NCBI RefSeq assembly: GCF_030845995.1
Contig: NZ_CP132719.1
Location: 1,426,001-1,490,000, forward strand
DNA: 64,000 bases
Direction of reading: 5' to 3'
Source: Geothrix sp. 21YS21S-4
Lineage (GTDB): Bacteria > Acidobacteriota > Holophagae > Holophagales > Holophagaceae
Below the pieces are notes generated by a model. It ran no database searches. It saw nothing but the letters and a program-made list of their open reading frames with translations, and had not been told where the DNA came from. The position numbers were made by a program, and so were the translations under genes. Positions 1-64,000 of the stretch are shown here, piece after piece; the stretch's first letter is position 1; each line of letters starts with the position of its first letter.

Positions 1-2
1 TG

Positions 3-179
3 GATTTCAAGGGCAAGGCCAACGACAAGACCTGGGGCTATTGCGTATTCGGGAAGGTCATCAAGGGCATGGACGTGGTGGACCGGATCAAGGCCGTGAA
101 GACCAGCAACAAGCGGAGCGATTTCCTCAACCTGCCGGTGCAGGCGATCGTGATCACGGACGCCGCGCAGGTCCAATGA
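3..179 (+). CDS. peptidyl-prolyl cis-trans isomerase, cyclophilin type (C-terminal fragment)
   Basis: The first 58 codons visible are the C-terminal end of a cyclophilin-type PPIase; the gene starts upstream of the window. The residues around WGYCVFGKVIKGMDVVDRI are the family's closing strand and helix (usual form F-G-x-V-x-x-G-M-x-V-V-D-x-I). The reaction would be cis-trans isomerisation of Xaa-Pro bonds during protein folding. Whether it is periplasmic cannot be told without the N-terminus. Its last 26 bases overlap the 3' end of the convergent LPS kinase gene. A second, complete cyclophilin lies at 26426-26893. Confidence 0.85.
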   Translation, partial: DFKGKANDKTWGYCVFGKVIKGMDVVDRIKAVKTSNKRSDFLNLPVQAIVITDAAQVQ

Positions 180-876
180 CCGCGAGGGTTTCCGCGGGCG
201 CGCCCAGCTTGCGGAGGCTCCGCTCCAGCCGCGCGCGGTAGCGGGGCCACAGGTCCTCGCCGCCGTTCGAGGGCTGGGGCTCGAACCGCGCGCGGTCCCA
301 ATCCAGCAGCAGGATGCCCCCGTCCGGCGGGAACAGGATGTTGGTGGCGTTCAGGTCCGGGGACCACAACCCCCAGTCGCACAGGGCCCCGATCGCCTGG
401 CGGAGGACATCCGTCCGCGTCACGCCCACCTCCCAGTTCCGGGGCCAGCTGTCGCCTTCCGCCCAGCGGGTGAACATGACGCCCTCCACGCCGAAGCGGA
501 CGGGGCGCCAGGCATAGCCCAGGGGCTCGACGGTGGGGAAGCCCGCTTCCCACAGCCCGCGGTGGACGGCGTACTCCGCGGCGAAGCGGAGGTGGGTGCG
601 GTAGGTGCGCTCGTTGATGTGGCGCAGCAGCCCGCCGCGGCGGTAGGGGCGCATGACGGTGTCGCCCGCGCGGAGGATTCCGCCCCGGCCGTGGGCGCCC
701 TCCAGGGGAACCGCGTCGCCCACGGGCGGCATTCCCCCCGGGGTGCAGACGCGCCATCCGCCGCCCAGGCCGGGCAGCTCCAGATTGATGCGGCAACCGA
801 GCGGGCGGAGGGACCTGCCGGGATCGTAGGGCCAGGAATCGGGGAGGGGAAGAATGATGTAGGGGTCGTGGATCAT
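154..876 (-). CDS. kdkA: 3-deoxy-D-manno-octulosonic acid (Kdo) kinase-like LPS core kinase
   Basis: This 240-residue protein resembles KdkA/WaaP-type LPS kinases, which phosphorylate Kdo or heptose of the inner core at the inner membrane. The catalytic loop is visible as SPDLNATNILF (Asp174, Asn179), followed by the metal-binding strand LLLDWDRARF (Asp192). The N-terminal half has a glycine-rich HGRGG region and RPYRRGG. I chose the ATG at 876 because the reading frame is open far upstream but family similarity begins at this Met; no clear Shine-Dalgarno is visible. The gene implies an LPS-containing outer membrane. KdkA is favoured over WaaP because of the short length and the DLNATN loop, but the exact sugar target is inferred. 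Confidence 0.8.
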   Translation of the reverse strand: MIHDPYIILPLPDSWPYDPGRSLRPLGCRINLELPGLGGGWRVCTPGGMPPVGDAVPLEGAHGRGGILRAGDTVMRPYRRGGLLRHINERTYRTHLRFAAEYAVHRGLWEAGFPTVEPLGYAWRPVRFGVEGVMFTRWAEGDSWPRNWEVGVTRTDVLRQAIGALCDWGLWSPDLNATNILFPPDGGILLLDWDRARFEPQPSNGGEDLWPRYRARLERSLRKLGAPAETLAVIGPARRP

Positions 877-1177
877 GGTGGGAACCAGCTTGGCGGACCC
901 GGCCCGGGAAGGCAAAGCCCCCCTTGGGATCCAGAAGATCTGACGACCTCGAGAGGGCCTTTTTTCCCGCGCGCCCTTTCCCCGTTCCGGAGGAATTCCT
1001 CTCTTCCGGAGCATCTTTGGGAAGGCCGGAAACCGCTGCCCACCTCGTTCCAGGCAAGGCTCACCTGCCACCAAAATCCAGCACGGAACCAAGTGGCTTG
1101 AACTGGAAGGCATTCCCCCGGATTGCACAGCCGCTTCCCACAGCAGATGTGGAAATCGGAATCCGGCTCCCCCGGTA
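877..1177. other. divergent intergenic region, no gene seen
   Basis: These 301 bases separate the divergent kinase and DUF2344 genes and must hold promoters for both, but no convincing -35/-10 pair stands out. The only structure I see is a perfect 12-bp palindrome, GAGGAATTCCTC, at 990-1001. The frames open here are low-quality and lack ribosome binding sites. Confidence 0.5.
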
Positions 1178-2377
1178 ATGCGCTTTCCGCTTTCTCGATT
1201 TCTGCCTGCGCGCCGCGCTCCTCCCGCGATGGGCCCACTATCCTGGAGCGTGGACGAGTGCGCACCCCATTCCGTTTTCATTCCCGCCGAGGCCCTGGCC
1301 CGGCAGGCGCGGCTTGCGGCCGCCCTCGCCGCCATGGCGGCCCGGGGCGCGAGCCGGGAGCCCGCGCCGCTCCAGACGCTGCGGCGGATTTTGGCGGGAG
1401 AGGGCGAGGATCTCGCGGCCTGCGTGGCGGCGCTCGCCGCGGCGGAACTCGCCGAAGACGGGCTGGACCTGGCGAAGGCCGGGCGGCGAGATGGCGGCGA
1501 CGCCGCCGCGGTGAAGGCCGCCGTCGCCGCGTTGGAATCCCCCGCCGCCAAGGCCCAGGCGCGGCGCGAAGCCCATTGGCAGTTGGACGGCCGGCGGACG
1601 TCCATCCGTCTGGCCTACGCCAAGGAGGCCCCGGCCCTCGATTTCGACGACGGCGATCTTCAGGCGCTGTTTCTCCGCGCCCTCCGCCTGGAGGGCTTCT
1701 CGCTGGCCCTGGACCTCGGGAAGCGCCCCCGTCCCCTGCTCCGGGTGGAACTCCCGCTGCCGGCGGGCGCGGGGGGACGGTGCGAGTGGATCGAACTCGT
1801 TCTCCGCGTCGATCCGCCCGGTTCGGCGCAGTCGTTCACGGCCCGGCTGAACGCCCGGTTGCCGGAGGGCCTGCGCGTCCACGGATGGGAACCGCATCCC
1901 GCCTATGCTTCTCCTCTCGGCGAGTTGGCGGAGGCGTTCCACTGGTCCTGGGTCTGTCCGCCGGAGCGGATGGAAGCGGTCCGCAGCCGCACGGAGGCCT
2001 TTCTCGCCGCGCCGGTCTGGCTGTGGGAAAAGGGAGGAAAGGTCGACGGCCGGAAACAGGCCAAGCAGGTGGACCTGCGTCCCCTGATGATCGGCCTCCG
2101 TTGGGAGGGGAACGTCCTTCTCACCACCACCCGGGCGGCGGAAGCCGACGCCGCCAATCCCTTGAAGTGGCACGCGGCCATCCTGGGCCTGGAGCCGGAG
2201 ACGCTGTGGGGGCTGGTGCGGGTGTCCACGGACCTCAAGCCGGATCCGCGGCTGGCGCGGGCCGAGCGCTTCGAGCCCAAGCTGAAGAACATGTACGAGG
2301 ACGCCGTGCTGCTCGCCGGGGGCTCGAACATCACCCTCGTGGACGAGGACGACGACGAGCCGATCCGCCTAGGCTGA
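1178..2377 (+). CDS. stand-alone DUF2344 (TIGR03936-type, radical-SAM-associated) protein
   Basis: The 399-residue product carries a DUF2344-like region from about residue 145 to 260: IRLAYAKE, then a D-L-Q-A-L-F-x-R-A-L-R stretch, RPRPLLRVELPLPAG and LNARLPEGLRV match the family pattern of KxGx(n)DLxRxxxRALRR, HPRxxFxxPLPxG and LNxxLPxGL. In most bacteria this domain is fused to, or follows, a TIGR03960 radical-SAM/B12-like protein, and it is linked to tRNA or cofactor metabolism only by association. Here no radical-SAM gene is adjacent. The first ~140 residues are Ala-rich and unrecognised, and the C-terminus is acidic. The start is uncertain: ATG 1178 and ATG 1229 both lack a clear Shine-Dalgarno. 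The 3' end overlaps the convergent ftsW by 9 bp. Confidence 0.6.
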   Translation: MRFPLSRFLPARRAPPAMGPLSWSVDECAPHSVFIPAEALARQARLAAALAAMAARGASREPAPLQTLRRILAGEGEDLAACVAALAAAELAEDGLDLAKAGRRDGGDAAAVKAAVAALESPAAKAQARREAHWQLDGRRTSIRLAYAKEAPALDFDDGDLQALFLRALRLEGFSLALDLGKRPRPLLRVELPLPAGAGGRCEWIELVLRVDPPGSAQSFTARLNARLPEGLRVHGWEPHPAYASPLGELAEAFHWSWVCPPERMEAVRSRTEAFLAAPVWLWEKGGKVDGRKQAKQVDLRPLMIGLRWEGNVLLTTTRAAEADAANPLKWHAAILGLEPETLWGLVRVSTDLKPDPRLARAERFEPKLKNMYEDAVLLAGGSNITLVDEDDDEPIRLG

Positions 2378-3487
2378 TCCCGCTTCCTTGCTGATGGACA
2401 GCAGCAGCCCGAGGCAGATGAGGCTGGCGATGAGGCTGTTGGGGCCGAAGGAAATGAAGGGCAGGGGGATACCCTTGTTGGGCGCCAGGGACAGGACCAC
2501 GCTCATGTTCATCAGCGCCTGGACCACCAGCAGCAGCACGAAGCCCATGGCGCACAGCTTCAGGTAGGCGTCGCCCACGCGGCGGGCGATGCGGTAGCCG
2601 CGCCACAGGATGGCGATGAACAGGGCGAGGATCGCCACCGTGCCCACCAGTCCGGCCTCCTCGCCGATCACCGCGTAGATGAAGTCCGTGTGGGCCTCGG
2701 GCAGGAAGAACAGCTTCTGCTTCCCACCGCCGAGTCCCACGCCCATGAAGCCGCCGCTGCCCACGGCTACGAGGCTCTGGAGGGCCTGGTGGCCCTTGCC
2801 CAGGGGATCGGCGGCGGGATTGAGGAAGCTGGTCACGCGCGCCAGGCGGTAGGGCGACAGCACCACGAAGGCCGTGCCCAGGGCGCCGAGGATGGGGATC
2901 GCCACGGCGAAGATCCACTTGGGCGCCCCACCCAGGAACACGACCATCAGCGCGACGAACACGATGAGGAAGGTGGTCCCGAAATCCGGCTCCCGCAGGA
3001 TCAGCGCGAGCGGCACGATCATGATTCCCGCGAGGCCCAGCAGCTTCGGCAGCGCGTCCCGCCGGTGGGACCACACCTCGCGGTGGCGCACCATCCAGCC
3101 GGCGGCGATCAGCACGGACAGCGGCTTGAACAGCTCCGACGGCTGGACGCTGAGAGGCCCGAGGCGGATCCAGCGGTGGGCGCCGTTGATCTTCGGTCCA
3201 AAGAAGAGCACCGACAGCAGCAGGACCACCAGGATCCCGTAGGCGATCTGCAGCGGGCGGGGATGGTCCTGGAGCGAAGCCAGGTCCACCTGGGAGAGGG
3301 CCAGCATGAACGCGATCCCGATCCCGCCGCCCACGAGCTGGCGGGTGAGGAAGGCGGTGGCCGCCGCGTGGTTCTGGGAGGCCTTGATGGCGGAGGCGGA
3401 GTAGATCCACACCATCCCCACCGCCACCAGCGTCAGGGCGAAGAGCACCAGCCAGCGGTCGACGGGGCGCCGCACGTCGGCGGGCAT
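2369..3487 (-). CDS. ftsW: FtsW/RodA/SpoVE-family peptidoglycan glycosyltransferase
   Basis: This 372-residue, roughly ten-helix SEDS membrane protein polymerises lipid II glycan chains, in division (FtsW) or elongation (RodA). Family signatures are present: INGAHRWIRLGPLSVQPSELFK, LREPDFGTT, then GFMGVGLGGGKQK with LPEAHTDFIYAVIGEE, and near the C-terminus NKGIPLPFISFGPNSL. The LPEAHTDFIYAVIGEE form and the absence of a linked PBP2 gene favour FtsW over RodA. It is the last gene of the bshC-to-ftsW minus-strand run. It is separated from glmM by a 331-base inverted-repeat element whose proximal end supplies the GGAGG Shine-Dalgarno about 10 nt before the ATG. Confidence 0.92.
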   Translation of the reverse strand: MPADVRRPVDRWLVLFALTLVAVGMVWIYSASAIKASQNHAAATAFLTRQLVGGGIGIAFMLALSQVDLASLQDHPRPLQIAYGILVVLLLSVLFFGPKINGAHRWIRLGPLSVQPSELFKPLSVLIAAGWMVRHREVWSHRRDALPKLLGLAGIMIVPLALILREPDFGTTFLIVFVALMVVFLGGAPKWIFAVAIPILGALGTAFVVLSPYRLARVTSFLNPAADPLGKGHQALQSLVAVGSGGFMGVGLGGGKQKLFFLPEAHTDFIYAVIGEEAGLVGTVAILALFIAILWRGYRIARRVGDAYLKLCAMGFVLLLVVQALMNMSVVLSLAPNKGIPLPFISFGPNSLIASLICLGLLLSISKEAGSA

Positions 3488-3824
3488 CTAGGAGTGCCTC
3501 CAAGTAATGGGTGGGGGCTGCACAGAGGTGCCAGCCGAGGGAGGCAAGGAAAGCGATGGAGGCTCCGGCTCCACGAGCCGCAGGCGAGTGGAAGGCACAC
3601 ACTGCGTGCCGTGAGCTGGAGGCCTTGGTGGACCCAAGGTCGAGGAGCTTGACGCAGCATCCCGACGGCTGCCACCTCTGCCCGAAGGGTTGATGGCAAA
3701 GGGCATCCATGCTGCGTCATCGGCCTTGAACGGTGACCCCTCACCGCCCTGCGCCCGCTTCCTTGCCTGAATGCCCTTTGCCATCAATGCAGCCCCTATC
3801 GATTACTTGGATGCGCTCCTAGAT
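3486..3824. repeat. intergenic inverted-repeat element between glmM and ftsW
   Basis: The two ends, 3486-3522 and 3788-3824, are inverted copies of each other (32 of 37 positions identical, beginning ATCTAGGAG on each strand). Inside lies a perfect 17-bp inverted repeat, 3690-3706 (TTGATGGCAAAGGGCAT) with 3771-3787. A third near-perfect pair matches CAGAGGTGSCAGCCG around 3522-3537 with about 3665-3680. The frames through it are not convincing genes. It could be a MITE-like non-autonomous element or two head-to-head copies of a genome-wide repeat. One end contains the glmM stop codon; the other touches the ftsW start codon and carries its ribosome binding site. No transposase is present and no target duplication is evident. 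Confidence 0.7.
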
Positions 3825-5138
3825 CAGCGCCAGATCGCGGCGGGCCGCGGATTCGAGTTCGAGAAGGGCCTGGTCCACCCAGGCGGCCTCGCGGGCCTCC
3901 ACCATCAGGCGGAGCTTGGGTTCGGTGCCGGACCAGCGGACCACCTGGCGGACGCCGTCGCCCCACCGGGCGTCGATGGCGGCCATGGCGGAGCCGAGAT
4001 CCGCGCAGGCCTCCACCGCTTTGCGGTCCTGGGCCTGGAGGTTGACCAGGCGCTGGGGCCAGGAGCGGAAGGTCCAGTCCCAGCGGCGATCCGCGGGGCG
4101 GTGCAGCAGGGCGCGGAGGATGGCGAGGCCCGCCGCGAGGCCGTCGCCGCTGGGTCCCACGCGCTTCTGGATGAGGTGGCCCGACGCTTCCGCGGCCAGA
4201 TCCCATCCCCGTTTCGCCATCTCCCGCAGCAGGAACTTGTCGCCCACGGGCGTGCGGGCGAAGGCGACGCCCTTTTCCGCCAGTGCCTGGGGGAGTCCGC
4301 CGTTGGTCATCAGGGTGCCGACCACGCCCTCGGGCGCGTCCCCATGGGCCACGCGATCCTGGGCCAACAGCCACACCATCTGATCGCCATCCACGACCTG
4401 ACCCTGGGCATCCACCATCAGGCAGCGGTCGCCGTCGCCGTCGAAGGCGATGCCCAGCTGCGCGCCGTCGGCCACCACGGCGGCGGCCAGGGCCTCCAGG
4501 TGCGTGGAGCCCACCCCCACGTTGATCCGGGGGCCATCGGCGGGGACGCCCAGCCAGCGGATTCGGCCTCCGCGGAACAGCCTGGGGGCCGCTTCGGCAG
4601 TGGCGCCATGGGCGCAGTCGATGACGGCGCGGAAGTCCTCCGGCAGATCGATTCCGACGAGGTGGGCCAGGTAGGGACCGAGGTCCAGGGGGCGAGGGGC
4701 GGCGGGTGTCGCTGTCACTGCCGGCGCGAGCTCGAACGCGGCTTCGATGGCCCGTTCCTGATCCTCTTCCAGCTTCTCGCCCAGTTCGTTGAAGCCCTTC
4801 AGCCCGTTGTCCGCGGGGGGATTGTGGCTGGCGGAGATCATCAGGCCCCAGGTGCGGGCGCCTTCCGCGCTCAGCCGCGCCACCGTCCAGGCCACGGCGG
4901 GCGTGGGTGCCATGCCCAGGGAGAGGATCTCGATCCCGTCGCCCACACCGCGGCGGAAGGCCTCTGCCAGGGGCTCCGAACTCGATCGGGGATCCCATCC
5001 CAGCACCAGGCGCTCCACGCCGGCTTCCCGGGCCACCCGCGCCCACGCGGAACCCCAGCGGACGACCTCGTCCAGCGTCAGGGGGGATTGCAGGGCGACG
5101 CCCCGGATGCCGTCGGTGCCGAAGTAACGAAGACTCAT
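3819..5138 (-). CDS. glmM: phosphoglucosamine mutase
   Basis: GlmM converts glucosamine-6-phosphate to glucosamine-1-phosphate for UDP-GlcNAc, feeding peptidoglycan and LPS. The 439-residue protein shows FGTDGIRG at the N-terminus, the active-serine loop ISASHNPPADNG (usual form SASHNPxxDNG), the metal loop FDGDGDR and the C-terminal phosphate-binding RWSGTEPKLRLM. Length is normal for the family (about 445). It lies 55 bases after folP in an order, ftsH-folP-glmM, shared with enterobacteria, which supports GlmM over a phosphomannomutase/phosphoglucomutase. The stop codon lies inside the inverted-repeat element described at 3486-3824. Confidence 0.93.
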   Translation of the reverse strand: MSLRYFGTDGIRGVALQSPLTLDEVVRWGSAWARVAREAGVERLVLGWDPRSSSEPLAEAFRRGVGDGIEILSLGMAPTPAVAWTVARLSAEGARTWGLMISASHNPPADNGLKGFNELGEKLEEDQERAIEAAFELAPAVTATPAAPRPLDLGPYLAHLVGIDLPEDFRAVIDCAHGATAEAAPRLFRGGRIRWLGVPADGPRINVGVGSTHLEALAAAVVADGAQLGIAFDGDGDRCLMVDAQGQVVDGDQMVWLLAQDRVAHGDAPEGVVGTLMTNGGLPQALAEKGVAFARTPVGDKFLLREMAKRGWDLAAEASGHLIQKRVGPSGDGLAAGLAILRALLHRPADRRWDWTFRSWPQRLVNLQAQDRKAVEACADLGSAMAAIDARWGDGVRQVVRWSGTEPKLRLMVEAREAAWVDQALLELESAARRDLALI

Positions 5139-5193
5139 TCCGCCAGATTACCCCACCCGCGCCGGGGGCTCATCCGGTTGCTTGCCGGCGCCC

Positions 5194-6012
5194 TCAGGCC
5201 ATGGCGTGGGTGCGGAAGATCCGGTAGCCCCAGTTTCGCGCCTCGGCGTGGGCTTCGGCCGTCAGGGTATCCCGCTGGAGCGGGGGCAGGCCGGGTGTTC
5301 CGGCGCGGACGGCGAGGAACCGCTTCCGGGAGATCCCGATGCAGAACCGGTCCGCGGGCCAATCCAGGGCCGCGGGCAGCTCCGGGAGGGCCTCCCACAG
5401 GGCGAGGTCCTCTAGGAACGTGGTCCCGAATCCGAACCCGGGGTCCAGAATGGCTCGATCGGGCGTCAGTCCCGCAGCCGCCAGGCGGTCCCGGAGCACC
5501 CGCAGTTCGCCGATGGCCGCTTCGGCGTCCCGGAGGCCTGGATCGTCGTAGGGGGGCATGTGGAAGCCCTCGCCCTGGGGGCGGCTCCGCATGGCGATGA
5601 GGCCGCAGCCGGCGTCAGCGGCCAAGCGCAGCATGGCCGGATCCGAAAAGCCGGTGACGTCGTTGATCACGGCCGCGCCCTCGCCGAGCCCCCGCTCTGC
5701 TGTGACCGCATGGCGGGTGTCGAGGCTGAGGGGAAGGTGGGGAAAGGCCCGGCAGAGTTCCGCCAGGACCGGCGCCAGCCGATTCCATTCGGTCTCCGGA
5801 TCCACCGTTCGGGCGCCGGGACGGGTGCTTTCCGCGCCCAGGTCCAGCATGCGGGCGCCGGCCTCGATCAGGGCCCGGGCCTGGGCGAGGCCGGCGCCCG
5901 GAGCCTCGAACCGGCCGCCGTCGCTGAAAGAGTCGGGCGTCAGGTTGAGGATGCCCATGAAAAGGGGACCGTCCGTCAGGAGCGGTCCCCAGTCGAAAGC
6001 TTCAAAGCTCAC
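5194..6012 (-). CDS. folP: dihydropteroate synthase
   Basis: FolP condenses 7,8-dihydropterin pyrophosphate with p-aminobenzoate in folate synthesis. The 272-residue product has the two signatures [14 protein letters not shown] (near residue 20) and [12 protein letters not shown], followed by [18 protein letters not shown] and the sulfonamide/PPi-site strand GISRKRF. The start is a GTG whose GTGA sequence overlaps the ftsH stop codon, so translation is probably coupled. A frame open further upstream through ftsH is a shadow. PabB, which supplies the aminobenzoate precursor, is encoded at 20024-21289. Confidence 0.93.
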
Positions 6013-7934
6013 GCGGGCTTGAGGGCGGGGTTGAGCCCCGTGTCCGGAGCGTGCCCCTCCACCGTGGCGGGAGCGGTGGGGCGGCCGGCCTTGGGAGGCG
6101 GTAGGGTGCCGCCCTTCAGCAGGATGTCCACGTCGGACCCGTCGAGGGTCTCCCGCACCAGCAGCGCTTCGGCGATGGCCACCAGCTGATGGCGGTGGGC
6201 CTCGATGGCCTCCTTCGCGCGGCGGTAGTTGCGGAGGACGAAGTCCTGGACTTCGCTGTCGATGAGGCGGGAGGTCTCTTCGGAGATCTCGCGGCGCTGG
6301 GTGAAGTCGCGGCCCAGGAAGATCTCGTGCTGGCCGCCGCCGAAGTTCAGCGGGCCCAGCTTGTCGCTCATGCCGAACTCCGTGACCATCGACTTGGCCA
6401 TGTCCGTGGCCTGCTGGATGTCGTTGGCGGCCCCGGTGCTGAGCTGGTTGAAGAAGATCTCCTCGGCGATGCGCCCGCCCATGGCGATGGCGATCCGGCT
6501 CTCCATGTAGGCCCGCGTGGTGTTGTAGCGGTCCTTGAGCGGCAGCTGCCAGGTGACGCCCAGGGCGCGGCCGCGGGGAATGATGGTCACCTTGTGGAGG
6601 GGGTCGCTGTCGGGCAGGACGGCGGCCACGACCGTATGGCCGGCCTCGTGGTAGGCGGTGATCCGCTTGTCCTCTTCGGTCATCACGAGGCTGCGGCGCT
6701 CGCTCCCCATGTAGACCTTGTCCTTGGCCTCCTCGAAGTCGATCATCTCGACCCATTTCTTGTTCCCGCGGGCGGCGGTGAGGGCGGCCTCGTTGCAGAG
6801 GTTGGCCAGATCCGCGCCGGCGAAACCAGGCGTCCCGCGGGCGATCACATCCAGCTCCACGTCGGGGCTGAGGGGGATCTTGTCCGTGGTGTGGACCTTC
6901 AGGATCTCGTGGCGGCCCTTCACGTCGGGGCGGTCCACCACCACGCGCCGGTCGAAGCGGCCGGGGCGGAGCAGGGCGGGATCGAGCACGTCGGGACGGT
7001 TCGTGGCGGCGATGAGGATGACGCCCTCGTTGCCCTCGAAGCCGTCCATCTCCACCAGGAGCTGGTTGAGGGTCTGTTCGCGCTCGTCGTGGCCGCCGCC
7101 CAGGCCGGCGCCGCGGTGGCGGCCGACGGCGTCGATCTCATCGATGAACACGATGCAGGGGGCGCTCTTCTTCGCCTGCTCGAACAGGTCGCGGACGCGG
7201 CTGGCGCCCACGCCGACGAACATCTCCACGAAGTCGGAGCCGGAAATGGAGAAGAACTGGACCTTCGCTTCGCCGGCGATGGCGCGGGCGAGGAGGGTCT
7301 TGCCGGTCCCGGGAGGGCCCATCAGCAGCACGCCCTTGGGGATCTTGCCGCCCAGCTTCACGAACTTGGCGGGGTCCTTCAGGAATTCCACGATCTCGCG
7401 CAGCTCCTCCTTGGCCTCGTCACAGCCGGCCACCTCGGCGAAGGTGATCCGCTTGGCGCTGCTGGACAGCCCCTTGGCGCGGGCCTTGCCGAAGCTGAGG
7501 GCCTTGTTGCCGCCCATCTGGGCCTGGCGCATGAACACGAACCACAGCACCACGAAGACGAGCAGCGGCGCCCAGAACATCAGGACGTAGGCGAAATTGT
7601 TCTCGCTGGGCTTGGCGGCCTTGAACTCCTCCAGCTGGCCTTCGGTCTTCCAGCTGAGGATGACCTTGCCCAGGTCCTGCATGGGAGGCGCCACCGTCCG
7701 GAACTTCTCGATCGTCTCGCCGGTCTTGGCGTTCTTTTCCGGCTGCTTGTAGGTGCCTTCGACGTCGAAGCCCGACAGCGTCACGGATTTGTACTTGCCC
7801 TCCACACCTTCCGTATAGAAGGTCGAGAAGGGAATCTCGATCTGGCGACTGTTCTGGGGGATCTGGCGGAAGGCCAAAACCAGGAGGGCGATGATGCCCA
7901 GCCAGACCAGAACGCTCTTCATCATGGAATTCAA
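6009..7934 (-). CDS. ftsH: ATP-dependent zinc metalloprotease FtsH
   Basis: FtsH is the membrane-anchored AAA protease that degrades damaged membrane proteins and regulators such as LpxC in other bacteria. Visible are two N-terminal membrane segments bracketing a periplasmic region, Walker A GPPGTGKT, Walker [13 protein letters not shown], the second region of homology [20 protein letters not shown], and the zinc motif HEAGH. Length, 641 residues, is standard. I chose the TTG at 7934 because AAGGAG lies exactly 7 nt upstream; the first ATG (7925) would be 16 nt away. The order tilS-ftsH recalls Bacillus and ftsH-folP-glmM recalls E. coli. Confidence 0.96.
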
Positions 7935-7979
7935 AGGGGGACTCCTTGGGGCGCTAGCCCACGGTGGCCCTCCAGTGTA

Positions 7980-8963
7980 CTAGCCCCGGGAAGGCGGCGG
8001 GTCCTGTCTTAGATGCACATACTCGCCATTCGGTTCGGGGTTTAGACAGAAATGTCCCCAGGACGCCCTTTTCCGCCCCCGATTCACCCGCTCCGCGAGC
8101 CAGGGGGCCAGTCCCCGGAGGAGGGCCGCTTCCCTTTGCCAGCCGAGCTTTCGGAAGGCGGTATCCAGCGTCCAGCGCAGGTCGCGCTCGCTCCAGGGCT
8201 CCCGCCGGAGGGCGACGGCTTCCTCCGTTACGGACCAGCGGGTGCCCTCCCATCCCGCCACCAGCGCCTGGGCCAGTTGTTCCGCCTCCTCCGCCTGGCG
8301 GTGCGTTTCCACCAGGTGGCGGTCCAGTTCGGGCGCCTCCCGCCGGATCTCCTCCAGCAGGGGCCGCCAGCGGTTTCGCGGGGTGAAGGGCTCGGCGTTG
8401 GTGGCGTCCTCCTGCCAGGGCACGCGGTGGGCCGTCAGGTAGGCGCGCAGCTCCGCCCGACGGAGTTCCGCCAGAGGCGACCAGCGGAGGCCCTGGCGCG
8501 GCGCCAACGGATGGAGGCAGCCCAGGCCGCCGCCCCGGGCCAGGCGCAGGAAGACGGTTTCCGTGTGGTCGTCCAGGGTGTGGCCCGTGGCCACGGCGCA
8601 GGCGCCCTCCCGTTCGGCCTCCTGCCGGAACCAGCCCCAGCGCAGCTCCCGGGCGGCCATCTCCAGCCCGATGCCCCGCTCTGCCGCGTGGGCCTGCACG
8701 CCGAGGGAGGCCTCCGCCAGATCCAGATCGAGGGCGCGGCAGAGTCCGCGGACGGCCTCCGCATCGGCGGGGGATTCGGGCCGGAGGCCGTGGTCCGCGT
8801 GGAGCACCGCCAGATCCAGCCCCAGGCTCTTCCGCAGCGACCATAGGAGCACCAGGAGCGCCACCGAATCTCCTCCGCCGGAACAGGCCACCAGCACCCG
8901 CCCGCCCACGCCATCGCCGCGGCGGCGGATCTGGGCGAGGAGATCGGCTTCGAGGCGGTTCAC
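7980..8963 (-). CDS. tilS: tRNA(Ile)-lysidine synthase
   Basis: TilS attaches lysine to C34 of the minor tRNA-Ile so that it reads AUA. The PP-loop SGGGDS lies at residues 28-33, followed by LHADHGLR, ATGHTLDDHTETVFLRLARG (classic H-x-x-x-D-x-x-E-T) and EDATNAEPFTPRNRWR. At 327 residues it is at the short end of the family; the C-terminal tRNA-binding domain appears reduced. I prefer the GTG at 8963, one base after the bshB1 stop, with a GAAAGG-like Shine-Dalgarno; an ATG at 8996 would overlap bshB1 and give 338 residues. Confidence 0.9.
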   Translation of the reverse strand: MNRLEADLLAQIRRRGDGVGGRVLVACSGGGDSVALLVLLWSLRKSLGLDLAVLHADHGLRPESPADAEAVRGLCRALDLDLAEASLGVQAHAAERGIGLEMAARELRWGWFRQEAEREGACAVATGHTLDDHTETVFLRLARGGGLGCLHPLAPRQGLRWSPLAELRRAELRAYLTAHRVPWQEDATNAEPFTPRNRWRPLLEEIRREAPELDRHLVETHRQAEEAEQLAQALVAGWEGTRWSVTEEAVALRREPWSERDLRWTLDTAFRKLGWQREAALLRGLAPWLAERVNRGRKRASWGHFCLNPEPNGEYVHLRQDPPPSRG

Positions 8964-8964
8964 C

Positions 8965-9681
8965 TCAGGGCCTTTCGAGAGCGGCCACCAGCTCAAGGAG
9001 GGCCCCGGGCACGGGCCGGTCGCACCACAGGGCCTCGGCCCAGTCGCACATCCGGAGCGAGCCCCAGTGCATGGCGCGGCCCTCCACGCCCCGGCGGAAG
9101 GCCGGATGGGCGATGCGCGTGGCGGGCTGGGAGGGGTCGGGGGCGAACTGGCTGCCGAAGGCGTCGAGGGCGGCCATCCGCCGTTCCCAGGTCGCGGTGA
9201 CGTCCACCAGGAGGTCGGGGCGGCCGGGGTTCTCGCCGCCCACCCAGGCTAGGGCCTCGGGCCGCCAGGGCTCGCCGTCGCAGGGATAGTTCTTCAGCCC
9301 GGCGCAGTAGGCCGCTTCGCGAGCCAGCCGATGGGCGCGCCGATGGTCGGGATGCCGGTCCTCGGGGGCCGGCAGGATCATCACCCGCGGCCGCAGGCGC
9401 CGGATCTCCGCCATCAGCCGCACGCGGTAGGTGCCCTCCTCGGTGAAGCGGCCATCGGGGAAGTCCATGACCCAGCGTGAGACGCCGAGGATGGCCGCCG
9501 CCTTCTCCGCTTCGCTCCGCCGGGTCTCCGGCGTGCCGCGCGTGCCCAGGTCACCGCTGGTGAGATCCAGGATGCCGGCTTTCATCCCCCGGTCCGAGGC
9601 CAGGGCGAGGAGGCCGCCGACGTGCACTTCCACGTCGTCGGGATGGGCGCCGAGGGCGAGGATGTCGAGGCCGGAAGTCAT
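8965..9681 (-). CDS. bshB1: bacillithiol biosynthesis deacetylase BshB1 (PIG-L/LmbE family)
   Basis: The enzyme removes the acetyl group from GlcNAc-malate to give GlcN-malate in bacillithiol synthesis. The 238-residue protein has the zinc-binding GAHPDDVE motif (His13, Asp15/16) and the second histidine motif EDRHPDHRRAH, with LTSGDLGTRGTPETR between them, matching BshB1. Its ATG overlaps the bshC stop codon as ATGA, indicating translational coupling. The adjacent bshC makes BshB1 a much better reading than a generic LmbE deacetylase. The glycosyltransferase BshA is not in the window. Confidence 0.9.
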   Translation of the reverse strand: MTSGLDILALGAHPDDVEVHVGGLLALASDRGMKAGILDLTSGDLGTRGTPETRRSEAEKAAAILGVSRWVMDFPDGRFTEEGTYRVRLMAEIRRLRPRVMILPAPEDRHPDHRRAHRLAREAAYCAGLKNYPCDGEPWRPEALAWVGGENPGRPDLLVDVTATWERRMAALDAFGSQFAPDPSQPATRIAHPAFRRGVEGRAMHWGSLRMCDWAEALWCDRPVPGALLELVAALERP

Positions 9682-10865
9682 GGTTCCTCCACCAGGATCA
9701 CGGTCGCCGCGCCGTCCATGCGGGCGAGGATGGTGTCGAGCAGGGCGCCGTTCCGCAGCCAGGGCACGCCGGGCATCACCCGTTCCTGGGGCGCGCCGAA
9801 GGGGAAGAGGGCTTGCCGCAGCCGCTCGGGATCGCCCCCCACGGCTGCTTCCGCGGCCCGCCGGTGCAGCCGCTGGTCCAGCTTCGCCAGCCGCTGGCGC
9901 GTGCGGGCGAGCTCCTGCCGGAACCGGCCCTGGAGCGAGGCGGGCCACGCGGGATCGGGCGCGGCCTCGGGAAGGGTCTCCGTCGGGAAGGTTCCCGTCC
10001 AGGAGGCAAGCCGGTCCCAGGCGCCCAGCCGAAGCGCGTCGAGCTGGCCCGGCGCCGCGTGGAACCCCTTGGGCACCACGAACACGCTGGGGCGGGGAAG
10101 GATCTCCGGCGCGGACAGCCCCACCACGTCCCACAGGGGCTCGCACAGGCGCCAGTAGGCCCGCTCGGAAGGCCCCAGCACCACCGCCACCACAGGCAGG
10201 AGCAGGGACTGCATCAGCGGCCGAAGGGCGGCGCCGGGGCTCAGCCACTGTCCCTTGGGCAGAGGCATCCCGCGCTCCAGCCGCTGGCGGCGGCCCGTCG
10301 CCGGATCGAGGGAGAACCACGCGGCCTGGACCCGGGGATCCAACGGCAGCGGGGCGCGGAGCGCCTCCAGCGCCACCGCCTGGCGGATCAGGCAGGCTTC
10401 CAGATCCAGGGCCCGCCAGCGCTCCAATTCGGACTGGATGGCGCCGCGCACCGCGGGATCGGTGGGGGAGAAGGGGCGCAGCCCGCGGTCCCACAGTGGA
10501 CGGCCCAAGGCGAGAGCATGTCCCCGCAGCGTGGGTTCGGCAGGTGGAGGCAAGGGACCCCACAGGCCCTCGGCTTCGGCCTGGTGCCCGGGGGTCCAGG
10601 GGAGCCAGCCGGTGGCGGTGCCGAGGCGGGCGTCGAACCGGAAGCGGTGGCGAGCCAGGCGGCCGTCGCGCAGGCCCACCACCGACGCCACCTCCGCGCG
10701 GTCGTGGTCCTCGTCCGCCAGCCAGTAGACGGCCTGCGCTCCCCGGCGCCGGGCTTCCGCCAGGGCGGCGAGGGCCTTGGCGACGGACAGCGCCGGGCTC
10801 CAGCCGGCGCCGATCTGCTGGCCGGTGGCGATGACGGGAAGGGGTGCGGGAGGAGGGGCCGTCAT
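9678..10865 (-). CDS. bshC: bacillithiol synthase BshC-like (cysteine ligase), short form
   Basis: BshC adds cysteine to GlcN-malate, the last step of bacillithiol synthesis. Family landmarks are TGQQIGAGWSPALSVAKALA (usually TGQQPGLFGGPLYTxxKA), YWLADEDHDRAEV (usually FWxAGEDHDFxE) and a C-terminal block with LQGRFRQELARTRQRLAKLDQRL and AAVGGDPERLRQALFPFGAPQERV, which matches the family's closing motif. At 395 residues it is well short of the usual ~530; the middle coiled-coil part is reduced. The ATG at 10865 has a GGAGG six bases upstream and starts the operon. Being next to bshB1 makes the assignment strong despite the divergence. Confidence 0.82.
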   Translation of the reverse strand: MTAPPPAPLPVIATGQQIGAGWSPALSVAKALAALAEARRRGAQAVYWLADEDHDRAEVASVVGLRDGRLARHRFRFDARLGTATGWLPWTPGHQAEAEGLWGPLPPPAEPTLRGHALALGRPLWDRGLRPFSPTDPAVRGAIQSELERWRALDLEACLIRQAVALEALRAPLPLDPRVQAAWFSLDPATGRRQRLERGMPLPKGQWLSPGAALRPLMQSLLLPVVAVVLGPSERAYWRLCEPLWDVVGLSAPEILPRPSVFVVPKGFHAAPGQLDALRLGAWDRLASWTGTFPTETLPEAAPDPAWPASLQGRFRQELARTRQRLAKLDQRLHRRAAEAAVGGDPERLRQALFPFGAPQERVMPGVPWLRNGALLDTILARMDGAATVILVEEP

Positions 10866-10948
10866 GGGCGCCCTCCGGCGGGGGCTGGGGGTGGGGTCCA
10901 TCCGCGCGGGGGCGTCGTACGCATGGGCCCCAGCCTACCCGATCTGCC

Positions 10949-11422
10949 ATGCTCGACGGGATGGAGCCCCTGGAGCCCTGGATCCCGCCGGTCGTTCCGG
11001 ACCTGGCCGCCCTCGCCATGCAAGCCGCGGACGAGGCGGGTGCGGCCTCTTTGCGAAGTTGGCCCCAGGTGGAAAAGGGCGGCGTGGGGTTCGAGAACCT
11101 GCCTCCTTTCCTGTGCTGGCGCGGCCGCGATGAATCGGGTTGGCACCTCGTTCTCCTCCAGCCCCGCGAGCTGGGCGCGCTGATTCCCGGCGCCCGCACG
11201 GCCTCCCTGCCGCCGAATTGGCTGGCCAAGCTGGATCTCGACGCCCTGGCCCGCCCGCTGGCGCTACATCCCGATTTCCCGGGCGGCGCCTCCGTCCATG
11301 TGGTCCACGTCCCGGAGCCCGGCCGCGCCGACGTCCGGACCTTCGGAAAGCCGGCTCCCGATCTCGTCGCCGGCGTCCTGACCCGCACCACGCATCTGTC
11401 CACCTGGAACCTGGCCGATTGA
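10949..11422 (+). CDS. hypothetical protein, 157 residues
   Basis: I do not recognise this protein. It is cytoplasmic by appearance: no signal peptide and no membrane segment, with a hydrophobic, Trp- and Pro-containing sequence such as FLCWRGRDESGWHLVLLQP. It is divergent from the bacillithiol operon, with start codons 83 bases apart, and lies 25 bases before the DUF4010 gene, probably in one transcript. The start at ATG 10949 is chosen by position; ATG 10961 is equally possible and neither has a good Shine-Dalgarno. Upstream extension in the frame would overlap bshC and is unlikely. Confidence 0.65.
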   Translation: MLDGMEPLEPWIPPVVPDLAALAMQAADEAGAASLRSWPQVEKGGVGFENLPPFLCWRGRDESGWHLVLLQPRELGALIPGARTASLPPNWLAKLDLDALARPLALHPDFPGGASVHVVHVPEPGRADVRTFGKPAPDLVAGVLTRTTHLSTWNLAD

Positions 11423-11447
11423 CCGATAGACCGGCCGCGGAGCGCCC

Positions 11448-12758
11448 ATGCTGAGCCTCGATCTGTCCACCCTGAAGGAAGCCGCCATGGCCGTGGCCCT
11501 GGGCCTGATGATGGGCCTGGAGCGGGAGCGCAGCGGATTCGAGCGGAGCCTGGCCAGCCGGGAGGAAGCCGCCCGGCGCGAATCCGATCGACTGGAGGAG
11601 AGCCGCGGCAGCCTGGGCGCGCGGACCTTCGCGCTGCTGACGCTGTTGGGGTGGCTGTCCGTCAAGGTGGGCGGCTCGGGATTGGCGCTCCCCATCGCGG
11701 TCCAGGCCTTCGCGGCCCTCCTGATCGGACTTTTCTACTACCACGGCAGCACCGTGGCGAGCCGCGGCCTCACCACGGAGATCGCCGCCCTGGCCGCGCC
11801 GCTGCTGGGAATGCTCCTCATCCGGGACGCGCTCCTGGCGGTGGCCGTCACGGTCATCGTCACCCTGCTGCTCCTCTCTAAGCCCTGGTTCCGGGCGTGG
11901 ATCCCCCGGCTGAACCGCGAGGATCTGAACGCCGCCATGCAGTTGCTGCTGGTGTTCGCCATCCTCCTGCCGATGCTGCCGTCGCGAGCGCTGGATCCTT
12001 GGGGCGTGCTGTCCCCACAGAAGGTCGGCTGGATGGTGGCCCTGGTGGCCGCCACGGATTTCGGAGGCTACGCCATGAACCGCACGCTGGGCGCCCGCCG
12101 CGGCGCGGTGATGGCGGGCATCGTGGGCGGGATGGTGAGTTCCACGGTGGTGGCCATCTCCCTCTCCCGCCAGGTGAAGGAGGATCCGTCCCTCCGCGGG
12201 CCGGGGCAGGTGGCGGTGATGCTGGCCTGCGCGGTGATGGGGATGCGCGTCGTGTTGCTGGCGGGGGTGGTGGGCGGCGCGACCCTCCTGCGCCCCCTCT
12301 TCGTGCCCATGGCCGCCATGGTGGGCTCGCTCCTGGTGGCGGCCTGGTGGATTCTGCGGACGGACGCCACGCCGGAGGCCGAGGCCGATCCCGTGCCCGT
12401 GCGGAATCCCTTTCATCTGAAGCGGGCTTTGGCCTGGGGCTTGGCATTGGCGGCGATGCTGCTGGTGTCCGCCGCGGCCCGCACGGAATTCGGGGACCGC
12501 GGGCTGATGATCGCCGCCGCGCTGTCCGGCGTGGCGTCGGAGACGGCCATCACCCTGGCCGTGAGCAGCCAGGTGAAGACCGTGGGCCTTCCGGCGGCCA
12601 CCGCCGTCCTGGCCATCGTGCTGGCCATCGGCGCCAGCACCCTCGCCAAGGCGGGGTTCGCCTGGATCTCCGGCGGACGCGCCTTCGGCCTGCGCCTGAC
12701 GGCCGTGCTCGCCGTCTCCTTCGCCGTCACGCTGGCGGCGGCGCTCATTCCGTTCTAG
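11448..12758 (+). CDS. DUF4010 / MgtC-like polytopic membrane protein
   Basis: The 436-residue protein has an N-terminal MgtC-like region with ALGLMMGLERERSGFE and GARTFALLTLLGWLS, followed by about ten further hydrophobic segments of the DUF4010 type, including ATDFGGYAMNRTLGARRGAVMAG and GGMVSSTVVAISLSRQ. The family's substrate is unknown; MgtC relatives influence Mg2+ and ATP homeostasis. The ATG has GGAG six bases upstream. It lies 25 bases after the hypothetical gene at 10949 and converges on the small gene at 12767. Function beyond inner-membrane location is not assigned. Confidence 0.85.
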   Translation: MLSLDLSTLKEAAMAVALGLMMGLERERSGFERSLASREEAARRESDRLEESRGSLGARTFALLTLLGWLSVKVGGSGLALPIAVQAFAALLIGLFYYHGSTVASRGLTTEIAALAAPLLGMLLIRDALLAVAVTVIVTLLLLSKPWFRAWIPRLNREDLNAAMQLLLVFAILLPMLPSRALDPWGVLSPQKVGWMVALVAATDFGGYAMNRTLGARRGAVMAGIVGGMVSSTVVAISLSRQVKEDPSLRGPGQVAVMLACAVMGMRVVLLAGVVGGATLLRPLFVPMAAMVGSLLVAAWWILRTDATPEAEADPVPVRNPFHLKRALAWGLALAAMLLVSAAARTEFGDRGLMIAAALSGVASETAITLAVSSQVKTVGLPAATAVLAIVLAIGASTLAKAGFAWISGGRAFGLRLTAVLAVSFAVTLAAALIPF

Positions 12759-12766
12759 ATAACGCC

Positions 12767-12955
12767 CTACTTGCCGCGGTTGCTCATCCGCGTGTGGGCG
12801 ACGCCGCTCTTGCCCTGGGGCTTGGTGGAAGCCTTGACCGCGGGCTTGGGCGAGGAGGCCGGCTTGGGTTTGGCGCCCGATGCGGCGCCTCCCACCGGCT
12901 TGTCCGTCGCCTGGATGCTCTTCAGGAGATCGGCGGGGACGAGGGGCTTGGTCAT
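12767..12955 (-). CDS. small basic Lys/Ala/Pro-rich protein (62 aa)
   Basis: This is a 62-residue, strongly basic protein with low-complexity Lys-Pro-Ala-Ser repeats (GAKPKPASSPKPAVKASTKP) and the ending VAHTRMSNRGK. I recognise no family. The gene is supported by an AGGAGT Shine-Dalgarno 6-7 bases before the ATG and by lying neatly between the DUF4010 and aldehyde dehydrogenase genes. The composition resembles nucleic-acid-binding tails of ribosome- or nucleoid-associated proteins, but that is only a resemblance. Confidence that it is translated is moderate. Confidence 0.6.
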   Translation of the reverse strand: MTKPLVPADLLKSIQATDKPVGGAASGAKPKPASSPKPAVKASTKPQGKSGVAHTRMSNRGK

Positions 12956-13073
12956 GGGGGGACTCCTGGAGCGAGTCTACCCCACGAAAGCCCCGCCGGA
13001 CGGGAGCGGATGTGACGATGACTGGGGAGCCGTCGGTTAAGCTGGACGTGGCCAGGGGCTGGTCAGACCACCG

Positions 13074-14414
13074 ATGGGGAGCACGGGAGCGATGGCGTTG
13101 GACGGGACAGCTGCGGCTGCGGAGCGGGCCTTCGAGGCCTGGAAGGAGTCCTCCCGCCTGGAGCGCCGTCGCCTCATCGACGCCTGGCTGGAGCAGGTCG
13201 GGGCCGTCCGCGAGGAACTGGCGCGCCTGCTCGTCCAAGAGATCGGAAAGCCCATCACCCTGGCCCGCGCCGAAGTGGCGCGGGCGGAAGCCACTTTGCG
13301 CGCCACGGCGGAGGTGGTGGCGGCGTTCGGAGAGCAGGCCGTTCCCTACGACCTGATGGCTGGAGCCGAAGGGTGCCGCGCAGTCCTGCGGCGGTTTCCC
13401 GTGGGGCCCGTCCTCGCCATCACGCCCTTCAATTTTCCGGTGAACCTGGCGATCCACAAACTAGCGCCCGCCCTCGCGGCCGGGTGCAGCGCCCTGTGGA
13501 AGCCCTCGCCCCAGGCGCCGGAGACCTCGCGCCTGCTGTGGGAGAGCTTCGAGGCCGCGCGCCTCGCCGTGGCGGCGCCAGTCCATCTGCTCCAGCTGCT
13601 GGGCACGGATCCCGCGGCGGCGGAGGAACTGGCCCGGGACCCGCGCATCGCGGCGGTGAGCTTCACCGGCTCCGAGCGGGTGGGCCGCTACCTGGAGCGG
13701 GCCCTCGCCGGCAAGCGCCTGCTGCTGGAGCTGGGCGGCAACGGGGCCGTGGTGGTGGACGAGGGCGTGGACGCCGGGGCGGTAGCCCGCCAGCTCGCGC
13801 CCGCCGCCGTCGCCGGAGCCGGCCAGAGCTGCTCCAAGGCCCAGCGGATCTACGTGCATCGCGCCCTGTGGGACGCCTTCGCCCCGGCCTTCGTCGCCGC
13901 GGTGGAAGCCCTGCCCGTGGGCGATCCCCTCGATCCCGCCACGGTGGTGGGACCGCTGATCGACGAAGCCGCCGCCCGGCGGGTGGACGAGAGCGTGGAC
14001 CGCGCCGTGGCCGCGGGAGCCCGCGTCCTGCTGCGGGGGGAGCGGGCGGGGGCCCTGCTGCCCCCGGTCGTCCTCACGGGCGTTCCCGAGACCGATCCGC
14101 TCCAGTGCGAAGAGGTCTTCGCGCCGGTGGCGGTGCTGACGCCCGTGGACACCTTCGCCGACGGCCTCGCGAGGGCCGCCGACACGCGCTTCGGACTGCG
14201 GGCCAGCGCCTACAGCCGGGACCAGCGGCACCTGCGGCTGGCCGCGTCCACGTTTCGCGCAGGGGGCGTCCTGCTCAACCTTCCGCCCACGTTCCGGCTG
14301 GACGCCGCGCCCTTCGGCGGCGTCCAGGCCAGCGGAAACGGGTTCGAGGGGCCGGGGTGGGCCATGGAGGGCTTCACCGAAGGGCGCCTCATCGTGGAAG
14401 GCCCCGCCCTGTGA
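13074..14414 (+). CDS. NAD(P)-dependent aldehyde dehydrogenase
   Basis: This aldehyde dehydrogenase superfamily member oxidises an aldehyde to the acid with NAD(P)+. Motifs visible are ITPFNFPVNLAIHKLAPALAAG with KPSPQAP (cofactor binding), FTGSERVG, the general-base strand LLLELGGNGAVVV, and the nucleophile in GQSCSKAQRI (Cys253 from this start). At 446 residues it is slightly short and the substrate cannot be read from the sequence. Two starts are possible, ATG 13074 and ATG 13092; the second has GGGAG just upstream. No partner enzyme is next to it: the following genes are a 120-residue protein and pta. Confidence 0.88.
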   Translation: MGSTGAMALDGTAAAAERAFEAWKESSRLERRRLIDAWLEQVGAVREELARLLVQEIGKPITLARAEVARAEATLRATAEVVAAFGEQAVPYDLMAGAEGCRAVLRRFPVGPVLAITPFNFPVNLAIHKLAPALAAGCSALWKPSPQAPETSRLLWESFEAARLAVAAPVHLLQLLGTDPAAAEELARDPRIAAVSFTGSERVGRYLERALAGKRLLLELGGNGAVVVDEGVDAGAVARQLAPAAVAGAGQSCSKAQRIYVHRALWDAFAPAFVAAVEALPVGDPLDPATVVGPLIDEAAARRVDESVDRAVAAGARVLLRGERAGALLPPVVLTGVPETDPLQCEEVFAPVAVLTPVDTFADGLARAADTRFGLRASAYSRDQRHLRLAASTFRAGGVLLNLPPTFRLDAAPFGGVQASGNGFEGPGWAMEGFTEGRLIVEGPAL

Positions 14415-14436
14415 TTCTCTTTCCGGAGTGCTGACC

Positions 14437-14799
14437 ATGGTTCGCGCGCTGCCCTTCCGTCCCGGGGACCTGGTCGTGGCCCTGCTCCAGTCGCCCCGCG
14501 AGCGGCTGTGGGGGCGGCTTCTGGATCTGGACGCCAGCGGCTTCGCCCTCCGGGGCGTGGACCTCTCCCCCTGGGAGGAGATCCTGACCCTCGTGCGCAC
14601 CGGCGAAGCGGACCAGGTGGCCCTGGCCACCCGGTTCATCCCCATGCACCGCCTCGAAACCCTCTACCTCGACGAGCCCAGTTCCGGCGCCCCCAGCCTC
14701 TCGGAGACCTTCCGGGAGCGCACGGGCCGGGAAGCCGTGGATTTCCTCGGCGAGCCCCCTTCGTCCACCCCCCCGTCCGACTCCAGGAGGAATCCATGA
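14437..14799 (+). CDS. hypothetical protein coupled to pta (120 aa)
   Basis: The product is 120 residues with no signal peptide or membrane segment. It opens [29 protein letters not shown] and contains [10 protein letters not shown] and [18 protein letters not shown], a beta-rich pattern reminiscent of small Sm-like or PRC-barrel-like folds, but I cannot assign a family. GGAG lies about 10 bases upstream of the ATG. The last codons overlap the pta start as ATGA, so the two genes are very likely co-translated, suggesting a role tied to Pta or simply a shared operon with the aldehyde dehydrogenase. Confidence 0.7.
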
Positions 14800-15800
14800 C
14801 CCACGCCAACCACGCGAACTGGATGGAGCGCTTCCGCGCCCGCGCCAAGGAACTCCAGCGCCACATCGTCCTGCCCGAGGGCCGGGACGACCGCACGCTC
14901 CAGGCCGCCCAGCTCCTGCTCGACCAGGGCCTGTGCCGCCTCACCATCCTCGGCGATCCCGCGGACATGGTGGCTCGTGGCGCGAGCCTGGGCCTTTCCC
15001 TGAAGGGCGCGGAGATGGTGGATCCCGCCGCCAGTCCCCTCCTCCAGGAGCTGGCCGGCGCCTACTATGAGCGCCGCAAGGCCAAGGGCGTCAGCGAGGC
15101 TCAGGCGCTCGAAGCCGTCCACAATCCCCTGTGGTTCGGCGCGATGCTGGTGCAGAACGGCCACTGCGACGGGATGGTGGCGGGCGCCCTCAACACCACC
15201 GCCGAGACCGTGCGGGCCTGCCTTCAGGCCATCGGCGCCGCCAAGGGCATCAAGACCGTCTCCAGCTTCTTCCTGATGATCCACCCCGACGCGGCCTTCG
15301 GCGAGCAGGGCGCCGTCCTGTTCTCCGACTGCGCGGTGGTGCCCGATCCCACCCCCGAGCAGCTGGCCGACATCGCCCTGGCCGCCGCCGGGAACGCCCG
15401 CAGCGTCATGGGCGTGGAGCCCCGCGTGGCGCTCCTGAACTTCTCCACCCGCGGCTCCGCCGAGCACCCCCGCGTGGACAAGGTGCGCGCAGCCCTCGCC
15501 ATCCTGAAGGAGAAGGCCCCCGACCTCGCCGTGGATGGCGAGCTCCAGGCCGACGCCGCCCTCGTGCCCTCCGTGGGCCAGCGCAAGGCCCCGGGTTCCG
15601 CCGTGGCCGGCCGGGCCAACGTCCTCGTCTTCCCCGATCTGGACGCCGGCAACATCTCCTACAAGATCGCGGAGCGCATGGGCGGCTGCGCCGCCATCGG
15701 GCCCTTCCTCCAGGGCCTGGCCAGGCCCGCGAACGACCTGAGCCGGGGCTGCAGCGCTCAGGACATCGCCGATACGGTGGTCCTCACGGCCCTTCAGTGA
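14796..15800 (+). CDS. pta: phosphate acetyltransferase
   Basis: Pta interconverts acetyl-CoA and acetyl phosphate. The 334-residue protein is the short single-domain form, with [17 protein letters not shown], a central [49 protein letters not shown] and the C-terminal [20 protein letters not shown] and [21 protein letters not shown] strong AGGAGG lies five bases before the ATG. No acetate kinase gene is adjacent. A second PTA-like domain is present at the C-terminus of the malic enzyme at 52431-54692, but that one is normally regulatory. The stop codon overlaps the purN start. Confidence 0.94.
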
Positions 15801-16378
15801 AGCGCGTCGCTTTCTTCATCTCCGGTACCGGCGGCAACGCCCTGAACCTGCTCAGGGCGTGCCGCGAGGGCCGCGTCCCCGCGCTGCCCGTGCTGGGCCT
15901 CGCGTCCACCGCGAAGGCCGCGGGCGTGGCGCGGCTGGAGGCGGAGGGGTTGCCGACCGTCGTCGTGGCGCGGAAGGACTTCGATTCGGACGAGGCCTTC
16001 TCCGACGCCTGCTACCGGGCGGCGGAGGCGGCGGGCGCGGAGGTCATCTGCCTCTGCGGCTGGCTGAAGAAGCTGGCGGTGCCGGCCCGCTGGGAAGGGC
16101 GGATCCTCAACATCCATCCGGGACCGCTCCCCCAGTTCGGCGGCCCTGGCATGTACGGAATGCACGTCCACCGGGCGGTGCTGGCCGCGGGCGAAGGTGA
16201 GTCGGGAGCCACGGTCCATGTGGTGGACGGCGAGTACGACCGGGGCCGCATCCTGGATGCCGAAGCCGTGCCCGTCCTTCCCGGCGACACGCCGGAGGAT
16301 CTCCAGAAACGTGTCTACGCGGCGGAGATGGCGCTGTACCCGAGGGCTCTGGCGGCCTACCTTAAACTGTCGGAATGA
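15797..16378 (+). CDS. purN: phosphoribosylglycinamide formyltransferase
   Basis: PurN transfers a formyl group from 10-formyl-tetrahydrofolate to GAR in purine synthesis. The 193-residue protein has the N-terminal [12 protein letters not shown] substrate loop (usually SGxGSNLQ), the catalytic strand [19 protein letters not shown] (Asn and His of N-x-H-P-x-x-x-P) and the conserved [18 protein letters not shown]. It starts at a GTG overlapping the pta stop codon (GTGA) and overlaps the next gene by four bases, so pta, purN and the NAD(P)HX repair gene form one tightly packed operon. Confidence 0.92.
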
Positions 16379-17766
16379 TTCCCCTCCTCACTGCCGACGA
16401 GATGCGGGCCGCGGAACGCCGCGCCATCGAGCGGTGGGGAATTTCATCCCTGGTGCTCCAGGAGCACGCCGCTCTGGGTGCCCTGGCCCTCCTTCCGCCG
16501 GGCGAACCCATCCATGTGCTGGCGGGGCCGGGGAACAACGGCGGCGATGCGCTCGCATTGGCGCGGCTGGCCCGTCTCCAGGGAAGGCAGGTCTCCGTGT
16601 GGGGTCTCACCGGCTCCTCCGGATGGAAGGGTGACGCCGCCCTCCAGGCCCGGCTGTGGAAAGGGCTCGGCGGTACGGTGGAAGCGCCGTCGGAACCCCT
16701 CGAAGTCGTAAAAGGTTGGCGGGGCTGGGTCGTGGACGGCCTCTTCGGCTTGGGCGCGCGGCCCCTGGAAGGAATCGCGGCGGCCTGGGCGCGGGCGGTG
16801 AATGACAGCGGCCTGCCGGTGCTGGCCCTCGACCTGCCTTCCGGCCTGGATCCCTCGTCGGCGGATGTGAGCGGCGAGGTGATGCGGGCCACGCGTACCG
16901 CCTGTTTCGGGGCTTTCAAAATCTGCCACGGCCTGCTGCCCGCCCGGCTGCTGTGCGGCGAGATCACGCGGGTGGCGCTCCCGCTGGACGCCGAACCTGC
17001 GGGGCGGATCCGCCTCCTGGAGCGGCCAACCCTTCCGGCCCGCGCCTGGAACTCGCACAAGGGCACCTTCGGCCACGTGGCCATCCGCGCGGGGAGCGAA
17101 GGGATGAGCGGCGCGGCGGTCCTGGCCGCCCTCGGCGCCCTTCGGGTGGGCGCCGGGCTCGTCACCGTGCTGTCGGAACCGGAAGTCCGCGCCGAGATCG
17201 CCGCCCAGGTGCCCGAGGCGATGGTGCGGGCCTGGCGCGGCGCGGTGCCCGCGGGAGCCGACGTCCTCCTGGTGGGGCCGGGTGGCATTCCCGTGGTGCC
17301 CGACTGGAGCGGTCCCCTGGTGGTGGACGCCTCCGCCCTTGGCGAAGGCGCGGGATCCCGATGGATGGCCCGCCCTGATACCGCCATCACCCCCCATCCC
17401 GGAGAATTCGCACGGCTGTTCGGCGCCCCGATTCCTGGAGGCACGGACGGTCGGCTGGCCCAGGCGCGTCGGGCGGGAGAAGGTCAGCCGGGCGTCCTCT
17501 TGCTCAAGGGCGCCCAGAGCGTCGTGGCGGGGGGGAACCTGGACGAACTGTGGATCAATTCCACCGGCCATCCCGGCCTCGCCACGGGCGGCAGCGGGGA
17601 CCTGCTCGCCGGGATGGTGGCGGGGTTCCGGGCCCAGGGGCTGTCCATGCGGGAGGCTGTCGCCGCGGCGGTCTGGTTCCACGGCGCCGCGGCGGACCGG
17701 CTGCCGGGGGCGGGGCTCCTTCCCCGGGACGTGGCGGATCGGTTGCCGGAGCTGCTCCGTGGCTGA
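16375..17766 (+). CDS. nnr: bifunctional NAD(P)H-hydrate epimerase / ADP-dependent (S)-NAD(P)H-hydrate dehydratase
   Basis: This fused repair enzyme restores hydrated NAD(P)H. The N-terminal half is the YjeF epimerase domain, with AGPGNNGGDALALARL and WVVDGLFGLGARPLEG. The C-terminal half is the YjeF/ribokinase-like dehydratase, with ARAWNSHKGTFGHVAI, ITPHPGEFARLF, LLLKGAQSVV and GGSGDLLAGMVAGF (catalytic Asp). At 463 residues it is slightly compact. It overlaps purN by four bases and tsaE by eight. The order with tsaE immediately after is common in many bacteria (E. coli nnr-tsaE), which supports both assignments. Confidence 0.93.
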   Translation: MIPLLTADEMRAAERRAIERWGISSLVLQEHAALGALALLPPGEPIHVLAGPGNNGGDALALARLARLQGRQVSVWGLTGSSGWKGDAALQARLWKGLGGTVEAPSEPLEVVKGWRGWVVDGLFGLGARPLEGIAAAWARAVNDSGLPVLALDLPSGLDPSSADVSGEVMRATRTACFGAFKICHGLLPARLLCGEITRVALPLDAEPAGRIRLLERPTLPARAWNSHKGTFGHVAIRAGSEGMSGAAVLAALGALRVGAGLVTVLSEPEVRAEIAAQVPEAMVRAWRGAVPAGADVLLVGPGGIPVVPDWSGPLVVDASALGEGAGSRWMARPDTAITPHPGEFARLFGAPIPGGTDGRLAQARRAGEGQPGVLLLKGAQSVVAGGNLDELWINSTGHPGLATGGSGDLLAGMVAGFRAQGLSMREAVAAAVWFHGAAADRLPGAGLLPRDVADRLPELLRG

Positions 17767-18193
17767 GCGGTTCCTTCCGGACGACGCGGCCACGGAAGCG
17801 CTGGGCGAAAGCCTGGCGGCGCTCACGCCACCGGGCGGGACCTGGCTTCTCCGGGGGGAGTTGGGCGCGGGGAAGACCACCTGGACCCGCGGGTTCCTGA
17901 AGGGGCTGGGGGGCGATCCCGACGATGTGGCGTCGCCCACCTATGCCGTCCTCCACCGCTACCCGCATCCCGGCGGTCGGCTTTTCCACCTCGATCTCTA
18001 TCGCCCCGGCCCTTCCGGAGCCTGGTCCCTCGGCCTTGAAGAGACCCTGGAAGGTTCGGATCGCCTGGTTGTGGAATGGGCGGGCGCAGAAGGGCCGTGG
18101 CCCACGGACTGGGTGGCGGAATTGGCTCTGACGCCGCAGGCCGGGGGCCGGCGCGCGGAATGGACACTGCCTGTCCGAGGGGAAGGGCGATGA
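17759..18193 (+). CDS. tsaE: tRNA threonylcarbamoyladenosine biosynthesis protein TsaE
   Basis: TsaE is the P-loop ATPase that works with TsaB and TsaD to install t6A37 on tRNAs reading ANN codons. The 144-residue product shows Walker A GELGAGKTT, then VASPTYAVLHRY and the HLDLYR motif typical of the family, and LVVEWAGAEGPWP. The start is a GTG inside the end of the preceding gene (eight-base overlap). TsaB and TsaD are not in the window. Confidence 0.92.
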   Translation: MAERFLPDDAATEALGESLAALTPPGGTWLLRGELGAGKTTWTRGFLKGLGGDPDDVASPTYAVLHRYPHPGGRLFHLDLYRPGPSGAWSLGLEETLEGSDRLVVEWAGAEGPWPTDWVAELALTPQAGGRRAEWTLPVRGEGR

Positions 18194-18200
18194 TGGAGGC

Positions 18201-19463
18201 ATGAGCCTCCTCCTGGTGTCCTCCCTGGTGGCGTGCGGCGCCGCAATCCTGGCCGCGTGGGCGGCGCTGAGACGGGATCCCGCCCCCTTCGAGGCCCTTC
18301 GCCGCCATGCGGAAGACCTGGCCTCCCGGAACCGGGGCGAGGTCCAGCAGGCCCTGGCGGCCCAGCTCCAGCCGCTGTTGGCCGATCTCCGCCAGCTGCG
18401 GGCCGCCCAGGCGGAGACGCTGGGCGAGGGCTTTCGCGTGGTATCGGCCTCGGTGCAGGAAGCTCTGCGGGCCTCCCGCGGCGAGCAGGCCGCTCAGCTC
18501 GCGCAGGTGCAGGAGCAGGTCCAGCGGCGGCTGGAGGCCATCCAGGCTTCCAACGACGCGAAGCTGGAGCAGATGCGGCGGACCGTGGATGGCCAGCTCC
18601 ACGAGGTGCTGGAGAAGCGGCTGGGCGAGAGCTTTGCCCTGGTGGCGCAGCGGCTGGAGCAGGTCCAGAAGGGACTGGGCGAGATGCAGTCCCTGGCCCA
18701 GGACGTGGACGGGCTCAAGCGCGCCCTCACCAACGTCAAGACGCGCGGCGTGCTGGGGGAGGCCCAACTGGGCGCCCTGCTGGAGCAGTTCCTCTCCCCG
18801 GGGCAGTACGCCGCCAACGTCAAAGTGCGGCCGAGGTCTCCGGAAATCGTGGAATTCGCGGTGAAGCTGCCGGGAGCGGAGGAGGGGGGCACCGTCTGGC
18901 TTCCCATCGACGCCAAGTTCCCCCTGGAGGACTACCAGCGCCTGACGGAGGCCTGCGAGGCCGGGGACGCGGTGGGGATGGAGGCCGCGGGCCGGGCTCT
19001 GGAAGCCCGGCTGCTCTCCCAGGCTCGGGACATCCGGGACAAGTACGTCGCGCCGCCCCACAGCACGGATTTCGGGTTGCTCTTCCTTCCCTTCGAGGGG
19101 CTGTACGCGGAGGCGCTCCGCCGTCCGGGGCTGTTCGAGCGCATCCAGCGGGACTGCAAGGTCGTCCTGGTCGGTCCCACCACCCTGACGGCCTTCCTGA
19201 ACAGCCTGCAGGTGGGCTTCCGGACCCTGGCCATCAGCCGGCAGAGCGGCGAGGTGTGGAAGGTGCTCGGCCACGTGAAGGCGGAATTCGGGAAGTTCGG
19301 TTCCGCGCTGTCCGCCGTCCAGGACCGCCTGGATGACGCCAGCCGGCGCCTGGGCGAGGTCTCCAAGCGGAAGGAGCTGATGGAGCGGCGGCTGGCGGAG
19401 GTGGAAACCGCGCCCGAAGCCCATGCGGGGCCAGTGTTGGATTTGCAAAGAATCGGCGAATAA
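18201..19463 (+). CDS. rmuC: DNA recombination protein RmuC family
   Basis: RmuC-family proteins are thought to limit rearrangements at inverted repeats and contain a PD-(D/E)XK nuclease-like core. The 420-residue product has an N-terminal membrane anchor (LLLVSSLVACGAAILAAWAAL), a long coiled coil to about residue 165, then the RmuC core: NVKTRGVLGEAQLGALLEQ, LPIDAKFPLEDYQRL (candidate catalytic D-A-K), PPHSTDFGLLFLPFEGLYAEAL and LVGPTTLTAFLNSLQVGFRTL. It starts seven bases after tsaE and ends the operon. Confidence 0.93.
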   Translation: MSLLLVSSLVACGAAILAAWAALRRDPAPFEALRRHAEDLASRNRGEVQQALAAQLQPLLADLRQLRAAQAETLGEGFRVVSASVQEALRASRGEQAAQLAQVQEQVQRRLEAIQASNDAKLEQMRRTVDGQLHEVLEKRLGESFALVAQRLEQVQKGLGEMQSLAQDVDGLKRALTNVKTRGVLGEAQLGALLEQFLSPGQYAANVKVRPRSPEIVEFAVKLPGAEEGGTVWLPIDAKFPLEDYQRLTEACEAGDAVGMEAAGRALEARLLSQARDIRDKYVAPPHSTDFGLLFLPFEGLYAEALRRPGLFERIQRDCKVVLVGPTTLTAFLNSLQVGFRTLAISRQSGEVWKVLGHVKAEFGKFGSALSAVQDRLDDASRRLGEVSKRKELMERRLAEVETAPEAHAGPVLDLQRIGE

Positions 19464-19516
19464 TTTCCTTCCAAATCTTCGGAATTGCCTTAGGATTCGG
19501 CCCATCCGGAGGTGCG

Positions 19517-20023
19517 ATGCACAAGGGGAAGGAACGCCTGGGGACGGCCGAAGTGATCGCGGTGGACCGGAACTACGTTCCCATGCAGGAAGTCAGCCGC
19601 CGCCGCGCCCTGTGCGCCGTCGTGGCCGGTCGCGCCCATGTGCTGAACCCGGCGACCTTCGAGCGCCATGGGAACCTGGAGGGCCGGCTGGAGCTGATCA
19701 TCTTTCCCCATGCCCAGGCCTGCAGCGACTCCAAGCTGTTGCTAGGCCGCCTGGAACGGCGGGTCCTGCGCCGGGACCACTACCTCTGCCAATACGAGGG
19801 CTGCCAGCGGAAGGCCACCACCGTGGACCACGTCGTGCCCCTCTGCCAGGGCGGATCCACCACCTGGCAGAACCTGGTCGGCTGTTGCCTTCCTTGCAAC
19901 CAGACAAAGGGCGGACGGACGCCGGATCAGGCGGGGATGGTCCTCAAGCGTTGGCCCAAGGGCCCCCGGGCCCATCTGTTCGAGCGGTTCGAGGAGCTGC
20001 TCAAACGGTCCAGCGCCGCCTGA
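19517..20023 (+). CDS. HNH endonuclease-like protein
   Basis: The 168-residue protein belongs to a widespread group of small HNH proteins with an N-terminal domain (IAVDRNYVPMQEVSRRRALCAVVAGRAHVL) followed by a zinc-stabilised HNH domain: CQYEGCQRKATTVDHVVPLCQGGSTTWQNLVGCCLPCNQTKG, with the Cys pairs, the D-H catalytic pair and the central Asn all present. The biological role of this group is not established. GGAGG lies four bases before the ATG. It converges on pabB with no spacer. There are no methylase or phage genes around it, so a restriction or packaging role is not supported. Confidence 0.85.
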   Translation: MHKGKERLGTAEVIAVDRNYVPMQEVSRRRALCAVVAGRAHVLNPATFERHGNLEGRLELIIFPHAQACSDSKLLLGRLERRVLRRDHYLCQYEGCQRKATTVDHVVPLCQGGSTTWQNLVGCCLPCNQTKGGRTPDQAGMVLKRWPKGPRAHLFERFEELLKRSSAA

Positions 20024-21289
20024 TCAGCCGGTGAGGGCCCGGGTCTTGAGGAGAAGTTCGGCCCACTCCCGTTCCGGATCGCTGCGGCGGGTGATCCCTC
20101 CGCCGGCCCAGTAGCGCAGGCGATCTCCGGCGATCTGGGCGGTGCGGATGGGCAGGGCCAGATCGAGGTCCCCGTTGGGGCCGATCCAGCCGAGGGCTCC
20201 GCAGTAGAAGCCCCGGGGCCCGGCCTCGGCGCGGGCGAGGTGGGCGCACACGGCGTGCTTGGGTGCCCCGGTCACGCTCCCGCCCGGCAGCACCGCCCGG
20301 AGGAGTTCCGCCAATCCAAGCCCGGGGCGGGCTTCCGCTTCGACGGTGCTCACGAGGTGCTGGACGGTGGGGTAGGTTTCCACCGCCAGGGCGCGGGTGA
20401 CGGCGACGGTGCCGGTCCGCGCCACGCGGCCGAGGTCGTTCCGCACCAGGTCCAGGATCATGGTGTGCTCGGCCCGCTCTTTGGGATCCGCGGCGAGGGC
20501 GACCGCCGCCTGCCGGTCGGTTTCCGCCTTGCCGGTGAAGGGTGCGCTCCCCTTGATGGGCTCGGACCACACGCGGTTCCTCCGCCGGGCGAGGAGGCGC
20601 TCCATGCTCAGGCAGAGCAGGGTCAGGTCGCCCAGGTCCAGCAAGGCGCCGAAGGGCGGGCGGGCCCGGTTGAAGGCCGTGCGGGCCAGGGTGGAAACCG
20701 GGCCTTCCCATTTCCCCTCAAACGGAACGCACAGGTTGGCCACGTAGAATCCGCCGTCCCGGATGCGCGCTTGAACCACCTTCACTGCCTCGCGATGAGC
20801 GTGTTGGGTCCACTGGGGAAGGAGGAGCAGGTCGGCTCGCGCCGGGAAAGGGTGGTCTAAGAATAAGGGGTAATTCAAAACTTCAGGAGGCTTGTCTTCC
20901 CACGACCATGCTTCCGTTCCGGCCGGCCCCGCATAGAGGGCTCGCCGCAGCGCCGTCCAGCGCTGGCCGAGAGTGCCCTCGACCAGGGGCTGGCGGGGGA
21001 GGCTGGCTTCGTCGCAGGCCAGTTCAAAGGTCGCCGCGCCCACCCATGGACCGGCCTCTTGAGGCTGGATCGCCTCGAGGGCCTCCCAGGGGGAGCCGGA
21101 GAGGAGGCGGCCATCCACGCGGCTTTCCCAGGCCGAGCCGGTCCAGCGGGATTCCAGGACCGGACCTCCCGGCAACCCGAGCAGGTCTTCGCCCGTCCGG
21201 CCGTCGTGGAGCCGGAGGCCGCCGGGAATCGCGCTGGAAGGGTCAACGCCGGGCGTCCAGGGGGTGCGATGGCGGGGGGAAAGGTCCAT
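20024..21289 (-). CDS. pabB: aminodeoxychorismate synthase component I
   Basis: PabB uses ammonia and chorismate to make 4-amino-4-deoxychorismate for p-aminobenzoate and folate. The 421-residue chorismate-binding protein shows SEPIKGSAPFTG (the PIKGT motif with Ser for Thr), HTMILDLVRNDLGRVARTGTV, YPTVQHLVSTVEAE, and GGSVTGAPKHAV with FYCGALGWIG. The PIKG lysine marks PabB rather than anthranilate synthase (which has PIAGT). I chose the Met at 21289 by family length; the frame is open further upstream. PabA and PabC are not seen nearby. FolP, at 5194-6012, would use the product. Confidence 0.9.
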   Translation of the reverse strand: MDLSPRHRTPWTPGVDPSSAIPGGLRLHDGRTGEDLLGLPGGPVLESRWTGSAWESRVDGRLLSGSPWEALEAIQPQEAGPWVGAATFELACDEASLPRQPLVEGTLGQRWTALRRALYAGPAGTEAWSWEDKPPEVLNYPLFLDHPFPARADLLLLPQWTQHAHREAVKVVQARIRDGGFYVANLCVPFEGKWEGPVSTLARTAFNRARPPFGALLDLGDLTLLCLSMERLLARRRNRVWSEPIKGSAPFTGKAETDRQAAVALAADPKERAEHTMILDLVRNDLGRVARTGTVAVTRALAVETYPTVQHLVSTVEAEARPGLGLAELLRAVLPGGSVTGAPKHAVCAHLARAEAGPRGFYCGALGWIGPNGDLDLALPIRTAQIAGDRLRYWAGGGITRRSDPEREWAELLLKTRALTG

Positions 21290-21445
21290 GGGGCCATCAT
21301 CCCATCGGTGGCGCCAGGGGTGATTCCGCACTAGCGTCGAAAAAGGAAGCGCTAACAATATTGGCTGGCGAATCAAATAATGACGTAAATCCTTCTTTTC
21401 TTTTTTCAAGGTTGGACCTAGGCTCTTGGGTCAGGAGGAACTCCC

Positions 21446-22918
21446 ATGCCTTCAGTGGATATCAGTTCTCAAACCGGGAAAGACTTCGCGGGCGACGCGC
21501 TGATCGTCCCGGTGTTTTCCGGACGTGAACGCCATCGGCTGCCGCTGGCCATCAGCAAGGTCGCCCGCCAGGTGATGGATGAGGAGGATTTCAAGGCCGA
21601 CTATCTTGAAGTTGTGCCGCTGCATCACCCCAATGGCGTCAAGGAGAGCCGCTGGATGGTGCTGGTGGGGCTGGGCGACGAAGAGAAGGTGACGCTCAAC
21701 AAGATCCGCAAGGCCGTGGGCGCCGCCGCCCGGTTCTGCCTCAAGAAGAAGTGGAAGAAGATCGGCATCCTGTCGCCTTCCACGTCCACGCTGGAGCACG
21801 ACTCGGTGCAGGTGTGCGTGGCCGAGGGCGCGCTTCTCGCGAACTATGACCTGGTGGCCTTCAAGGGCGGCAAGCCCGACGCGAAACAGTTTGCGTCCAT
21901 CGAGATCTTTACCAATGGCGACGACACCCGCAAGGCGCGCCGCAAGCTGCCCATGGTGGAGGCCGGGGTCGCCGCCTGTCACCGGGTGCGGGACCTGGCC
22001 AACACCCCTCCGGGCGATCTCTATCCCGAGGTCTTCGCCGAAACCGCCGCCAAGCTCGCGAAGCAGCACAAGCTCCACTGCGAGGTGCTGGACGTGCCCG
22101 CGCTGGAGAAGGGCGGCTTCCGCTCGGTGCTGGCCGTCGGCCAGGGCAGCGTCCGCCCGCCCCGGGTGGTGAAGCTCGAGTACAAGCCCAAGGAGAAGCC
22201 CAAGAAGCACATCGTGCTCGTCGGCAAGGGCGTGTGCTTCGACTCCGGCGGCCTGTCCCTCAAGGACGCCTCGGGGATGGAGACGATGAAGGACGACATG
22301 ACCGGCGCCGCCATCGTGCTCGCCACGCTGGTGGCCTGCGCCCAGCTGGAAGTCCCCGTGCAGGTCACGGGCCTCCTGGGCCTGGTGGAGAACATGCCGT
22401 CGGGCAGCAGCTACAAGCCGGGCGACGTTCTCCGCAGCCGCAGCGGGAAGACCATTGAAGTCCTCAACACGGACGCCGAGGGTCGCCTCGTCCTGGCGGA
22501 TCTCCTGCACTACGCGGGCGAGCTGGAGGCGGATCACATCGTGGACCTGGCCACGCTGACGGGCGCGGCCCTGGTCGCCATGGGCGATGGCGTGTCCGCG
22601 GTGATGGGCACGGACCAGAAGCTGGTCGATGGGCTGCTGGACGCCGGCAGCGCGGTGGGCGAGCACCTGTGGCAGCTTCCCCTCGTCGAGGAGTACGCCG
22701 ACCTGCTGAAGAGCCCGCTGGCCGACCTGAAGAACATCACCGGGATCCGCTGGGGCGGCACGATCACCGCCGGCCTGTTCCTCCGCGAGTTCACGGGCCA
22801 GGCCTCCTGGGCCCACGTGGATCTTTCGGGGAGCTGGTCGGGCAAGGAGCGGGATTACCGCACCCACGGGTCGAGTGGGGAAGGTCCCCGATTCCTCCTG
22901 GAATGGCTCATGGACTGA
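21446..22918 (+). CDS. pepA: leucyl aminopeptidase (M17 family)
   Basis: This is a di-metal cytosolic aminopeptidase that removes N-terminal residues from peptides. The catalytic C-terminal half is complete: VLVGKGVCFDSGGLSLKDASGMETMKDDMTGAA (metal-binding Lys and Asp), GLVENMPSGSSYKPGDVLRSRSGKTIEVLNTDAEGRLVLAD (the family signature NTDAEGRL) and later a SPLADLKNI loop. The N-terminal 160 residues form the usual macro-like domain. Length, 490 residues, is standard. AGGAGGAAC sits seven bases before the ATG, and a strong terminator follows. Confidence 0.95.
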   Translation: MPSVDISSQTGKDFAGDALIVPVFSGRERHRLPLAISKVARQVMDEEDFKADYLEVVPLHHPNGVKESRWMVLVGLGDEEKVTLNKIRKAVGAAARFCLKKKWKKIGILSPSTSTLEHDSVQVCVAEGALLANYDLVAFKGGKPDAKQFASIEIFTNGDDTRKARRKLPMVEAGVAACHRVRDLANTPPGDLYPEVFAETAAKLAKQHKLHCEVLDVPALEKGGFRSVLAVGQGSVRPPRVVKLEYKPKEKPKKHIVLVGKGVCFDSGGLSLKDASGMETMKDDMTGAAIVLATLVACAQLEVPVQVTGLLGLVENMPSGSSYKPGDVLRSRSGKTIEVLNTDAEGRLVLADLLHYAGELEADHIVDLATLTGAALVAMGDGVSAVMGTDQKLVDGLLDAGSAVGEHLWQLPLVEEYADLLKSPLADLKNITGIRWGGTITAGLFLREFTGQASWAHVDLSGSWSGKERDYRTHGSSGEGPRFLLEWLMD

Positions 22919-22942
22919 GGTCCCGCACCCCGTTGAAGAAGA

Positions 22943-22965
22943 GGGGGCTTCGGCCCCCTTTTTTT
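22943..22965 (+). terminator. rho-independent terminator after pepA
   Basis: A GGGGGC / GCCCCC stem (22943-22948 with 22953-22958) closes on a TTCG tetraloop and runs straight into seven T residues, 25 bases after the pepA stop codon. This is the clearest intrinsic terminator in the window. Confidence 0.92.
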
Positions 22966-22978
22966 CAAAGGAGTGAAG

Positions 22979-23095
22979 ATGTACCCCTTGACCGCGGCCC
23001 GGGGATGGGGATTTATTGAGGACTGCCTTCAATCTGTCCGATCCCACCCTACCTGGAGTTCCTATGGAAGCGATGGAGACCCTCACCAAGGCTGA
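22979..23095 (+). CDS. possible 38-codon leader ORF before hup
   Basis: An ideal AAAGGAG (22967-22973) lies five bases before an ATG at 22979, just after the pepA terminator. The frame encodes 38 residues beginning MYPLTAARGW and ends inside the HU-like gene, overlapping its start in another frame. The peptide resembles nothing I know. It could be a leader peptide coupling to hup, or a chance match. The candidate hup promoter would start transcription inside it, in which case it would not be translated in full. Confidence 0.25.
   Translation: MYPLTAARGWGFIEDCLQSVRSHPTWSSYGSDGDPHQG
22988..23017 (+). promoter_or_regulatory. candidate sigma-70 promoter for hup
   Basis: TTGACC (22988-22993) and TTTATT (23012-23017) are separated by 18 bases, lying between the pepA terminator and the HU-like gene and giving a leader of about 40 bases. 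The -35 matches consensus at 5 of 6 positions and the -10 at 4 of 6. Confidence 0.4.
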
Positions 23096-23360
23096 CCTGT
23101 CCAGACACTTGATGGAGCGCCTGGAACTGGGGAAGAAGGATGCCGATCTCCTCGTGAACACGTTCCTGGAGAGCATCGTCGAATCGCTGAAGACGGGCGA
23201 GGGCGTGGAGTTGCGCGGCTTCGGCAGCTTCCGCCTCCGCGACCGCCGCGCCCGCCAGGGCCGCAATCCCCGCAGCGGCGAGAGCATCCAGGTGCCGCCG
23301 AAGCGCGTGGTCTATTTCAAGCTGGGCAAGGAGCTCCGGAGCAAGCTGATCGACGAGTAG
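23064..23360 (+). CDS. hup: HU/IHF-family DNA-binding protein
   Basis: A 98-residue nucleoid protein of the HU/IHF family. It has the helical dimerisation part (LTKADLSRHLMERLELGKKDADLLVNTFL), then GVELRGFGSFRLRDRRARQGRNPRSGESIQVPPKRVVYFKLGKELR, in which the DNA-bending arm carries the conserved RNPRSGE. GGAG lies seven bases before ATG 23064. HU and IHF subunits cannot be told apart safely here; the VPPKRVVYFKLGKEL ending is IHF-like. It lies just after the pepA terminator and probably has its own promoter. Confidence 0.93.
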   Translation: MEAMETLTKADLSRHLMERLELGKKDADLLVNTFLESIVESLKTGEGVELRGFGSFRLRDRRARQGRNPRSGESIQVPPKRVVYFKLGKELRSKLIDE

Positions 23361-23384
23361 TAGTCCCCTTCACAAGGAGTCCCC

Positions 23385-24122
23385 ATGCGCATCCGCAAGC
23401 TGCTCCTCGCCCTGCTGGCCGCCGTCGCCGTGGCGACTCCCGCGTTCGCGCAGAAGAAGCTGTCCAAGGCCGACAAGGCCAAGCTTCCCCGCATCGCGAT
23501 CCTGGACTTCAAGGCCGCTCCCGATGCCTGGCACGGCTGGCGCTTCGGCGGGTGGGGCAACCAGATGGGCACCATCTCCAATCAGCTGCGCGACCTGTTC
23601 ACCACCGAGATCGTCGAGAAGGGGCGGAACAAGATCCGCGTCATCGAGCGCGAGCGCTTGGCCGAGATCCGCGAAGAGCTGCACTTCCAGCAGAGCGGCG
23701 AAGTGGACACCGCCACCGTCCAGAAGATCGGCAAGCTGCTCGGCGTGAAGTACGTGATGACCGGCAAGGTCACCCGCTTCGCCTACAAGGAGAGCGGATT
23801 CGGCACCGGCTGGGGCGTGGGCGCGCTGGTGGGCCGCGTGACCGGCGATGGCATGGCCGGGGCCGTGGCGGGCAGCGTGAACGTCAAGAAGGCCTCCTTC
23901 ACCGGCCGCCTGGATATTCGCCTGATCGAGGTGGAGACCGGCGAGATCCTGGGCGCCTGGAAGGACGAGGACAAGCTCTCGGACACCAGCGTGAAGGTGG
24001 CGGGAACGGGCGCCGAGGTGCAGTACGACGAGGAGCTGGTGAACAAGGTGTTCGAGCCCATCGTGGAGCGGCTCACGCCCAAGGTGCTGCGGGCCACCGT
24101 GGCCGCCGACGAGGACGAATAG
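23385..24122 (+). CDS. CsgG-like exported protein
   Basis: The 245-residue product has a Sec signal peptide (LLLALLAAVAVATPAFA, cleavage likely after AFA) and a CsgG/curli-assembly-like domain: RIAILDFKAAP, a long conserved stretch with LRDLFTTEIVEKGRNKIRVIERERLAEIREEL, VQKIGKLLGVKYVMTGKVTRF and a Gly/Ala-rich loop that could correspond to the membrane-spanning hairpin, then RLDIRLIEVETGEILGAW. Proteins of this group are periplasmic or outer-membrane components and often form pores; without csgA/B/E/F neighbours a curli role is not implied. AAGGAG lies five bases before the ATG. Confidence 0.78.
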   Translation: MRIRKLLLALLAAVAVATPAFAQKKLSKADKAKLPRIAILDFKAAPDAWHGWRFGGWGNQMGTISNQLRDLFTTEIVEKGRNKIRVIERERLAEIREELHFQQSGEVDTATVQKIGKLLGVKYVMTGKVTRFAYKESGFGTGWGVGALVGRVTGDGMAGAVAGSVNVKKASFTGRLDIRLIEVETGEILGAWKDEDKLSDTSVKVAGTGAEVQYDEELVNKVFEPIVERLTPKVLRATVAADEDE

Positions 24123-24144
24123 CCTCCGCTTCGCAGCCGGACGG

Positions 24145-24169
24145 GAAGGGGGCCTCAGCGGCCCCCTTC
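24145..24169. terminator. hairpin between convergent genes
   Basis: A perfect 10-bp stem, GAAGGGGGCC (24145-24154) with GGCCCCCTTC (24160-24169), lies between the CsgG-like gene and the convergent hydrolase gene. There is no T-run, and the five-base loop contains the hydrolase stop codon. It may terminate weakly in both directions or protect 3' ends. Confidence 0.6.
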
Positions 24170-25120
24170 GACATTCTGGAACCACTGGCCCGTGGCCTCG
24201 CGGATGGCCTCCGCGTAGCGGGGCCCTAGGACGTCCGCGCAGTGGAGGTGCCAGGTGGGGACCTCGATGATGCGCCCCGAGGCGAAGCGGGCGGCCAGGG
24301 CCCGCTGGACGGCGGGCGGCGCGAGGCGGTCCTCGGTGGCGAGGAAGCACAGGCTGGACGTGGCGAAGCGCGGCCCCGCGCGCTGGAGAAGGTCCGTCTC
24401 CGCGGGATCGTAATCCCCCATCCGACCTGCGGCGGCGCTGGCCATGGCGCCGATGGCGGGCGCGAGGACATGCCACCAGCGGTCCCGGGGGCCGCGGACC
24501 AGCCGTTCGGCGAAGCTCCGGGTACTGGCGGGCGCGCCTTCCCACACGATCCCGCCCAGGGGACCGCGTCCCTCGCGCTCCAGGGCTGCCAGCGCGAGCA
24601 GGCCCACCGAGGCCCCGAGGCTACGCCCCATCAGGACGATGCGGCGGCGGGGCGTTCCGGTTGCCTCCAGGTGGTGGACCATCCGCACGACTTCGGCGGA
24701 CTCCCGGGCTCCGAAGGTGACGGCCGGCGCCGGTCCGCCGGCCCGCAGGGCGTCGTCCCGGCGGCGGTAGGTGAAGATGGCGGCGTCGAGGTTCGGGAAC
24801 CACTTCAGCGCGGGACTGGTGCCCCAGCGGTCGTCCCCGAAGCCGTGCAGCAGAAGCACGACGCCCGGAGCGGGCTCGCGCCGCCGCAGCCGCCAGAGCT
24901 GCAGGCCGTCCACCTCTTCGGAGGACCAGGTGCCGCCGGGATCGCCGCCTTCGCCTTCGGCGAGGCCGCGATAGGTGGCTTCCACCCGCGCCAGGGGCTG
25001 CGGGCGATAGAAGGGCGGATCCACCAGCTCCCGGGCCACGGCCCGCGTTTTCCAGGCCATGAAGCCGCCGACGGCCAGCAGGGGCAGCACCCCCAGGCCG
25101 ATCCACGCCCGGCGCCTCAC
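24155..25120 (-). CDS. membrane-anchored alpha/beta hydrolase
   Basis: The 321-residue protein has an N-terminal hydrophobic anchor (AWIGLGVLPLLAVGGFMAW) and an alpha/beta-hydrolase fold: VVLLLHGFGDDRWG (oxyanion loop), the nucleophile elbow LMGRSLGASVGL (Ser in G-R-S-L-G), an acidic residue in FLATEDRLAPP and a histidine in VPTWHLHCAD. The substrate is unknown; esterase or peptidase activity would be typical. The start is the GTG at 25120, overlapping the ferredoxin stop codon as GTGA, so it is translationally coupled to that gene. Confidence 0.8.
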   Translation of the reverse strand: MRRRAWIGLGVLPLLAVGGFMAWKTRAVARELVDPPFYRPQPLARVEATYRGLAEGEGGDPGGTWSSEEVDGLQLWRLRRREPAPGVVLLLHGFGDDRWGTSPALKWFPNLDAAIFTYRRRDDALRAGGPAPAVTFGARESAEVVRMVHHLEATGTPRRRIVLMGRSLGASVGLLALAALEREGRGPLGGIVWEGAPASTRSFAERLVRGPRDRWWHVLAPAIGAMASAAAGRMGDYDPAETDLLQRAGPRFATSSLCFLATEDRLAPPAVQRALAARFASGRIIEVPTWHLHCADVLGPRYAEAIREATGQWFQNVEGGR

Positions 25121-25410
25121 CAGTAGCCCGTGGTCACGAGGATGGATCCTCCCGGATCGGCGACCCGGCACTGGCAGCTGAGGCGCTGGTCCGGCTCGGC
25201 GAGATTCCGCGCGAGGGCGCGCCGTTCCCGCAGGCGCGGGGCGCTGAGGCAGGTCGCGCCTTCTAGCACCGTGACCATGCAGCGGGCACAGGCGCCGCGG
25301 CCCGAGCAGGCGGACGCCACGGGGAGACTCGCCGCCAAACAGCGCGCCATCAGGGTTCCCCGTCCGCCCACGACGCGATCCGCCCGGCGGGTGCGGGCCA
25401 CCAGGGCCAC
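25117..25410 (-). CDS. [2Fe-2S] ferredoxin, adrenodoxin-type spacing
   Basis: A 97-residue ferredoxin with the cluster ligands Cys35-X5-Cys41-X2-Cys44 and Cys79 (LSCQC), the spacing of the adrenodoxin/putidaredoxin type rather than the plant type (X4). The surrounding ACSGRGACARCMV agrees with this. The start is the GTG at 25410, just after the upstream lipoprotein stop codon. It lies between a lipoprotein and a membrane-anchored hydrolase with no obvious reductase or oxygenase partner, so its electron partner is unknown. Confidence 0.85.
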   Translation of the reverse strand: MALVARTRRADRVVGGRGTLMARCLAASLPVASACSGRGACARCMVTVLEGATCLSAPRLRERRALARNLAEPDQRLSCQCRVADPGGSILVTTGYW

Positions 25411-25412
25411 GG

Positions 25413-25841
25413 TTAGCGCACGAGCGCGGCGCTCACCCCGGGCAGCCCTTCCGCGGGAGGCAGGGGGTCCGGCTTGCCGTAGAGGACCGATTCCATCCGC
25501 TGGGCGAGGGCGACCACGTAGATGCCCTGGTCCGTCCCCATGTCCAGTTCGCCCATGTCGGGGCTGAAGGTCTCCCGCTGGCTCGTGAGGAAGTAGCGGT
25601 GCTTGCCCGCGGACAGGCCCTTGATCACGAGGCTCTTCGCGTCTTTGGGCAGCTGGGTCACGGGGATGCGGGCCCCGTCGAGGCTCAATTCCACCGGTCC
25701 ACGGACGTCTCGGGTGAAGCGGAACACCACCGTTCCCGCCGGAATGGGCGACTTGGGCGTGAGGGGCACCTTCCGGCAACCGAGGAACAGGACGGCTCCC
25801 AGCAGCAACGCCAGCGTGGGAACGAGGAAACGGACCTTCAT
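25413..25841 (-). CDS. predicted lipoprotein (142 aa)
   Basis: The N-terminus has a lipoprotein signal peptide with lipobox LFLGC. The mature part contains a beta-rich domain, TVVFRFTRDVRGPVELSLDGARIPV and LSAGKHRYFLTSQRETFSPDMGELDMG, resembling small immunoglobulin- or PEGA-like folds. I do not recognise a named family. It probably heads the operon lipoprotein, ferredoxin, hydrolase. The start at 25841 was chosen so that the signal peptide has a normal length; the frame continues further upstream. Confidence 0.75.
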   Translation of the reverse strand: MKVRFLVPTLALLLGAVLFLGCRKVPLTPKSPIPAGTVVFRFTRDVRGPVELSLDGARIPVTQLPKDAKSLVIKGLSAGKHRYFLTSQRETFSPDMGELDMGTDQGIYVVALAQRMESVLYGKPDPLPPAEGLPGVSAALVR

Positions 25842-25901
25842 GCAGCCTCCGGGACCTTGATCATATGCCATCAGGAGCCGGGAGGTCTCATCGCCGCCCC
25901 G

Positions 25902-26369
25902 TCAGGGCAGCATCATCCACAGGGAGCCGCGCCACTCGGCGTTCCGCGGGCGCCGCGCCACGATTCCCGTGAGAGAGCCCGAACAGGCGAGTTCCAGCCG
26001 GCCGCCGGAGCGGTCCTCGAACTGGACGATGCGGGCGCGCGTCTTCTGCGTGGCGGACCAGCTGTCCGGATAGCCGCCGGGTTTGTCCCGCAGGATGCGC
26101 AGCATGTAGATTCCGCCCGTCTTCATCACCGTGAGCTGGAGCTCGAAGGGCGCGCCGGGTCCTTCGGGAACGAGCCGTCCCGTCAGGCGAATGAGCGCCG
26201 GAAGGCCGTTGCCCGCCGGCACCGCCATCACGGCGGCGGGCTCGAAGCGGTAGGCGGTTCCGTCGAGGGTGAGCGCGCCTCCGCCCCGCACGATTTCCTC
26301 CGCCTGGAAAGCCCGGGCGTCCTGGGCCGTCAGGAGGAGAAGGCAGGCCAGGGCGCGCGGGAAGTTCAT
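25902..26369 (-). CDS. hypothetical exported protein (155 aa)
   Basis: The protein starts with a Sec signal peptide (ALACLLLLTAQDARAFQA) and continues with a beta-rich sequence including LTLDGTAYRFEPAAVMAVP and KTGGIYMLRILRDKPGGYPDSW. No known family is recognised. It is divergent from the cyclophilin gene at 26426 and precedes the lipoprotein gene on the same strand by about 60 bases, so it may be the first gene of that operon. A GGAG-like sequence precedes the ATG. Confidence 0.72.
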   Translation of the reverse strand: MNFPRALACLLLLTAQDARAFQAEEIVRGGGALTLDGTAYRFEPAAVMAVPAGNGLPALIRLTGRLVPEGPGAPFELQLTVMKTGGIYMLRILRDKPGGYPDSWSATQKTRARIVQFEDRSGGRLELACSGSLTGIVARRPRNAEWRGSLWMMLP

Positions 26370-26425
26370 GCTGACTCCAGAGGGGGCGGACTCTATTCTG
26401 GTGGTTTGATGCAGAGAGGTGAACC

Positions 26426-26893
26426 ATGACCCGCGTGCTGTTCCAGACCGACAAGGGCGACATCAACCTGGAGCTTTTCCCCAAGGAAGCCCCGGGCACC
26501 GTGGCGAACTTCGTCAAGCTCATCGAATCCGGCTTCTACGACGGCCTGGCCTTCCACCGCGTGATCCCGGACTTCGTCATCCAGGGCGGCTGCCCCAACA
26601 CCAAGGCCGGCGCCTCGGGGATGCCCGGCACCGGCGGCCCCGGCTGGAAGATCAAGTGCGAGACGGCTGGTAATCCCCACCAGCACAAGCTGGGCGCCGT
26701 CTCCATGGCCCACGCCGGGAAGGATACCGGCGGCAGCCAGTTCTTCGTGGTCAACGGCGACCGCCGGAACGTAGCGCACCTGGACGGCGTCCACACCGTG
26801 TTCGGCCAGTGCGCGTCCGACGAGGACATCAAGGTCGTCCAGGCCATCAAGCCCAATGATCGGATCCTCAAAGCCACCGTGGTGGAAGCCTAG
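26426..26893 (+). CDS. ppiB: peptidyl-prolyl cis-trans isomerase (cyclophilin)
   Basis: A complete, 155-residue single-domain cyclophilin without signal peptide, so cytoplasmic. Active-site residues are seen in [13 protein letters not shown] (Arg, Phe), the GSQFFV strand and the TVFGQ strand. Family length is normal (about 160). RBS GAGAGG precedes the ATG by six bases. This is the second cyclophilin of the window; the first is the truncated one at its start. Confidence 0.94.
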
Positions 26894-26918
26894 GTTTCAG
26901 TCGAAAATAGAGATGGAA

Positions 26919-26943
26919 AATCGGGCGGCCTGGCCGCCCGATT
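26919..26943. terminator. hairpin after ppiB
   Basis: A perfect inverted repeat, AATCGGGCGGCC (26919-26930) and GGCCGCCCGATT (26932-26943) around a single T, lies 25 bases after the ppiB stop codon and just before the tag ribosome binding site. The U-tract is short, so termination may be partial. Confidence 0.6.
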
Positions 26944-26961
26944 CCATATCGGGGAGGGCGC

Positions 26962-27540
26962 ATGGGCGACGGAAGACAGCGCTGCGGGTGGGCGGGCACC
27001 GATCCGCTCTATATCGCGTATCACGATGAGGAGTGGGGCGTTCCGGTCCACGACGATCGCCGGCTCTTCGAGTTCCTGATCCTGGAAGGCGCGCAGGCGG
27101 GGCTGAGCTGGATCACCGTCCTGCGGAAGCGGGAAGCCTACCGCACAGCCTTCCTGGGCTTCGATCCGGCGCGGGTGGCGGCGCTGACGGATGGCGATCT
27201 GGAGGCCCTTCTGCTGGATCCCGGGATCGTCCGGAACCGCTTGAAGGTCTTCTCCGCCCGGGACAACGCCCGCGCCTTCCTCGCGGTGCAGCGGGAGTTC
27301 GGCAGCTTCGACGCCTTCCTGTGGTCCTTCGTCGGGGGCGGTCCCCGGCTCAACCGTCCCGCGACGCTGGCGGAGGTCCCCGCGGTGTCGCCCGAAGCCG
27401 AAGCCCTCAGCAAGGCGCTCAAGAAAAGGGGATTCCGCTTCGTGGGCCCCACGATTATGTACGCCTTCATGCAGGCCGTGGGCATGGTGGATGACCACGT
27501 CTCGGACTGCTGGAGGCGGGCCGGCCGCGGCCCGCGCTAG
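26962..27540 (+). CDS. tag: DNA-3-methyladenine glycosylase I
   Basis: Tag excises 3-methyladenine in base-excision repair. The 192-residue protein has the N-terminal zinc/aromatic signature RCGWAGTDPLYIAYHDEEWGVPVHDDRRLFEFLILEGAQAGLSWITVLRKREAYR, with the catalytic Glu in EGAQAGLSW, and the C-terminal FRFVGPTIMYAFMQAVGMVDDH with the zinc histidine. A GGGGAGGG Shine-Dalgarno sits two to three bases before the ATG. It precedes metG by 21 bases. Confidence 0.95.
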   Translation: MGDGRQRCGWAGTDPLYIAYHDEEWGVPVHDDRRLFEFLILEGAQAGLSWITVLRKREAYRTAFLGFDPARVAALTDGDLEALLLDPGIVRNRLKVFSARDNARAFLAVQREFGSFDAFLWSFVGGGPRLNRPATLAEVPAVSPEAEALSKALKKRGFRFVGPTIMYAFMQAVGMVDDHVSDCWRRAGRGPR

Positions 27541-27561
27541 ACTGGAACGTCCGGAGCCGCC

Positions 27562-29466
27562 GTGTCCAAGCCCTTCTACATCACCACGCCCATCTACTAC
27601 GTCAACGACCGGCCCCACATCGGGCATACGTACACCACGGTGCTGGCGGACGTCATCGCCCGGTTCCACCGGATGCGCGGGGAGGACGTGCGCTTTCTGA
27701 CGGGCACCGACGAGCACGGCCAGAAGGTCGAGAAGGCCGCCGCGGCGCGCGGGATCACGCCCAAGCAGCTGGCCGACGAGGTGGTGGCCAATTACACCGA
27801 CCTGTGGGCGCGGATGGGGATGACCCACTTCCGGTTCATCCGCACCACGGACGAGGACCACCGCGCGCAGGTCCAGCGCCTCTTCAAGCGCCTGCTCGAC
27901 AAGGGCGACATCTACAAGGCCACCTACAAGGGCCTCTACTCGGTGAGCGACGAGGCCTACGTCACCGAGACCCAGGCCAAGGAGCTGCAGGCCCAGGGCC
28001 TGGCCCACCAACTGGTGGAGCTGGAGGAGGAGACCTACTTCTTCCGCCTCAGCGCCTACCAGGACCGACTGCTGGAGTACTACGCCGCGCATCCGGAATT
28101 CGTGCAGCCGGACTTTCGCTTCAACGAGGTCAAGCGCTTCGTGGAAGGTGGGCTCCAGGACCTGTCCATCAGCCGCACCAGCATCAGTTGGGGCATTCCT
28201 GTCCCGGGCGACGAGAAGCACGTCATCTACGTCTGGTTCGACGCCCTGCTGAACTACCTGACCGGCTGTCCCGCCAACGGCTGGCCGCCGGACCTGCAGC
28301 TGGTCGGAAAGGACATCCTCCGGTTCCACGCCGTCTACTGGCCGGCCTTCCTGATGGCCGCGGGAATGCTCCAGCCGACGACGATCCTGGCCCACGGCTG
28401 GTGGCTGATGGGCGAGGACAAGATGTCCAAGAGCAAGGGGAACGTGGTGCGGCCCGACACCCTGCTGAAGTTCGGGAACGACGCGCTCCGCTTCTACTTC
28501 ATGCGCGACATGCAGGTGGGCCACGACCGCGCCTTCGGGTTCGACGGCTTCATCGATCGTCTCAACGCGGATCTCGCCAACGGCCTGGGCAACCTCGCCT
28601 CGCGCACGTTGAGTATGATCCAGCGCTACCGTGGCGGCGTGGTCCCTCTGCCTTCGGTCCTGGACGATCTGGACCGCGAGATGGCGAAGGGCCTGTTGGA
28701 GGTCTTCCCCGAATACCTGGAGAAGGCCCGGGCCAATGACTTCCATGGCGCGCTGGACGCGCTGTGGACCTATCTGCGCGCCCTGGACGGCTACATTGTC
28801 AAGGCCGAGCCCTGGAAGCTGGCCAAGGATCCTGTCAACGACCCCAAGCTGGATGCCGTCCTGGCGATCCTCTACCGCGCGCTTCGCGCCACGGCGCTGC
28901 TCGTGGCTCCCGTGATGCCCGAACTGGCGCAGGCCCTGTGGGAGTCCCTGGGCCACGCGACGAAGGTGGCGGAGAAGACCTTCCACGGCTTCGCCCTCGA
29001 CGGTCCGGCCGTCGGTCCCATCGGCGAGCCCCGGCCCCTGTTCCAGCGCATCGACAAGGAGAAGGAAATGAGCGAGCTTGAGACCTCTGCGACCGCACCG
29101 GCCGAGGTGAAACCCGCGCTGGACGTGCCCGCGATCCGGGAGACCGTGGATGCGGACACCTTCTTCCAGGTGGACCTGCGCGTGGGCAGGATCCTCGAAG
29201 CGGAGCGCGTCCCCAAGAGCGACAAGCTCATCAAGATGAAGGTGGACATCGGCCTCGAGCAGCGCACCATCGTGGGCGGAATCGGCAAGGCCTACGAGCC
29301 CGCCGACCTGCTGGAGAAGCTGGTCGTCGTCGTGGCGAACCTGGCGCCCCGCAAGCTGATGGGCATCGAGAGCCACGGGATGCTGCTCGCCGCCAGCGAC
29401 AACGCCAGCAAGCCCTACCTGGTCGCGCCGCCGAGCGACGCCCAGCCCGGGTTCCTGGTGAAGTGA
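27562..29466 (+). CDS. metG: methionyl-tRNA synthetase with C-terminal tRNA-binding domain
   Basis: The 634-residue class I synthetase charges tRNA-Met. The HIGH signature is PHIGHTYTTVLADVIARF, the KMSKS loop is DKMSKSKGNVV, and FRLSAYQDRL follows the editing/connective region. A C-terminal EMAP/Arc1p-like domain (about residues 530-634, DTFFQVDLRVGRILEAE and LVVVVANLAPRKLMG) binds tRNA and gives dimerisation. The connective peptide has no zinc Cys pair where related enzymes have CPDCGR. It starts at a GTG (27562) with GGAG six bases upstream, and its stop overlaps the next start. Confidence 0.95.
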   Translation: MSKPFYITTPIYYVNDRPHIGHTYTTVLADVIARFHRMRGEDVRFLTGTDEHGQKVEKAAAARGITPKQLADEVVANYTDLWARMGMTHFRFIRTTDEDHRAQVQRLFKRLLDKGDIYKATYKGLYSVSDEAYVTETQAKELQAQGLAHQLVELEEETYFFRLSAYQDRLLEYYAAHPEFVQPDFRFNEVKRFVEGGLQDLSISRTSISWGIPVPGDEKHVIYVWFDALLNYLTGCPANGWPPDLQLVGKDILRFHAVYWPAFLMAAGMLQPTTILAHGWWLMGEDKMSKSKGNVVRPDTLLKFGNDALRFYFMRDMQVGHDRAFGFDGFIDRLNADLANGLGNLASRTLSMIQRYRGGVVPLPSVLDDLDREMAKGLLEVFPEYLEKARANDFHGALDALWTYLRALDGYIVKAEPWKLAKDPVNDPKLDAVLAILYRALRATALLVAPVMPELAQALWESLGHATKVAEKTFHGFALDGPAVGPIGEPRPLFQRIDKEKEMSELETSATAPAEVKPALDVPAIRETVDADTFFQVDLRVGRILEAERVPKSDKLIKMKVDIGLEQRTIVGGIGKAYEPADLLEKLVVVVANLAPRKLMGIESHGMLLAASDNASKPYLVAPPSDAQPGFLVK

Positions 29467-29804
29467 AGCGCCCGGTCTTCAGTTTCGAGGCGGAGATCCT
29501 CACGGACGCCCCTTTCGAGGTGGTGGTCGCCCGGCTGCGGAATCCCGGTTCCGACGGCTTCCGCAGCCTCCAGAGCCTTCAAGGCTGGCAGGTCCCTCTC
29601 ATGGAGGACGGCCGCTTGATCCTGCGGTGGACGAGGGCTCTGAGCGGCGCCGAGGAATCCGGCGCCCTCACCGTTTCTCCCGATCCCAAGGGGGCCCATC
29701 TGCGACTCGAAGGGCGGATGAAGGGATGGGGGAGCTTCCTGTTCTTCGGCCTGCTCCGGTGGAGGACCGACCGCCTTCTGGACCGCCTGGTGGAGGAACT
29801 GTGA
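29463..29804 (+). CDS. hypothetical protein (113 aa)
   Basis: A 113-residue cytoplasmic protein starting at a GTG that overlaps the metG stop codon (GTGA), so coupled to metG. The pattern FSFEAEILTDAPFEVVVARLRNP, then LILRWTRALSG, LRLEGRMKGWGSFLFFGLLRWRTDRLLDRLVEEL recalls a small START/SRPBCC (lipid- or ligand-binding) fold with a closing helix, but this is a guess from pattern. The next gene, arsC-like, overlaps its stop. Confidence 0.65.
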   Translation: MKRPVFSFEAEILTDAPFEVVVARLRNPGSDGFRSLQSLQGWQVPLMEDGRLILRWTRALSGAEESGALTVSPDPKGAHLRLEGRMKGWGSFLFFGLLRWRTDRLLDRLVEEL

Positions 29805-30142
29805 AGCCCGTGCTGTGGATGAAGTCGAGCTGCACCACCTGCCGGAACGCCCGCGCCAAACTGGCGGAGCTGGGGATCGACGTGGAGGTGCGGGACTACT
29901 TCAAGCGGCCCCTGGAAGCCGCGGAACTGGAAGCGCTGCTGCCTACCGATCCCGCGCCGATGCTGGGGACGAAGAGCCCCAAGTACAAGGAGCTGGGGCT
30001 GAAGGACCGGCCCCTCACCAAGGCCGAGGCCATCGCGCTGATGGTGGCGGACAACAACCTGCTCAAGCGGCCCATCCTCGTGCATCCCAAGGGCGTGGTG
30101 ATCGGCTTCGATCCCGCGGCCTACGCCGCCCTGCTTTCCTGA
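29801..30142 (+). CDS. ArsC/Spx-family protein
   Basis: The 113-residue protein has a thioredoxin-like ArsC/Spx fold: LWMKSSCTTCRNARAKL with the redox pair Cys11-X2-Cys14, IDVEVRDYF, PKYKELGLKDRPLTKAEAIALMVADNNLLKRPILV and GFDPAAY. Arsenate reductases use a single Cys plus an Arg triad, while Spx/YffB-like proteins use CxxC; the CTTC points to the Spx/YffB side. No arsenic genes are nearby. The start GTG overlaps the stop of the preceding gene. Nothing else identifies its partner. Confidence 0.8.
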   Translation: MKPVLWMKSSCTTCRNARAKLAELGIDVEVRDYFKRPLEAAELEALLPTDPAPMLGTKSPKYKELGLKDRPLTKAEAIALMVADNNLLKRPILVHPKGVVIGFDPAAYAALLS

Positions 30143-30153
30143 CGGAGCCTCCC

Positions 30154-30930
30154 ATGCGCTTCTACAGCTGGAACGTGAACGGTTTCCGGTCGGTCCTGAA
30201 GAAGGGCTTCATGGACTGGCTGGAGGTCGCGGAGCCCGACGCCCTGTCGCTCCAGGAGATCCGTTGCGAATGGGAGGAGGCCGATCTCGGCGTTCGCCGC
30301 CAGATCGAGAGCGCCTACGACGTCTGCTGGTTCCCGGCCACGAGCAAGAAGGGCTACGCCGGCGCCGCCACGCTGACCAAGAAGGAGCTGGGCTTCACCC
30401 ACACCAAAGGGCTGGGCATCGGCCACTATGACGCCGAGGGCCGGATGATCGTGTCGCGGAAGGACAACCTCGTCCTCATCGCCGGGTACTTTCCCAACGC
30501 CTCCCAGGGGCTGGTCCGCCTGCCGTTCAAGCGCGAGTTCGCCAAGGACCTCACCGCCTTCGTCGCCAAGCACCACGCCGCCGGCGACCACGTGATCCTC
30601 ACCGGCGACATGAACGTGGCGCCGGAGGAGATCGATCTGGCCCGGCCGCGGGACAACGTCAAGAATCCCGGGTTCACGCCGGAGGAGCGGGAGGACTTCA
30701 AGCTCTACCTGGGCGCGGGGCTGGTGGACGTGCTGCGGGAGCGGAATCCTGGCGTGCCCGGTCTCTACACGTGGTGGACGGCCCGCGGCGGCGCCCGGGA
30801 GCGGAACGTGGGGTGGCGGATCGACCTCTTCCTCGCCAGCCGGCCCTTGCTGGAACGAATCAAGGACGTGCGGATCCACGCGGACGTTCTGGGTTCGGAC
30901 CACTGCCCCATCAGCCTCGAACTGGACTGA
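30154..30930 (+). CDS. xthA: exodeoxyribonuclease III
   Basis: The AP endonuclease/3'-5' exonuclease of base-excision repair. The 258-residue protein has WNVNGFRSVLKKG, LSLQEIRCE (metal Glu), GYAGAATLTKK, ILTGDMNVAPEEIDLARP (Asp-Asn pair), TWWTARGGARERNVGWRIDLFLAS and the terminal LGSDHCPISLEL (catalytic His). The set is complete. The ATG at 30154 follows the ArsC-like gene by 11 bases with GGAG upstream. It ends the tag-metG operon and converges on the TPR gene. Confidence 0.95.
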   Translation: MRFYSWNVNGFRSVLKKGFMDWLEVAEPDALSLQEIRCEWEEADLGVRRQIESAYDVCWFPATSKKGYAGAATLTKKELGFTHTKGLGIGHYDAEGRMIVSRKDNLVLIAGYFPNASQGLVRLPFKREFAKDLTAFVAKHHAAGDHVILTGDMNVAPEEIDLARPRDNVKNPGFTPEEREDFKLYLGAGLVDVLRERNPGVPGLYTWWTARGGARERNVGWRIDLFLASRPLLERIKDVRIHADVLGSDHCPISLELD

Positions 30931-30949
30931 TGCCGGGAGACGGACCCAA

Positions 30950-31125
30950 GGTTTTCTTTTTACCGCCAAGACGCTAAGGACGCCAAGAAAAGCAAATCTT
31001 TTTGGGCGCCCTTCTCATACCCATAGGCGATCAAGATCAAGACTTTCCTTTCACCGCCAAGGCACCAAGAAGCTCTACCCAATGGGGATACCTTCTTGGC
31101 GCCCTTGGTGTCTTGGCGGTGATCT
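30950..31125. repeat. CGCCAAG-type intergenic repeats between convergent genes
   Basis: The segment contains two units of a degenerate ~9-base repeat (ACCGCCAAG, ACGCTAAGG, ACGCCAAGA at 30962-30990; TCACCGCCAAGGCACCAAGAAG at 31051-31072) and a longer inverted copy at 31092-31122. The last two form an imperfect hairpin with a 9-base bulge. It lies between xthA and the convergent TPR gene. Similar repeats occur at 50650-50686 and 61388-61438, both again between convergent genes. Confidence 0.75.
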
Positions 31126-31161
31126 TTCATCTTTTGAATGCAAATTGCCGGGCATAGGGAC

Positions 31162-31194
31162 AAGAAGAAGGCCCCGGATCGGGGCCTTCTTCTT
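31162..31194. terminator. bidirectional terminator
   Basis: A perfect 15-bp inverted repeat, AAGAAGAAGGCCCCG (31162-31176) and CGGGGCCTTCTTCTT (31180-31194), with a three-base loop and T-rich flanks on both strands. It lies 15 bases beyond the TPR gene's 3' end and would serve the minus gene and, less directly, xthA. Confidence 0.9.
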
Positions 31195-31209
31195 TTGGTG
31201 GGGGATGCT

Positions 31210-32229
31210 CTACTTGATCCGCCTCAGCGAGGGATCCTTCAGCATCTCCTTGGCGGTGGCGGCGTTCTTGCCGTTGGGCGCCAGCTCCAGGTACTGCTCC
31301 AGGTGGGTCTTGGTGCCCTTCAGGTTGTTGTCCCCGAATTCGACCATGGCGAGGAGGTAGTGGGCCTCGGCGTATTTGGGATCCACCTCGAGGGTCTTGT
31401 GGAACTGGGCCTTGGCTTCCTTCGTGTGCCCGGCGTTGAATGCCTCCACGCCCTTGTTGTAGATCACGTCGGGGTTGGGGCCCTGGAGAGTTTCGAGCTG
31501 CGCGGTGTACTTCTGCTCGGCGACCTTGTCCGCCTTCGCCTTGCTCACCTGGATGAGTCCGAGGAGCACCCGCTCGTCCTTGGGATTCCGCTCCAGAGCT
31601 TTCACGAGGTAGGGCTCGGCGTCTTCCTTCTTGGCGCCCGCCTGGGCCATGGTGATCCCGAGAACGCGCTCGATCTTGAGGATTTCCGGCGCCAGATCCG
31701 CTTTGGCCTGTTCGTCCTTCAGCTTGTCCTTGGCTTCCATCAGGGTCTTGTAGGCCTTTTCGATGTGGGGGAGGGCCTCGGCGTAGTTGCCCTCGTTGTA
31801 GAGGGGAATGGCCAGGTTGAAGGCTTCGCGGCCTTCCATGTCCAGGGCCGCGCCGGGATCCTCGGGGACGGCCTGACCGCCGGTGGCGGGAGCCTGGGCA
31901 CGGGCTTCGGCGGGAGTCAGGAGGGTGATGTTCTTGATGAGGACGTCGGCGAGCGGGATCTTGATGTGCTCCTTGTAGTCGACGTAGCCTTCCGCGCTTA
32001 CGGTCATATCGAACTCTTTGGGTTCGAGGCCCACCTGCAGGAAGTTGCCGCTCTTGTCGGCCATCAGATCCTTGGTCCAGTTCCGATCCGACCGCTTGAG
32101 ATTCACTTTCGCGCCAGCCAAGGGCTTGCCTTCCTTGTTGACGACTTTTCCGGAGATCCGGCCCGTCTGTTCCGCATGGATGGACATGCAGGCCGCGGGG
32201 AGCATGAGCGTGACTATGAGGCGTCGCAT
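31210..32229 (-). CDS. exported protein with carboxypeptidase-regulatory-like and TPR domains
   Basis: The 339-residue product has a signal peptide (LIVTLMLPAACMSIHAEQ), then a carboxypeptidase-regulatory-like beta domain (GRISGKVVNKEGKPLAGAKVNLKRSDRN, with a VSAEGYVDYKEHIKIPL strand pair) at about 23-105, and from about 135 a row of tetratricopeptide repeats (NLAIPLYNEGNYAEALPHIEKAYKTL, YNKGVEAFNAGHTKEAKAQFHKTLEVDPKYAEAHYLLA). Such proteins are cell-envelope scaffolds; no partner is specified. It is divergent from the DUF1844 gene. Confidence 0.85.
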   Translation of the reverse strand: MRRLIVTLMLPAACMSIHAEQTGRISGKVVNKEGKPLAGAKVNLKRSDRNWTKDLMADKSGNFLQVGLEPKEFDMTVSAEGYVDYKEHIKIPLADVLIKNITLLTPAEARAQAPATGGQAVPEDPGAALDMEGREAFNLAIPLYNEGNYAEALPHIEKAYKTLMEAKDKLKDEQAKADLAPEILKIERVLGITMAQAGAKKEDAEPYLVKALERNPKDERVLLGLIQVSKAKADKVAEQKYTAQLETLQGPNPDVIYNKGVEAFNAGHTKEAKAQFHKTLEVDPKYAEAHYLLAMVEFGDNNLKGTKTHLEQYLELAPNGKNAATAKEMLKDPSLRRIK

Positions 32230-32370
32230 GGTCTTCCTCCAAACCCATCCATCCTTCCACAGGCCGGCTTTTCCGCCGAGTGCTTTTCATCAAAAGGACC
32301 GGCCGTGCGGGAAATTCCCGGCTGTGATAGGCTTCCCGCCAGACAAGTCCTGAAAGCGTTCGAGGTAGCC

Positions 32371-32655
32371 ATGAGTCCTTCGGTACCGGAAGCCTCCCTG
32401 AAGGCTCTGATGCATCTGCTGGCGGAGCAGGCGCTCATGGCGCTGGGCGTCCCGCATCCGATGATGAAGGAAGTCCCTCCCGCAAACCCAGCGGCGGCGC
32501 GGTTCTACGTGGATCTGCTCACCGTTCTCAAGGAGAAGACCGAAGGCGCTCGCACGGAATCGGAGACCCGCGAACTGGACGATCTGTTGTACGGCCTCCG
32601 AATGCGAGTGATGGACCTGAAGCCGGCCGCGGACGTGCCCGCGGATCCGAAGTGA
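32371..32655 (+). CDS. DUF1844 protein
   Basis: A 94-residue protein of the DUF1844 type: LKALMHLLAEQALMALGV (normally FxxxxxSLxxxALxxLG), then PAAARFYVDLLTVLKEKTEGARTESETRELDDLLYGLRMRVMD, the typical I-D-x-L-x-x-L-x-x-K-T-x-G-N-L-x-x-x-E pattern. The family's function is unknown. It starts an operon with the TPR/zinc-ribbon membrane protein and the DUF4388 protein. Confidence 0.85.
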   Translation: MSPSVPEASLKALMHLLAEQALMALGVPHPMMKEVPPANPAAARFYVDLLTVLKEKTEGARTESETRELDDLLYGLRMRVMDLKPAADVPADPK

Positions 32656-32675
32656 CCGGTACCAGGAGGATCGCC

Positions 32676-34544
32676 ATGGGACTTCGGCGGGCCCTGCAAA
32701 GCGCGGTGGTGATGGTTCTGATGGCTGCCGTCGGAGCCTGGGCCGCGCCCGCGCCGCAACCGGCCGTGATAGTCCCGGTGCTCGTGGCGGACACGGGAGG
32801 GACGATTCCTGCCGTGGCCCTCAGCCACCGTGCCGTGCGGCTCTTCGCCGCGCTGTCCAAGGGGGACGCGGAGGCGGTGCGGGCCACGCAGGTGGAGATC
32901 GAGGCCCTCCGGCGAACCTATTCCGCGCTGGACGTCACGCCTCTCGTGGAGGCGGCCGCCTTCTGGGCCCGGGAGCAGGGAATCGCCGGGCGGCCCGCGG
33001 TGGGGCTGGAAGCCCTGCAGGCGGTGGAGCGGTGGGCGCCGGATCACCCCACGCTCCTGGGCACCCGGGTCATCCTGATGCGGCAGGAAGGGGTTCAGGG
33101 GTGGTTCTGGAGTTTCCCCGACGTCCTGCGGCTGACGCGCCTCCGGATGGAGCATCCGGCCCATCGCTGGCTGTGGCTGGTGCAGCACCTCGGGATGCTC
33201 CGCCTCGGCGCCACGCTCCTGATCTGGGGATGGGCGATGACCATGGCGCTGCGCTACCGCAACGTGTTCCGCCATCTCTGGGAAGATCCCCTTCGGCGGC
33301 GCGGCGTGGGTCCCGTGGTGGCGGCGCTGGTGGGCGCGGGGATCCTGGCTGCGCCGGTGATCCTGGGATTGGATCCCCTCGTCGCGGCCATGTTGTGGCT
33401 CATCCTTCTCGCGCCGTTCCTTCTGGGCGCGGAGGTCAAGGTCACCGTCTTCCTGCTGCTCCTTCAACTGGTCCATCCGGTCCTGGCGTTCATGGAGCCC
33501 TGGTCCGCGCGGGAACCCGCTCCCAGCCTCGTGACCCTCCAGCTCCAGCCCCAGGTGCGACCGGTCTCTGCGGAGACGCTCCGCTTCCTTCCGCCCGAGG
33601 ATCGGGCTTTCCTCAAGGGGTGGGCCCAGCTCCAGGATCGGGCGTGGAAGCCGGCGGAAGCCACCTTCCAGGCCCTCGTCGGCCACCACCCCGACCAGGC
33701 GGAGGTTCTGAACAACCTCGGCGTCGCCAAGTTCCAGATGGGGGACGGAGCGGGGGCGGAGCGGGCCTTCGAGGCGGCGCTCCAGAGCGGGCCGCGGATG
33801 ACGATCCTCCTCAACCAGAGCATCCTCTTCTTCAACCGGCTGGAGACCGATCTGGGCGCCTCGAAGCGCGATGCGGCCCAGGCGGCGGATCCGGGGAGCT
33901 ATGCCCGGCTGATCGCCCTCAACGACGCCCAGAAGGACATCCGCACCTATCCGATGCCGCTTCTCGACACGCCGCCGCGGCTGGAGGCTCTGGCCGACGC
34001 CGGGGGCGGGCGGAAGCGCGAGGAACTCCCCTTCAAGGAGCCCGCATTCCTCCTGGGGATGATCCTGCCGCTGGTGGGCGCCGCCGCCTTCCTGGGGCGA
34101 CTGAAGGCCAGCGTCCGCATGGCCCACCCGACGCAGTGCATCCGGTGCGGCGAGCCCTTCCACACCACCGACAGCCCCGATCCCGACGTGTGTCCCAAGT
34201 GTCATCATCTGTTCGTTCTCAGGGATGGCCTCCACACCGAGAGCCGGATCAAGAAGCTGGACGAGGTCGCCCATCACCAGCGGACCACGCGGTGGATCCA
34301 CAAGGCCCTGATCGTCCTGCTGCCGGGCTGCGATCTGGCCTTCCTCGGCGAGACGCGCGAGGGCCTCATGGAATTCGTCCCCTTCTGCCTGCTGGTGGGC
34401 ATGGTGCTGGCCACGGGGCGCTCCGTCCGCTATCCCGGCGAGATCCTCGCCGATCCCGCTTCTACCTGGCTGACGGTGGGAGCGGTCCTCGCGGGCCTGT
34501 TCTACCTCCGTTCCTGGCTGAAGCTCATCCTCAGGAGGGACTGA
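32676..34544 (+). CDS. membrane protein with TPR repeat and C-terminal zinc-ribbon/membrane module
   Basis: The 622-residue product has a signal peptide or first helix (AVVMVLMAAVGAWA), a short helical domain to about residue 140, two to three membrane segments (LGATLLIWGWAM, VVAALVGAGILAAPVILG, AAMLWLILLAPFLLG), a TPR unit (QDRAWKPAEATFQALVGHHPDQAEVLNNLGVAKFQMGDGAGAERAFEAAL), a further helix (FLLGMILPLVGAAAF), a CIRCGEPF...CPKCHHLF zinc ribbon and two C-terminal helices. I know no named family with this order. AGGAGG lies six bases before the ATG. The next gene starts one base later. Confidence 0.8.
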   Translation: MGLRRALQSAVVMVLMAAVGAWAAPAPQPAVIVPVLVADTGGTIPAVALSHRAVRLFAALSKGDAEAVRATQVEIEALRRTYSALDVTPLVEAAAFWAREQGIAGRPAVGLEALQAVERWAPDHPTLLGTRVILMRQEGVQGWFWSFPDVLRLTRLRMEHPAHRWLWLVQHLGMLRLGATLLIWGWAMTMALRYRNVFRHLWEDPLRRRGVGPVVAALVGAGILAAPVILGLDPLVAAMLWLILLAPFLLGAEVKVTVFLLLLQLVHPVLAFMEPWSAREPAPSLVTLQLQPQVRPVSAETLRFLPPEDRAFLKGWAQLQDRAWKPAEATFQALVGHHPDQAEVLNNLGVAKFQMGDGAGAERAFEAALQSGPRMTILLNQSILFFNRLETDLGASKRDAAQAADPGSYARLIALNDAQKDIRTYPMPLLDTPPRLEALADAGGGRKREELPFKEPAFLLGMILPLVGAAAFLGRLKASVRMAHPTQCIRCGEPFHTTDSPDPDVCPKCHHLFVLRDGLHTESRIKKLDEVAHHQRTTRWIHKALIVLLPGCDLAFLGETREGLMEFVPFCLLVGMVLATGRSVRYPGEILADPASTWLTVGAVLAGLFYLRSWLKLILRRD

Positions 34545-34545
34545 C

Positions 34546-35697
34546 ATGGCGCTGGAAGGCTCCCTCCGGGATTTCGACCTGTTTTCCCTGTTCAACATGA
34601 TCAAGATCCAGGGGAAGAACGGCACCCTGGTCCTCTCCCAGGGCCAGGAGTTCGTCAAAGTCTTCTTCGAGAACGGCGAGATCGTCGGCTGCGACTCCAA
34701 CCAGGTGCGGATGGAGGATCGCCTGGGCACCATGCTGGTGCGCCTGGGCCGCCTGACCGGCGACGAGCTGATGGGCATGGTCCAGATCCAGCGCCAGACG
34801 CTCAAGCGGATGGGCACGCTCCTGCTGGAGAGCGGGAAGGTGACGGTTTCGGACCTCCAGGACGCGTTGTTCGGCCAGGCCACCGCCATCCTCCACCGGA
34901 CCTTCCGGTGGGTGGAAGGGGATTACCGGTTCGATTCCTTCCTGCCGCCGGATCTGGACCGGGAACACTTCGTTCCCATCCCCGTGGATACGGTCCTGAT
35001 GGAGGCCGCGCGCATCCAGGACGAGTGGCCCGCGGTGGAGCGCCGCCTGCCTTCGCCGGACGTGCCGCTGGGAAAGTCCATGCGGGCCAAGACCCTGCAC
35101 CTGGACATCGACCGCGAAGTCTCCACCGTGCTGGACGGCAAGGGACAGATCCAACACGGCTCCTCGGGTCTCACCCACGAGCAGGAGGTGGTGCTCTCGT
35201 ACTTCGAGCATCCCCAGGGGCTGAAGGACGTCATCCAGATCAGCCGCTACGAGGAACTCGACACCTGCAAAGCCATCGCGGAACTGCTGGAGGCGGGGCT
35301 GCTGGAGCCGATCTTCGGCGGCGTTCCCAAGGTGGTGCGGCCCTGGGTGGACACCCAGGGGGCCTATCCGGTGGGCAGCTGGGAGCCCAGTCCGCTTCTA
35401 TGGCCGCTGGTGGTTGCGGCCTTCCTCCTGCCGCTCGCCTTCTACGTCCCCCATCAGCGGGGCTCGGTGAACCTGGGACTCGCGAGTCTCCAGCCCGTGG
35501 ACGTGCGCGTCGTGCCGGAAGGCCCCACCCGCCTGCGGCAGGCGTGGGCCCTCCGGATGGCCGCGCCCAGGGACGGAGGTGCCACACTGGCGAAGGCGCT
35601 TCACAGGCCCCTGGACGGGAAGAATCCCGCGCCGGACCTCACGCAGCTGCCCGACCCCATGTCGCCGGCCCCGGCCGCCCCTCCTTCTTCGCGATAA
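34546..35697 (+). CDS. DUF4388 (PATAN-like) domain protein
   Basis: The N-terminal ~110 residues match DUF4388: LEGSLRDFDLFSLFNMIKIQGKNGTLVLSQGQEFVKVFFENGEIVGCDSN, LGTMLVRLGRLTGDELMGMV and LLLESGKVTVSDLQDALFGQ, a domain found in Myxococcus and Geobacter signalling proteins involved in gliding or polarity. The middle contains a winged-helix-like part (EQEVVLSYFEHPQGLKDVIQISRYEELDTCKAIAELLEAGLLEPI). One membrane helix (LLWPLVVAAFLLPLAFYV) lies near residue 285. It ends in a Pro/Ala-rich tail. Cotranscribed with the DUF1844 and TPR genes. Confidence 0.85.
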   Translation: MALEGSLRDFDLFSLFNMIKIQGKNGTLVLSQGQEFVKVFFENGEIVGCDSNQVRMEDRLGTMLVRLGRLTGDELMGMVQIQRQTLKRMGTLLLESGKVTVSDLQDALFGQATAILHRTFRWVEGDYRFDSFLPPDLDREHFVPIPVDTVLMEAARIQDEWPAVERRLPSPDVPLGKSMRAKTLHLDIDREVSTVLDGKGQIQHGSSGLTHEQEVVLSYFEHPQGLKDVIQISRYEELDTCKAIAELLEAGLLEPIFGGVPKVVRPWVDTQGAYPVGSWEPSPLLWPLVVAAFLLPLAFYVPHQRGSVNLGLASLQPVDVRVVPEGPTRLRQAWALRMAAPRDGGATLAKALHRPLDGKNPAPDLTQLPDPMSPAPAAPPSSR

Positions 35698-35709
35698 AAG
35701 GATGTTCCG

Positions 35710-36297
35710 ATGTTCGTGCACCAGCGCCAGGGCTCCCTGGAGGTGATCTGCGGCCCCATGTTCTCCGGCAAGTCCGAGGAGCTCATCCGGCGCATCAAGC
35801 GGGCGATCATCGCCAGACAGAAGGTGCAGGTGTTCAAGCCGGCCCTGGACGACCGCTACGCCGCCGCCGCCATCGCCAGCCACAGCCAGCGCAAGCACGA
35901 CGCCATTCCCGTGAAGAACACGGAGGAACTGCTGCGCCACCTGGATCCCCTGGCCGAGGTGGTGGCCCTGGATGAAGTCCAGTTCCTGGACGAGGGCCTG
36001 ATCCCCATCATCGAAGACCTCGCGGACCGCGGCGTGCGCGTCATCGCCGGGGGCCTGGACCAGGATTCCAACGGCGAGCCCTTCGGGATCATGCCCACCC
36101 TCTTGGCCAAGGCCGAGTACGTCACCAAGCTCCAGGCCATCTGCATGGTCTGCGGCGCCCAGGCGGGCCGCACCCAGCGCATCGTCCAGACCGGCGGGCA
36201 GGTCCTGGTGGGCGCCGGCGAGGCCTACGAGGCCCGCTGCCGCCACTGCCACGAGACGCCCCACGCCACGGGAGGGCGGCTGCTGGAAGGGGAATAG
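35710..36297 (+). CDS. tdk: thymidine kinase
   Basis: Type II thymidine kinase of the salvage pathway. The 195-residue protein has the P-loop CGPMFSGKSEELIRRIKR, the DEVQFLD strand (catalytic Glu), AGGLDQDSNGEPFG lasso region, and a zinc site with CMVCGAQAG and CRHCHE. Length is normal. RBS AAGGA precedes the ATG by seven bases, and it lies 12 bases after the DUF4388 gene, so may belong to that operon. Confidence 0.95.
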   Translation: MFVHQRQGSLEVICGPMFSGKSEELIRRIKRAIIARQKVQVFKPALDDRYAAAAIASHSQRKHDAIPVKNTEELLRHLDPLAEVVALDEVQFLDEGLIPIIEDLADRGVRVIAGGLDQDSNGEPFGIMPTLLAKAEYVTKLQAICMVCGAQAGRTQRIVQTGGQVLVGAGEAYEARCRHCHETPHATGGRLLEGE

Positions 36298-36317
36298 ATC
36301 CGGGCGAAAAAGTGGGA

Positions 36318-36416
36318 ACGCCGACGAGCATCGGTTAAAAGCAAGGAGAGGCTTTTAACCGGGGTTCATCGGCTTTGATCGGCGTTTATCGGTGTTCGGT
36401 CTTTTTCAGTTCGTCA
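36318..36416. repeat. hairpin plus ATCGGC-type intergenic repeat
   Basis: After tdk there is a perfect 11-bp hairpin, CGGTTAAAAGC (36332-36342) and GCTTTTAACCG (36351-36361), followed by three ~11-base variants of TTCATCGGCTT (ggttcatcggctttgatc, ggcgtttatcggtgtt) ending in GTCTTTTTCAG. The first half may be the tdk terminator; the rest looks like a dispersed intergenic repeat. Confidence 0.65.
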
Positions 36417-36565
36417 ATGGATGAGCGCCGCGACAGGGTTTTCATTGGTCCGGGGGACGGATGGCCGAGGCCCGGGTTTGGCGCGGAGATAAACTGGCCG
36501 CGGCGCGCTGCTGCAGCGCCGTTTTCCCATCCCGCCCGAGGCTTCAGGGCATCCAGGAGGTTTCC

Positions 36566-37756
36566 ATGGCCGGCGCCTACGCCACCTTCACCCACCTCAC
36601 CGACTACATGGGCTTGGAGGGGCTGCTCACCGAGGAAGAACGGATGATCCGCGAGACCGCGCGGAGGTTCGTCAACGCCGAGGTCCTGCCCATCATCGAG
36701 AAGCATGCCCAGGAGCAGACCTTCCCCAAGCACCTGATTTCCAAGATGGGCGAGCTGGGTTTCTTCGGGCCCGCGCTGCCCGAGGAATACGGGTGCATGG
36801 GCGTGTCCAACGTGGCCTACGGCCTGCTGATGTACGAGCTGGAGCGGGGCGATTCGGGCCTCCGTTCCTTCGCTTCGGTCCAGGGCAGCCTGGTCATGTG
36901 GCCCATCTACGCCTACGGGAGCGAGGCCCAGAAGAAGCACTGGCTGCCCAAGCTGGCCGCGGGCGAGAAGATCGGCTGCTTCGGGCTCACGGAGCCCGAC
37001 TTCGGTTCCAACCCCGGCGGAATGCTCACCAAGGCCGTGCGCGAGCCGGGCGGCAAGTGGCGGATCAACGGCACCAAGATGTGGATCACCAACGGCACCG
37101 TGGCGGACGTGGCCGTGGTGTGGGCCCAGACGGACGAGGGCATCCGCGGCTTCCTGGTGGAAAAGGGCACGCCGGGGTTCAGCGCCCCGGAGATGAAGGG
37201 CAAGTGGAGCCTGCGCGCCTCCACCACCTCCGAACTGGTGCTGGAGGACGTGATCGTGGACGAGGAGGCCTCCCTCCTGCCCAACGTGAAGGGCCTGAAG
37301 GGGCCGCTGGGCTGCCTCACCCAGGCCCGCTACGGAATCGCGTGGGGGGCGCTGGGCGCCGCGGATGCCTGCTACCAGTGCGCCCTGGACTACGCCCTCT
37401 CCCGCGTCCAGTTCGACAAGCCCATCGCCAGCTACCAGCTCCAGCAGGAGAAACTGGCCTGGATGGTCACCGAGATCACCAAGGGCCAGCTGCTGGTGCT
37501 CCAGCTGGGGCGGCTGAAGGACGCCAAGACCTTCACGCCCGCGCAGGTCTCCATGGCCAAGATGAACAACGTGAACGTGGCGCTCGAGATCTGCCGCAAG
37601 GCCCGCACCATCCTCGGAGCCAATGGCATCCTCGACGAGTACCCCGTCATGCGCCACATGGCCAACCTCGAAAGCGTGTACACCTACGAGGGAACGCACG
37701 ATATGCACACCCTCATCATCGGTCAGGAAATCACCGGAATTCCGGCCTACCGCTGA
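36566..37756 (+). CDS. acyl-CoA dehydrogenase, glutaryl-CoA dehydrogenase-like
   Basis: FAD enzyme of the acyl-CoA dehydrogenase family, 396 residues. Seen are LTEEERMIRETARRFV, the substrate loop CFGLTEPDFGSNPGGM, KMWITNGTVADVAVVWAQ, RVQFDKPIASYQLQQEKLA and the closing YEGTHDMHTLIIGQEITG, in which the Glu is the catalytic base of glutaryl-CoA dehydrogenases. That loop and the length favour GCDH over short-chain enzymes, but the substrate is inferred. CCAGGAGG sits five bases before ATG 36566. It stands alone, with terminators on the downstream side. Confidence 0.9.
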   Translation: MAGAYATFTHLTDYMGLEGLLTEEERMIRETARRFVNAEVLPIIEKHAQEQTFPKHLISKMGELGFFGPALPEEYGCMGVSNVAYGLLMYELERGDSGLRSFASVQGSLVMWPIYAYGSEAQKKHWLPKLAAGEKIGCFGLTEPDFGSNPGGMLTKAVREPGGKWRINGTKMWITNGTVADVAVVWAQTDEGIRGFLVEKGTPGFSAPEMKGKWSLRASTTSELVLEDVIVDEEASLLPNVKGLKGPLGCLTQARYGIAWGALGAADACYQCALDYALSRVQFDKPIASYQLQQEKLAWMVTEITKGQLLVLQLGRLKDAKTFTPAQVSMAKMNNVNVALEICRKARTILGANGILDEYPVMRHMANLESVYTYEGTHDMHTLIIGQEITGIPAYR

Positions 37757-37782
37757 TTCGGGTGGCAGTCGTTCACCCGCGA

Positions 37783-37810
37783 ACAGGCCCGCCGTATGGC
37801 GGGCCTGTTT
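37783..37810. terminator. terminator between the acyl-CoA dehydrogenase and uspA
   Basis: A perfect 12-bp stem, AACAGGCCCGCC (37783-37794) and GGCGGGCCTGTT (37799-37810), with GTAT loop and T-rich sequence after it (TTCGTTTTTC). It lies between convergent genes and may serve both. Confidence 0.88.
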
Positions 37811-37816
37811 CGTTTT

Positions 37817-38257
37817 TCACTTCTTCGGCGCGCGATTCTGCTCCGTCCTCACCACCAGCACGTCGCAGGGGGCCAGCCGCACGGCGCGGGCGGCGGTGCT
37901 GCCGAAGAGCAGGCGTTCCAGCGTGGAATGGCCGACCTGGGCCACCACCAGGAGGGTGCGGGAATCCGCGGCGGCCACCAGTTCCTCCGCGGGGCCGCCC
38001 CAGGTGACGGCGACCGTGGCGTCGGGGTAGGGCTTGGTCCAGCTCTCGAGCTGCTCGCGGGCATGGTCCTCCATCGTCTGGAGCCAGGCGGGGTCGGGCA
38101 GGGCGATCTGGGCTTCGGGCAGCATGGGAGCCGGCGGCTGGAGGACGTGCATGGCCACCAGCGGGACGCCCAGCCGCTCGGCCCAGCCTCCGGCCCGCTC
38201 CAGGGCCTGCCTGGACGCTTCGGAAAAATCCACTCCCACCAGCACGCGCGCGATCAT
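37817..38257 (-). CDS. universal stress protein (UspA family)
   Basis: A single-domain, 146-residue Usp: ARVLVGVDFSEASRQALERA at the N-terminus, LVAMHVLQPP, then ATVAVTWGGPAEELVAAADSRTLLVVAQVGHSTLERLLFGSTAARAVRLAPCDVLVVR. The G-x2-G-x9-G-S/T ATP-binding pattern is partly kept as VGHSTLERLLFGSTA. Cytoplasmic stress protein of unknown partner. Start ATG 38257 has GGAGG with a four-base gap; divergent from the pirin genes. Confidence 0.9.
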   Translation of the reverse strand: MIARVLVGVDFSEASRQALERAGGWAERLGVPLVAMHVLQPPAPMLPEAQIALPDPAWLQTMEDHAREQLESWTKPYPDATVAVTWGGPAEELVAAADSRTLLVVAQVGHSTLERLLFGSTAARAVRLAPCDVLVVRTEQNRAPKK

Positions 38258-38329
38258 GGCGCCTCCGTCGGATACGCCCAAGCTTAGGGTCCCGCTCCCC
38301 GCCGTCTCCAGTTTTTTTCCGGGGAGGGG

Positions 38330-38357
38330 TTGAATAATGAGTTGCAACACCTAAAAT
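38330..38357 (+). promoter_or_regulatory. candidate promoter for the pirin operon
   Basis: TTGAAT (38330-38335), 16 bases, then TAAAAT (38352-38357), in the short AT-rich stretch between uspA and the pirin gene. The leader would be only about a dozen bases and would begin at the AAGGAG ribosome binding site. Confidence 0.35.
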
Positions 38358-38375
38358 GACTTTGAAGGAGGCGCC

Positions 38376-39074
38376 ATGATCACGCTGCGTCGCGCCCAGG
38401 ACCGGGGACACTTCGATTTCGGGTGGCTGGACACCCGGCACACCTTCTCGTTCGGGGAGTATTTCGATCCCGAGCACAGCGGTTTCCGCGCCCTGCGGGT
38501 GCTGAACGAGGATCGCGTCCAGCCGGGGAAGGGCTTCGGCACCCATTCGCACCGGGACATGGAGATCCTCACGTGGGTGATCTCCGGTGCCCTGGCGCAC
38601 GGTGACAGCCTCGGCACGCGCGGAGTGATCCGGCCCGGCGAGGTCCAGCTCATGAGCGCGGGCACCGGCATCCGCCACAGCGAAACCAATCCCTCGGACG
38701 CGGAGCCGGTCCACTTCCTCCAGATCTGGATCGTCCCCGCGTCGGAAGGCCTTCCGCCCCGCTACGACCAGAAGATGTTCCCGGAAGCCGATTTGAAGAA
38801 TCGTCTGCGGCTGATCGCCGGTCCGGAGGCTGAGGAGGGGGCCGCGAAGGTGGTCCAGGACGTGAAGATCTATGCCGCGCGGTTGGATCCCGGGGCGGAG
38901 GTGAGGGCGGACTTGGCCGCTGGTCGCGCGGGCTTCCTCCACGTGGCTTCCGGAACGGTCTCCCTGCAGGGCGCCGCGCTCCGCGCCGGGGATGGCGCCC
39001 GCATCGAGGGGGAACCCTCCGTGGCCGTGATCGGGGAAACCGCCGCCGAAATCCTGTTCTTCGACCTCGCCTGA
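38376..39074 (+). CDS. pirin-family bicupin (YhaK-like)
   Basis: The 232-residue protein opens with FDFGWLDTRHTFSFGEYFDPEHSGFRALRVLNEDRVQPGKGFGTHSHRDMEILTWVISGALAHGDSLGTRGVIRPGEVQLMSAGTGIRHSETNP, the standard pirin N-terminal cupin with metal ligands (His of THSHRDMEI and the later His and Glu of RHSETN). It resembles E. coli YhaK/YhhW; pirins act as quercetinase-like enzymes or redox sensors and the role here is unknown. AAGGAGG precedes the ATG by five bases. Followed by a second pirin. Confidence 0.9.
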   Translation: MITLRRAQDRGHFDFGWLDTRHTFSFGEYFDPEHSGFRALRVLNEDRVQPGKGFGTHSHRDMEILTWVISGALAHGDSLGTRGVIRPGEVQLMSAGTGIRHSETNPSDAEPVHFLQIWIVPASEGLPPRYDQKMFPEADLKNRLRLIAGPEAEEGAAKVVQDVKIYAARLDPGAEVRADLAAGRAGFLHVASGTVSLQGAALRAGDGARIEGEPSVAVIGETAAEILFFDLA

Positions 39075-39083
39075 GGAGCTTCC

Positions 39084-39950
39084 ATGCGCATCAAGCCCGT
39101 GGTTTCCGTCGTGTCCGGCCAACCCACCCGGGACGGCAACGGCGTCCCCCTGGTCCGCCTCGTCCCGGGGCAGGGGCAGAAGGGCAGCGGCGCGTTCCGG
39201 ACGATGGATCCCTTTCTCCTCATGGACCACTTCGGCCCCATGGTGCTGCCGCCGGGGACGGATGCGGGGTTTCCGCCCCATCCCCACAAGGGCTTCCAGA
39301 CCCTCACCTACCTCATCCAGGGCGCTTTCCGCCACCGCGACAGCACGGGCGGCGCGGGCCTCCTCCGTCCGGGCGGCGCGCAGCTGATGAACGCCGGGGC
39401 GGGAATCATCCACGAGGAGATGCCCGTTCCGGAGCACCTGGAAACGGGCGGACCCATCGAGGGCGTGCAGTTGTGGATCAACCTTCCGCGGGCGGACAAG
39501 GCCTCCGCTCCCGGCTACACCGACCTCCAGCCGGAATCCATGCCGTGGACCCCCGTGGCGGATGGTCGATTGCGCGTGCTGCTGGGGACCTGGGCGGGCG
39601 TCACCGGCCCGGGCCGCACGCCCGCGCGGATCGCCTATGCCCACCTGGAACTGGATGAGGGCGGGCGCTTCGAGCATGCCATCCCGGCCGGCTGGGTGGC
39701 GGCCATCGTGCCCCTGCGGGGAAACGTGCGGGTGGCGGACGTGGCCGTGCCTGCCAACAGTGTCGCGCTCCTGGGCGAGGGAGAGGCGCTGGGGTTGGAG
39801 GCGCTTTCCGACGCCAGCGTGATGCTTCTGGCCGGCGAGCCGCTGGCGGAACCCATCGCCCACTACGGCCCCTTCGTGATGAACGTGCCGGAGGAAATCG
39901 AGCAGGCCCTTGCCGATTACCAGCAGGGCCGCTGGGGCAGTCTCGACTGA
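39084..39950 (+). CDS. pirin-family protein
   Basis: A 288-residue pirin of the longer form: FLLMDHFGP, FPPHPHKGFQTLTYLIQGAFRHRDSTGG, LRPGGAQLMNAGAGIIHEEMPV and VQLWINLP. The metal ligands (His of HPHKGF, His of IHEEM) are present. It lies nine bases after the first pirin, with GAGGAG upstream, so the two are an operon. Paired pirin genes suggest a related but not identical function. Confidence 0.9.
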   Translation: MRIKPVVSVVSGQPTRDGNGVPLVRLVPGQGQKGSGAFRTMDPFLLMDHFGPMVLPPGTDAGFPPHPHKGFQTLTYLIQGAFRHRDSTGGAGLLRPGGAQLMNAGAGIIHEEMPVPEHLETGGPIEGVQLWINLPRADKASAPGYTDLQPESMPWTPVADGRLRVLLGTWAGVTGPGRTPARIAYAHLELDEGGRFEHAIPAGWVAAIVPLRGNVRVADVAVPANSVALLGEGEALGLEALSDASVMLLAGEPLAEPIAHYGPFVMNVPEEIEQALADYQQGRWGSLD

Positions 39951-40005
39951 ACTTGAACCCCCCGCTTGAGGGGCCGATGGGAGAACCAGCCCCCAGGGAG
40001 ATCCC

Positions 40006-41580
40006 ATGTTCCGTCCCGCTCCCAGGCCCTCCCCGGACCGCCTTCTCGTCGGCGATGAGGCGGCGCTCGTCCGGGATCTGGGAGGGCTGGAGCGGGTGAT
40101 CAACCGGTCGGCCGCAGGTGCCGCGCGGACATCCGCCCGGATCCAGACCCTGGCGCGGGAAATCGACCAGATCCTCGTCAGCACCCGCTCGATCCAACAG
40201 ACCCTGGTGGGCCTTGATGACGACATCTCCCGCGCGGCCACGGCGGCGGAAGAGGGCGCCGACGCCACCCGCCGGACCGCGGATCTGACGGCGCAGGGGC
40301 GGCGGGAAAGCGCCGAGGCCGTGTCCACCGTGCGGGAGCTGCAGCGCCAGACGGGGCTCACCGCCGAGAAACTGGAATCGCTGTTGGGCCACATTGCCCA
40401 GGTGAGCGAAGTCTCGCAGGTGATCGGCGAGATCGCGGATCGGACGGGGCTCCTCAGCCTGAACGCCGCCATCGAGGCCGCCCACGCGGGTGAGGCGGGC
40501 CGCGGCTTTGCCGTGGTGGCCGACGAGGTGCGCAAACTGGCGGATCGCACTTCCCAGCAGACCGAAGAGATCGCCGCGCTGCTGGAGGCCATCCGGCGGG
40601 ACCTGGACCCTGCGCGGGAGGCCATGAACCGCAGCGTGGGCTTGGCTTCCGAGACGCGGACGCGCGTGGAGACCGTGGAAGAGCGGTTTTCCGGAATCGC
40701 AGAGCTGGCGGCCTCGGCCGCGGGAAACGTGGTGAGCATCGCGCAATCCGCCGCCAGCCAGCACGGGGCCGCCCGCACCCTGGTGGAAGCCTCTGCCAGC
40801 CTCCTGGAGTCCACCGGCACGTTGAAAACCGAGGCGGAAGCCGTGTCCCGGGAGGCGTTCGCCGTGGCCTCCTTCACGGAAGAGGGCCATCGCCACCTCG
40901 CGCCCTACGACGTCGGTTCCCAGTTCCACCGTGCCCTCCGCCTAGCGCGCGACCTCTCGGCGGTGTGCACCCGCATCCTGGAAGCCCCCGTCCAGGAAGG
41001 GCGGATCCGTCCCGATCAGCTCCTGGCGCTGGACTACGCCGAGATCCGCGGGGCGGAGATCCAGGGCCTGGCGGGATTCTTCGGGGTGCGGCACGTGCCG
41101 CCCGAGGGCTTCCAGCCTCCGAAGTTCCGCACCGCCTACGATGCGCTGGTGGAACGGCCTCTGCAGGAAGCCTTCGACGCGGTGCTGGCGCAGGAGCCCC
41201 GCCTGACCTTCGCCCTGGCCATCGACCTCAACAGTTACGCGGCCTCCCACAACCGGCGCTTCACCCAGGATTGGACCGGACGGCCCGAGCAGGACCTTGC
41301 GGGCAATCGCGCGAAGCGCTTCTTCACCGACAACCGCGTGCTGGTGCGGGGGGCGCGCCACGGCCTGGGCGAAACCGCGGAATCCTTGCCCGATCGCGCA
41401 CCTCGCGGAGACTTCCGTCGCGTCGCCGACCTGGCCCGCCCGGCTGCGAAGACGGACGACTTCCTCGTGCAGACCTACGCCCGCGACACCGGCGCGATCA
41501 TCACCGTGCTGACCGTCCCCCTCTACGCCTGCGGCGAACGGTACGGCGCGACGCTTCTGGGGTGGTCGGACGAGGGCTAG
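40006..41580 (+). CDS. soluble methyl-accepting chemotaxis protein with C-terminal sensor domain
   Basis: The 524-residue protein has no membrane helix. The signalling hairpin tip is normal ([35 protein letters not shown], about 145-185), preceded by a coiled coil. The C-terminal ~220 residues (from [19 protein letters not shown]) contain [44 protein letters not shown] and [33 protein letters not shown], a Cache/PAS-like sensory part of a kind seen C-terminal to MCPs in Geobacter-type bacteria. The receptor likely senses a cytoplasmic signal. No che genes are nearby. Confidence 0.85.
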
Positions 41581-41609
41581 GCGGCGGTCCTGCGACGTGC
41601 CAAAGGGGA

Positions 41610-41629
41610 TATTGAGGTATAACTCAATA
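41610..41629. promoter_or_regulatory. perfect 7-bp-arm palindrome, possible operator
   Basis: TATTGAG-GTATAA-CTCAATA, arms of seven with a six-base spacer, lies in the AT-rich 220 bases upstream of the cadherin-like lipoprotein gene, after the chemotaxis receptor gene. It could bind a dimeric regulator. Confidence 0.4.
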
Positions 41630-41674
41630 CACATCAGCTATATAAATTCTTAACAATTTTTAATGTATCACTTG

Positions 41675-41690
41675 TCGGAATCTATTCCGA
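41675..41690. promoter_or_regulatory. 16-bp perfect palindrome, possible operator
   Basis: TCGGAAT-CT-ATTCCGA, about 110 bases before the lipoprotein start codon, in the same AT-rich stretch. A different sequence from the one at 41610, so a different regulator or a hairpin in the leader could be involved. Confidence 0.4.
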
Positions 41691-41800
41691 TAATCGGTCA
41701 CTTTGCCTCCCCAACCATCCGCCTTTCCCTGTTGATCTCCTGCCTTCGAGCTGGACTGAGGTCCCGCTTTTTTCTTATCTCTTTTCTGTGAGGAAGCCGT

Positions 41801-44083
41801 ATGCATCGATTCCCGCGAAAATGCCTCGCCCTTTTCGCATCCCTCGCCGTGGGCCTCGGTCTGATGACGGGATGCCACTCGAGTTCCCATCCAGCCAAGG
41901 ATGCGGACGCGAGATTGTCCGCCCTGGCGGTATCGGCGGGGATGCTGACTCCCGCCTTCGACGCCTCCGTCACCTCGTACTCCCTGACCGTGGCCGCCTC
42001 GGTGACCAGCACGACGGTCACGCCCACCGTCCAGAGTTCGCGGTCGACGGTAACGGTGAAGGGAACGGGCGTCGCCAGCGGTTCCGCATCGGGCGCCCTG
42101 GCGCTGATCGTGGGGGACAACCTCATTCCGGTGGTGGTCACCGCCGAAAGCGGCGCGACGAAGACCTATACGGTCAACGTGAAGGTCGTCCAGGACGCCG
42201 ACGCCAGCATGGTGGGGCTATCTCCGTCGACCGGCCTCCTGACGCCGGCCTTCGACTCCGATGTGCACGCCTACACCGTGGATCTCTATTCGGGCCCCTC
42301 CAGCCTCACGATCCGGCCGATGCTGGCCAGCGCGAAGGCGACCGTGACGGTGAACGGCGTTCCCGTCGCCAGCGGCGCCACTTCCGCCGCGATTCCCTTG
42401 TCCGTGGGCCAGACACCGATCCAGGTCGTGGTGACTGCCGAAAACGGTTCCAGCGTGACGACGACGGTCACCGTCATCAAGCGGACGCCCTCCACCCCCG
42501 TCTGGGTGCTGGACTCCTCCAACGGCAGTCCGGTCCCCGGCACCATGCTGAGCGTGCTGGATTCCGCGGGAAAGATGCTGGAGAGCTGCATTCCCGTGGG
42601 CGCCAAGGGCACCGTGACCCTCGGGCTCGATCCCACCAAGAAATACATCCTTCGCGCCAAGGGGACGGGTTCCGCCCAGGCCTCCTTCGTGAATTTCGAC
42701 CCCAGTAAGGAATCCTCCGCGAACCTCTACTGCCACCCCCTGGGCATGATCAACTTCCCCGCGGAGGCGCCCCAGATCACCCAGCTCTCGTACAGCGCCG
42801 ACGGAACCACCTGGACGCCGGTCTCCAACAACCAGATCACCGACACCCTGGCGCACATCGCGTACCTGAAGGTGACGGCCATCGGAAAGGCCGGGATCAG
42901 TTCCACGGCCTGGTCCGGATTCGGGATCGGCACCAACGTCGATCGCCCTGCCTGGGCGTGGGATTACGTGCCCGCCTCCGCGATCGATGAGAATTCCGTC
43001 GCCACCCAGGTGGAGGGCCTCCCCTACTACCAGAGCACCTCCGAATTCGCGCTCACCCTCAACAACTTCCTTGCGGGGAACTCCCACTACATCGACGTGG
43101 TGGCCTACGACGTGGCGAACAACCGCACCGAGCAGCGGGTCTACATCACCGTGAATGACGCCGTGACCTACGCGGCCGATCCCGACATCTCGGCGGTGGC
43201 GCCCTCGGCCATGATCGTCCAGCTCGGGACCTACGGCCTCACCCGCGACGTCTTTGCCGTCACGCCCGTCGACCAGAAGAACATCACCTACTCCGCGATC
43301 ATCCAGTTCAACGTGGGTTCCGGCGCCTCGGCTCCGGGCATCCGCGGATTCGAGGTCTACCGTTCCGCGGACGGGACGAACTTCAAGAAAGTGGTGACGA
43401 ACCTGTACGGCACCCTCTACAAGGGCAGCAGCGGCGTCTACAGCTGCTATGACCTGGATCCCTCCCTGCAGGAGGGCGTCACCTACACCTACAAAGTCAA
43501 AGCCTTCAACGGGAACCTGACCAGCAACGGCGGTTATACGCCGGAATCGGTGCTCGTGGCGGCCCAGTATCTGCCGCCCTACACCGTAAGCCTCGCCGCG
43601 CCGGCCACCTACGCCGTCAGCCAGAGCCGGCAGCCCACCTTCAAGTTCGGGATCTCCAATCCGGCCCTCTTCGATCCGGCGGTCTCCGATTACTTCCGCT
43701 TCTACCTCTTCATCAAGGACAAGGTGGGCACCTCGATCTATGGCCAGGCCTACCGCTACAACTTCCTGACCGCGAAATTCGAAAAGCTGGTGGGCGCCAG
43801 CTATGTGGACGCGACTTCCGAAGTGTCCATCAGCGCCGATCACGCGACCGTCAGCATCATCTACCCGAATGCCACTACCCTCATGCCCGGCATCACCTAC
43901 GAGTGGAGCATCTTCGGCACGAAGGGGAGCGCCAGCTATTCCACCTCCGACGCGTCCTCCTTCCTGAAGTACTACGGGACGGATACCGCGGGACGGGCCC
44001 TGTCGTACGGCAGCACGTACGAGAAGAGCTACGGCGCCATCAACGGCTTCTTCACGCTGACCATCGATCCCAATGCCCAGTAG
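41801..44083 (+). CDS. lipoprotein with two cadherin-like beta-sandwich domains
   Basis: The 760-residue exported product has a lipoprotein signal (LGLMTGC, Cys25). Two repeats of the cadherin-like beta-sandwich type follow at about 35-118 and 119-205: DARLSALAVSAGMLTPAFDASVTSYSLTV, IPVVVTAESGATKTYTVNV and ASMVGLSPSTGLLTPAFDSDVHAYTV. Further on there is a prolonged beta-rich region, including a fibronectin type III-like piece (about 500-590: SAPGIRGFEVYRSADGTNF...). It is probably a surface adhesin or scaffold. It shares an operon with the subtilisin-like protease that begins ten bases after its stop. Confidence 0.8.
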   Translation: MHRFPRKCLALFASLAVGLGLMTGCHSSSHPAKDADARLSALAVSAGMLTPAFDASVTSYSLTVAASVTSTTVTPTVQSSRSTVTVKGTGVASGSASGALALIVGDNLIPVVVTAESGATKTYTVNVKVVQDADASMVGLSPSTGLLTPAFDSDVHAYTVDLYSGPSSLTIRPMLASAKATVTVNGVPVASGATSAAIPLSVGQTPIQVVVTAENGSSVTTTVTVIKRTPSTPVWVLDSSNGSPVPGTMLSVLDSAGKMLESCIPVGAKGTVTLGLDPTKKYILRAKGTGSAQASFVNFDPSKESSANLYCHPLGMINFPAEAPQITQLSYSADGTTWTPVSNNQITDTLAHIAYLKVTAIGKAGISSTAWSGFGIGTNVDRPAWAWDYVPASAIDENSVATQVEGLPYYQSTSEFALTLNNFLAGNSHYIDVVAYDVANNRTEQRVYITVNDAVTYAADPDISAVAPSAMIVQLGTYGLTRDVFAVTPVDQKNITYSAIIQFNVGSGASAPGIRGFEVYRSADGTNFKKVVTNLYGTLYKGSSGVYSCYDLDPSLQEGVTYTYKVKAFNGNLTSNGGYTPESVLVAAQYLPPYTVSLAAPATYAVSQSRQPTFKFGISNPALFDPAVSDYFRFYLFIKDKVGTSIYGQAYRYNFLTAKFEKLVGASYVDATSEVSISADHATVSIIYPNATTLMPGITYEWSIFGTKGSASYSTSDASSFLKYYGTDTAGRALSYGSTYEKSYGAINGFFTLTIDPNAQ

Positions 44084-44093
44084 AGAGGCGATC

Positions 44094-46193
44094 ATGAACA
44101 CACCACGCTTCGGGAGCCTCCTTCTCGCACTCGCCGCCAGCTTTGCGCTGATCGGCATCGGATGCGGTTCCCCATCTAAGACGGAGGCGGCGCGCGCGGT
44201 TCCCGCCGCCGTCTCCACTGCGCCCGCCGTGCAATACACCTTCTACAACCCGGCCTCCGAACAGGACCTCCGAAACGACACCGTCTACGGCTTTCTCATC
44301 GTGAAGACCTCGGCCACCTTCCGGGAGTCGCTGTTCGAGAGCCAAGGGCTCAAGGTGGCGGGCCGGTTCACCGCGAAAGGGTTCAACTATTACCACCTCC
44401 AGAAGGATGCCGGGCTCATGGAAGCCATGGACGACCTTCGGAAGATCTCCGGCATCCTCTACGTCGAGCCGGACGTGAGGCTGACGAAGGATTCCGGAAT
44501 CGTCTACGACAACCCCGATCCCCGCGCCCTCAGCGAGGAGTATTCCCTCGCCCTCACGCAGTGCAAGCAGGCCTGGACGACCTACGGCTTCGGCGCGAAC
44601 CGGCCCACCACCGTGGACATCGATACCGGCGTGAATTTCGGCCATGAGGATCTGACCGGGATCGTGACGCACGCCTTCTCGTGGTACGACCTCGACAACG
44701 GCGGCGCGCTCATCGACGGGTCCGACGATCCCACGGTCCAGCCGCTGGATTACCTCGGGACCGCGCGGACGAGCACCGACGGCGCCGGTCACGGGACCCA
44801 TACGGCCGGCACCCTCGCCGCCCGGGGCAACAACGGAAAGGGCGTCGCGGGCGTCTGTTGGAACGTGGATCTCGTTAGCTACAAGGGGCTCTCGGACGCC
44901 GGCTCGGGAGGCACGTGGGCCATCTACGGTTCGCTCTACCACTTGATCCAGTGGAAGGCGGCGCACTACCCCCACACCATCGCCGTCAACATGTCCCTGG
45001 GCGGAAGCAGCGCCTCCCAGTTCGCCATCGACATGGTGGAGCAGTGCGTCGAGAACAACGTCGTCATCGTCGCTTCGATGGGCAACACCGGTCAGAGCCT
45101 GGCCCAGTACCCGGCGGGCTACGCCGGCGTGGTCGCCGTGGGCGCCACCAACGGCCAGGACAAGAAAGTCCACTTCTCCACGTCCGGACGCAACATTTCC
45201 GTGTGCGCCCCCGGTTACGACATCATCTCCACCTATATCGGATCCACTACGGAGTACGAGTCCGACTCGGGGACCTCCATGTCGGCGCCCTTCGTGACGG
45301 GGCTGGTGAACTACATGCTCACCTTCGCTCCCGACCTGAATCCCGCCCAGATCAAGACCTATCTGGAAGCGAATGCCGACTTCATCGAAGGCGCGACGGG
45401 CTACACCGAAGGCACCGGCTGGGGGCGTGTCAACGTGCTGAAGACCATCGCCGCCGTGGTGGCCGATGTGAACGCGCACACCACGCCCGCGTCCAACTAC
45501 GTCAATGCGCCCCTGAAGGTGAAGGTCCTGAATACCTTCCAGGGCTCCACCAGCCCCTTCTCCGGAGTGGCCACCTACCTCTACCAGTGCGATTCCGCCG
45601 GTGCCATTTCCAATTACGTGGCCAGCAGCCTGACGGTGGCGGGAAGCGTCACTGGCGAGGACGGCGTGGCCTTCTTCAATCTGCTTCGACCCGGCTACTA
45701 CGTCGTCAAGACCTACTACGGGAGCACCGCAGGCAGCAGCAGCGTCTTCCAGGTCCAGGCGGGACAATCCATCCCCGTCCAGACCATCAACTACGCGCTG
45801 CCGCTGTACTACATCCAGACCTTCCCCACCGCCGCCGGCGGCACGGCGGACGACATCATCACCCTCTACAACGCGGCCGGCGCCACGCTCACCACCTACG
45901 ACGTAGGCGCCCTCGACACCCTGGCGGTTGTCCTGCCGTCGGCCACCTACACCATCCGGATCACGACCTACGGGGGCTTCTACGGGGAATACGCCCTGTG
46001 GATGGGGCCGGCCCTTCACGCCACGCCCGCTCCCAACACGTTCGCGACGGTCAACACCGGCGCGGGAGAGGTTCTCGGGAGCCAGAGCCATGTGAAGGCC
46101 ACGCCCCAGGCCATCGGCCTGAACACGCTGGTCTACGGCAAGACGACCTCCGGCGCCACGGCGGGGGATTTCTACGCCGTGGTCATTCCCTAG
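44094..46193 (+). CDS. subtilisin-like serine protease (S8), exported
   Basis: A 699-residue protease with a hydrophobic signal (LLLALAASFALIGIGCGS, lipobox imperfect), an inhibitor-like prodomain (about 50-130) and an S8 domain with Asp177 (DIDTGVNFGHEDL), His233 (GAGHGTHTAGT) and Ser395 (DSGTSMSAPFVTG). The triad is complete. The region after about residue 470 holds beta-rich domains of unknown fold (VKVLNTFQGSTSPFSG, then TYTIRITTYGGFYG). RBS GAGAGG before the ATG. It follows the lipoprotein by ten bases, so lipoprotein and protease are cotranslated; the protease may process its partner or other surface proteins. Confidence 0.88.
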   Translation: MNTPRFGSLLLALAASFALIGIGCGSPSKTEAARAVPAAVSTAPAVQYTFYNPASEQDLRNDTVYGFLIVKTSATFRESLFESQGLKVAGRFTAKGFNYYHLQKDAGLMEAMDDLRKISGILYVEPDVRLTKDSGIVYDNPDPRALSEEYSLALTQCKQAWTTYGFGANRPTTVDIDTGVNFGHEDLTGIVTHAFSWYDLDNGGALIDGSDDPTVQPLDYLGTARTSTDGAGHGTHTAGTLAARGNNGKGVAGVCWNVDLVSYKGLSDAGSGGTWAIYGSLYHLIQWKAAHYPHTIAVNMSLGGSSASQFAIDMVEQCVENNVVIVASMGNTGQSLAQYPAGYAGVVAVGATNGQDKKVHFSTSGRNISVCAPGYDIISTYIGSTTEYESDSGTSMSAPFVTGLVNYMLTFAPDLNPAQIKTYLEANADFIEGATGYTEGTGWGRVNVLKTIAAVVADVNAHTTPASNYVNAPLKVKVLNTFQGSTSPFSGVATYLYQCDSAGAISNYVASSLTVAGSVTGEDGVAFFNLLRPGYYVVKTYYGSTAGSSSVFQVQAGQSIPVQTINYALPLYYIQTFPTAAGGTADDIITLYNAAGATLTTYDVGALDTLAVVLPSATYTIRITTYGGFYGEYALWMGPALHATPAPNTFATVNTGAGEVLGSQSHVKATPQAIGLNTLVYGKTTSGATAGDFYAVVIP

Positions 46194-46209
46194 CGCGTCG
46201 GGTTCCGGG

Positions 46210-46243
46210 AGGGGAGGCGAGGCCGAAGCGCCGCGCCTCCCCT
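46210..46243 (+). terminator. hairpin after the protease gene
   Basis: GGGGAGGCG (46211-46219) pairs with CGCCTCCCC (46234-46242) after the protease stop codon, extendable by one A-T pair; the following TTCGCATTTG is only weakly T-rich. Possibly a terminator within the operon, before the small exported gene. Confidence 0.6.
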
Positions 46244-46271
46244 TCGCATTTGCTTCGGCAGAAAGGCATCC

Positions 46272-46832
46272 GTGAAAGTGCTTCCAGGGCTTCTTTCCCT
46301 CATGGTTCTCCTGGCGGCCGTCCCTGGCCACGCAGGCCCGCCCGTGCTCGACCTGCGGCAGGTGGAAGAATTCAAGGTTCCCTCCGATTCCTTCCCGTCT
46401 TTCCACCTGCGTTTCCTGGCCGGCCATCCGGTCCTGTTCACCTTCCGGGCAGGCATCCCCGTCCTCCAGGATCCGGAAGCTCTCGCCATTCCGGAGAAAA
46501 TGTCCGCTCTCTGCACCCTGAGGGCGGAAGATGCGAGGCCCCGCCGGCGAGCGAAACGCGTCCGGTGGGGGGTGCTGAAAGCGCTTCTGCTGAGCGATTT
46601 TCCCCCGATCGGGAAGGGGAACGCCTTCTTTGCCGGCGCGGTGGTTCGCGGTGCGGATTCCCACCGGCGGGAATTCGTCCCGGGCGAAGGCAAAGACAGG
46701 ATCGCCCTGGAATCGGGAACTCCGCTTCCCCCCGGGCCCGCCCTGATCCTGGGCCATCTCGACGAAACCCGGGCGTCCAGCTCCAACCGGCTGGAACCCT
46801 ACCTCGTCGTCGGAGCGTGGATCAGCCTCTGA
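46272..46832 (+). CDS. hypothetical exported protein (186 aa)
   Basis: The product has a Sec signal peptide (LLSLMVLLAAVPGHAGP) and a mature part including FHLRFLAGHPVLFTFRAGIPVL and ALCTLRAEDARPRRRAKR. I recognise no family. It starts at a GTG with AAAGG five bases upstream and lies about 80 bases after the protease, past a possible terminator, so it could be a third member of the exported-protein operon. It converges on rarA. Confidence 0.65.
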   Translation: MKVLPGLLSLMVLLAAVPGHAGPPVLDLRQVEEFKVPSDSFPSFHLRFLAGHPVLFTFRAGIPVLQDPEALAIPEKMSALCTLRAEDARPRRRAKRVRWGVLKALLLSDFPPIGKGNAFFAGAVVRGADSHRREFVPGEGKDRIALESGTPLPPGPALILGHLDETRASSSNRLEPYLVVGAWISL

Positions 46833-46839
46833 TCCGGTC

Positions 46840-48228
46840 TCACAGCGGCTTCGCTTCCAGCTTCCGCGCCAGGCTGAACTTCCCCTGCGCCAGTTTGGCC
46901 ACGGCGCGGGCAAGGGCTTCGCGGCTGCAGGCCAGCTCGGCGCTCCAGGCTTCCAGTGGCAACTCGCCCCCTTCGGGGTGCTCCTCGATCCACGTTTCCC
47001 ATCGCCCAGCGAGGGCCGCCGCCTCGGGCTCCTGGCGATCGCGCCAACTGCGCTCCTGGGGCCTGCGGGGCTCGTAGAAGGCCTGGCTCCGCAGGCGGTC
47101 GGGGAGGAAGGCCTGTTCGCGGTCGTAGTCGTTGTGGGAGTAGTGGTAGCCCGTGCCCATGCCCGCCTTCCGGGCGGTGGAGGTGTGCGAGTCGCGGATG
47201 GCTTCGGGAATGGGGGCGTCCTCCGCGGCGAGGGCGGCGTCGATGCCCATGACGGTGGCGTTGCTCTTGGCGGCGTTGGCCACGTAGATGACCGCCTGGG
47301 CCAGGGGGATGCGGGCCTCGGGCCACCCGATCTGCTCCACCGCGCGGCTGGCGGCTTCCGCCAGGATGAAGGCCTGGGGATCGGCGTTCCCGACGTCCTC
47401 GGCGGCGCACACCATCAGGCGGCGGGCGATGAAGCGGGGATCCTCCCCGCCGCGGATCATGCGGCTGAGGTAGTAGAGCGCGGCGTCGGCGTCGGAGCCC
47501 CGCAGGCTCTTCTGGAACGCGCTGGCCAAGTCGTAGTGGCCATCGGCGCGGTCGAACATCATCCGGCCGCCCAGGGCGCCCTGGAGAGATTCCAGGTCCG
47601 CATCCGGCATTTCCATCCAGGTCTCCAACCCGGACAGCGCGGCCCGGAGGTCGCCCCCCGCCCAGTGGGACAGCCATTCGAAGACCTCGGGCGGTTCCGG
47701 CTCGCCGTCCCGTTCCTTCGCCCAGGCCCGCGCGAGCACGCGCTGGATGTGGGCGGGCTCCAGGCCCTTGAGGGCGATGAGCTGGCAGCGGCTGCGGAGC
47801 GCGGGATTCAGGTAGAACGCCGGGTTCTCCGTGGTGGCCCCGATGAGGACGGCTTCGCCGCGCTCCAGGAAGGGCAGCAGGATGTCCTGTTGGGCGCGGT
47901 TGAAGCGGTGGATCTCATCCAGGAATACGACCGGCGGGACGCCCCGGAATAGGGGCATGTCCCGGCTTTCCTGGAGGAACTTCTTCAGTTCCGCCGCGCT
48001 CCCGCCGACGCCCGAGAATTCCCGAAAGGTGTGACCCGTGGCCTCCGCCAGGATGCGGGCCAGCGTGGTCTTGCCCGTTCCGGGCGGTCCCCACAGCACC
48101 ATGGATGGGAGGCGGCCCCCGGCGGTGAGGCGGGTCAGCCCTCCTTTGGGGCCGAGCAGGTGCTCCTGGCCCACCACCTCGTCGAGGGTCGTGGGGCGCA
48201 GGCGCTCGGGAAGGGGGGCGTGGGACAT
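46840..48228 (-). CDS. rarA: RarA/MgsA replication-recombination AAA ATPase
   Basis: RarA acts at stalled replication forks. The 462-residue protein has [19 protein letters not shown], Walker A GPPGTGKT (47-54), Walker [42 protein letters not shown] (sensor 1) and the C-terminal helical part with [26 protein letters not shown]. Length and motifs are standard. It diverges from alaX. Confidence 0.94.
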
Positions 48229-48272
48229 GGCGGACCGGCCTTCCAGACTAGCCGCTGTGCTAGGCTCCCGGG

Positions 48273-49469
48273 ATGATTCCGGCCTACGAGCGCGACCCCT
48301 ACGCCACCGCCCTGGAGACCCGGGTACTGCGTACAGGAGAAGAAGAGGGTCGGCCCTTCGCCATCCTGGAGGACAGCCTGCTGTACCCCGAAGGTGGCGG
48401 CCAGCCCGCAGACCGGGGGTCGCTGGGTGGGATTCCCGTCCTCGACGTGCAGAAGCGCGCGGGGGAAATCCGCCACTACCTGGCCGCTCCGGCGGTGGAG
48501 GGCGCGGTTTCCGTGGCCCTCGACTGGCCGAGGCGCTTCGACCACATGCAGCAGCATACGGGCCAGCACCTGCTCACGGCCGTGGCCCAGGATCGCTTCG
48601 GCTGGGGCACGACGGCCTTCCATCTGGGGCCGTCGGTGTGCGACATCGAACTGGACGCCGCGTCCATCGCCCCCGCCGACCTGGAGCGGCTGGAAGAGGC
48701 CGTGGCGGCGGAGATCCGGGCGGCCCGGGAGATCACGGCGCGGCGGGTGAGCCCTGAGGAATACGAGCGGGAAGCCGTCCGCTCCCGCGGCCTGCCCGAG
48801 GGCCACACCGGCGACATCCGCCTGGTGGGGATCGCGGGCCTGGACCTGAACACCTGCGGGGGGACGCACCTGCGCCACACGGGCGAGATCGAAGCCCTGA
48901 AGCTGCTGGGCACCGAACCGATCCGCGGCGGCACCCGCCTGTTCTACGTCGCGGGAGGCCGCGTCCGGCGGCGGCTGGGCGTTCATGAGGCCCGGAACGC
49001 GGCCCTCCGCACGCTCCTGGGCGCTCCGGATGACGGCCTCGGGGCCGCCCTCCAGGGCAAGCTGGACCAGCTGCTCGCCGCCGAGCGGCAGGGCCGGAAG
49101 CTGGAGGAGGAACTGGCCGGATTCCAGGCCGCGGACCTGGTTTCCCGGCCGGAAGCGATGGTGGAAGCCCACTTCGCGGGACGGGACATGGCCTTTCTCC
49201 AGAAACTGGCGCGACAGGTCCTCGCGGCGGATCCGGCCAAGGCCGTCTTCCTCACCGCGGAGACGGGCGGGGCGGCGATTTTCCTGCTGAGCGCGGGCGA
49301 GGCCGCTCCCCTCGACGTGCCCGCCGCTGGGAAGGCCGCTGCGGCGATCCTCGGCGCCAAGGGCGGCGGTTCGGGGAAGAGCTTCCAGGGCAAGGCCCCG
49401 GGCCTGGCCGGGCGGGAGGAGGCGCTGGCCGCGCTGCGGAAGGTGGGACAATCGGGGTCATGGAGCTGA
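48273..49469 (+). CDS. alanyl-tRNA editing protein (AlaX-type) with DHHA1 tail
   Basis: A free-standing editing factor that deacylates mischarged Ser- or Gly-tRNA-Ala. The 398-residue protein has a beta-barrel N-terminal part ([17 protein letters not shown]), the zinc motif H95-TGQ-H99 and C195-GGT-H199, matching HxxxH and CxxxH, and a C-terminal DHHA1-like part with [14 protein letters not shown]. The size and DHHA1 domain make it the long AlaX form. The last ten bases overlap the cysteine desulfurase start. Confidence 0.88.
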
Positions 49470-50605
49470 TCTACCTCGACCACAACGCCACCACCGCCCT
49501 GGATCCGCAGGTCTTCGAGGCCATGCGGCCGTGGTTCACCGAGCGCTTCGGAAACGCCAGCGCGGCCTACGCCCTGGGGCACCTGTCGGACGGCGCCGTG
49601 GTCGCGGCGCGGGAGCAGGCGGCGGCCCTGGTCGGCTGCGCGCCCGCGGAACTCGTGTTCACCTCGGGCGGCACGGAGAGCCTCAATCACGCTTTCAAAG
49701 GCGCGTGGGAGGCCTTTCCGACGAAGCGGCACCTCGTGACCACCGCCGTGGAACACCCCGCGGTGCGTGCGCTGGTGGCCTGGTGGAAGGCCCAGGGGGG
49801 CGAGACGACGGACGTGGGCGTGGATGGCGAGGGTCGCCTGGATCTGGATGCCCTGGAGGCCGCTGTGCGCCCTGATACCGCGCTGGTGGCGGTCATGGCC
49901 GCCAACAACGAATCCGGGGTTCTCTTCCCGGTGGCCGAAGCGGCAAGGCTGGCGAAAGCGAAGGGTGCCCTATTTTTGGTGGACGCCACCCAGGCCGCGG
50001 GGAAGATCTCCATCGACGCGGCCGCCTGGGGCGCGGATCTGCTCAGCCTCAGCGGCCACAAGTTCCACGGCCCCAAGGGCACGGGCCTGCTCATGATCCG
50101 CCGGGGCGTGCGCTTGAAACCCTTGATCCTGGGCGGCTCCCAGGAGCGGGGACGCCGCGGGGGAACGGAGAACGTCCCCGGAATCGTGGGACTCGGCCGC
50201 GCGGCGGAACTGGCGCAGGCCCGGTTGCCGGGGATGGACACCGTCCGCCGCCTGCGGGATGCGTTGGAGGCGCGGATCCTGGCGGAGATTCCGGACGCGC
50301 GGATCCACGGCGCCGGCGCCCAGCGGCTGCCCAACACCAGCCTCGTCGGATTCGCGGGGCTCGACGGGGAAGCCCTTCAGCTCAAGCTCGCCGAGCGGGG
50401 CATCTGCGTGTCCACCGGCAGCGCCTGCAGCACCGGCATGCGCGAGCCCAGCCACGTCCTCCGGGCGATGGGGATCCCCGACGTCTACGCCCAGGGCACC
50501 GTCCGCTTCAGCCTCGGCCTGGATGCGACCGAGGCGCAGATCGCCGTAGTTGCGGGGCTTCTCCCCGGGCTGGTGGCGGACCTGCGCGCGCTCGCCATTC
50601 GCTGA
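49460..50605 (+). CDS. cysteine desulfurase (NifS/IscS-like)
   Basis: A pyridoxal-phosphate enzyme delivering sulfur for Fe-S clusters or tRNA thiolation. Seen are YLDHNATTALDPQV, TSGGTESLNHAF, SGHKFHGPKGTG (Lys201 for PLP), GRRGGTENVPGIVGLGRA and STGSACSTGMREPSHVL (Cys323, active-site). At 381 residues it is of the NifS/IscS-1 type. It overlaps the alaX 3' end by ten bases, so the two are likely cotranslated. No iscU/sufU or tRNA thiolase is adjacent. Confidence 0.93.
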   Translation: MELIYLDHNATTALDPQVFEAMRPWFTERFGNASAAYALGHLSDGAVVAAREQAAALVGCAPAELVFTSGGTESLNHAFKGAWEAFPTKRHLVTTAVEHPAVRALVAWWKAQGGETTDVGVDGEGRLDLDALEAAVRPDTALVAVMAANNESGVLFPVAEAARLAKAKGALFLVDATQAAGKISIDAAAWGADLLSLSGHKFHGPKGTGLLMIRRGVRLKPLILGGSQERGRRGGTENVPGIVGLGRAAELAQARLPGMDTVRRLRDALEARILAEIPDARIHGAGAQRLPNTSLVGFAGLDGEALQLKLAERGICVSTGSACSTGMREPSHVLRAMGIPDVYAQGTVRFSLGLDATEAQIAVVAGLLPGLVADLRALAIR

Positions 50606-50648
50606 GGCGACGGGAAGAAAGGAAACACCGTTAGCTGATAAAGCATTC

Positions 50649-50686
50649 TCTTTGGCTTGTCTTGGTGCCTTGGTGGTGAATCGGTT
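50649..50686. repeat. CGCCAAG-type intergenic repeat, single unit
   Basis: TTTGGCTTGTCTTGGTGCCTTGGTGGTGAATCGG matches, as its reverse complement, the TCACCACCAAGGCACCAAGACAAGCC form of the repeat seen at 31050-31122. It lies in the 89 bases between the convergent cysteine desulfurase and hydrolase genes. Confidence 0.7.
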
Positions 50687-50694
50687 CTCTTCTT

Positions 50695-51669
50695 TCACTG
50701 GCTGAGCAGTTCCTTTGCGTAATGCGCCACGGCGTAGGGCAGCCAGCGGCGGCCGGGAAGATCCCGGCTGAGGTAGCCCATGTGTCCGCCCTGCGCTTCG
50801 AGATGGAGGTGCACCGCCGGCGGGAGATCTGCTTGGGCGACGTGCTGCCAGGGGATGAAGGGATCGTCCTTCGCCGCGAGGATGACGGTGGGCACGGTGA
50901 TCTTCGACAGGTGGGGGCGCGCCGAGCATTGGGCGTAGTAATCGTCGGCGTCCCGGAAGCCTGCAGCGCGGGTGGTGTAGGCGTCGTCGAACTGCCGGAG
51001 GCTCATGAGAGGGCCCGTGCGGTAGGCGTCGGGGATGAGTCCATCCTCCAGGCGTTGCCGGATGGCGGCCCGGCAGCGCCGGATGAAGCGCAGTTCATAG
51101 AGGCGGCTGAGCCCGGCGTGGATGGTGCGGGAGCAGGCGGCGAGATCCACCGGCGGATTCACGGCGATGGCGGCGTCGGGCTGCGCGGCGGGTGCGGGCA
51201 GGCCGCCGCCGAGGTTGAGCAGCAGGGCGTTGGCGGAGAGGGAGTAGGCGATGGCCAGTTGGCGCAGGTCCGGATGCCGTTCGCGCGCGGCGGCGAAGGC
51301 GGCGCCCAGATCGTCGCCCGATCCGCTGTGGTAGGGCCGCTTCGCGAGGCCCCGTCCCGCGCCGCAGCCGCGGTGGTTCACGGTCCACACGTGGTGCCCC
51401 GCTTCCCGCGCGATGGCGACCGTGCGGCGCACGTAGTGGGCCTGATCGTCCCCGCCCAGGCCGTGGAATACCAGAACGAGGACGCCCGTCTCTCCCGGAT
51501 AGTGGCGCCCCGCGAGTTCATCTCCGTCGGGTAGCGCGATCCGGAACGGGGTGGAGGGATGGGCTGGCGGTTCGCCCGGAAGGTAGTTCCCCAGGATCGT
51601 TTGCAGATGTCCCGAAGCCGCCCACCAGGGCGCGCGGCAGGGCAGGGGCGGGGGAGCGGGCGGACGCAT
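50695..51669 (-). CDS. YheT-like alpha/beta hydrolase
   Basis: The 324-residue protein follows the YheT/EMB8 pattern: PWWAASGHLQTILGNYLP near the start, LVLVFHGLGGDDQAHYVRR (oxyanion loop), WTVNHRGCGAGRGLAKRPYHSGSGDDLGAAFAAA, and VILAAKDDPFIPW with a final GGHMGYLSRD carrying the Asp and His. The nucleophile elbow, AYSLSANALLLNLGG, keeps the Ser but lacks the usual glycines (family form GFSLGGN). Its substrate is unknown. Confidence 0.82.
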   Translation of the reverse strand: MRPPAPPPLPCRAPWWAASGHLQTILGNYLPGEPPAHPSTPFRIALPDGDELAGRHYPGETGVLVLVFHGLGGDDQAHYVRRTVAIAREAGHHVWTVNHRGCGAGRGLAKRPYHSGSGDDLGAAFAAARERHPDLRQLAIAYSLSANALLLNLGGGLPAPAAQPDAAIAVNPPVDLAACSRTIHAGLSRLYELRFIRRCRAAIRQRLEDGLIPDAYRTGPLMSLRQFDDAYTTRAAGFRDADDYYAQCSARPHLSKITVPTVILAAKDDPFIPWQHVAQADLPPAVHLHLEAQGGHMGYLSRDLPGRRWLPYAVAHYAKELLSQ

Positions 51670-51698
51670 CCCTCCAGTGTGGCCCAGGGAGAAGAGGC

Positions 51699-52247
51699 TC
51701 AGTCCTTCCGCTTGAACACCAGCTTGTAGGTGAAGGGCGCCTCCAGTTTGGGATGGGCGTAGGTCACCTGGAGGGCCAGCGAGTCCCCATCCTTCCGCAT
51801 CACGTAGGCGTAGGTCAGGGTGTAGCTGTCGCCGACGAGCGTCTGGGTCATCGTCCGTCCCTCTTTGGCGAGGGTCGCCTTGAATGTCGCGTCGTCGCTG
51901 CGTTTCCACGGGCTTTCAGTGCCATCCGTGGGCGTGTCGATGGGGCGCTCGCGGCCCATGGTGACGGAAAGGCCGTCCCCCGCGAGGATGTCCAGCTTGT
52001 CGAAAGCGCGGCAGGCGGATTGGAGCTTCCGCTTCCAGAACAGCTTCATGGCGAAGTTCTGATCCTGGAGATGAGCATCGATTCGTTCGTCGATCCTGTC
52101 GCTCTGGGAAGGGGCGAGGGTCCATTCCCCGTCCCAGGCCACTTTGGCTTCCTTGGCGGGCTGTACGGCCTTCGAAGCGGGTTTTGGCTGTTGTGAAACA
52201 AGTGGTAAGACCATCAGACCACATATCAAAAAAGGCAAACAGCGCAT
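51699..52247 (-). CDS. hypothetical exported protein (182 aa)
   Basis: The product begins with a signal peptide (RCLPFLICGLMVLPLVSQQ), then a mature part with AWDGEWTLAPSQSDRIDERIDAHLQDQNFAMKLFWKRKLQSACRAFDKLDI, and VTYAHPKLEAPFTYKLVFKRKD at the end. It looks like a small beta-barrel or lipocalin-like protein, but no family is recognised. The start at 52247 is selected for the signal peptide. It lies 29 bases from the 5' end of the hydrolase gene and may be cotranscribed with it; it is divergent from the malic enzyme gene. Confidence 0.7.
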   Translation of the reverse strand: MRCLPFLICGLMVLPLVSQQPKPASKAVQPAKEAKVAWDGEWTLAPSQSDRIDERIDAHLQDQNFAMKLFWKRKLQSACRAFDKLDILAGDGLSVTMGRERPIDTPTDGTESPWKRSDDATFKATLAKEGRTMTQTLVGDSYTLTYAYVMRKDGDSLALQVTYAHPKLEAPFTYKLVFKRKD

Positions 52248-52430
52248 GGGATCTCCGGAAAAGGGTTGGTGGATCGTAGCTCCGCTGCGGGCGCAGCGGA
52301 AGCGCCGCATGTGATCCCCGCCACAATGGCGGCGATTGAGGACCTTTCAGGAAGGTTCGCGGAACGCGACGTGTAAGCTGGGGGCACTCAGCCCAAAAAA
52401 ACAGGGCACTCGTATCCAAGGAGTGTGGCC

Positions 52431-54692
52431 ATGACACGTAAGCAGGAAGCCCTCGACTACCATTCGCAGGGACGGAAGGGGAAGATCGAGGTGGTCGCCA
52501 CCAAGCCGTGCTCCACGGCGCGGGACCTCTCCTTGGCGTATTCTCCCGGCGTGGCGGAACCCTGCCTGGAAATCGAGAAGGACAACGAACTGGCCTACAC
52601 CTACACCGCCAAGGGCAACCTCGTGGCGGTGATCTCCAACGGCACCGCCGTGCTGGGCCTGGGTGACATCGGCGCCATCGCGGGCAAGCCCGTGATGGAA
52701 GGGAAGGGCGTCCTGTTCAAGCGCTTCGCGGACATCGACGTGTTCGACATCGAAGTGAACGAGAAGGACATCGACAAGTTCTGCCAGGTGGTGAAGGCTC
52801 TCGAACCCACCTTCGGCGGCGTGAACCTCGAGGACATCAAGGCTCCCGAGTGCTTCGAGATCGAGACCCGCCTCAAGAAGGAAATGAACATCCCCGTCTT
52901 CCACGACGACCAGCATGGGACGGCCATCATCAGCACCGCGGCGCTGATGAACGCCTCCGAGCTGATCAAGAAGAAGCTCGGCGACATGAAGGTGGTGTTC
53001 AGTGGTGCCGGGGCCTCGGCCATCGCCTGCGCGAACATGATGGTCGAAGCGGGCGTCAAGCTCGAGAACCTGTGGCTGTGCGACACCAAGGGCCTGGTCT
53101 TCGAAGGGCGCAAGGAGGGCATGAACGTCTACAAGGAGAAGTTCATCAAGAAGTCGGACCTGCGGACCCTCGGCGAGGTGATCGTCGGCGCCGACGTCTT
53201 CGTGGGCTGCTCCAGCAAGGGCGTGCTGACCCCCGACATGGTGAAGAGCATGGCGAAGAATCCCATCGTCTTCGCCCTCGCCAACCCCGACCCCGAGATC
53301 GACTACCCCACCGCCAAGGCCACCCGCGACGACATCATCATGGCGACGGGCCGCAGCGACTATCCCAACCAGGTGAACAACGTCCTGGGCTTCCCCTTCA
53401 TTTTCCGCGGCGCGCTGGACGTGCGGGCCTCCGAGATCAACGAGCCCATGAAGCTCGCCGCCGCGAAGGCTTTGGCGGCCCTGGCCAAGGAGGAGGTGCC
53501 CGATTCCGTGGTGAAGGCCTACTCGGGCCAGAAGTTCACCTTCGGCCCCGAGTACATCATCCCCAAGCCCTTCGATCCCCGCGTCCTCCTGTGGGTGGCT
53601 CCCGCCGTCGCCAAGGCCGCCATGGACACCGGCGTAGCCAAACAGCCCATCGCCGACATGCAGGCCTACATCGAGCGCCTGGAGGGCCTCCAGGGGCGCA
53701 GCAAGGACGTCATCCGCAGCGTCGTGAACCGCGCCAAGGCCGATCCCAAGCGCGTGGTCTTCCCCGAGGGCGACCATCCCCTGATCCTCCAGGCCGTGTC
53801 CCAGATGGCGGATGAGGGCGTGTGCAAGCCGATCCTCCTGGGCGATCCCGCCAAGGTGAAGGCCGTCGCCGCCGAATACGGCGTGGAGCTCGACGGTGTC
53901 GAGATCCTGGATCCCCACGCCGTCACCTGGCGGGAAGAGGCCGAGGACGCCTTCTACGAACTCCGGAAGCGCCGCGGCATTACCCGCTTCGAGGCCCAGC
54001 GGAAGATCCGCGAGCGGATCTACTTCGGCGCGATGATGTGCCGCATGGGGAAGGCGGACGGCCTGATCGCGGGGCTGACCATGTACTACCCCGACACCAT
54101 CCGGCCCTGCCTCGAAGTGATCGGAACCCGCCGCGGGGTGAAGCGCGTGTGTGGCGTCTACACCATGGTCCTGAAGAACCGCGTGCTGTTCTTCTCCGAC
54201 ACCACCATGAACATCGAGCCCAACAGCGAGGAGCTGGCGGAGATCGCCCTGCTTACCGCGGACCTGGTGAAGGACACCTTCAACATGGATCCCCAGGTGG
54301 CGATGCTGTCCTTCTCCACCTTCGGAAGCGTGGACCATCCTCTGGTCCGCAAGGTGCAGAAGGCCGTGGAGCTGGTGAAGACCCAGCGTCCCGACCTCAA
54401 GTGCGACGGCGAGATGCAGGCCGACACCGCCCTGGGCGAAGGGATCCTGGCCGAGAACTACCCGTGGGTGGACCTGCCCGGCGGTCCGAACGTCCTGATC
54501 TTCCCCGACCTCACCAGCGGCAACATCGGCTACAAGCTGGTGCAGCGGCTGGCGGACGCCGAGGTCATCGGGCCCATCACCTGCGGAATGGCCGCGCCGG
54601 TCCACGTGCTCCAGCGGCACAGCGACCTGCACGACATCATCCACCTCACGGCCCTCACGGTCGTCGAGGCCCAGCAGAAGCAGGCGAAGTAG
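52431..54692 (+). CDS. maeB: NADP-dependent malic enzyme with C-terminal phosphotransacetylase-like domain
   Basis: MaeB oxidatively decarboxylates malate to pyruvate. The 753-residue protein has the malic-enzyme part (about 1-425) with [68 protein letters not shown] and [16 protein letters not shown], followed by the PTA-like domain (about 430-753) with [48 protein letters not shown] and [20 protein letters not shown]. The second domain is thought to be a regulatory acetyl-CoA sensor, as in E. coli MaeB. AAGGAG lies seven bases before ATG 52431; a GTG two codons earlier is possible. Confidence 0.95.
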
Positions 54693-54718
54693 CCGCCGGC
54701 CTTTCGCCGTCGGTTCAT

Positions 54719-54744
54719 ACGCGGGGGCCTTCGGGCCCCCGCGT
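54719..54744. terminator. terminator hairpin after maeB
   Basis: ACGCGGGGGCC (54719-54729) pairs with GGCCCCCGCGT (54734-54744) across a TTCG tetraloop, between convergent maeB and the DUF4136 gene. There is no T-run on the plus strand (CGCGTTCAG), so termination may need Rho or act in both directions weakly. Confidence 0.7.
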
Positions 54745-54749
54745 CGCGT

Positions 54750-55298
54750 TCAGGGGCGAGGGGAGGGCAGGGGCTCCAGCAGCTTCCGTACGACCTCTTC
54801 GGAATCCCGGTCCCCTCGTTCGAGGGGACTCTCGCCCTGCCAGAGGGCCTGCCCCGTTTTCGGGTCCAGAAGCTGGACGAGGAGGGTCCCGCGGCCGGTC
54901 CTTCGCTCCCCCGCATCCCGCGGCGCGCCCTCTCCCCGGGGCGGGCCTCCGCCGCCCCGGCGGCCCGCGCCCCGCGCCGGACGGGAAGGACCGGCGGATC
55001 CTTCCTCCCGTGCCTCGACCAGGAGATGGACGGCCACCCACAGGTCCGCGGTTCCGGCAGCCTCGGGGCGATATCCGCGCGCGGTCAGGGCCGAGAGGAC
55101 GGCTTGGCGGCGGAACCCTGGATCGACGGGCCGAAAGCCCTCCCGGATCAGCACCTGATCCGTCCGGAGATCGAGGGCCACCGTGCGGTAGGCCCCGCCG
55201 CGGAAGGCCGGGTCGGTGCGGTAGACGAAGCGCGGCTGGGAGCAGCCGAACAGCAGGAGGAGCGCCGACAGCGCGGAAGCCGGACCGATCATTCGCAT
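54750..55298 (-). CDS. DUF4136-type lipoprotein
   Basis: The 182-residue product has a lipoprotein signal (LSALLLLFGC) and DUF4136-like features: FRGGAYRTVALD, VDPGFRRQAVLSALTARGYRPEAAGTADLWVAVHLLVE, and GTLLVQLLDPKTGQALWQGESPLE, the standard closing W-x-G strand. A Gly/Arg-rich insertion (about 115-138) is unusual. Such proteins sit in the outer membrane with unknown role. It follows the SirB1 gene on the same strand and may be in its operon. Confidence 0.8.
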   Translation of the reverse strand: MRMIGPASALSALLLLFGCSQPRFVYRTDPAFRGGAYRTVALDLRTDQVLIREGFRPVDPGFRRQAVLSALTARGYRPEAAGTADLWVAVHLLVEAREEGSAGPSRPARGAGRRGGGGPPRGEGAPRDAGERRTGRGTLLVQLLDPKTGQALWQGESPLERGDRDSEEVVRKLLEPLPSPRP

Positions 55299-55332
55299 GC
55301 TTCAGGAATGCGCGGGCGAGCCGTCAGGTTCG

Positions 55333-56124
55333 TCAGCGTTGCAGTTGCTGGAGCCAGGCCTGCACTTCGGGATCCTCCCCCGAACCGAGCCGCTGGGCTT
55401 CCTCCAGGTCGACGCGGGCCTGGTCGGGCTCGTCGCGCTGGAGATGGACGAAGGCCCGTTCCTTGTGGGCGCGGGGATTCTCGGGTTCCAGAAGGATCAG
55501 GTGCGTGCCCGTCCACAGGGCCTCTTCCCAGTCCTCCGCGTGGAGGAACCGCAGATGGAGGTTGCGGACCAGCCGGGCGAGGATCGTCCGGTCCGGTGCA
55601 GGCCGGAGCATCTCCCGCTGGAAGGGAATCCGCCCGCCCGTGGCGGCTTTCACCAGATCGGCGCCGGCCTCTTCCCCCACGGGGCGGCCCTGGTGGAAGG
55701 GATCGAAGCAGAGGAGGCCCATGTCGGTCCGCAGGGCCGCGATGAAGTGGCCGGGCAGCCCCACGCCGACGGCGTCGAAGCCCATCCGCCGGGCCAGAGC
55801 CACCCACAGGATGGACAGGGAGATGGGAAGCCCCTTCCGCCGCGATACCACCGCCGGGAGCAGCGCGTTGAGCGGATCGTCGTAGGTCTCGCGGTCGCCC
55901 TGGAACCCCAGTTCGGTGAACAGCAGGTGATTCAGGGCGTCCAGGGCCTTGTGCGTGTTCCAGGGCAGGGGCATCCGTCCCGCGAGGATGAAGGCCCATT
56001 CGTTGATGTGCATCACGATGTCGGCGGGATCCGGATCTTCCAGCGCCGGCGCCACGGCGTGGATCGCCCCCTCGGCGAGGTTGCGGCAGTCGGGATCGGT
56101 CCGGAGGTATTCCAGCAGCGACAT
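55333..56124 (-). CDS. SirB1/transglutaminase-like protein with TPR tail
   Basis: The 263-residue protein matches the SirB1-type family: DDPLNALLPAVVSRRKGLPISLSILWVALARRMGFDAVGVGLPGHFIAAL (GLPISLxxxxxxxAxRxGxxxxGxxxPGHF), then DPFHQGRP, and a TPR-like C-terminus with DWEEALWTGTHLILLEPENPRAHKERAFVHLQRDEPDQARVDLEEAQRL. The catalytic Cys of transglutaminases is not visible in these motifs, so it may be a scaffold. It overlaps the upstream gene's stop by one base (TGATG). Confidence 0.85.
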   Translation of the reverse strand: MSLLEYLRTDPDCRNLAEGAIHAVAPALEDPDPADIVMHINEWAFILAGRMPLPWNTHKALDALNHLLFTELGFQGDRETYDDPLNALLPAVVSRRKGLPISLSILWVALARRMGFDAVGVGLPGHFIAALRTDMGLLCFDPFHQGRPVGEEAGADLVKAATGGRIPFQREMLRPAPDRTILARLVRNLHLRFLHAEDWEEALWTGTHLILLEPENPRAHKERAFVHLQRDEPDQARVDLEEAQRLGSGEDPEVQAWLQQLQR

Positions 56125-56609
56125 CAGCGGCGCCGGCGCAGGATGGCGCGAAGCACCAGGACCACCGCGAGCGCCCCGAGGGCGATCCAGGCCCACCGCT
56201 GGCCGGAATGGGCGGCGGTCTGGACTTTCTGCGCCTCCTCCGCCTTGCGGATGTTCTCCTCGATGGAAAGCTTGGACTGCGCCTCCCGGGCGTCCTTCAC
56301 CGCCTTCTGGGCGGATTCGCGCGACGCCTGGAGGTCCTTGGCGGCGGCTTCCTGTTCTTCCTGGACGCCCAGGACGGCCACCTTCTTCTGGGTGGGCTTC
56401 AGAAAACTGGCGGGGACGGCCGAGGCGTCGTCCTCCCAGGACGCGGCGCCCCCGCTGCTCTCGATGGAATCGGCGAGGGCCTGGATGTCCTCCCGCAGGC
56501 CCTGGAGCACCTGGTTCTGGCGATGGAGCTGGGCGCCCTGCAGCCAGAGCATCGCCAGCTGGAGGCCCAGCAGGACAGGAATGCTCCATCGAAGGGCGGA
56601 ACGGCTCAT
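56124..56609 (-). CDS. coiled-coil protein with two membrane anchors (161 aa)
   Basis: The protein has an N-terminal helix (SIPVLLGLQLAMLWLQG), a coiled-coil middle (EEQEAAAKDLQASRESAQKAVKDAREAQSKLSIEENIRKAEEAQKV) and a C-terminal helix (WAWIALGALAVVLVLRAI) followed by an Arg-rich tail. No family is recognised. It overlaps the phosphatase gene's stop codon by four bases and the SirB1 gene by one, so it is cotranslated with both and may anchor a partner at the inner membrane. Confidence 0.75.
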   Translation of the reverse strand: MSRSALRWSIPVLLGLQLAMLWLQGAQLHRQNQVLQGLREDIQALADSIESSGGAASWEDDASAVPASFLKPTQKKVAVLGVQEEQEAAAKDLQASRESAQKAVKDAREAQSKLSIEENIRKAEEAQKVQTAAHSGQRWAWIALGALAVVLVLRAILRRRR

Positions 56610-59152
56610 GCGTGCTCCCTACCCAGGATAAACAAAGTCCGGTCGTCCCGGTTCTGCGTGTCGAAGGCGGACACGTCCTGGAAAACGGCCTCGCAGGCGG
56701 CCCGGGGACTGCCCGTTCCCCATAGCCGGCGGAGCTGTCCGCACAGCCGATCCGTGCCGTACAGCTCGCCTTGGCGGTTCATGGCCTCGGACAGGCCGTC
56801 GCTGTAGAGCACCATCCAACCCTTCGGAGGCAATGTGCCTTCGATCACTTCCCAGTCGCCGGGACCGGCGGGGCGGAGGCCGAGGCCCCGTCCTTTGGGG
56901 ATCACCTCGGTGAAGCAGTCCTCGGGCAGCCCCTTCAGCAGGAGCGCGCCGGGGTGGCCCGCCCGCGCGAGGCGGTAGTTCCCGCGCTCGTCCCACTCCA
57001 GCAGGATCAGCGTGAGGAAGCCCCGCTGTCCCAGGAGCTGGCGCAGGGTGCGGTCCAGGGAGCAGAGGATCTCCTCCAGGCCCTGGTCCTCCCGCTGGAC
57101 GGCCTGCTCCAGGAGGGCGGTGGCCTGGGCCATGTAGAGCGCCGCCGCCAGTCCCTTTCCGCACACGTCGCCCACCGCCGCCAGCCACGCGCCGCTGGGG
57201 CGGCGCTTGACGAACAGGAGGTCGCCGCCCGTCTCCAGGGCGGGCTCCAGGCGCAGGGCCACGTGGAAGCCGGGAATGGGCGGGAGCTGGGAGGTGATCA
57301 GGCTTTCCTGGATGCGCCGGGCGGTCTCCAGTTCCTGGCTGAGGCGCTCCTGGGCCAGCAGGCGGCCGTGCATCACGGCGGTCTCCAGCACCTGGCCCGC
57401 TGCCAGGGCCACTTCGCGCAGCAGCTCCCGGTCCTCGCGACCGTAGTTCAGCTCCGCGTATTTCCCTCCCAGGAGGACCGCGGTGTGGGCCTGGTCCCCC
57501 GCGAGGATCAGCAGGAGGAGCTGGGCCTCCAGGGCGTCCACGTGGGCGCGGAGGTGCTCGCCCTGCTCGCGGATCCAGTCCGCTTCCTCGCTGCCCAGGC
57601 CGAGAACCAGTTCGCGGTTCTCCCGGGCGAGGCGGAGCAGCCCCGCCGGAAGGTGGAGCGGCTGCGGTGGGAAACGGACGCGGCGGTCATCCCGGCCCTC
57701 GGACTCGGCGGCGGGCAGGAGGATCTGGCGGTCTTCGATGGGCAGGATCTCCAGGAGTTGGGGCTGGAAGGCCTCGCTCAGCGCCCGGCGGAGGGACTTG
57801 AGGAGGGCCTCCTCGCTGAACCGCTTGCGGGGCTCGCGGACGGCGCCCAGGGCGATCTCCCGGGTGCTGGAGAAATCCCGCCGGAACCGGCGCCGGATCC
57901 CGCGGAGCAGCAGGCGCAGCGCCCAGCCCAGGGGCAGCGCCAGGAGCCCGATCAGGGCGCCGGCCCAGCCGGAGGGAATGGAGGCCAGGTGCGAGAACGC
58001 CCACGCCAGGCCGCCCAGGTAGAGCGCCACGGTCAGCGCGAGGATGGCCATGTAGCTTACCCAGCGCAGCAGCACCTTCCGCACGTCGAACAGCCCGTGG
58101 CGGAAGATGGCGTAGGCGAAGCTCAGGGGCAGCAGCGGCGCCGGCAGCATGAAGATGAACGTCTGCCGCTGGAAGAGCAGGCTGGTGCCGTAGCGCCCCT
58201 GGAGGACGGACCACGCCACCAGGTCGAGGCACAGGGCCGCGGCCACGATGAGGGAGGGCAGCACGGCCCGGCGCAGCCGCTCCGACGCCCGGAAGGCGCC
58301 CGCCACGAAGAACCCGAGGCCCGTCAGCGCCGCGGCGGCGTAGAGCGGCGCGGGAATGGCGCCCAGCAGGGTCCGGAGGATGGTTTCCGGCCCGCCGACG
58401 GGCGGGCGCACCGCGCCGTCATTGAGGATGAACCACAGCCGGACGCTCAGCTGGATGAGGGCCATCGCCGCGAAGGTGCCGTACAGGGCCCGGAGGAAGC
58501 GGCGGTTGCGGCGCAGCGCGAAGGGATGGGGGAAGCGGAGGAAGAAGTGGACCCACAGGGGCGGCAGCAGCGCGACGGAGACGGTGGCCATGAGGGCGAT
58601 GCCCACGCGGATGGCCGTGGGCGCGTTCCCCGACGCGATGATTCCCGACAGGAGCAGCGCCGTCGCCGCGAGGTAGAAGAAGTGGCGCGAGCTCTTGCGC
58701 TCCGGCGCCGACAGCACCACCAGCAGGCCGATGGCCCAGGCGACGAGGCCGTTGAGCAGCAGCGCGAGCTGCACCAGGTTGATCGGCTTCACCAGCCGGA
58801 CGGGAATCAGGATCTGGCGGCCCTGGCGCTTCACCGTGTAGATCAAGTACGCATTGGCGGGCTTCTCGTTGATGAACCGCTGGGCCTTGAGCGTCCCTTC
58901 CAGCGTCGCCGGGAAGGTCCGCCCCTGGATCTTCACCAGCTCGTCGCCCTCCAGCAGCCCGGCCTCTTCGGCCACGCCGTCCGGCAGGATCTCGCGGATG
59001 ATGATCTTCCCGTTCTCCACCACCCAGGAGCACTGGTCGTCCGAGGCCGCGTACATCCACTGGTTCAGGGCGAAGGAGCCCGTCGAGAGCAGCACGCAGG
59101 CCAGGCTGATCCACAGCAAGCGCCAGCGAATGCGTTTGAGGTAGGGATTCAT
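56606..59152 (-). CDS. PDZ-membrane-PP2C (SpoIIE/RsbU-type) serine phosphatase
   Basis: The 848-residue protein has a first helix, a PDZ-like domain (about 35-120, with EILPDGVAEEAGLLEGDELVKIQGRTF), seven to nine membrane helices (about 128-430), a GAF-like linker to about 615, and a SpoIIE-type PP2C phosphatase: ETARRIQESLITSQLPPIPGFHVALRLEPALETGGDLLFVKRRPSGAWLAAVGDVCGKGLAAALYMA and RAGHPGALLLKG, WMVLYSDGLSEAMNRQGELYG, FDTQNRDDRTLFILGR. The metal-binding Asp residues are in place. It would respond to an envelope signal and dephosphorylate an anti-sigma antagonist, but no RsbV/W pair is next to it. Confidence 0.88.
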   Translation of the reverse strand: MNPYLKRIRWRLLWISLACVLLSTGSFALNQWMYAASDDQCSWVVENGKIIIREILPDGVAEEAGLLEGDELVKIQGRTFPATLEGTLKAQRFINEKPANAYLIYTVKRQGRQILIPVRLVKPINLVQLALLLNGLVAWAIGLLVVLSAPERKSSRHFFYLAATALLLSGIIASGNAPTAIRVGIALMATVSVALLPPLWVHFFLRFPHPFALRRNRRFLRALYGTFAAMALIQLSVRLWFILNDGAVRPPVGGPETILRTLLGAIPAPLYAAAALTGLGFFVAGAFRASERLRRAVLPSLIVAAALCLDLVAWSVLQGRYGTSLLFQRQTFIFMLPAPLLPLSFAYAIFRHGLFDVRKVLLRWVSYMAILALTVALYLGGLAWAFSHLASIPSGWAGALIGLLALPLGWALRLLLRGIRRRFRRDFSSTREIALGAVREPRKRFSEEALLKSLRRALSEAFQPQLLEILPIEDRQILLPAAESEGRDDRRVRFPPQPLHLPAGLLRLARENRELVLGLGSEEADWIREQGEHLRAHVDALEAQLLLLILAGDQAHTAVLLGGKYAELNYGREDRELLREVALAAGQVLETAVMHGRLLAQERLSQELETARRIQESLITSQLPPIPGFHVALRLEPALETGGDLLFVKRRPSGAWLAAVGDVCGKGLAAALYMAQATALLEQAVQREDQGLEEILCSLDRTLRQLLGQRGFLTLILLEWDERGNYRLARAGHPGALLLKGLPEDCFTEVIPKGRGLGLRPAGPGDWEVIEGTLPPKGWMVLYSDGLSEAMNRQGELYGTDRLCGQLRRLWGTGSPRAACEAVFQDVSAFDTQNRDDRTLFILGREHA

Positions 59153-59177
59153 GGGGCCTTTGTGGAAGAATGCCCGG

Positions 59178-59906
59178 ATGGAGCGGATCTCGCGGAATGG
59201 ACGGCCCTGCTTCGTGCTGGTGGGCGGAAGGCAGCGGCTGGGACGCGCCCTGGCGGAGGATCTGGCCCGGGATCACGACCTGGTGCTGACCAGTTCGGGA
59301 GACTGGGAATCGGAAACGTGGGTGGAGGAGCTGTCGAAGACGGCACGGGTCCGGACGCTTCGGTGGGACGCGGAGAGCCCGGAGCTGGTGTCCCGCATGA
59401 TGGCAGATCTGGACGGCTTGGCAGCAGAGGGATGGACGGTCGCCGGCGCGATCCTGGTGGCGGGCACCTTCCCGGAGCAGCTTCTCGGCTCGTGGGAGCC
59501 CGAGGCCCTGGCGGCCACCTGGCGGCTGAACCTGACCTTTCCCTTCCTCTGCGCCCAGGCCCTCGCGTCCCATCTGGCCGAAGGCGCCTGCCTCCAGCTT
59601 CTGCTGGACACCTCCCTCCACCAGCCCTGGCTGAAGCGGCTTCCCTACAGCGCGGCGAAAGCGGGCCTCGCGGCCCTGGTTCCGGGCCTGGCCCAACTGC
59701 TGGCGCCGAAGATCCGGGTAGTCGGGCACGCCCTCGGCGCGGTGCTGCCCGCCGAGGCGCGGGAGACGGCCTTCCTGGCGGAGCGGAGCCTGGTGAAGCG
59801 GATCGGCGATCCGTCGGACCTCTGCCGAGCCGTGCGCTACGCCGCCGCCAGCCCCTTCCTCACGGGCGAGATCCTCACCCTCGATGGCGGCCGGCGTTGG
59901 GTCTGA
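59178..59906 (+). CDS. short-chain dehydrogenase/reductase, pteridine-reductase-like
   Basis: The 242-residue SDR has an N-terminal nucleotide loop VLVGGRQRLGRALAEDLA, resembling the GxxKRLGxxIA loop of pteridine reductases (FolM/PTR1) more than a standard TGxxxGIG, and the active-site PYSAAKAGLAALVPGLAQLLAPKIRVVGHALGAVLP (Tyr-x3-Lys). It ends LTGEILTLDGGRRWV. I chose ATG 59178, with GGAAG upstream; the frame opens at 59151, inside the divergent phosphatase start. It may reduce a pterin in a folate or tetrahydrobiopterin-like pathway; queE follows 43 bases later. Confidence 0.82.
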   Translation: MERISRNGRPCFVLVGGRQRLGRALAEDLARDHDLVLTSSGDWESETWVEELSKTARVRTLRWDAESPELVSRMMADLDGLAAEGWTVAGAILVAGTFPEQLLGSWEPEALAATWRLNLTFPFLCAQALASHLAEGACLQLLLDTSLHQPWLKRLPYSAAKAGLAALVPGLAQLLAPKIRVVGHALGAVLPAEARETAFLAERSLVKRIGDPSDLCRAVRYAAASPFLTGEILTLDGGRRWV

Positions 59907-59913
59907 CCCCTTT

Positions 59914-59940
59914 CCCCATGGGAGAATCGTTCCCAAGGGG
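59914..59940 (+). promoter_or_regulatory. hairpin overlapping the queE ribosome binding site
   Basis: CCCCATGGGA (59914-59923) pairs with TCCCAAGGGG (59931-59940), one A-A mismatch, seven-base loop. The right arm contains the AAGGGG Shine-Dalgarno of queE (start codon 59950), so the hairpin could block translation. It does not match the preQ1 riboswitch consensus. Confidence 0.4.
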
Positions 59941-59949
59941 TTCCGCCGG

Positions 59950-60618
59950 ATGAAGTTCAAGGTCAACGAAGTGTTCCATTCCATCCAGGGGGAGGGCGCC
60001 CGGATCGGACGGCCGTGCCTGTTCATCCGGCTCTCCGGCTGTCCCCTGCGATGCGCCTACTGCGATACGGAATACGCGTTCCACGACGGGACCTTTCGCG
60101 AGCTGGAGGATCTCGTGGAGGAGGCTCGTCGCCGGCTGGGGCCGCCGCGGAAGGGACCCAGCGCCCCCTTCGTGGAGCTGACCGGAGGCGAGCCCCTGGC
60201 CCATCCCGGCGCGCCGCAGTTGCTGGAGGCCCTCCTGGAACTCGGCCACGAGGTGGCCCTGGAGACCGCGGGCAGCCACGACCTGGCGCCGTTGCCCCGG
60301 GAGGTGATCAAGATCGTGGACCGCAAGACCCCCGCCAGCGGCGAAGGCCATCGCTGGCTGGAATCCAACCTCGACCACATGGTGCCCGGGCAGGACGAAC
60401 TGAAGCTCGTGCTGTGCGACGAGGCCGATTACGCCTGGGCCAAGGCCTGGTGCGCCGAGCGCGCCGCCTGGGACCGGTGGGAGGTGCTGTTCAGTCCGGT
60501 GTGGGGGAAGCTGGATCCCGCCTGGCTGGCGGAGCGGATCGTCGCCGACGGCCTGCCCGTCCGGATGCAGGTCCAGCTCCACAAAGTGGTGTGGGGCGCG
60601 GCAAAGAAGGGCGTCTGA
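59950..60618 (+). CDS. queE: 7-carboxy-7-deazaguanine synthase
   Basis: The radical-SAM enzyme that makes the 7-deazaguanine core of queuosine. The 222-residue protein opens with NEVFHSIQGEGARIGRPCLFIRLSGCPLRCAYCDTEYAF; the cluster ligands are Cys31-X3-Cys35-X2-Cys38, followed by PFVELTGGEPLAHPG (SAM-binding GGEP) and ALETAGS. The set fits QueE. QueC/QueD/QueF are not seen in the window. AAGGGG (59935-59940) is the ribosome binding site, within a hairpin. Confidence 0.94.
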   Translation: MKFKVNEVFHSIQGEGARIGRPCLFIRLSGCPLRCAYCDTEYAFHDGTFRELEDLVEEARRRLGPPRKGPSAPFVELTGGEPLAHPGAPQLLEALLELGHEVALETAGSHDLAPLPREVIKIVDRKTPASGEGHRWLESNLDHMVPGQDELKLVLCDEADYAWAKAWCAERAAWDRWEVLFSPVWGKLDPAWLAERIVADGLPVRMQVQLHKVVWGAAKKGV

Positions 60619-60704
60619 CGGGAAAAAACGCGCCGCGCGAATTTTTCTGTTTGAACCGCAATAATCCGCCCATTCATCCGTCCTGGGTAAGGTAAGGGGA
60701 AGGT

Positions 60705-60840
60705 CTCCAGGCCGATCCTCGGAAAGGGACGGCCGACATGGAGGCACGACCGGGAAGACCGGAATGCGTGATGCAAGGCACCAGCCGATGCGGGAGCAGC
60801 TGCCGCGGATGCGCGGTGGGAATGGCCTTGGGAATGAAGC
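60705..60840 (+). ncRNA. possible structured leader upstream of the 60867 gene
   Basis: A hairpin pairs CTCCA-GGCCG (60705-60714) with CGGCC-gaca-TGGAG (60730-60743, four-base bulge), followed by a smaller CCGG-GAAGA-CCGG hairpin (60750-60762) and a GCGG...CCGC hairpin further on. It matches no riboswitch consensus I know. It could be a cis-regulatory RNA of the following gene or an unrelated structured RNA. Confidence 0.3.
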
Positions 60841-60866
60841 GTAACCACACCAAAAGGAGCGGGTCG

Positions 60867-61355
60867 ATGCGGGGCAGCTGGATGAAGGCGATGGCGGTAT
60901 TCATGGGGGTGGCGGCGTTTTCCGGCGCTTCCCCCGCGGATCTGGGCGTAGGCGGGCGGCTGGAGCCCTTCGCGCTCCAGGACCAGCGCAGCCAGCAGCA
61001 CCGCGTGGACGAAAGCACGCGCCTCCTGCTGTTCTCCCGCGACAAGGGCCTGGCCAAGATGGCCTTCCACGTCCTGGACCAGAAGGGCGGCACCTACCTG
61101 TCCGACCGGCGCGCCTGCATGATCCTCGACATCAGCGCCATGCCCGGCGTCATCACCTGGGCCATCGCCAAGCCCCGGATGCGGCGGCATCCCTTCCCCC
61201 TGCTGCTGGACGCGGGCCCCGGGCCCACCAAGAACCTCCCCACCCAGGACAAGAAGCTGACTCTGGTCTACCTGAACCGGCTGAGCGTGGAGCAGATCGC
61301 CTACGTCGCCAACGAGGCCGAGCTGGAGAAGGCGCTTCAGGGGCTCAAGCCCTGA
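60867..61355 (+). CDS. conserved hypothetical exported protein (162 aa)
   Basis: The product has an N-terminal signal (MKAMAVFMGVAAFSGASPADLG), then LEPFALQDQRSQQHRVDESTRLLLFSRDKGLAKMAFHVLDQKGGTYLSDRRACMILDISAMPGVITWAIAKPRMRRHPFPLLLDAG, a pattern seen in a group of periplasmic proteins of unknown function with a thioredoxin-like strand order but no CxxC. AAGGAG (60854-60859) sits seven bases before ATG 60867. The upstream 170 bases form a structured leader. Confidence 0.75.
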   Translation: MRGSWMKAMAVFMGVAAFSGASPADLGVGGRLEPFALQDQRSQQHRVDESTRLLLFSRDKGLAKMAFHVLDQKGGTYLSDRRACMILDISAMPGVITWAIAKPRMRRHPFPLLLDAGPGPTKNLPTQDKKLTLVYLNRLSVEQIAYVANEAELEKALQGLKP

Positions 61356-61387
61356 ACCGCCGATTCGAGTTCGAAGGAAGGAACTGA

Positions 61388-61438
61388 AAGAGCACCGCCA
61401 AGAAAAGCCGGATGCCGGCCGTTCTTGGCGGTGCTCTT
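61388..61438. terminator. long hairpin of the CGCCAAG repeat type between convergent genes
   Basis: AAGAGCACCGCCAAGAA (61388-61404) and TTCTTGGCGGTGCTCTT (61422-61438) form a perfect 17-bp stem, with a small GCCGG-ATG-CCGGC stem inside. The arms contain the same ACCGCCAAGA motif as the repeats at 31.0 and 50.65 kb. Lies between the 60867 gene and the DUF2911 gene and is probably a bidirectional terminator. Confidence 0.75.
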
Positions 61439-61451
61439 CAAATCTTCGGAT

Positions 61452-62324
61452 CTACTTTTCGCCCTGCCACGCCGCCAGTTCCTTCTCCCGGTCGGCGGTG
61501 TATTCCTTGGGCGCCTTGCCCCGGGACAGCTCGATGGCCTTCTGAAGCTGGGCCAGGGCCTCCGTCCGGCGACCGGCGTCGCGGTCGATGCGGGCGGCGG
61601 TCTCGTGGTTCCACCAGCTGTCCCCGGCCTTGAGGCTCTTCTGGATCCAGGCCTGGGCCTTCGCCGGCTCGATGCCCTGGGCCTGGCAGTAGGCGGCGGC
61701 CTGGTACCAGGGGATCCAGTCCGTGTCGGGCGCCTTCTTCAGGGTCTCCTCCAGGTGCGCCCAGTAGAGGGCCTTCGTGTCGAATTCCACCGGAAAGCCC
61801 ACCCGCAGCTTCTCCCAGCCCAGCTCCACCACGGCGCGGCCCGTGTCCTGGGGGACGATGCGGTAGTCGAGCCATTCCAGGAAGGGGCCGGCCGCGGGCG
61901 CCGCCTCCCAGCGCACGACGTCGTCTTCCGCCTTGTAGTCGTAGGCGCCCCACTGCTTGGCCTTGCGGTTGAGGATGAGGGTCCACGCCTTCTCGCCGGG
62001 AATGGCGAAGAACCCGTAGGTGCCCGCCGCGACGGGCTTGCCGGCCACGCGGGCGGGATGGCTGAAGGTGAAGGTGGTGGCGGTGTTGGCCCCGGCCCGC
62101 CACACCTCGCCGAAGGGAACCAGATCACCCCAGATCTTCCGTCCCTTGACCGCCGGGCGGGCGAAGGCGATCTCGATCCGGCTGAGGCCGATGTCCTGGG
62201 TCACGGTGCAGGCGGGGCTCACCCGCAGGGGCGTGAGGCGGACGGGCGCGGGCTTGTCGTCCGCGGACAGGGTCGCGGCCAGGAGGGAAGCCGCCATCAG
62301 GGCGGGGAAGAACCGTCTAGGCAT
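61452..62324 (-). CDS. DUF2911 exported protein
   Basis: The 290-residue product has a signal peptide (LMAASLLAATLSADD) and the DUF2911 domain at about 35-175: LSRIEIAFARPAVKGRKIWGDLVPFGEVWRAGANTATTFTFSHPARVAGKPVAAGTYGFFAIPGEKAWTLILNRKAKQWGAYDY. The C-terminus has TPR-like helices (AWIQKSLKAGDSWWNHETAARIDRDAGRRTEALAQLQKAIELSRG). The family's function is unknown. GGAG lies six to seven bases before the ATG, and the gene's first bases overlap the upstream 'Gcr' gene end by eight. Confidence 0.88.
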   Translation of the reverse strand: MPRRFFPALMAASLLAATLSADDKPAPVRLTPLRVSPACTVTQDIGLSRIEIAFARPAVKGRKIWGDLVPFGEVWRAGANTATTFTFSHPARVAGKPVAAGTYGFFAIPGEKAWTLILNRKAKQWGAYDYKAEDDVVRWEAAPAAGPFLEWLDYRIVPQDTGRAVVELGWEKLRVGFPVEFDTKALYWAHLEETLKKAPDTDWIPWYQAAAYCQAQGIEPAKAQAWIQKSLKAGDSWWNHETAARIDRDAGRRTEALAQLQKAIELSRGKAPKEYTADREKELAAWQGEK

Positions 62325-64000
62325 GGGGGACTCCGGAGGGGGAAGGCGCGGGGAAGGCGCCCTTGGGGGGTGGAAGGAGGAACCGGCCGGGTTCGCGGTT
62401 GAAGGCCTTGAGGATGGCCCATCCCAGGCGCCGGCTGGCGCGGCCGCCGAGATCCCGGGCGCGGAGGGCGGTTGCCAGGGCCAGGGCGAAGGACACGGCG
62501 AAATTGAGGGCCCCGATGAGCCCCACGCCCAACAGGCCCCACAGCACGTCGGCCCACCGCAGGCTCCCTTCCGCCCACAGGCTGGCCGAAGCCAGGGCCA
62601 GGGAGGCCGCCTGAAGGGTGACGTGCCGGACTTCGACGTGGATGCCCGTGAACGCGAACAGCATCGGCACGAAGACCAGGAGGACGCCGAGGGCCGTGTA
62701 GCCCGCGAATCCCGCCAGGTGCTTCTGGACGAACCGCCCCAGCCCGGCGGCGCCGCGGGATCCGAACCAGGCCGTCAACCTCCCGCTGCGGGCCAGGGCT
62801 TCAGGCAGACAGCGATAGGCGCTCCAGTTGGCGGTCCATCCCGCGGCCAGGCTGGAGAGCCACAGGAGGACGCCGGTCAGGGCGGCGAACGCCAGCGTCC
62901 AACCATGGAAGGGGTGGCTCCCGTGGAGGCCGTGGAGGGCGGACGCCGTTCCCAGCGGACCGTGGCCCGTCAGGCGGATCCACAGGGCGGCGACGCCGAC
63001 TCCCGCGGGAATGGCGGTGAGGACGTTGCCCAGGGTGGCCGCGGTCTGGGTGCGGGTGATGGCCGCCACCAGCTCGATCTCCCGGAGCTGATCCTCCGCC
63101 TTCTCCTCCAGGGCCGCGGCCAGCGCGGCGGCGGTCATGGCCGGCTGCTTGGAGGCCAGGCTGAACCCCAGCAGCTGCATGGCGCAGAAGCTCAGGGTGT
63201 AGTTGGCCGCCAGCGAAAGCCCCGCCACCAGCGGCGCCAGGAAAAGGGCGGAGAGCCCGAATTTGAGCAGAGCCGTGCCGGCCGTGAGCGCTCCGCCCCC
63301 GGCGGCGGAAGCCCCCATGGCCCACCATTCGCGGCGGGAGGCCGCGATGTAGTGGCCCCCCGTTTCCCCCGTGTGCTCCACCACCTTCCGGGCGAGCCGT
63401 TTGGCGGTGGTCCGCAGGAGGGGCATGAGTCCCCGCTGGCGGGCGCTCCCGCGGACGAGATCCGCCGCGAAAGCCGGGCCGTTTCCCCGCCCCACGGCGA
63501 AATCCAGAAGGAGCCCGATGCGCGCCAGCTGGGCCTCCAGCAGCTCCAACCGGAAGACCAGATCCGAGGACACGCCCCGTTCCTCCAGGCGGACATGGGC
63601 GTAGGCCAGAGAGGCCACGCAGCCCGACCGGCAGGCCTCCCATGCGGCTTGGGCGGCGGGCGCCTCGGGATGTTCCCCCGCGGTGTGGACGGCCCGGGTG
63701 AGATGGAAGAAGGGCGAATCCGCGTCGCTGCCGTCGGGATCCAGGGCCAGCAGATCGCGGGAAAGGCCCACGGCCGCGGCGCGGTGGGCCAGGAGCCGGG
63801 CGGCGTGGGCCCAGGCCTCCGGGGGCGGAGCCACGACGGCGCCCCACGCCTGCAGCAGATCCGCCGGCAGGCTTTCGACCCACCCGGCGTCCTCCTCGCC
63901 CAGGCCCAGCCTGTCCAGCAGGGCGTAGAGGTCACCTTCAGGGTCGAGGCGCGGAATGACGCGGTCCACGATCCGCAGGAGGCCTTCCCCGGCCAGGGTC
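62317..64000 (-). CDS. Gcr/SpecificRecomb-type polytopic membrane protein (probably 5'-truncated by the window)
   Basis: At least 550 residues are visible. The N-terminal ~200 are helical (DRVIPRLDPEGDLYALLDRLGL), with RLARKVVEHTGETGGHYIAASRREWWAMGASAAGGGALTAGTALLKF and about six membrane helices afterwards. HTGETGGHYIASSRREY-like sequences mark the 'site-specific recombinase, Gcr' family; the name comes from an old gonococcal assignment, while the protein is clearly membrane-bound. The frame is open to the window's end; GTG at 63969 is possible but a start outside the window seems more likely. Confidence 0.75.
   Translation of the reverse strand, partial: TLAGEGLLRIVDRVIPRLDPEGDLYALLDRLGLGEEDAGWVESLPADLLQAWGAVVAPPPEAWAHAARLLAHRAAAVGLSRDLLALDPDGSDADSPFFHLTRAVHTAGEHPEAPAAQAAWEACRSGCVASLAYAHVRLEERGVSSDLVFRLELLEAQLARIGLLLDFAVGRGNGPAFAADLVRGSARQRGLMPLLRTTAKRLARKVVEHTGETGGHYIAASRREWWAMGASAAGGGALTAGTALLKFGLSALFLAPLVAGLSLAANYTLSFCAMQLLGFSLASKQPAMTAAALAAALEEKAEDQLREIELVAAITRTQTAATLGNVLTAIPAGVGVAALWIRLTGHGPLGTASALHGLHGSHPFHGWTLAFAALTGVLLWLSSLAAGWTANWSAYRCLPEALARSGRLTAWFGSRGAAGLGRFVQKHLAGFAGYTALGVLLVFVPMLFAFTGIHVEVRHVTLQAASLALASASLWAEGSLRWADVLWGLLGVGLIGALNFAVSFALALATALRARDLGGRASRRLGWAILKAFNREPGRFLLPPPKGAFPAPSPSGVPHA

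Follow-up and report, generated by a model that had tools for sequence, protein, structure and literature searches.

The DNA considered here, hereafter the window, is the whole stretch of 64,000 nucleotides from base 1,426,001 to base 1,490,000 of a Geothrix genome, which comprises 3.08 Mb in one contig. An earlier note on this DNA, made from the letters alone, had described three exported products in a row, the first two separated by ten bases, and the three consecutive open reading frames, here termed A, B and C, are indeed present (Table 1), with the calls of lipoprotein and signal-peptide character made by eye for all three, such that the export signal of C is a signal-peptide-like start. 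The ten-base spacing holds if B starts at the ATG at 44094, which is the likely start, the A stop codon ending at 44083; an alternative in-frame ATG at 44073 would make B overlap A.

Table 1. Features of the locus, in window coordinates.
Feature	Coordinates	Strand	Description
Apparent insertion (island)	41581..46839	.	Contains A, B, C and leader; flanked by an MCP gene and rarA
AT-rich leader with two dyads	41610..41693	.	41610-41629 and 41672-41693, 10+10 each
Gene A	41801..44083	+	Predicted lipoprotein, PrcA homologue, 760 aa; NF033597 164 bits, E 4.2e-48, cut-off 200
Two cadherin-like beta-sandwich domains of A	41915..42481	+	Residues ~39-127 and ~137-227; PF12733 and strand pattern of the model
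PrcA-model match within A	42473..43819	+	Residues 225-673; NCBIfam
Low-confidence linker of A	43241..43279	+	Residues 481-493 with Phe485 in the model; hypothetical candidate cut site
Gene B	44094..46193	+	Predicted lipoprotein subtilase, PrtP homologue, 699 aa; NF033595 347 bits, cut-off 300; PF00082
Propeptide domain of B	44232..44486	+	Residues ~47-131, then low-confidence linker 134-152; model and pro-Tk-subtilisin alignment
Catalytic domain of B	44547..45473	+	D177 at 44622, H233 at 44790, S395 at 45276
Beta-rich C-terminal extension of B	45477..46190	+	Residues ~462-699; model and fervidolysin alignment 50-613
Gene C	46272..46832	+	Small, probably exported, 186 aa, GTG start; no Pfam/NCBIfam family

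Gene B encodes a protein of the Peptidase_S8 family (E 2e-36 in Pfam), whose catalytic triad D177/H233/S395 is intact, as the earlier note had read it, and is invariant, together with N331, in all 20 family proteins aligned. The triad aligns with that of the homologue in genome G605, where the numbering becomes 203/258/447 after an offset of 7; the residues given for PrtP of Treponema denticola, the protease of the dentilisin complex, are Asp203, His258 and Ser447 (PMC8167434). Cys24 is likewise invariant (20/20), so that B, by eye, is also a predicted lipoprotein, a point absent from the earlier note. The predicted structure (pLDDT 77, pTM 0.77) consists of a propeptide, a linker, a subtilisin domain and, at the C-terminus, beta-rich domains that form in the model an extension of ~238 residues beyond the catalytic domain, in agreement with the ~250 residues by which PrtP is characterised. 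The protein ends in GDFYAVVIP, which by eye resembles the tail DWFYVEYP reported for PrtP of all T. denticola strains examined (PMC8167434), and such a tail is absent from several Treponema-type copies of B and from most copies in genome G075.

Among structures of known proteases, the best Foldseek match of B is fervidolysin of Fervidobacterium pennivorans (PDB 1r6v; E 3.2e-27), with which 461 residues of the model, between 50 and 613, align at Z 31.4 (rmsd 3.2, 24% identity), an alignment that takes in the propeptide, the catalytic domain and some of the C-terminal extension. The modelled propeptide and catalytic fold are also those of pro-Tk-subtilisin (2zwp_B; 350 residues aligned at Z 39.9, rmsd 2.7), its alignments with the model beginning at residue 56-66 and having Z values of 39-40. 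However, the alignment with the pro-subtilisins stops at residue 457 and leaves the C-terminal extension of B unmatched, and these enzymes are not known to have a lipobox or a partner gene.

The product of gene A matches the Cadherin-like family in two stretches (E 3e-27), which bears out the beta-sandwich repeats previously noticed in the partner of the protease. Its predicted structure is all-beta (pLDDT 81, pTM 0.65), the low-confidence stretch separating N- and C-terminal halves of the model, and Foldseek matches it, among the best 50 rows, to generic beta-sandwich strings with TM values of 0.08-0.18 by query length. Cys25, the putative lipidation site, is invariant in an alignment of 15 rows and absent from the invariant columns of the 18-row alignments, in which the variable N-termini align differently. 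One homologue, of 1042 aa (L131:1387-4515, genome G566), carries a long N-terminal extension relative to the others.

Since curated NCBIfam models for dentilisin recognise the pair, B lying above the PrtP cut-off (347.3 bits) and A giving a strong PrcA match, the earlier view of the locus as an undescribed system was dropped. A falls short of the curated 200-bit threshold and is for that reason termed a PrcA homologue and not a member of the family. Both models match every protein of the modelling alignments (16/16 for B and 15/15 for A), the PrcA cut-off being passed in three of seven genomes outside Holophagaceae and the PrtP cut-off by only three of the eleven B copies of G075. In 14 well-known control genomes the PrtP model found no match, and the PrcA model found one sub-cut-off match at E 1e-5 (Deinobacterium chartae) and none at E 1e-8. 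The gene order prcA-prtP of the T. denticola dentilisin system (PrcB-PrcA-PrtP) is that of A and B, and its composition, in which an acylated subtilase bearing a propeptide and a C-terminal extension is accompanied by a lipoprotein partner, is likewise predicted for the Geothrix proteins. The differences are that the host of dentilisin is an oral spirochete whereas that of A and B is Geothrix, that A, unlike dentilisin PrcA, carries a second cadherin-like domain and lies below the PrcA cut-off, that A and B have 22% and 33% identity, respectively, to the G605 proteins, and that PrcB was not found in the genome of the window. PrtP is further characterised by an outer-membrane surface location and by hydrolysis of SAAPFNA, a Phe substrate; by analogy, A and B would be placed at the surface as well.

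The domain of PrcB (PF14343, PrcB_C) had no match in any of the ten pair-bearing genomes of Holophagaceae searched, that of the window included and two of them only 81-83% complete, nor in 14 of 17 genomes when the search takes in spirochetes together with Acidobacteriota, and because of its absence from the ten genomes we regard the Holophagaceae pair as a PrcB-less variant. The domain itself is not specific to dentilisin, since it matches four of the 14 control genomes, in three of them above the cut-off. Its wider occurrence is also seen in genomes G436, G438 and G440, in the last two of which PrcB_C lies on a different contig from the pair, and a PrcB-domain protein is reported from Kosmotoga olearia (PMC5674127). 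A full dentilisin-type set is found in a spirochaete MAG (L091:6588-12233), where a protein with PrcB_C, ~0.86 kb upstream of A, is followed by PrcA and PrtP, both above their model cut-offs. Judged by their sequences, A and B are thus a PrcA-PrtP pair, a variant of dentilisin without PrcB in an unexpected phylum. We found no report linking dentilisin with Geothrix or Acidobacteri- in the openly accessible literature (subscription papers lay outside this scope), nor was dentilisin met in the open-access matches listed for the Holophaga, termite, Poribacteria and fervidolysin literature.

The check that the earlier note had asked for, conservation of the gene pairing, whose absence in relatives was to count as refutation, gave a uniform result, A lying directly upstream of B in all 37 copies that could be tested, which come from Holophagaceae, spirochetes and a record bearing the title Poribacteria. 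In the family, 10 of 77 genomes have a full-length B, the same ten in which the PrtP model exceeds its cut-off, and A is found in these ten (the G045 copy being cut by a contig end) and as a remnant in G046. Each of the 20 family copies of B (one in the window, eight in single-copy genomes and eleven in G075) is directly preceded by A on the same strand, and contig ends cut two of the A copies concerned. A scan of genome contigs with an A alignment, which used two short peptide patterns and is no census, gave 24 loci, seven of them outside Holophagaceae/Holophagales (six titled Spirochaet-, one Candidatus Poribacteria), and B adjoins A in all seven. Similarly, a PrcA-model search of 296 genomes of the spirochete phylum matched ten genomes, and in eight of them B adjoins A at 10/10 loci, the remaining two (G436 and G438) being already among the earlier loci. 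The spirochete genomes carrying the pair include other sources than the mouth. Among 396 genomes of the window's own phylum ten were matched with A, seven of the same family and three elsewhere, the latter over the cadherin-like part only. Within the genus of the window the distribution is patchy (full-length B in 4/47 genomes).

Left out of the pairing count as not testable were two A pieces of G075 (G075:C76:11087-12211, at a contig end, and G075:C16, whose match starts 35 bases short of the end of its contig) and the G046 remnant, which, counted as A without B, would give 37/38. This remnant, of 494 aa in the genus of the window (L049:5928-7412), has no B in the 14 kb around it and is apparently a decayed copy. 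Three of the 37 pairs, in which one member is truncated (G045, G075:C35 and L097), are absent from the 34-row alignments and trees. The possible presence of the pair in a third phylum was rejected: in both trees L092, the 5.4-kb MAG contig whose record bears the title Candidatus Poribacteria, falls with two sequences of spirochetes (100/100), and it may be a misbinned spirochete contig. Genome G075 (Holophagales bacterium isolate Mcx344_bin57, 2.1 Mb) contains eleven pairs (L050-L060), full-length and divergent; in nine of these loci a further large lipoprotein-like frame adjoins the pair, with Big_2 domains in the three scanned, and a gut-symbiont origin of this isolate is a guess from its name.

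The location of the trio looks like that of an insertion, in keeping with the word island used previously. The gene rarA was found at E 1e-100 in 44/47 genomes of the genus, and 30 rarA loci, of which 29 are from relatives (L134-L162), were compared. The congeners differ in the gene directly next to rarA, which is an MCP gene in 17, a pirin gene in ten and neither in two, so that a native neighbour stands at the site in 27/29; genes may be readily gained or lost at this junction. No match to A, B or C lay in the stretch of up to 1.5 kb covered beyond rarA in the 29 congeners. Nucleotide alignments to seven congeners, comprising six of MCP type or pirin type with clean alignments and one more, break on the left at 41548-41580 where the MCP gene is present and resume at 46840-46889, and GC content is 0.62-0.66 inside as against 0.68-0.73 outside; inspection of the aligned junctions by eye showed no flanking repeat. 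Apparently, then, the trio was acquired as an insertion, loss from the congeners being less likely because 27/29 sites are empty.

As to its origin, in trees of A the window falls with genus g9 (support 100/100 and 97/99 in two trees) and a clade joining it to the rest of its own genus is rejected (AU p 0.0095), whereas the B tree is undecided, the own-genus clade having an AU p of 0.42 and the g9 clade support of 34/21. B is 67% identical to its counterpart in G067 (g9) and 55% to that in G009 of its own genus, a genome in which the pair lies on a different contig from rarA. A g9-like donor is suggested, and acquisition was probably horizontal. Carriage of the pair by plasmids or viruses was considered and discarded: tblastn of A against plasmids gave partial matches in ten records, mainly over the cadherin-like region, and no relative turned up in one pattern scan of viral contigs.

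Upstream of A, the palindromes from which the earlier note had argued for regulation are real, two dyads being reached in none of 300 dinucleotide shuffles of the leader, but the claim of regulation finds no support. A comparable dyad occurs in none of seven relatives' leaders and a promoter scan found no sigma-70-like site, and a conserved operator was accordingly rejected. Gene C, at the other end, has no match in Pfam or NCBIfam and occurs in 2/77 family genomes, in each case on the downstream side of A and B, the homologue in G068 being weak (31% over 171 residues, E 3e-7); G067 is uninformative here, its contig ending just past B. Of the three-member unit envisaged before, the A-B core is therefore conserved while C is an occasional passenger of the pair, which may have arrived with the island and which, from its position, is at best guess an accessory secreted protein. 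As a substitute for PrcB it was rejected, there being no PF14343 match in the window genome, no known family for C and so narrow a distribution.

How the pair might work is best approached from T. denticola, for which PMC8167434 describes PrtP as made in a lipidated pro-form that is cut at Tyr158 and is mature from residue 159, and PrcA as divided in a PrtP-dependent manner into PrcA1 and PrcA2, fragments of 40 (N) and 30 (C) kDa. The four polypeptides form a detergent-stable complex in which lipid is kept by PrcA1 and PrcB only (PMC8167434). By our estimate the chances are about two in three that A and B are, as a whole, the PrcB-less core of such a surface protease, acquired as an island, in which B is processed and A anchors it and is clipped. 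This reading is based on homology, pairing, the triad, Cys24 of B and the insertion-like location; for surface location, complex formation and clipping of A it draws on analogy with T. denticola, and for the cut sites and a role in feeding on the anatomy of the proteins. Both proteins would be exported as lipoproteins, and B would remove its own propeptide by a cut in or near the linker, perhaps after Tyr138. This residue is F or Y in 15/18 Holophagaceae rows as against 1/16 of the others, and because of the latter figure its equivalence with Tyr158 is a guess. Mature B, of ~58 kDa, would be an active subtilisin-type protease that has lost its own lipid anchor, and A a lipid-anchored, all-beta scaffold that keeps it at the outer surface; since PrcB was not found, A is predicted to anchor it alone. 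B would probably clip A at the linker near residue 485, and the complex would digest external proteins, the resulting peptides being taken up.

The candidate cut in A has a result against it. Cleavage at residue 485 would yield computed fragments of 47.4 and 29.7 kDa in the window protein, and the same cut in the G605 homologue would yield 29.6 (N) and 37.5 (C) kDa, which reverses the published sizes. The column is F or Y in 29/34 sequences, a conservation that is not special because 21 further columns of A have F, Y or W in 27/34 sequences or more, and the aromatic residue is missing in 5/10 G075 copies. Against the reading as a whole stand also the sub-threshold score of A, the small fraction of G075 copies of B that pass the PrtP cut-off, and the lack of a PrcB match, although PrtP expression in T. 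denticola requires PrcB (PMC8167434). Furthermore, PrcA is still cleaved in a Ser447Ala mutant of PrtP, for which the authors suggest residual activity (same source), and direct cleavage of A by B is thereby weakened. The earlier proposal that the protease matures its partner accordingly fits what is reported for PrtP and PrcA in general and sits less easily with this mutant.

These same observations leave some room, at odds we put well below those of the preferred reading, for A being a dedicated scaffold, chaperone or inhibitor, which binds B and stays uncut while B digests external protein. Co-inheritance would need binding alone, the Ser447Ala mutant indicates that PrtP may not be the cutter, and the aromatic residue at the candidate site is neither universal nor distinctive; however, PrcA remains uncleaved in T. 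denticola strains without PrtP or without its C-terminal domain (PMC8167434). Less probable still is that the pair acts mainly on its own cell surface, B trimming or shedding A and other adhesins, which would make the unit an adhesion switch akin to the adhesion/processing unit of the earlier note. It is the string of Ig/cadherin-like sandwiches in A that would suggest an adhesive role, and native expression of the T. denticola surface protein Msp needs PrtP, whereas the structural matches of A are generic strings (TM under 0.2 among the best 50 rows) and dentilisin is reported to break down external proteins and to have a nutritional role (PMC8167434). That A and B are unrelated secreted proteins, neighbours by chance, is scarcely credible: weak matches to B in further family genomes, at 72 bits or less, are other subtilases that need no A, but the pairing is without exception in the testable copies and A and B occur in the same ten family genomes.

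A dentilisin-type protease pair is therefore not confined to the spirochetes of the mouth, the PrcA-PrtP core occurring also in Acidobacteriota, and a dentilisin match in a metagenome is not by itself a sign of oral treponemes. More tentatively, and at somewhat less than even odds, PrcA-PrtP would be a scaffold-protease module of environmental bacteria, self-sufficient and mobile by horizontal transfer, that operates without PrcB, dentilisin one host-adapted version of it, and the amplification to eleven pairs in G075 a possible repertoire of surface proteases. A non-pathogenic host would open to study the questions posed by T. denticola, namely what cleaves PrcA, what purpose PrcB serves and what role the C-terminal domain of the protease plays.
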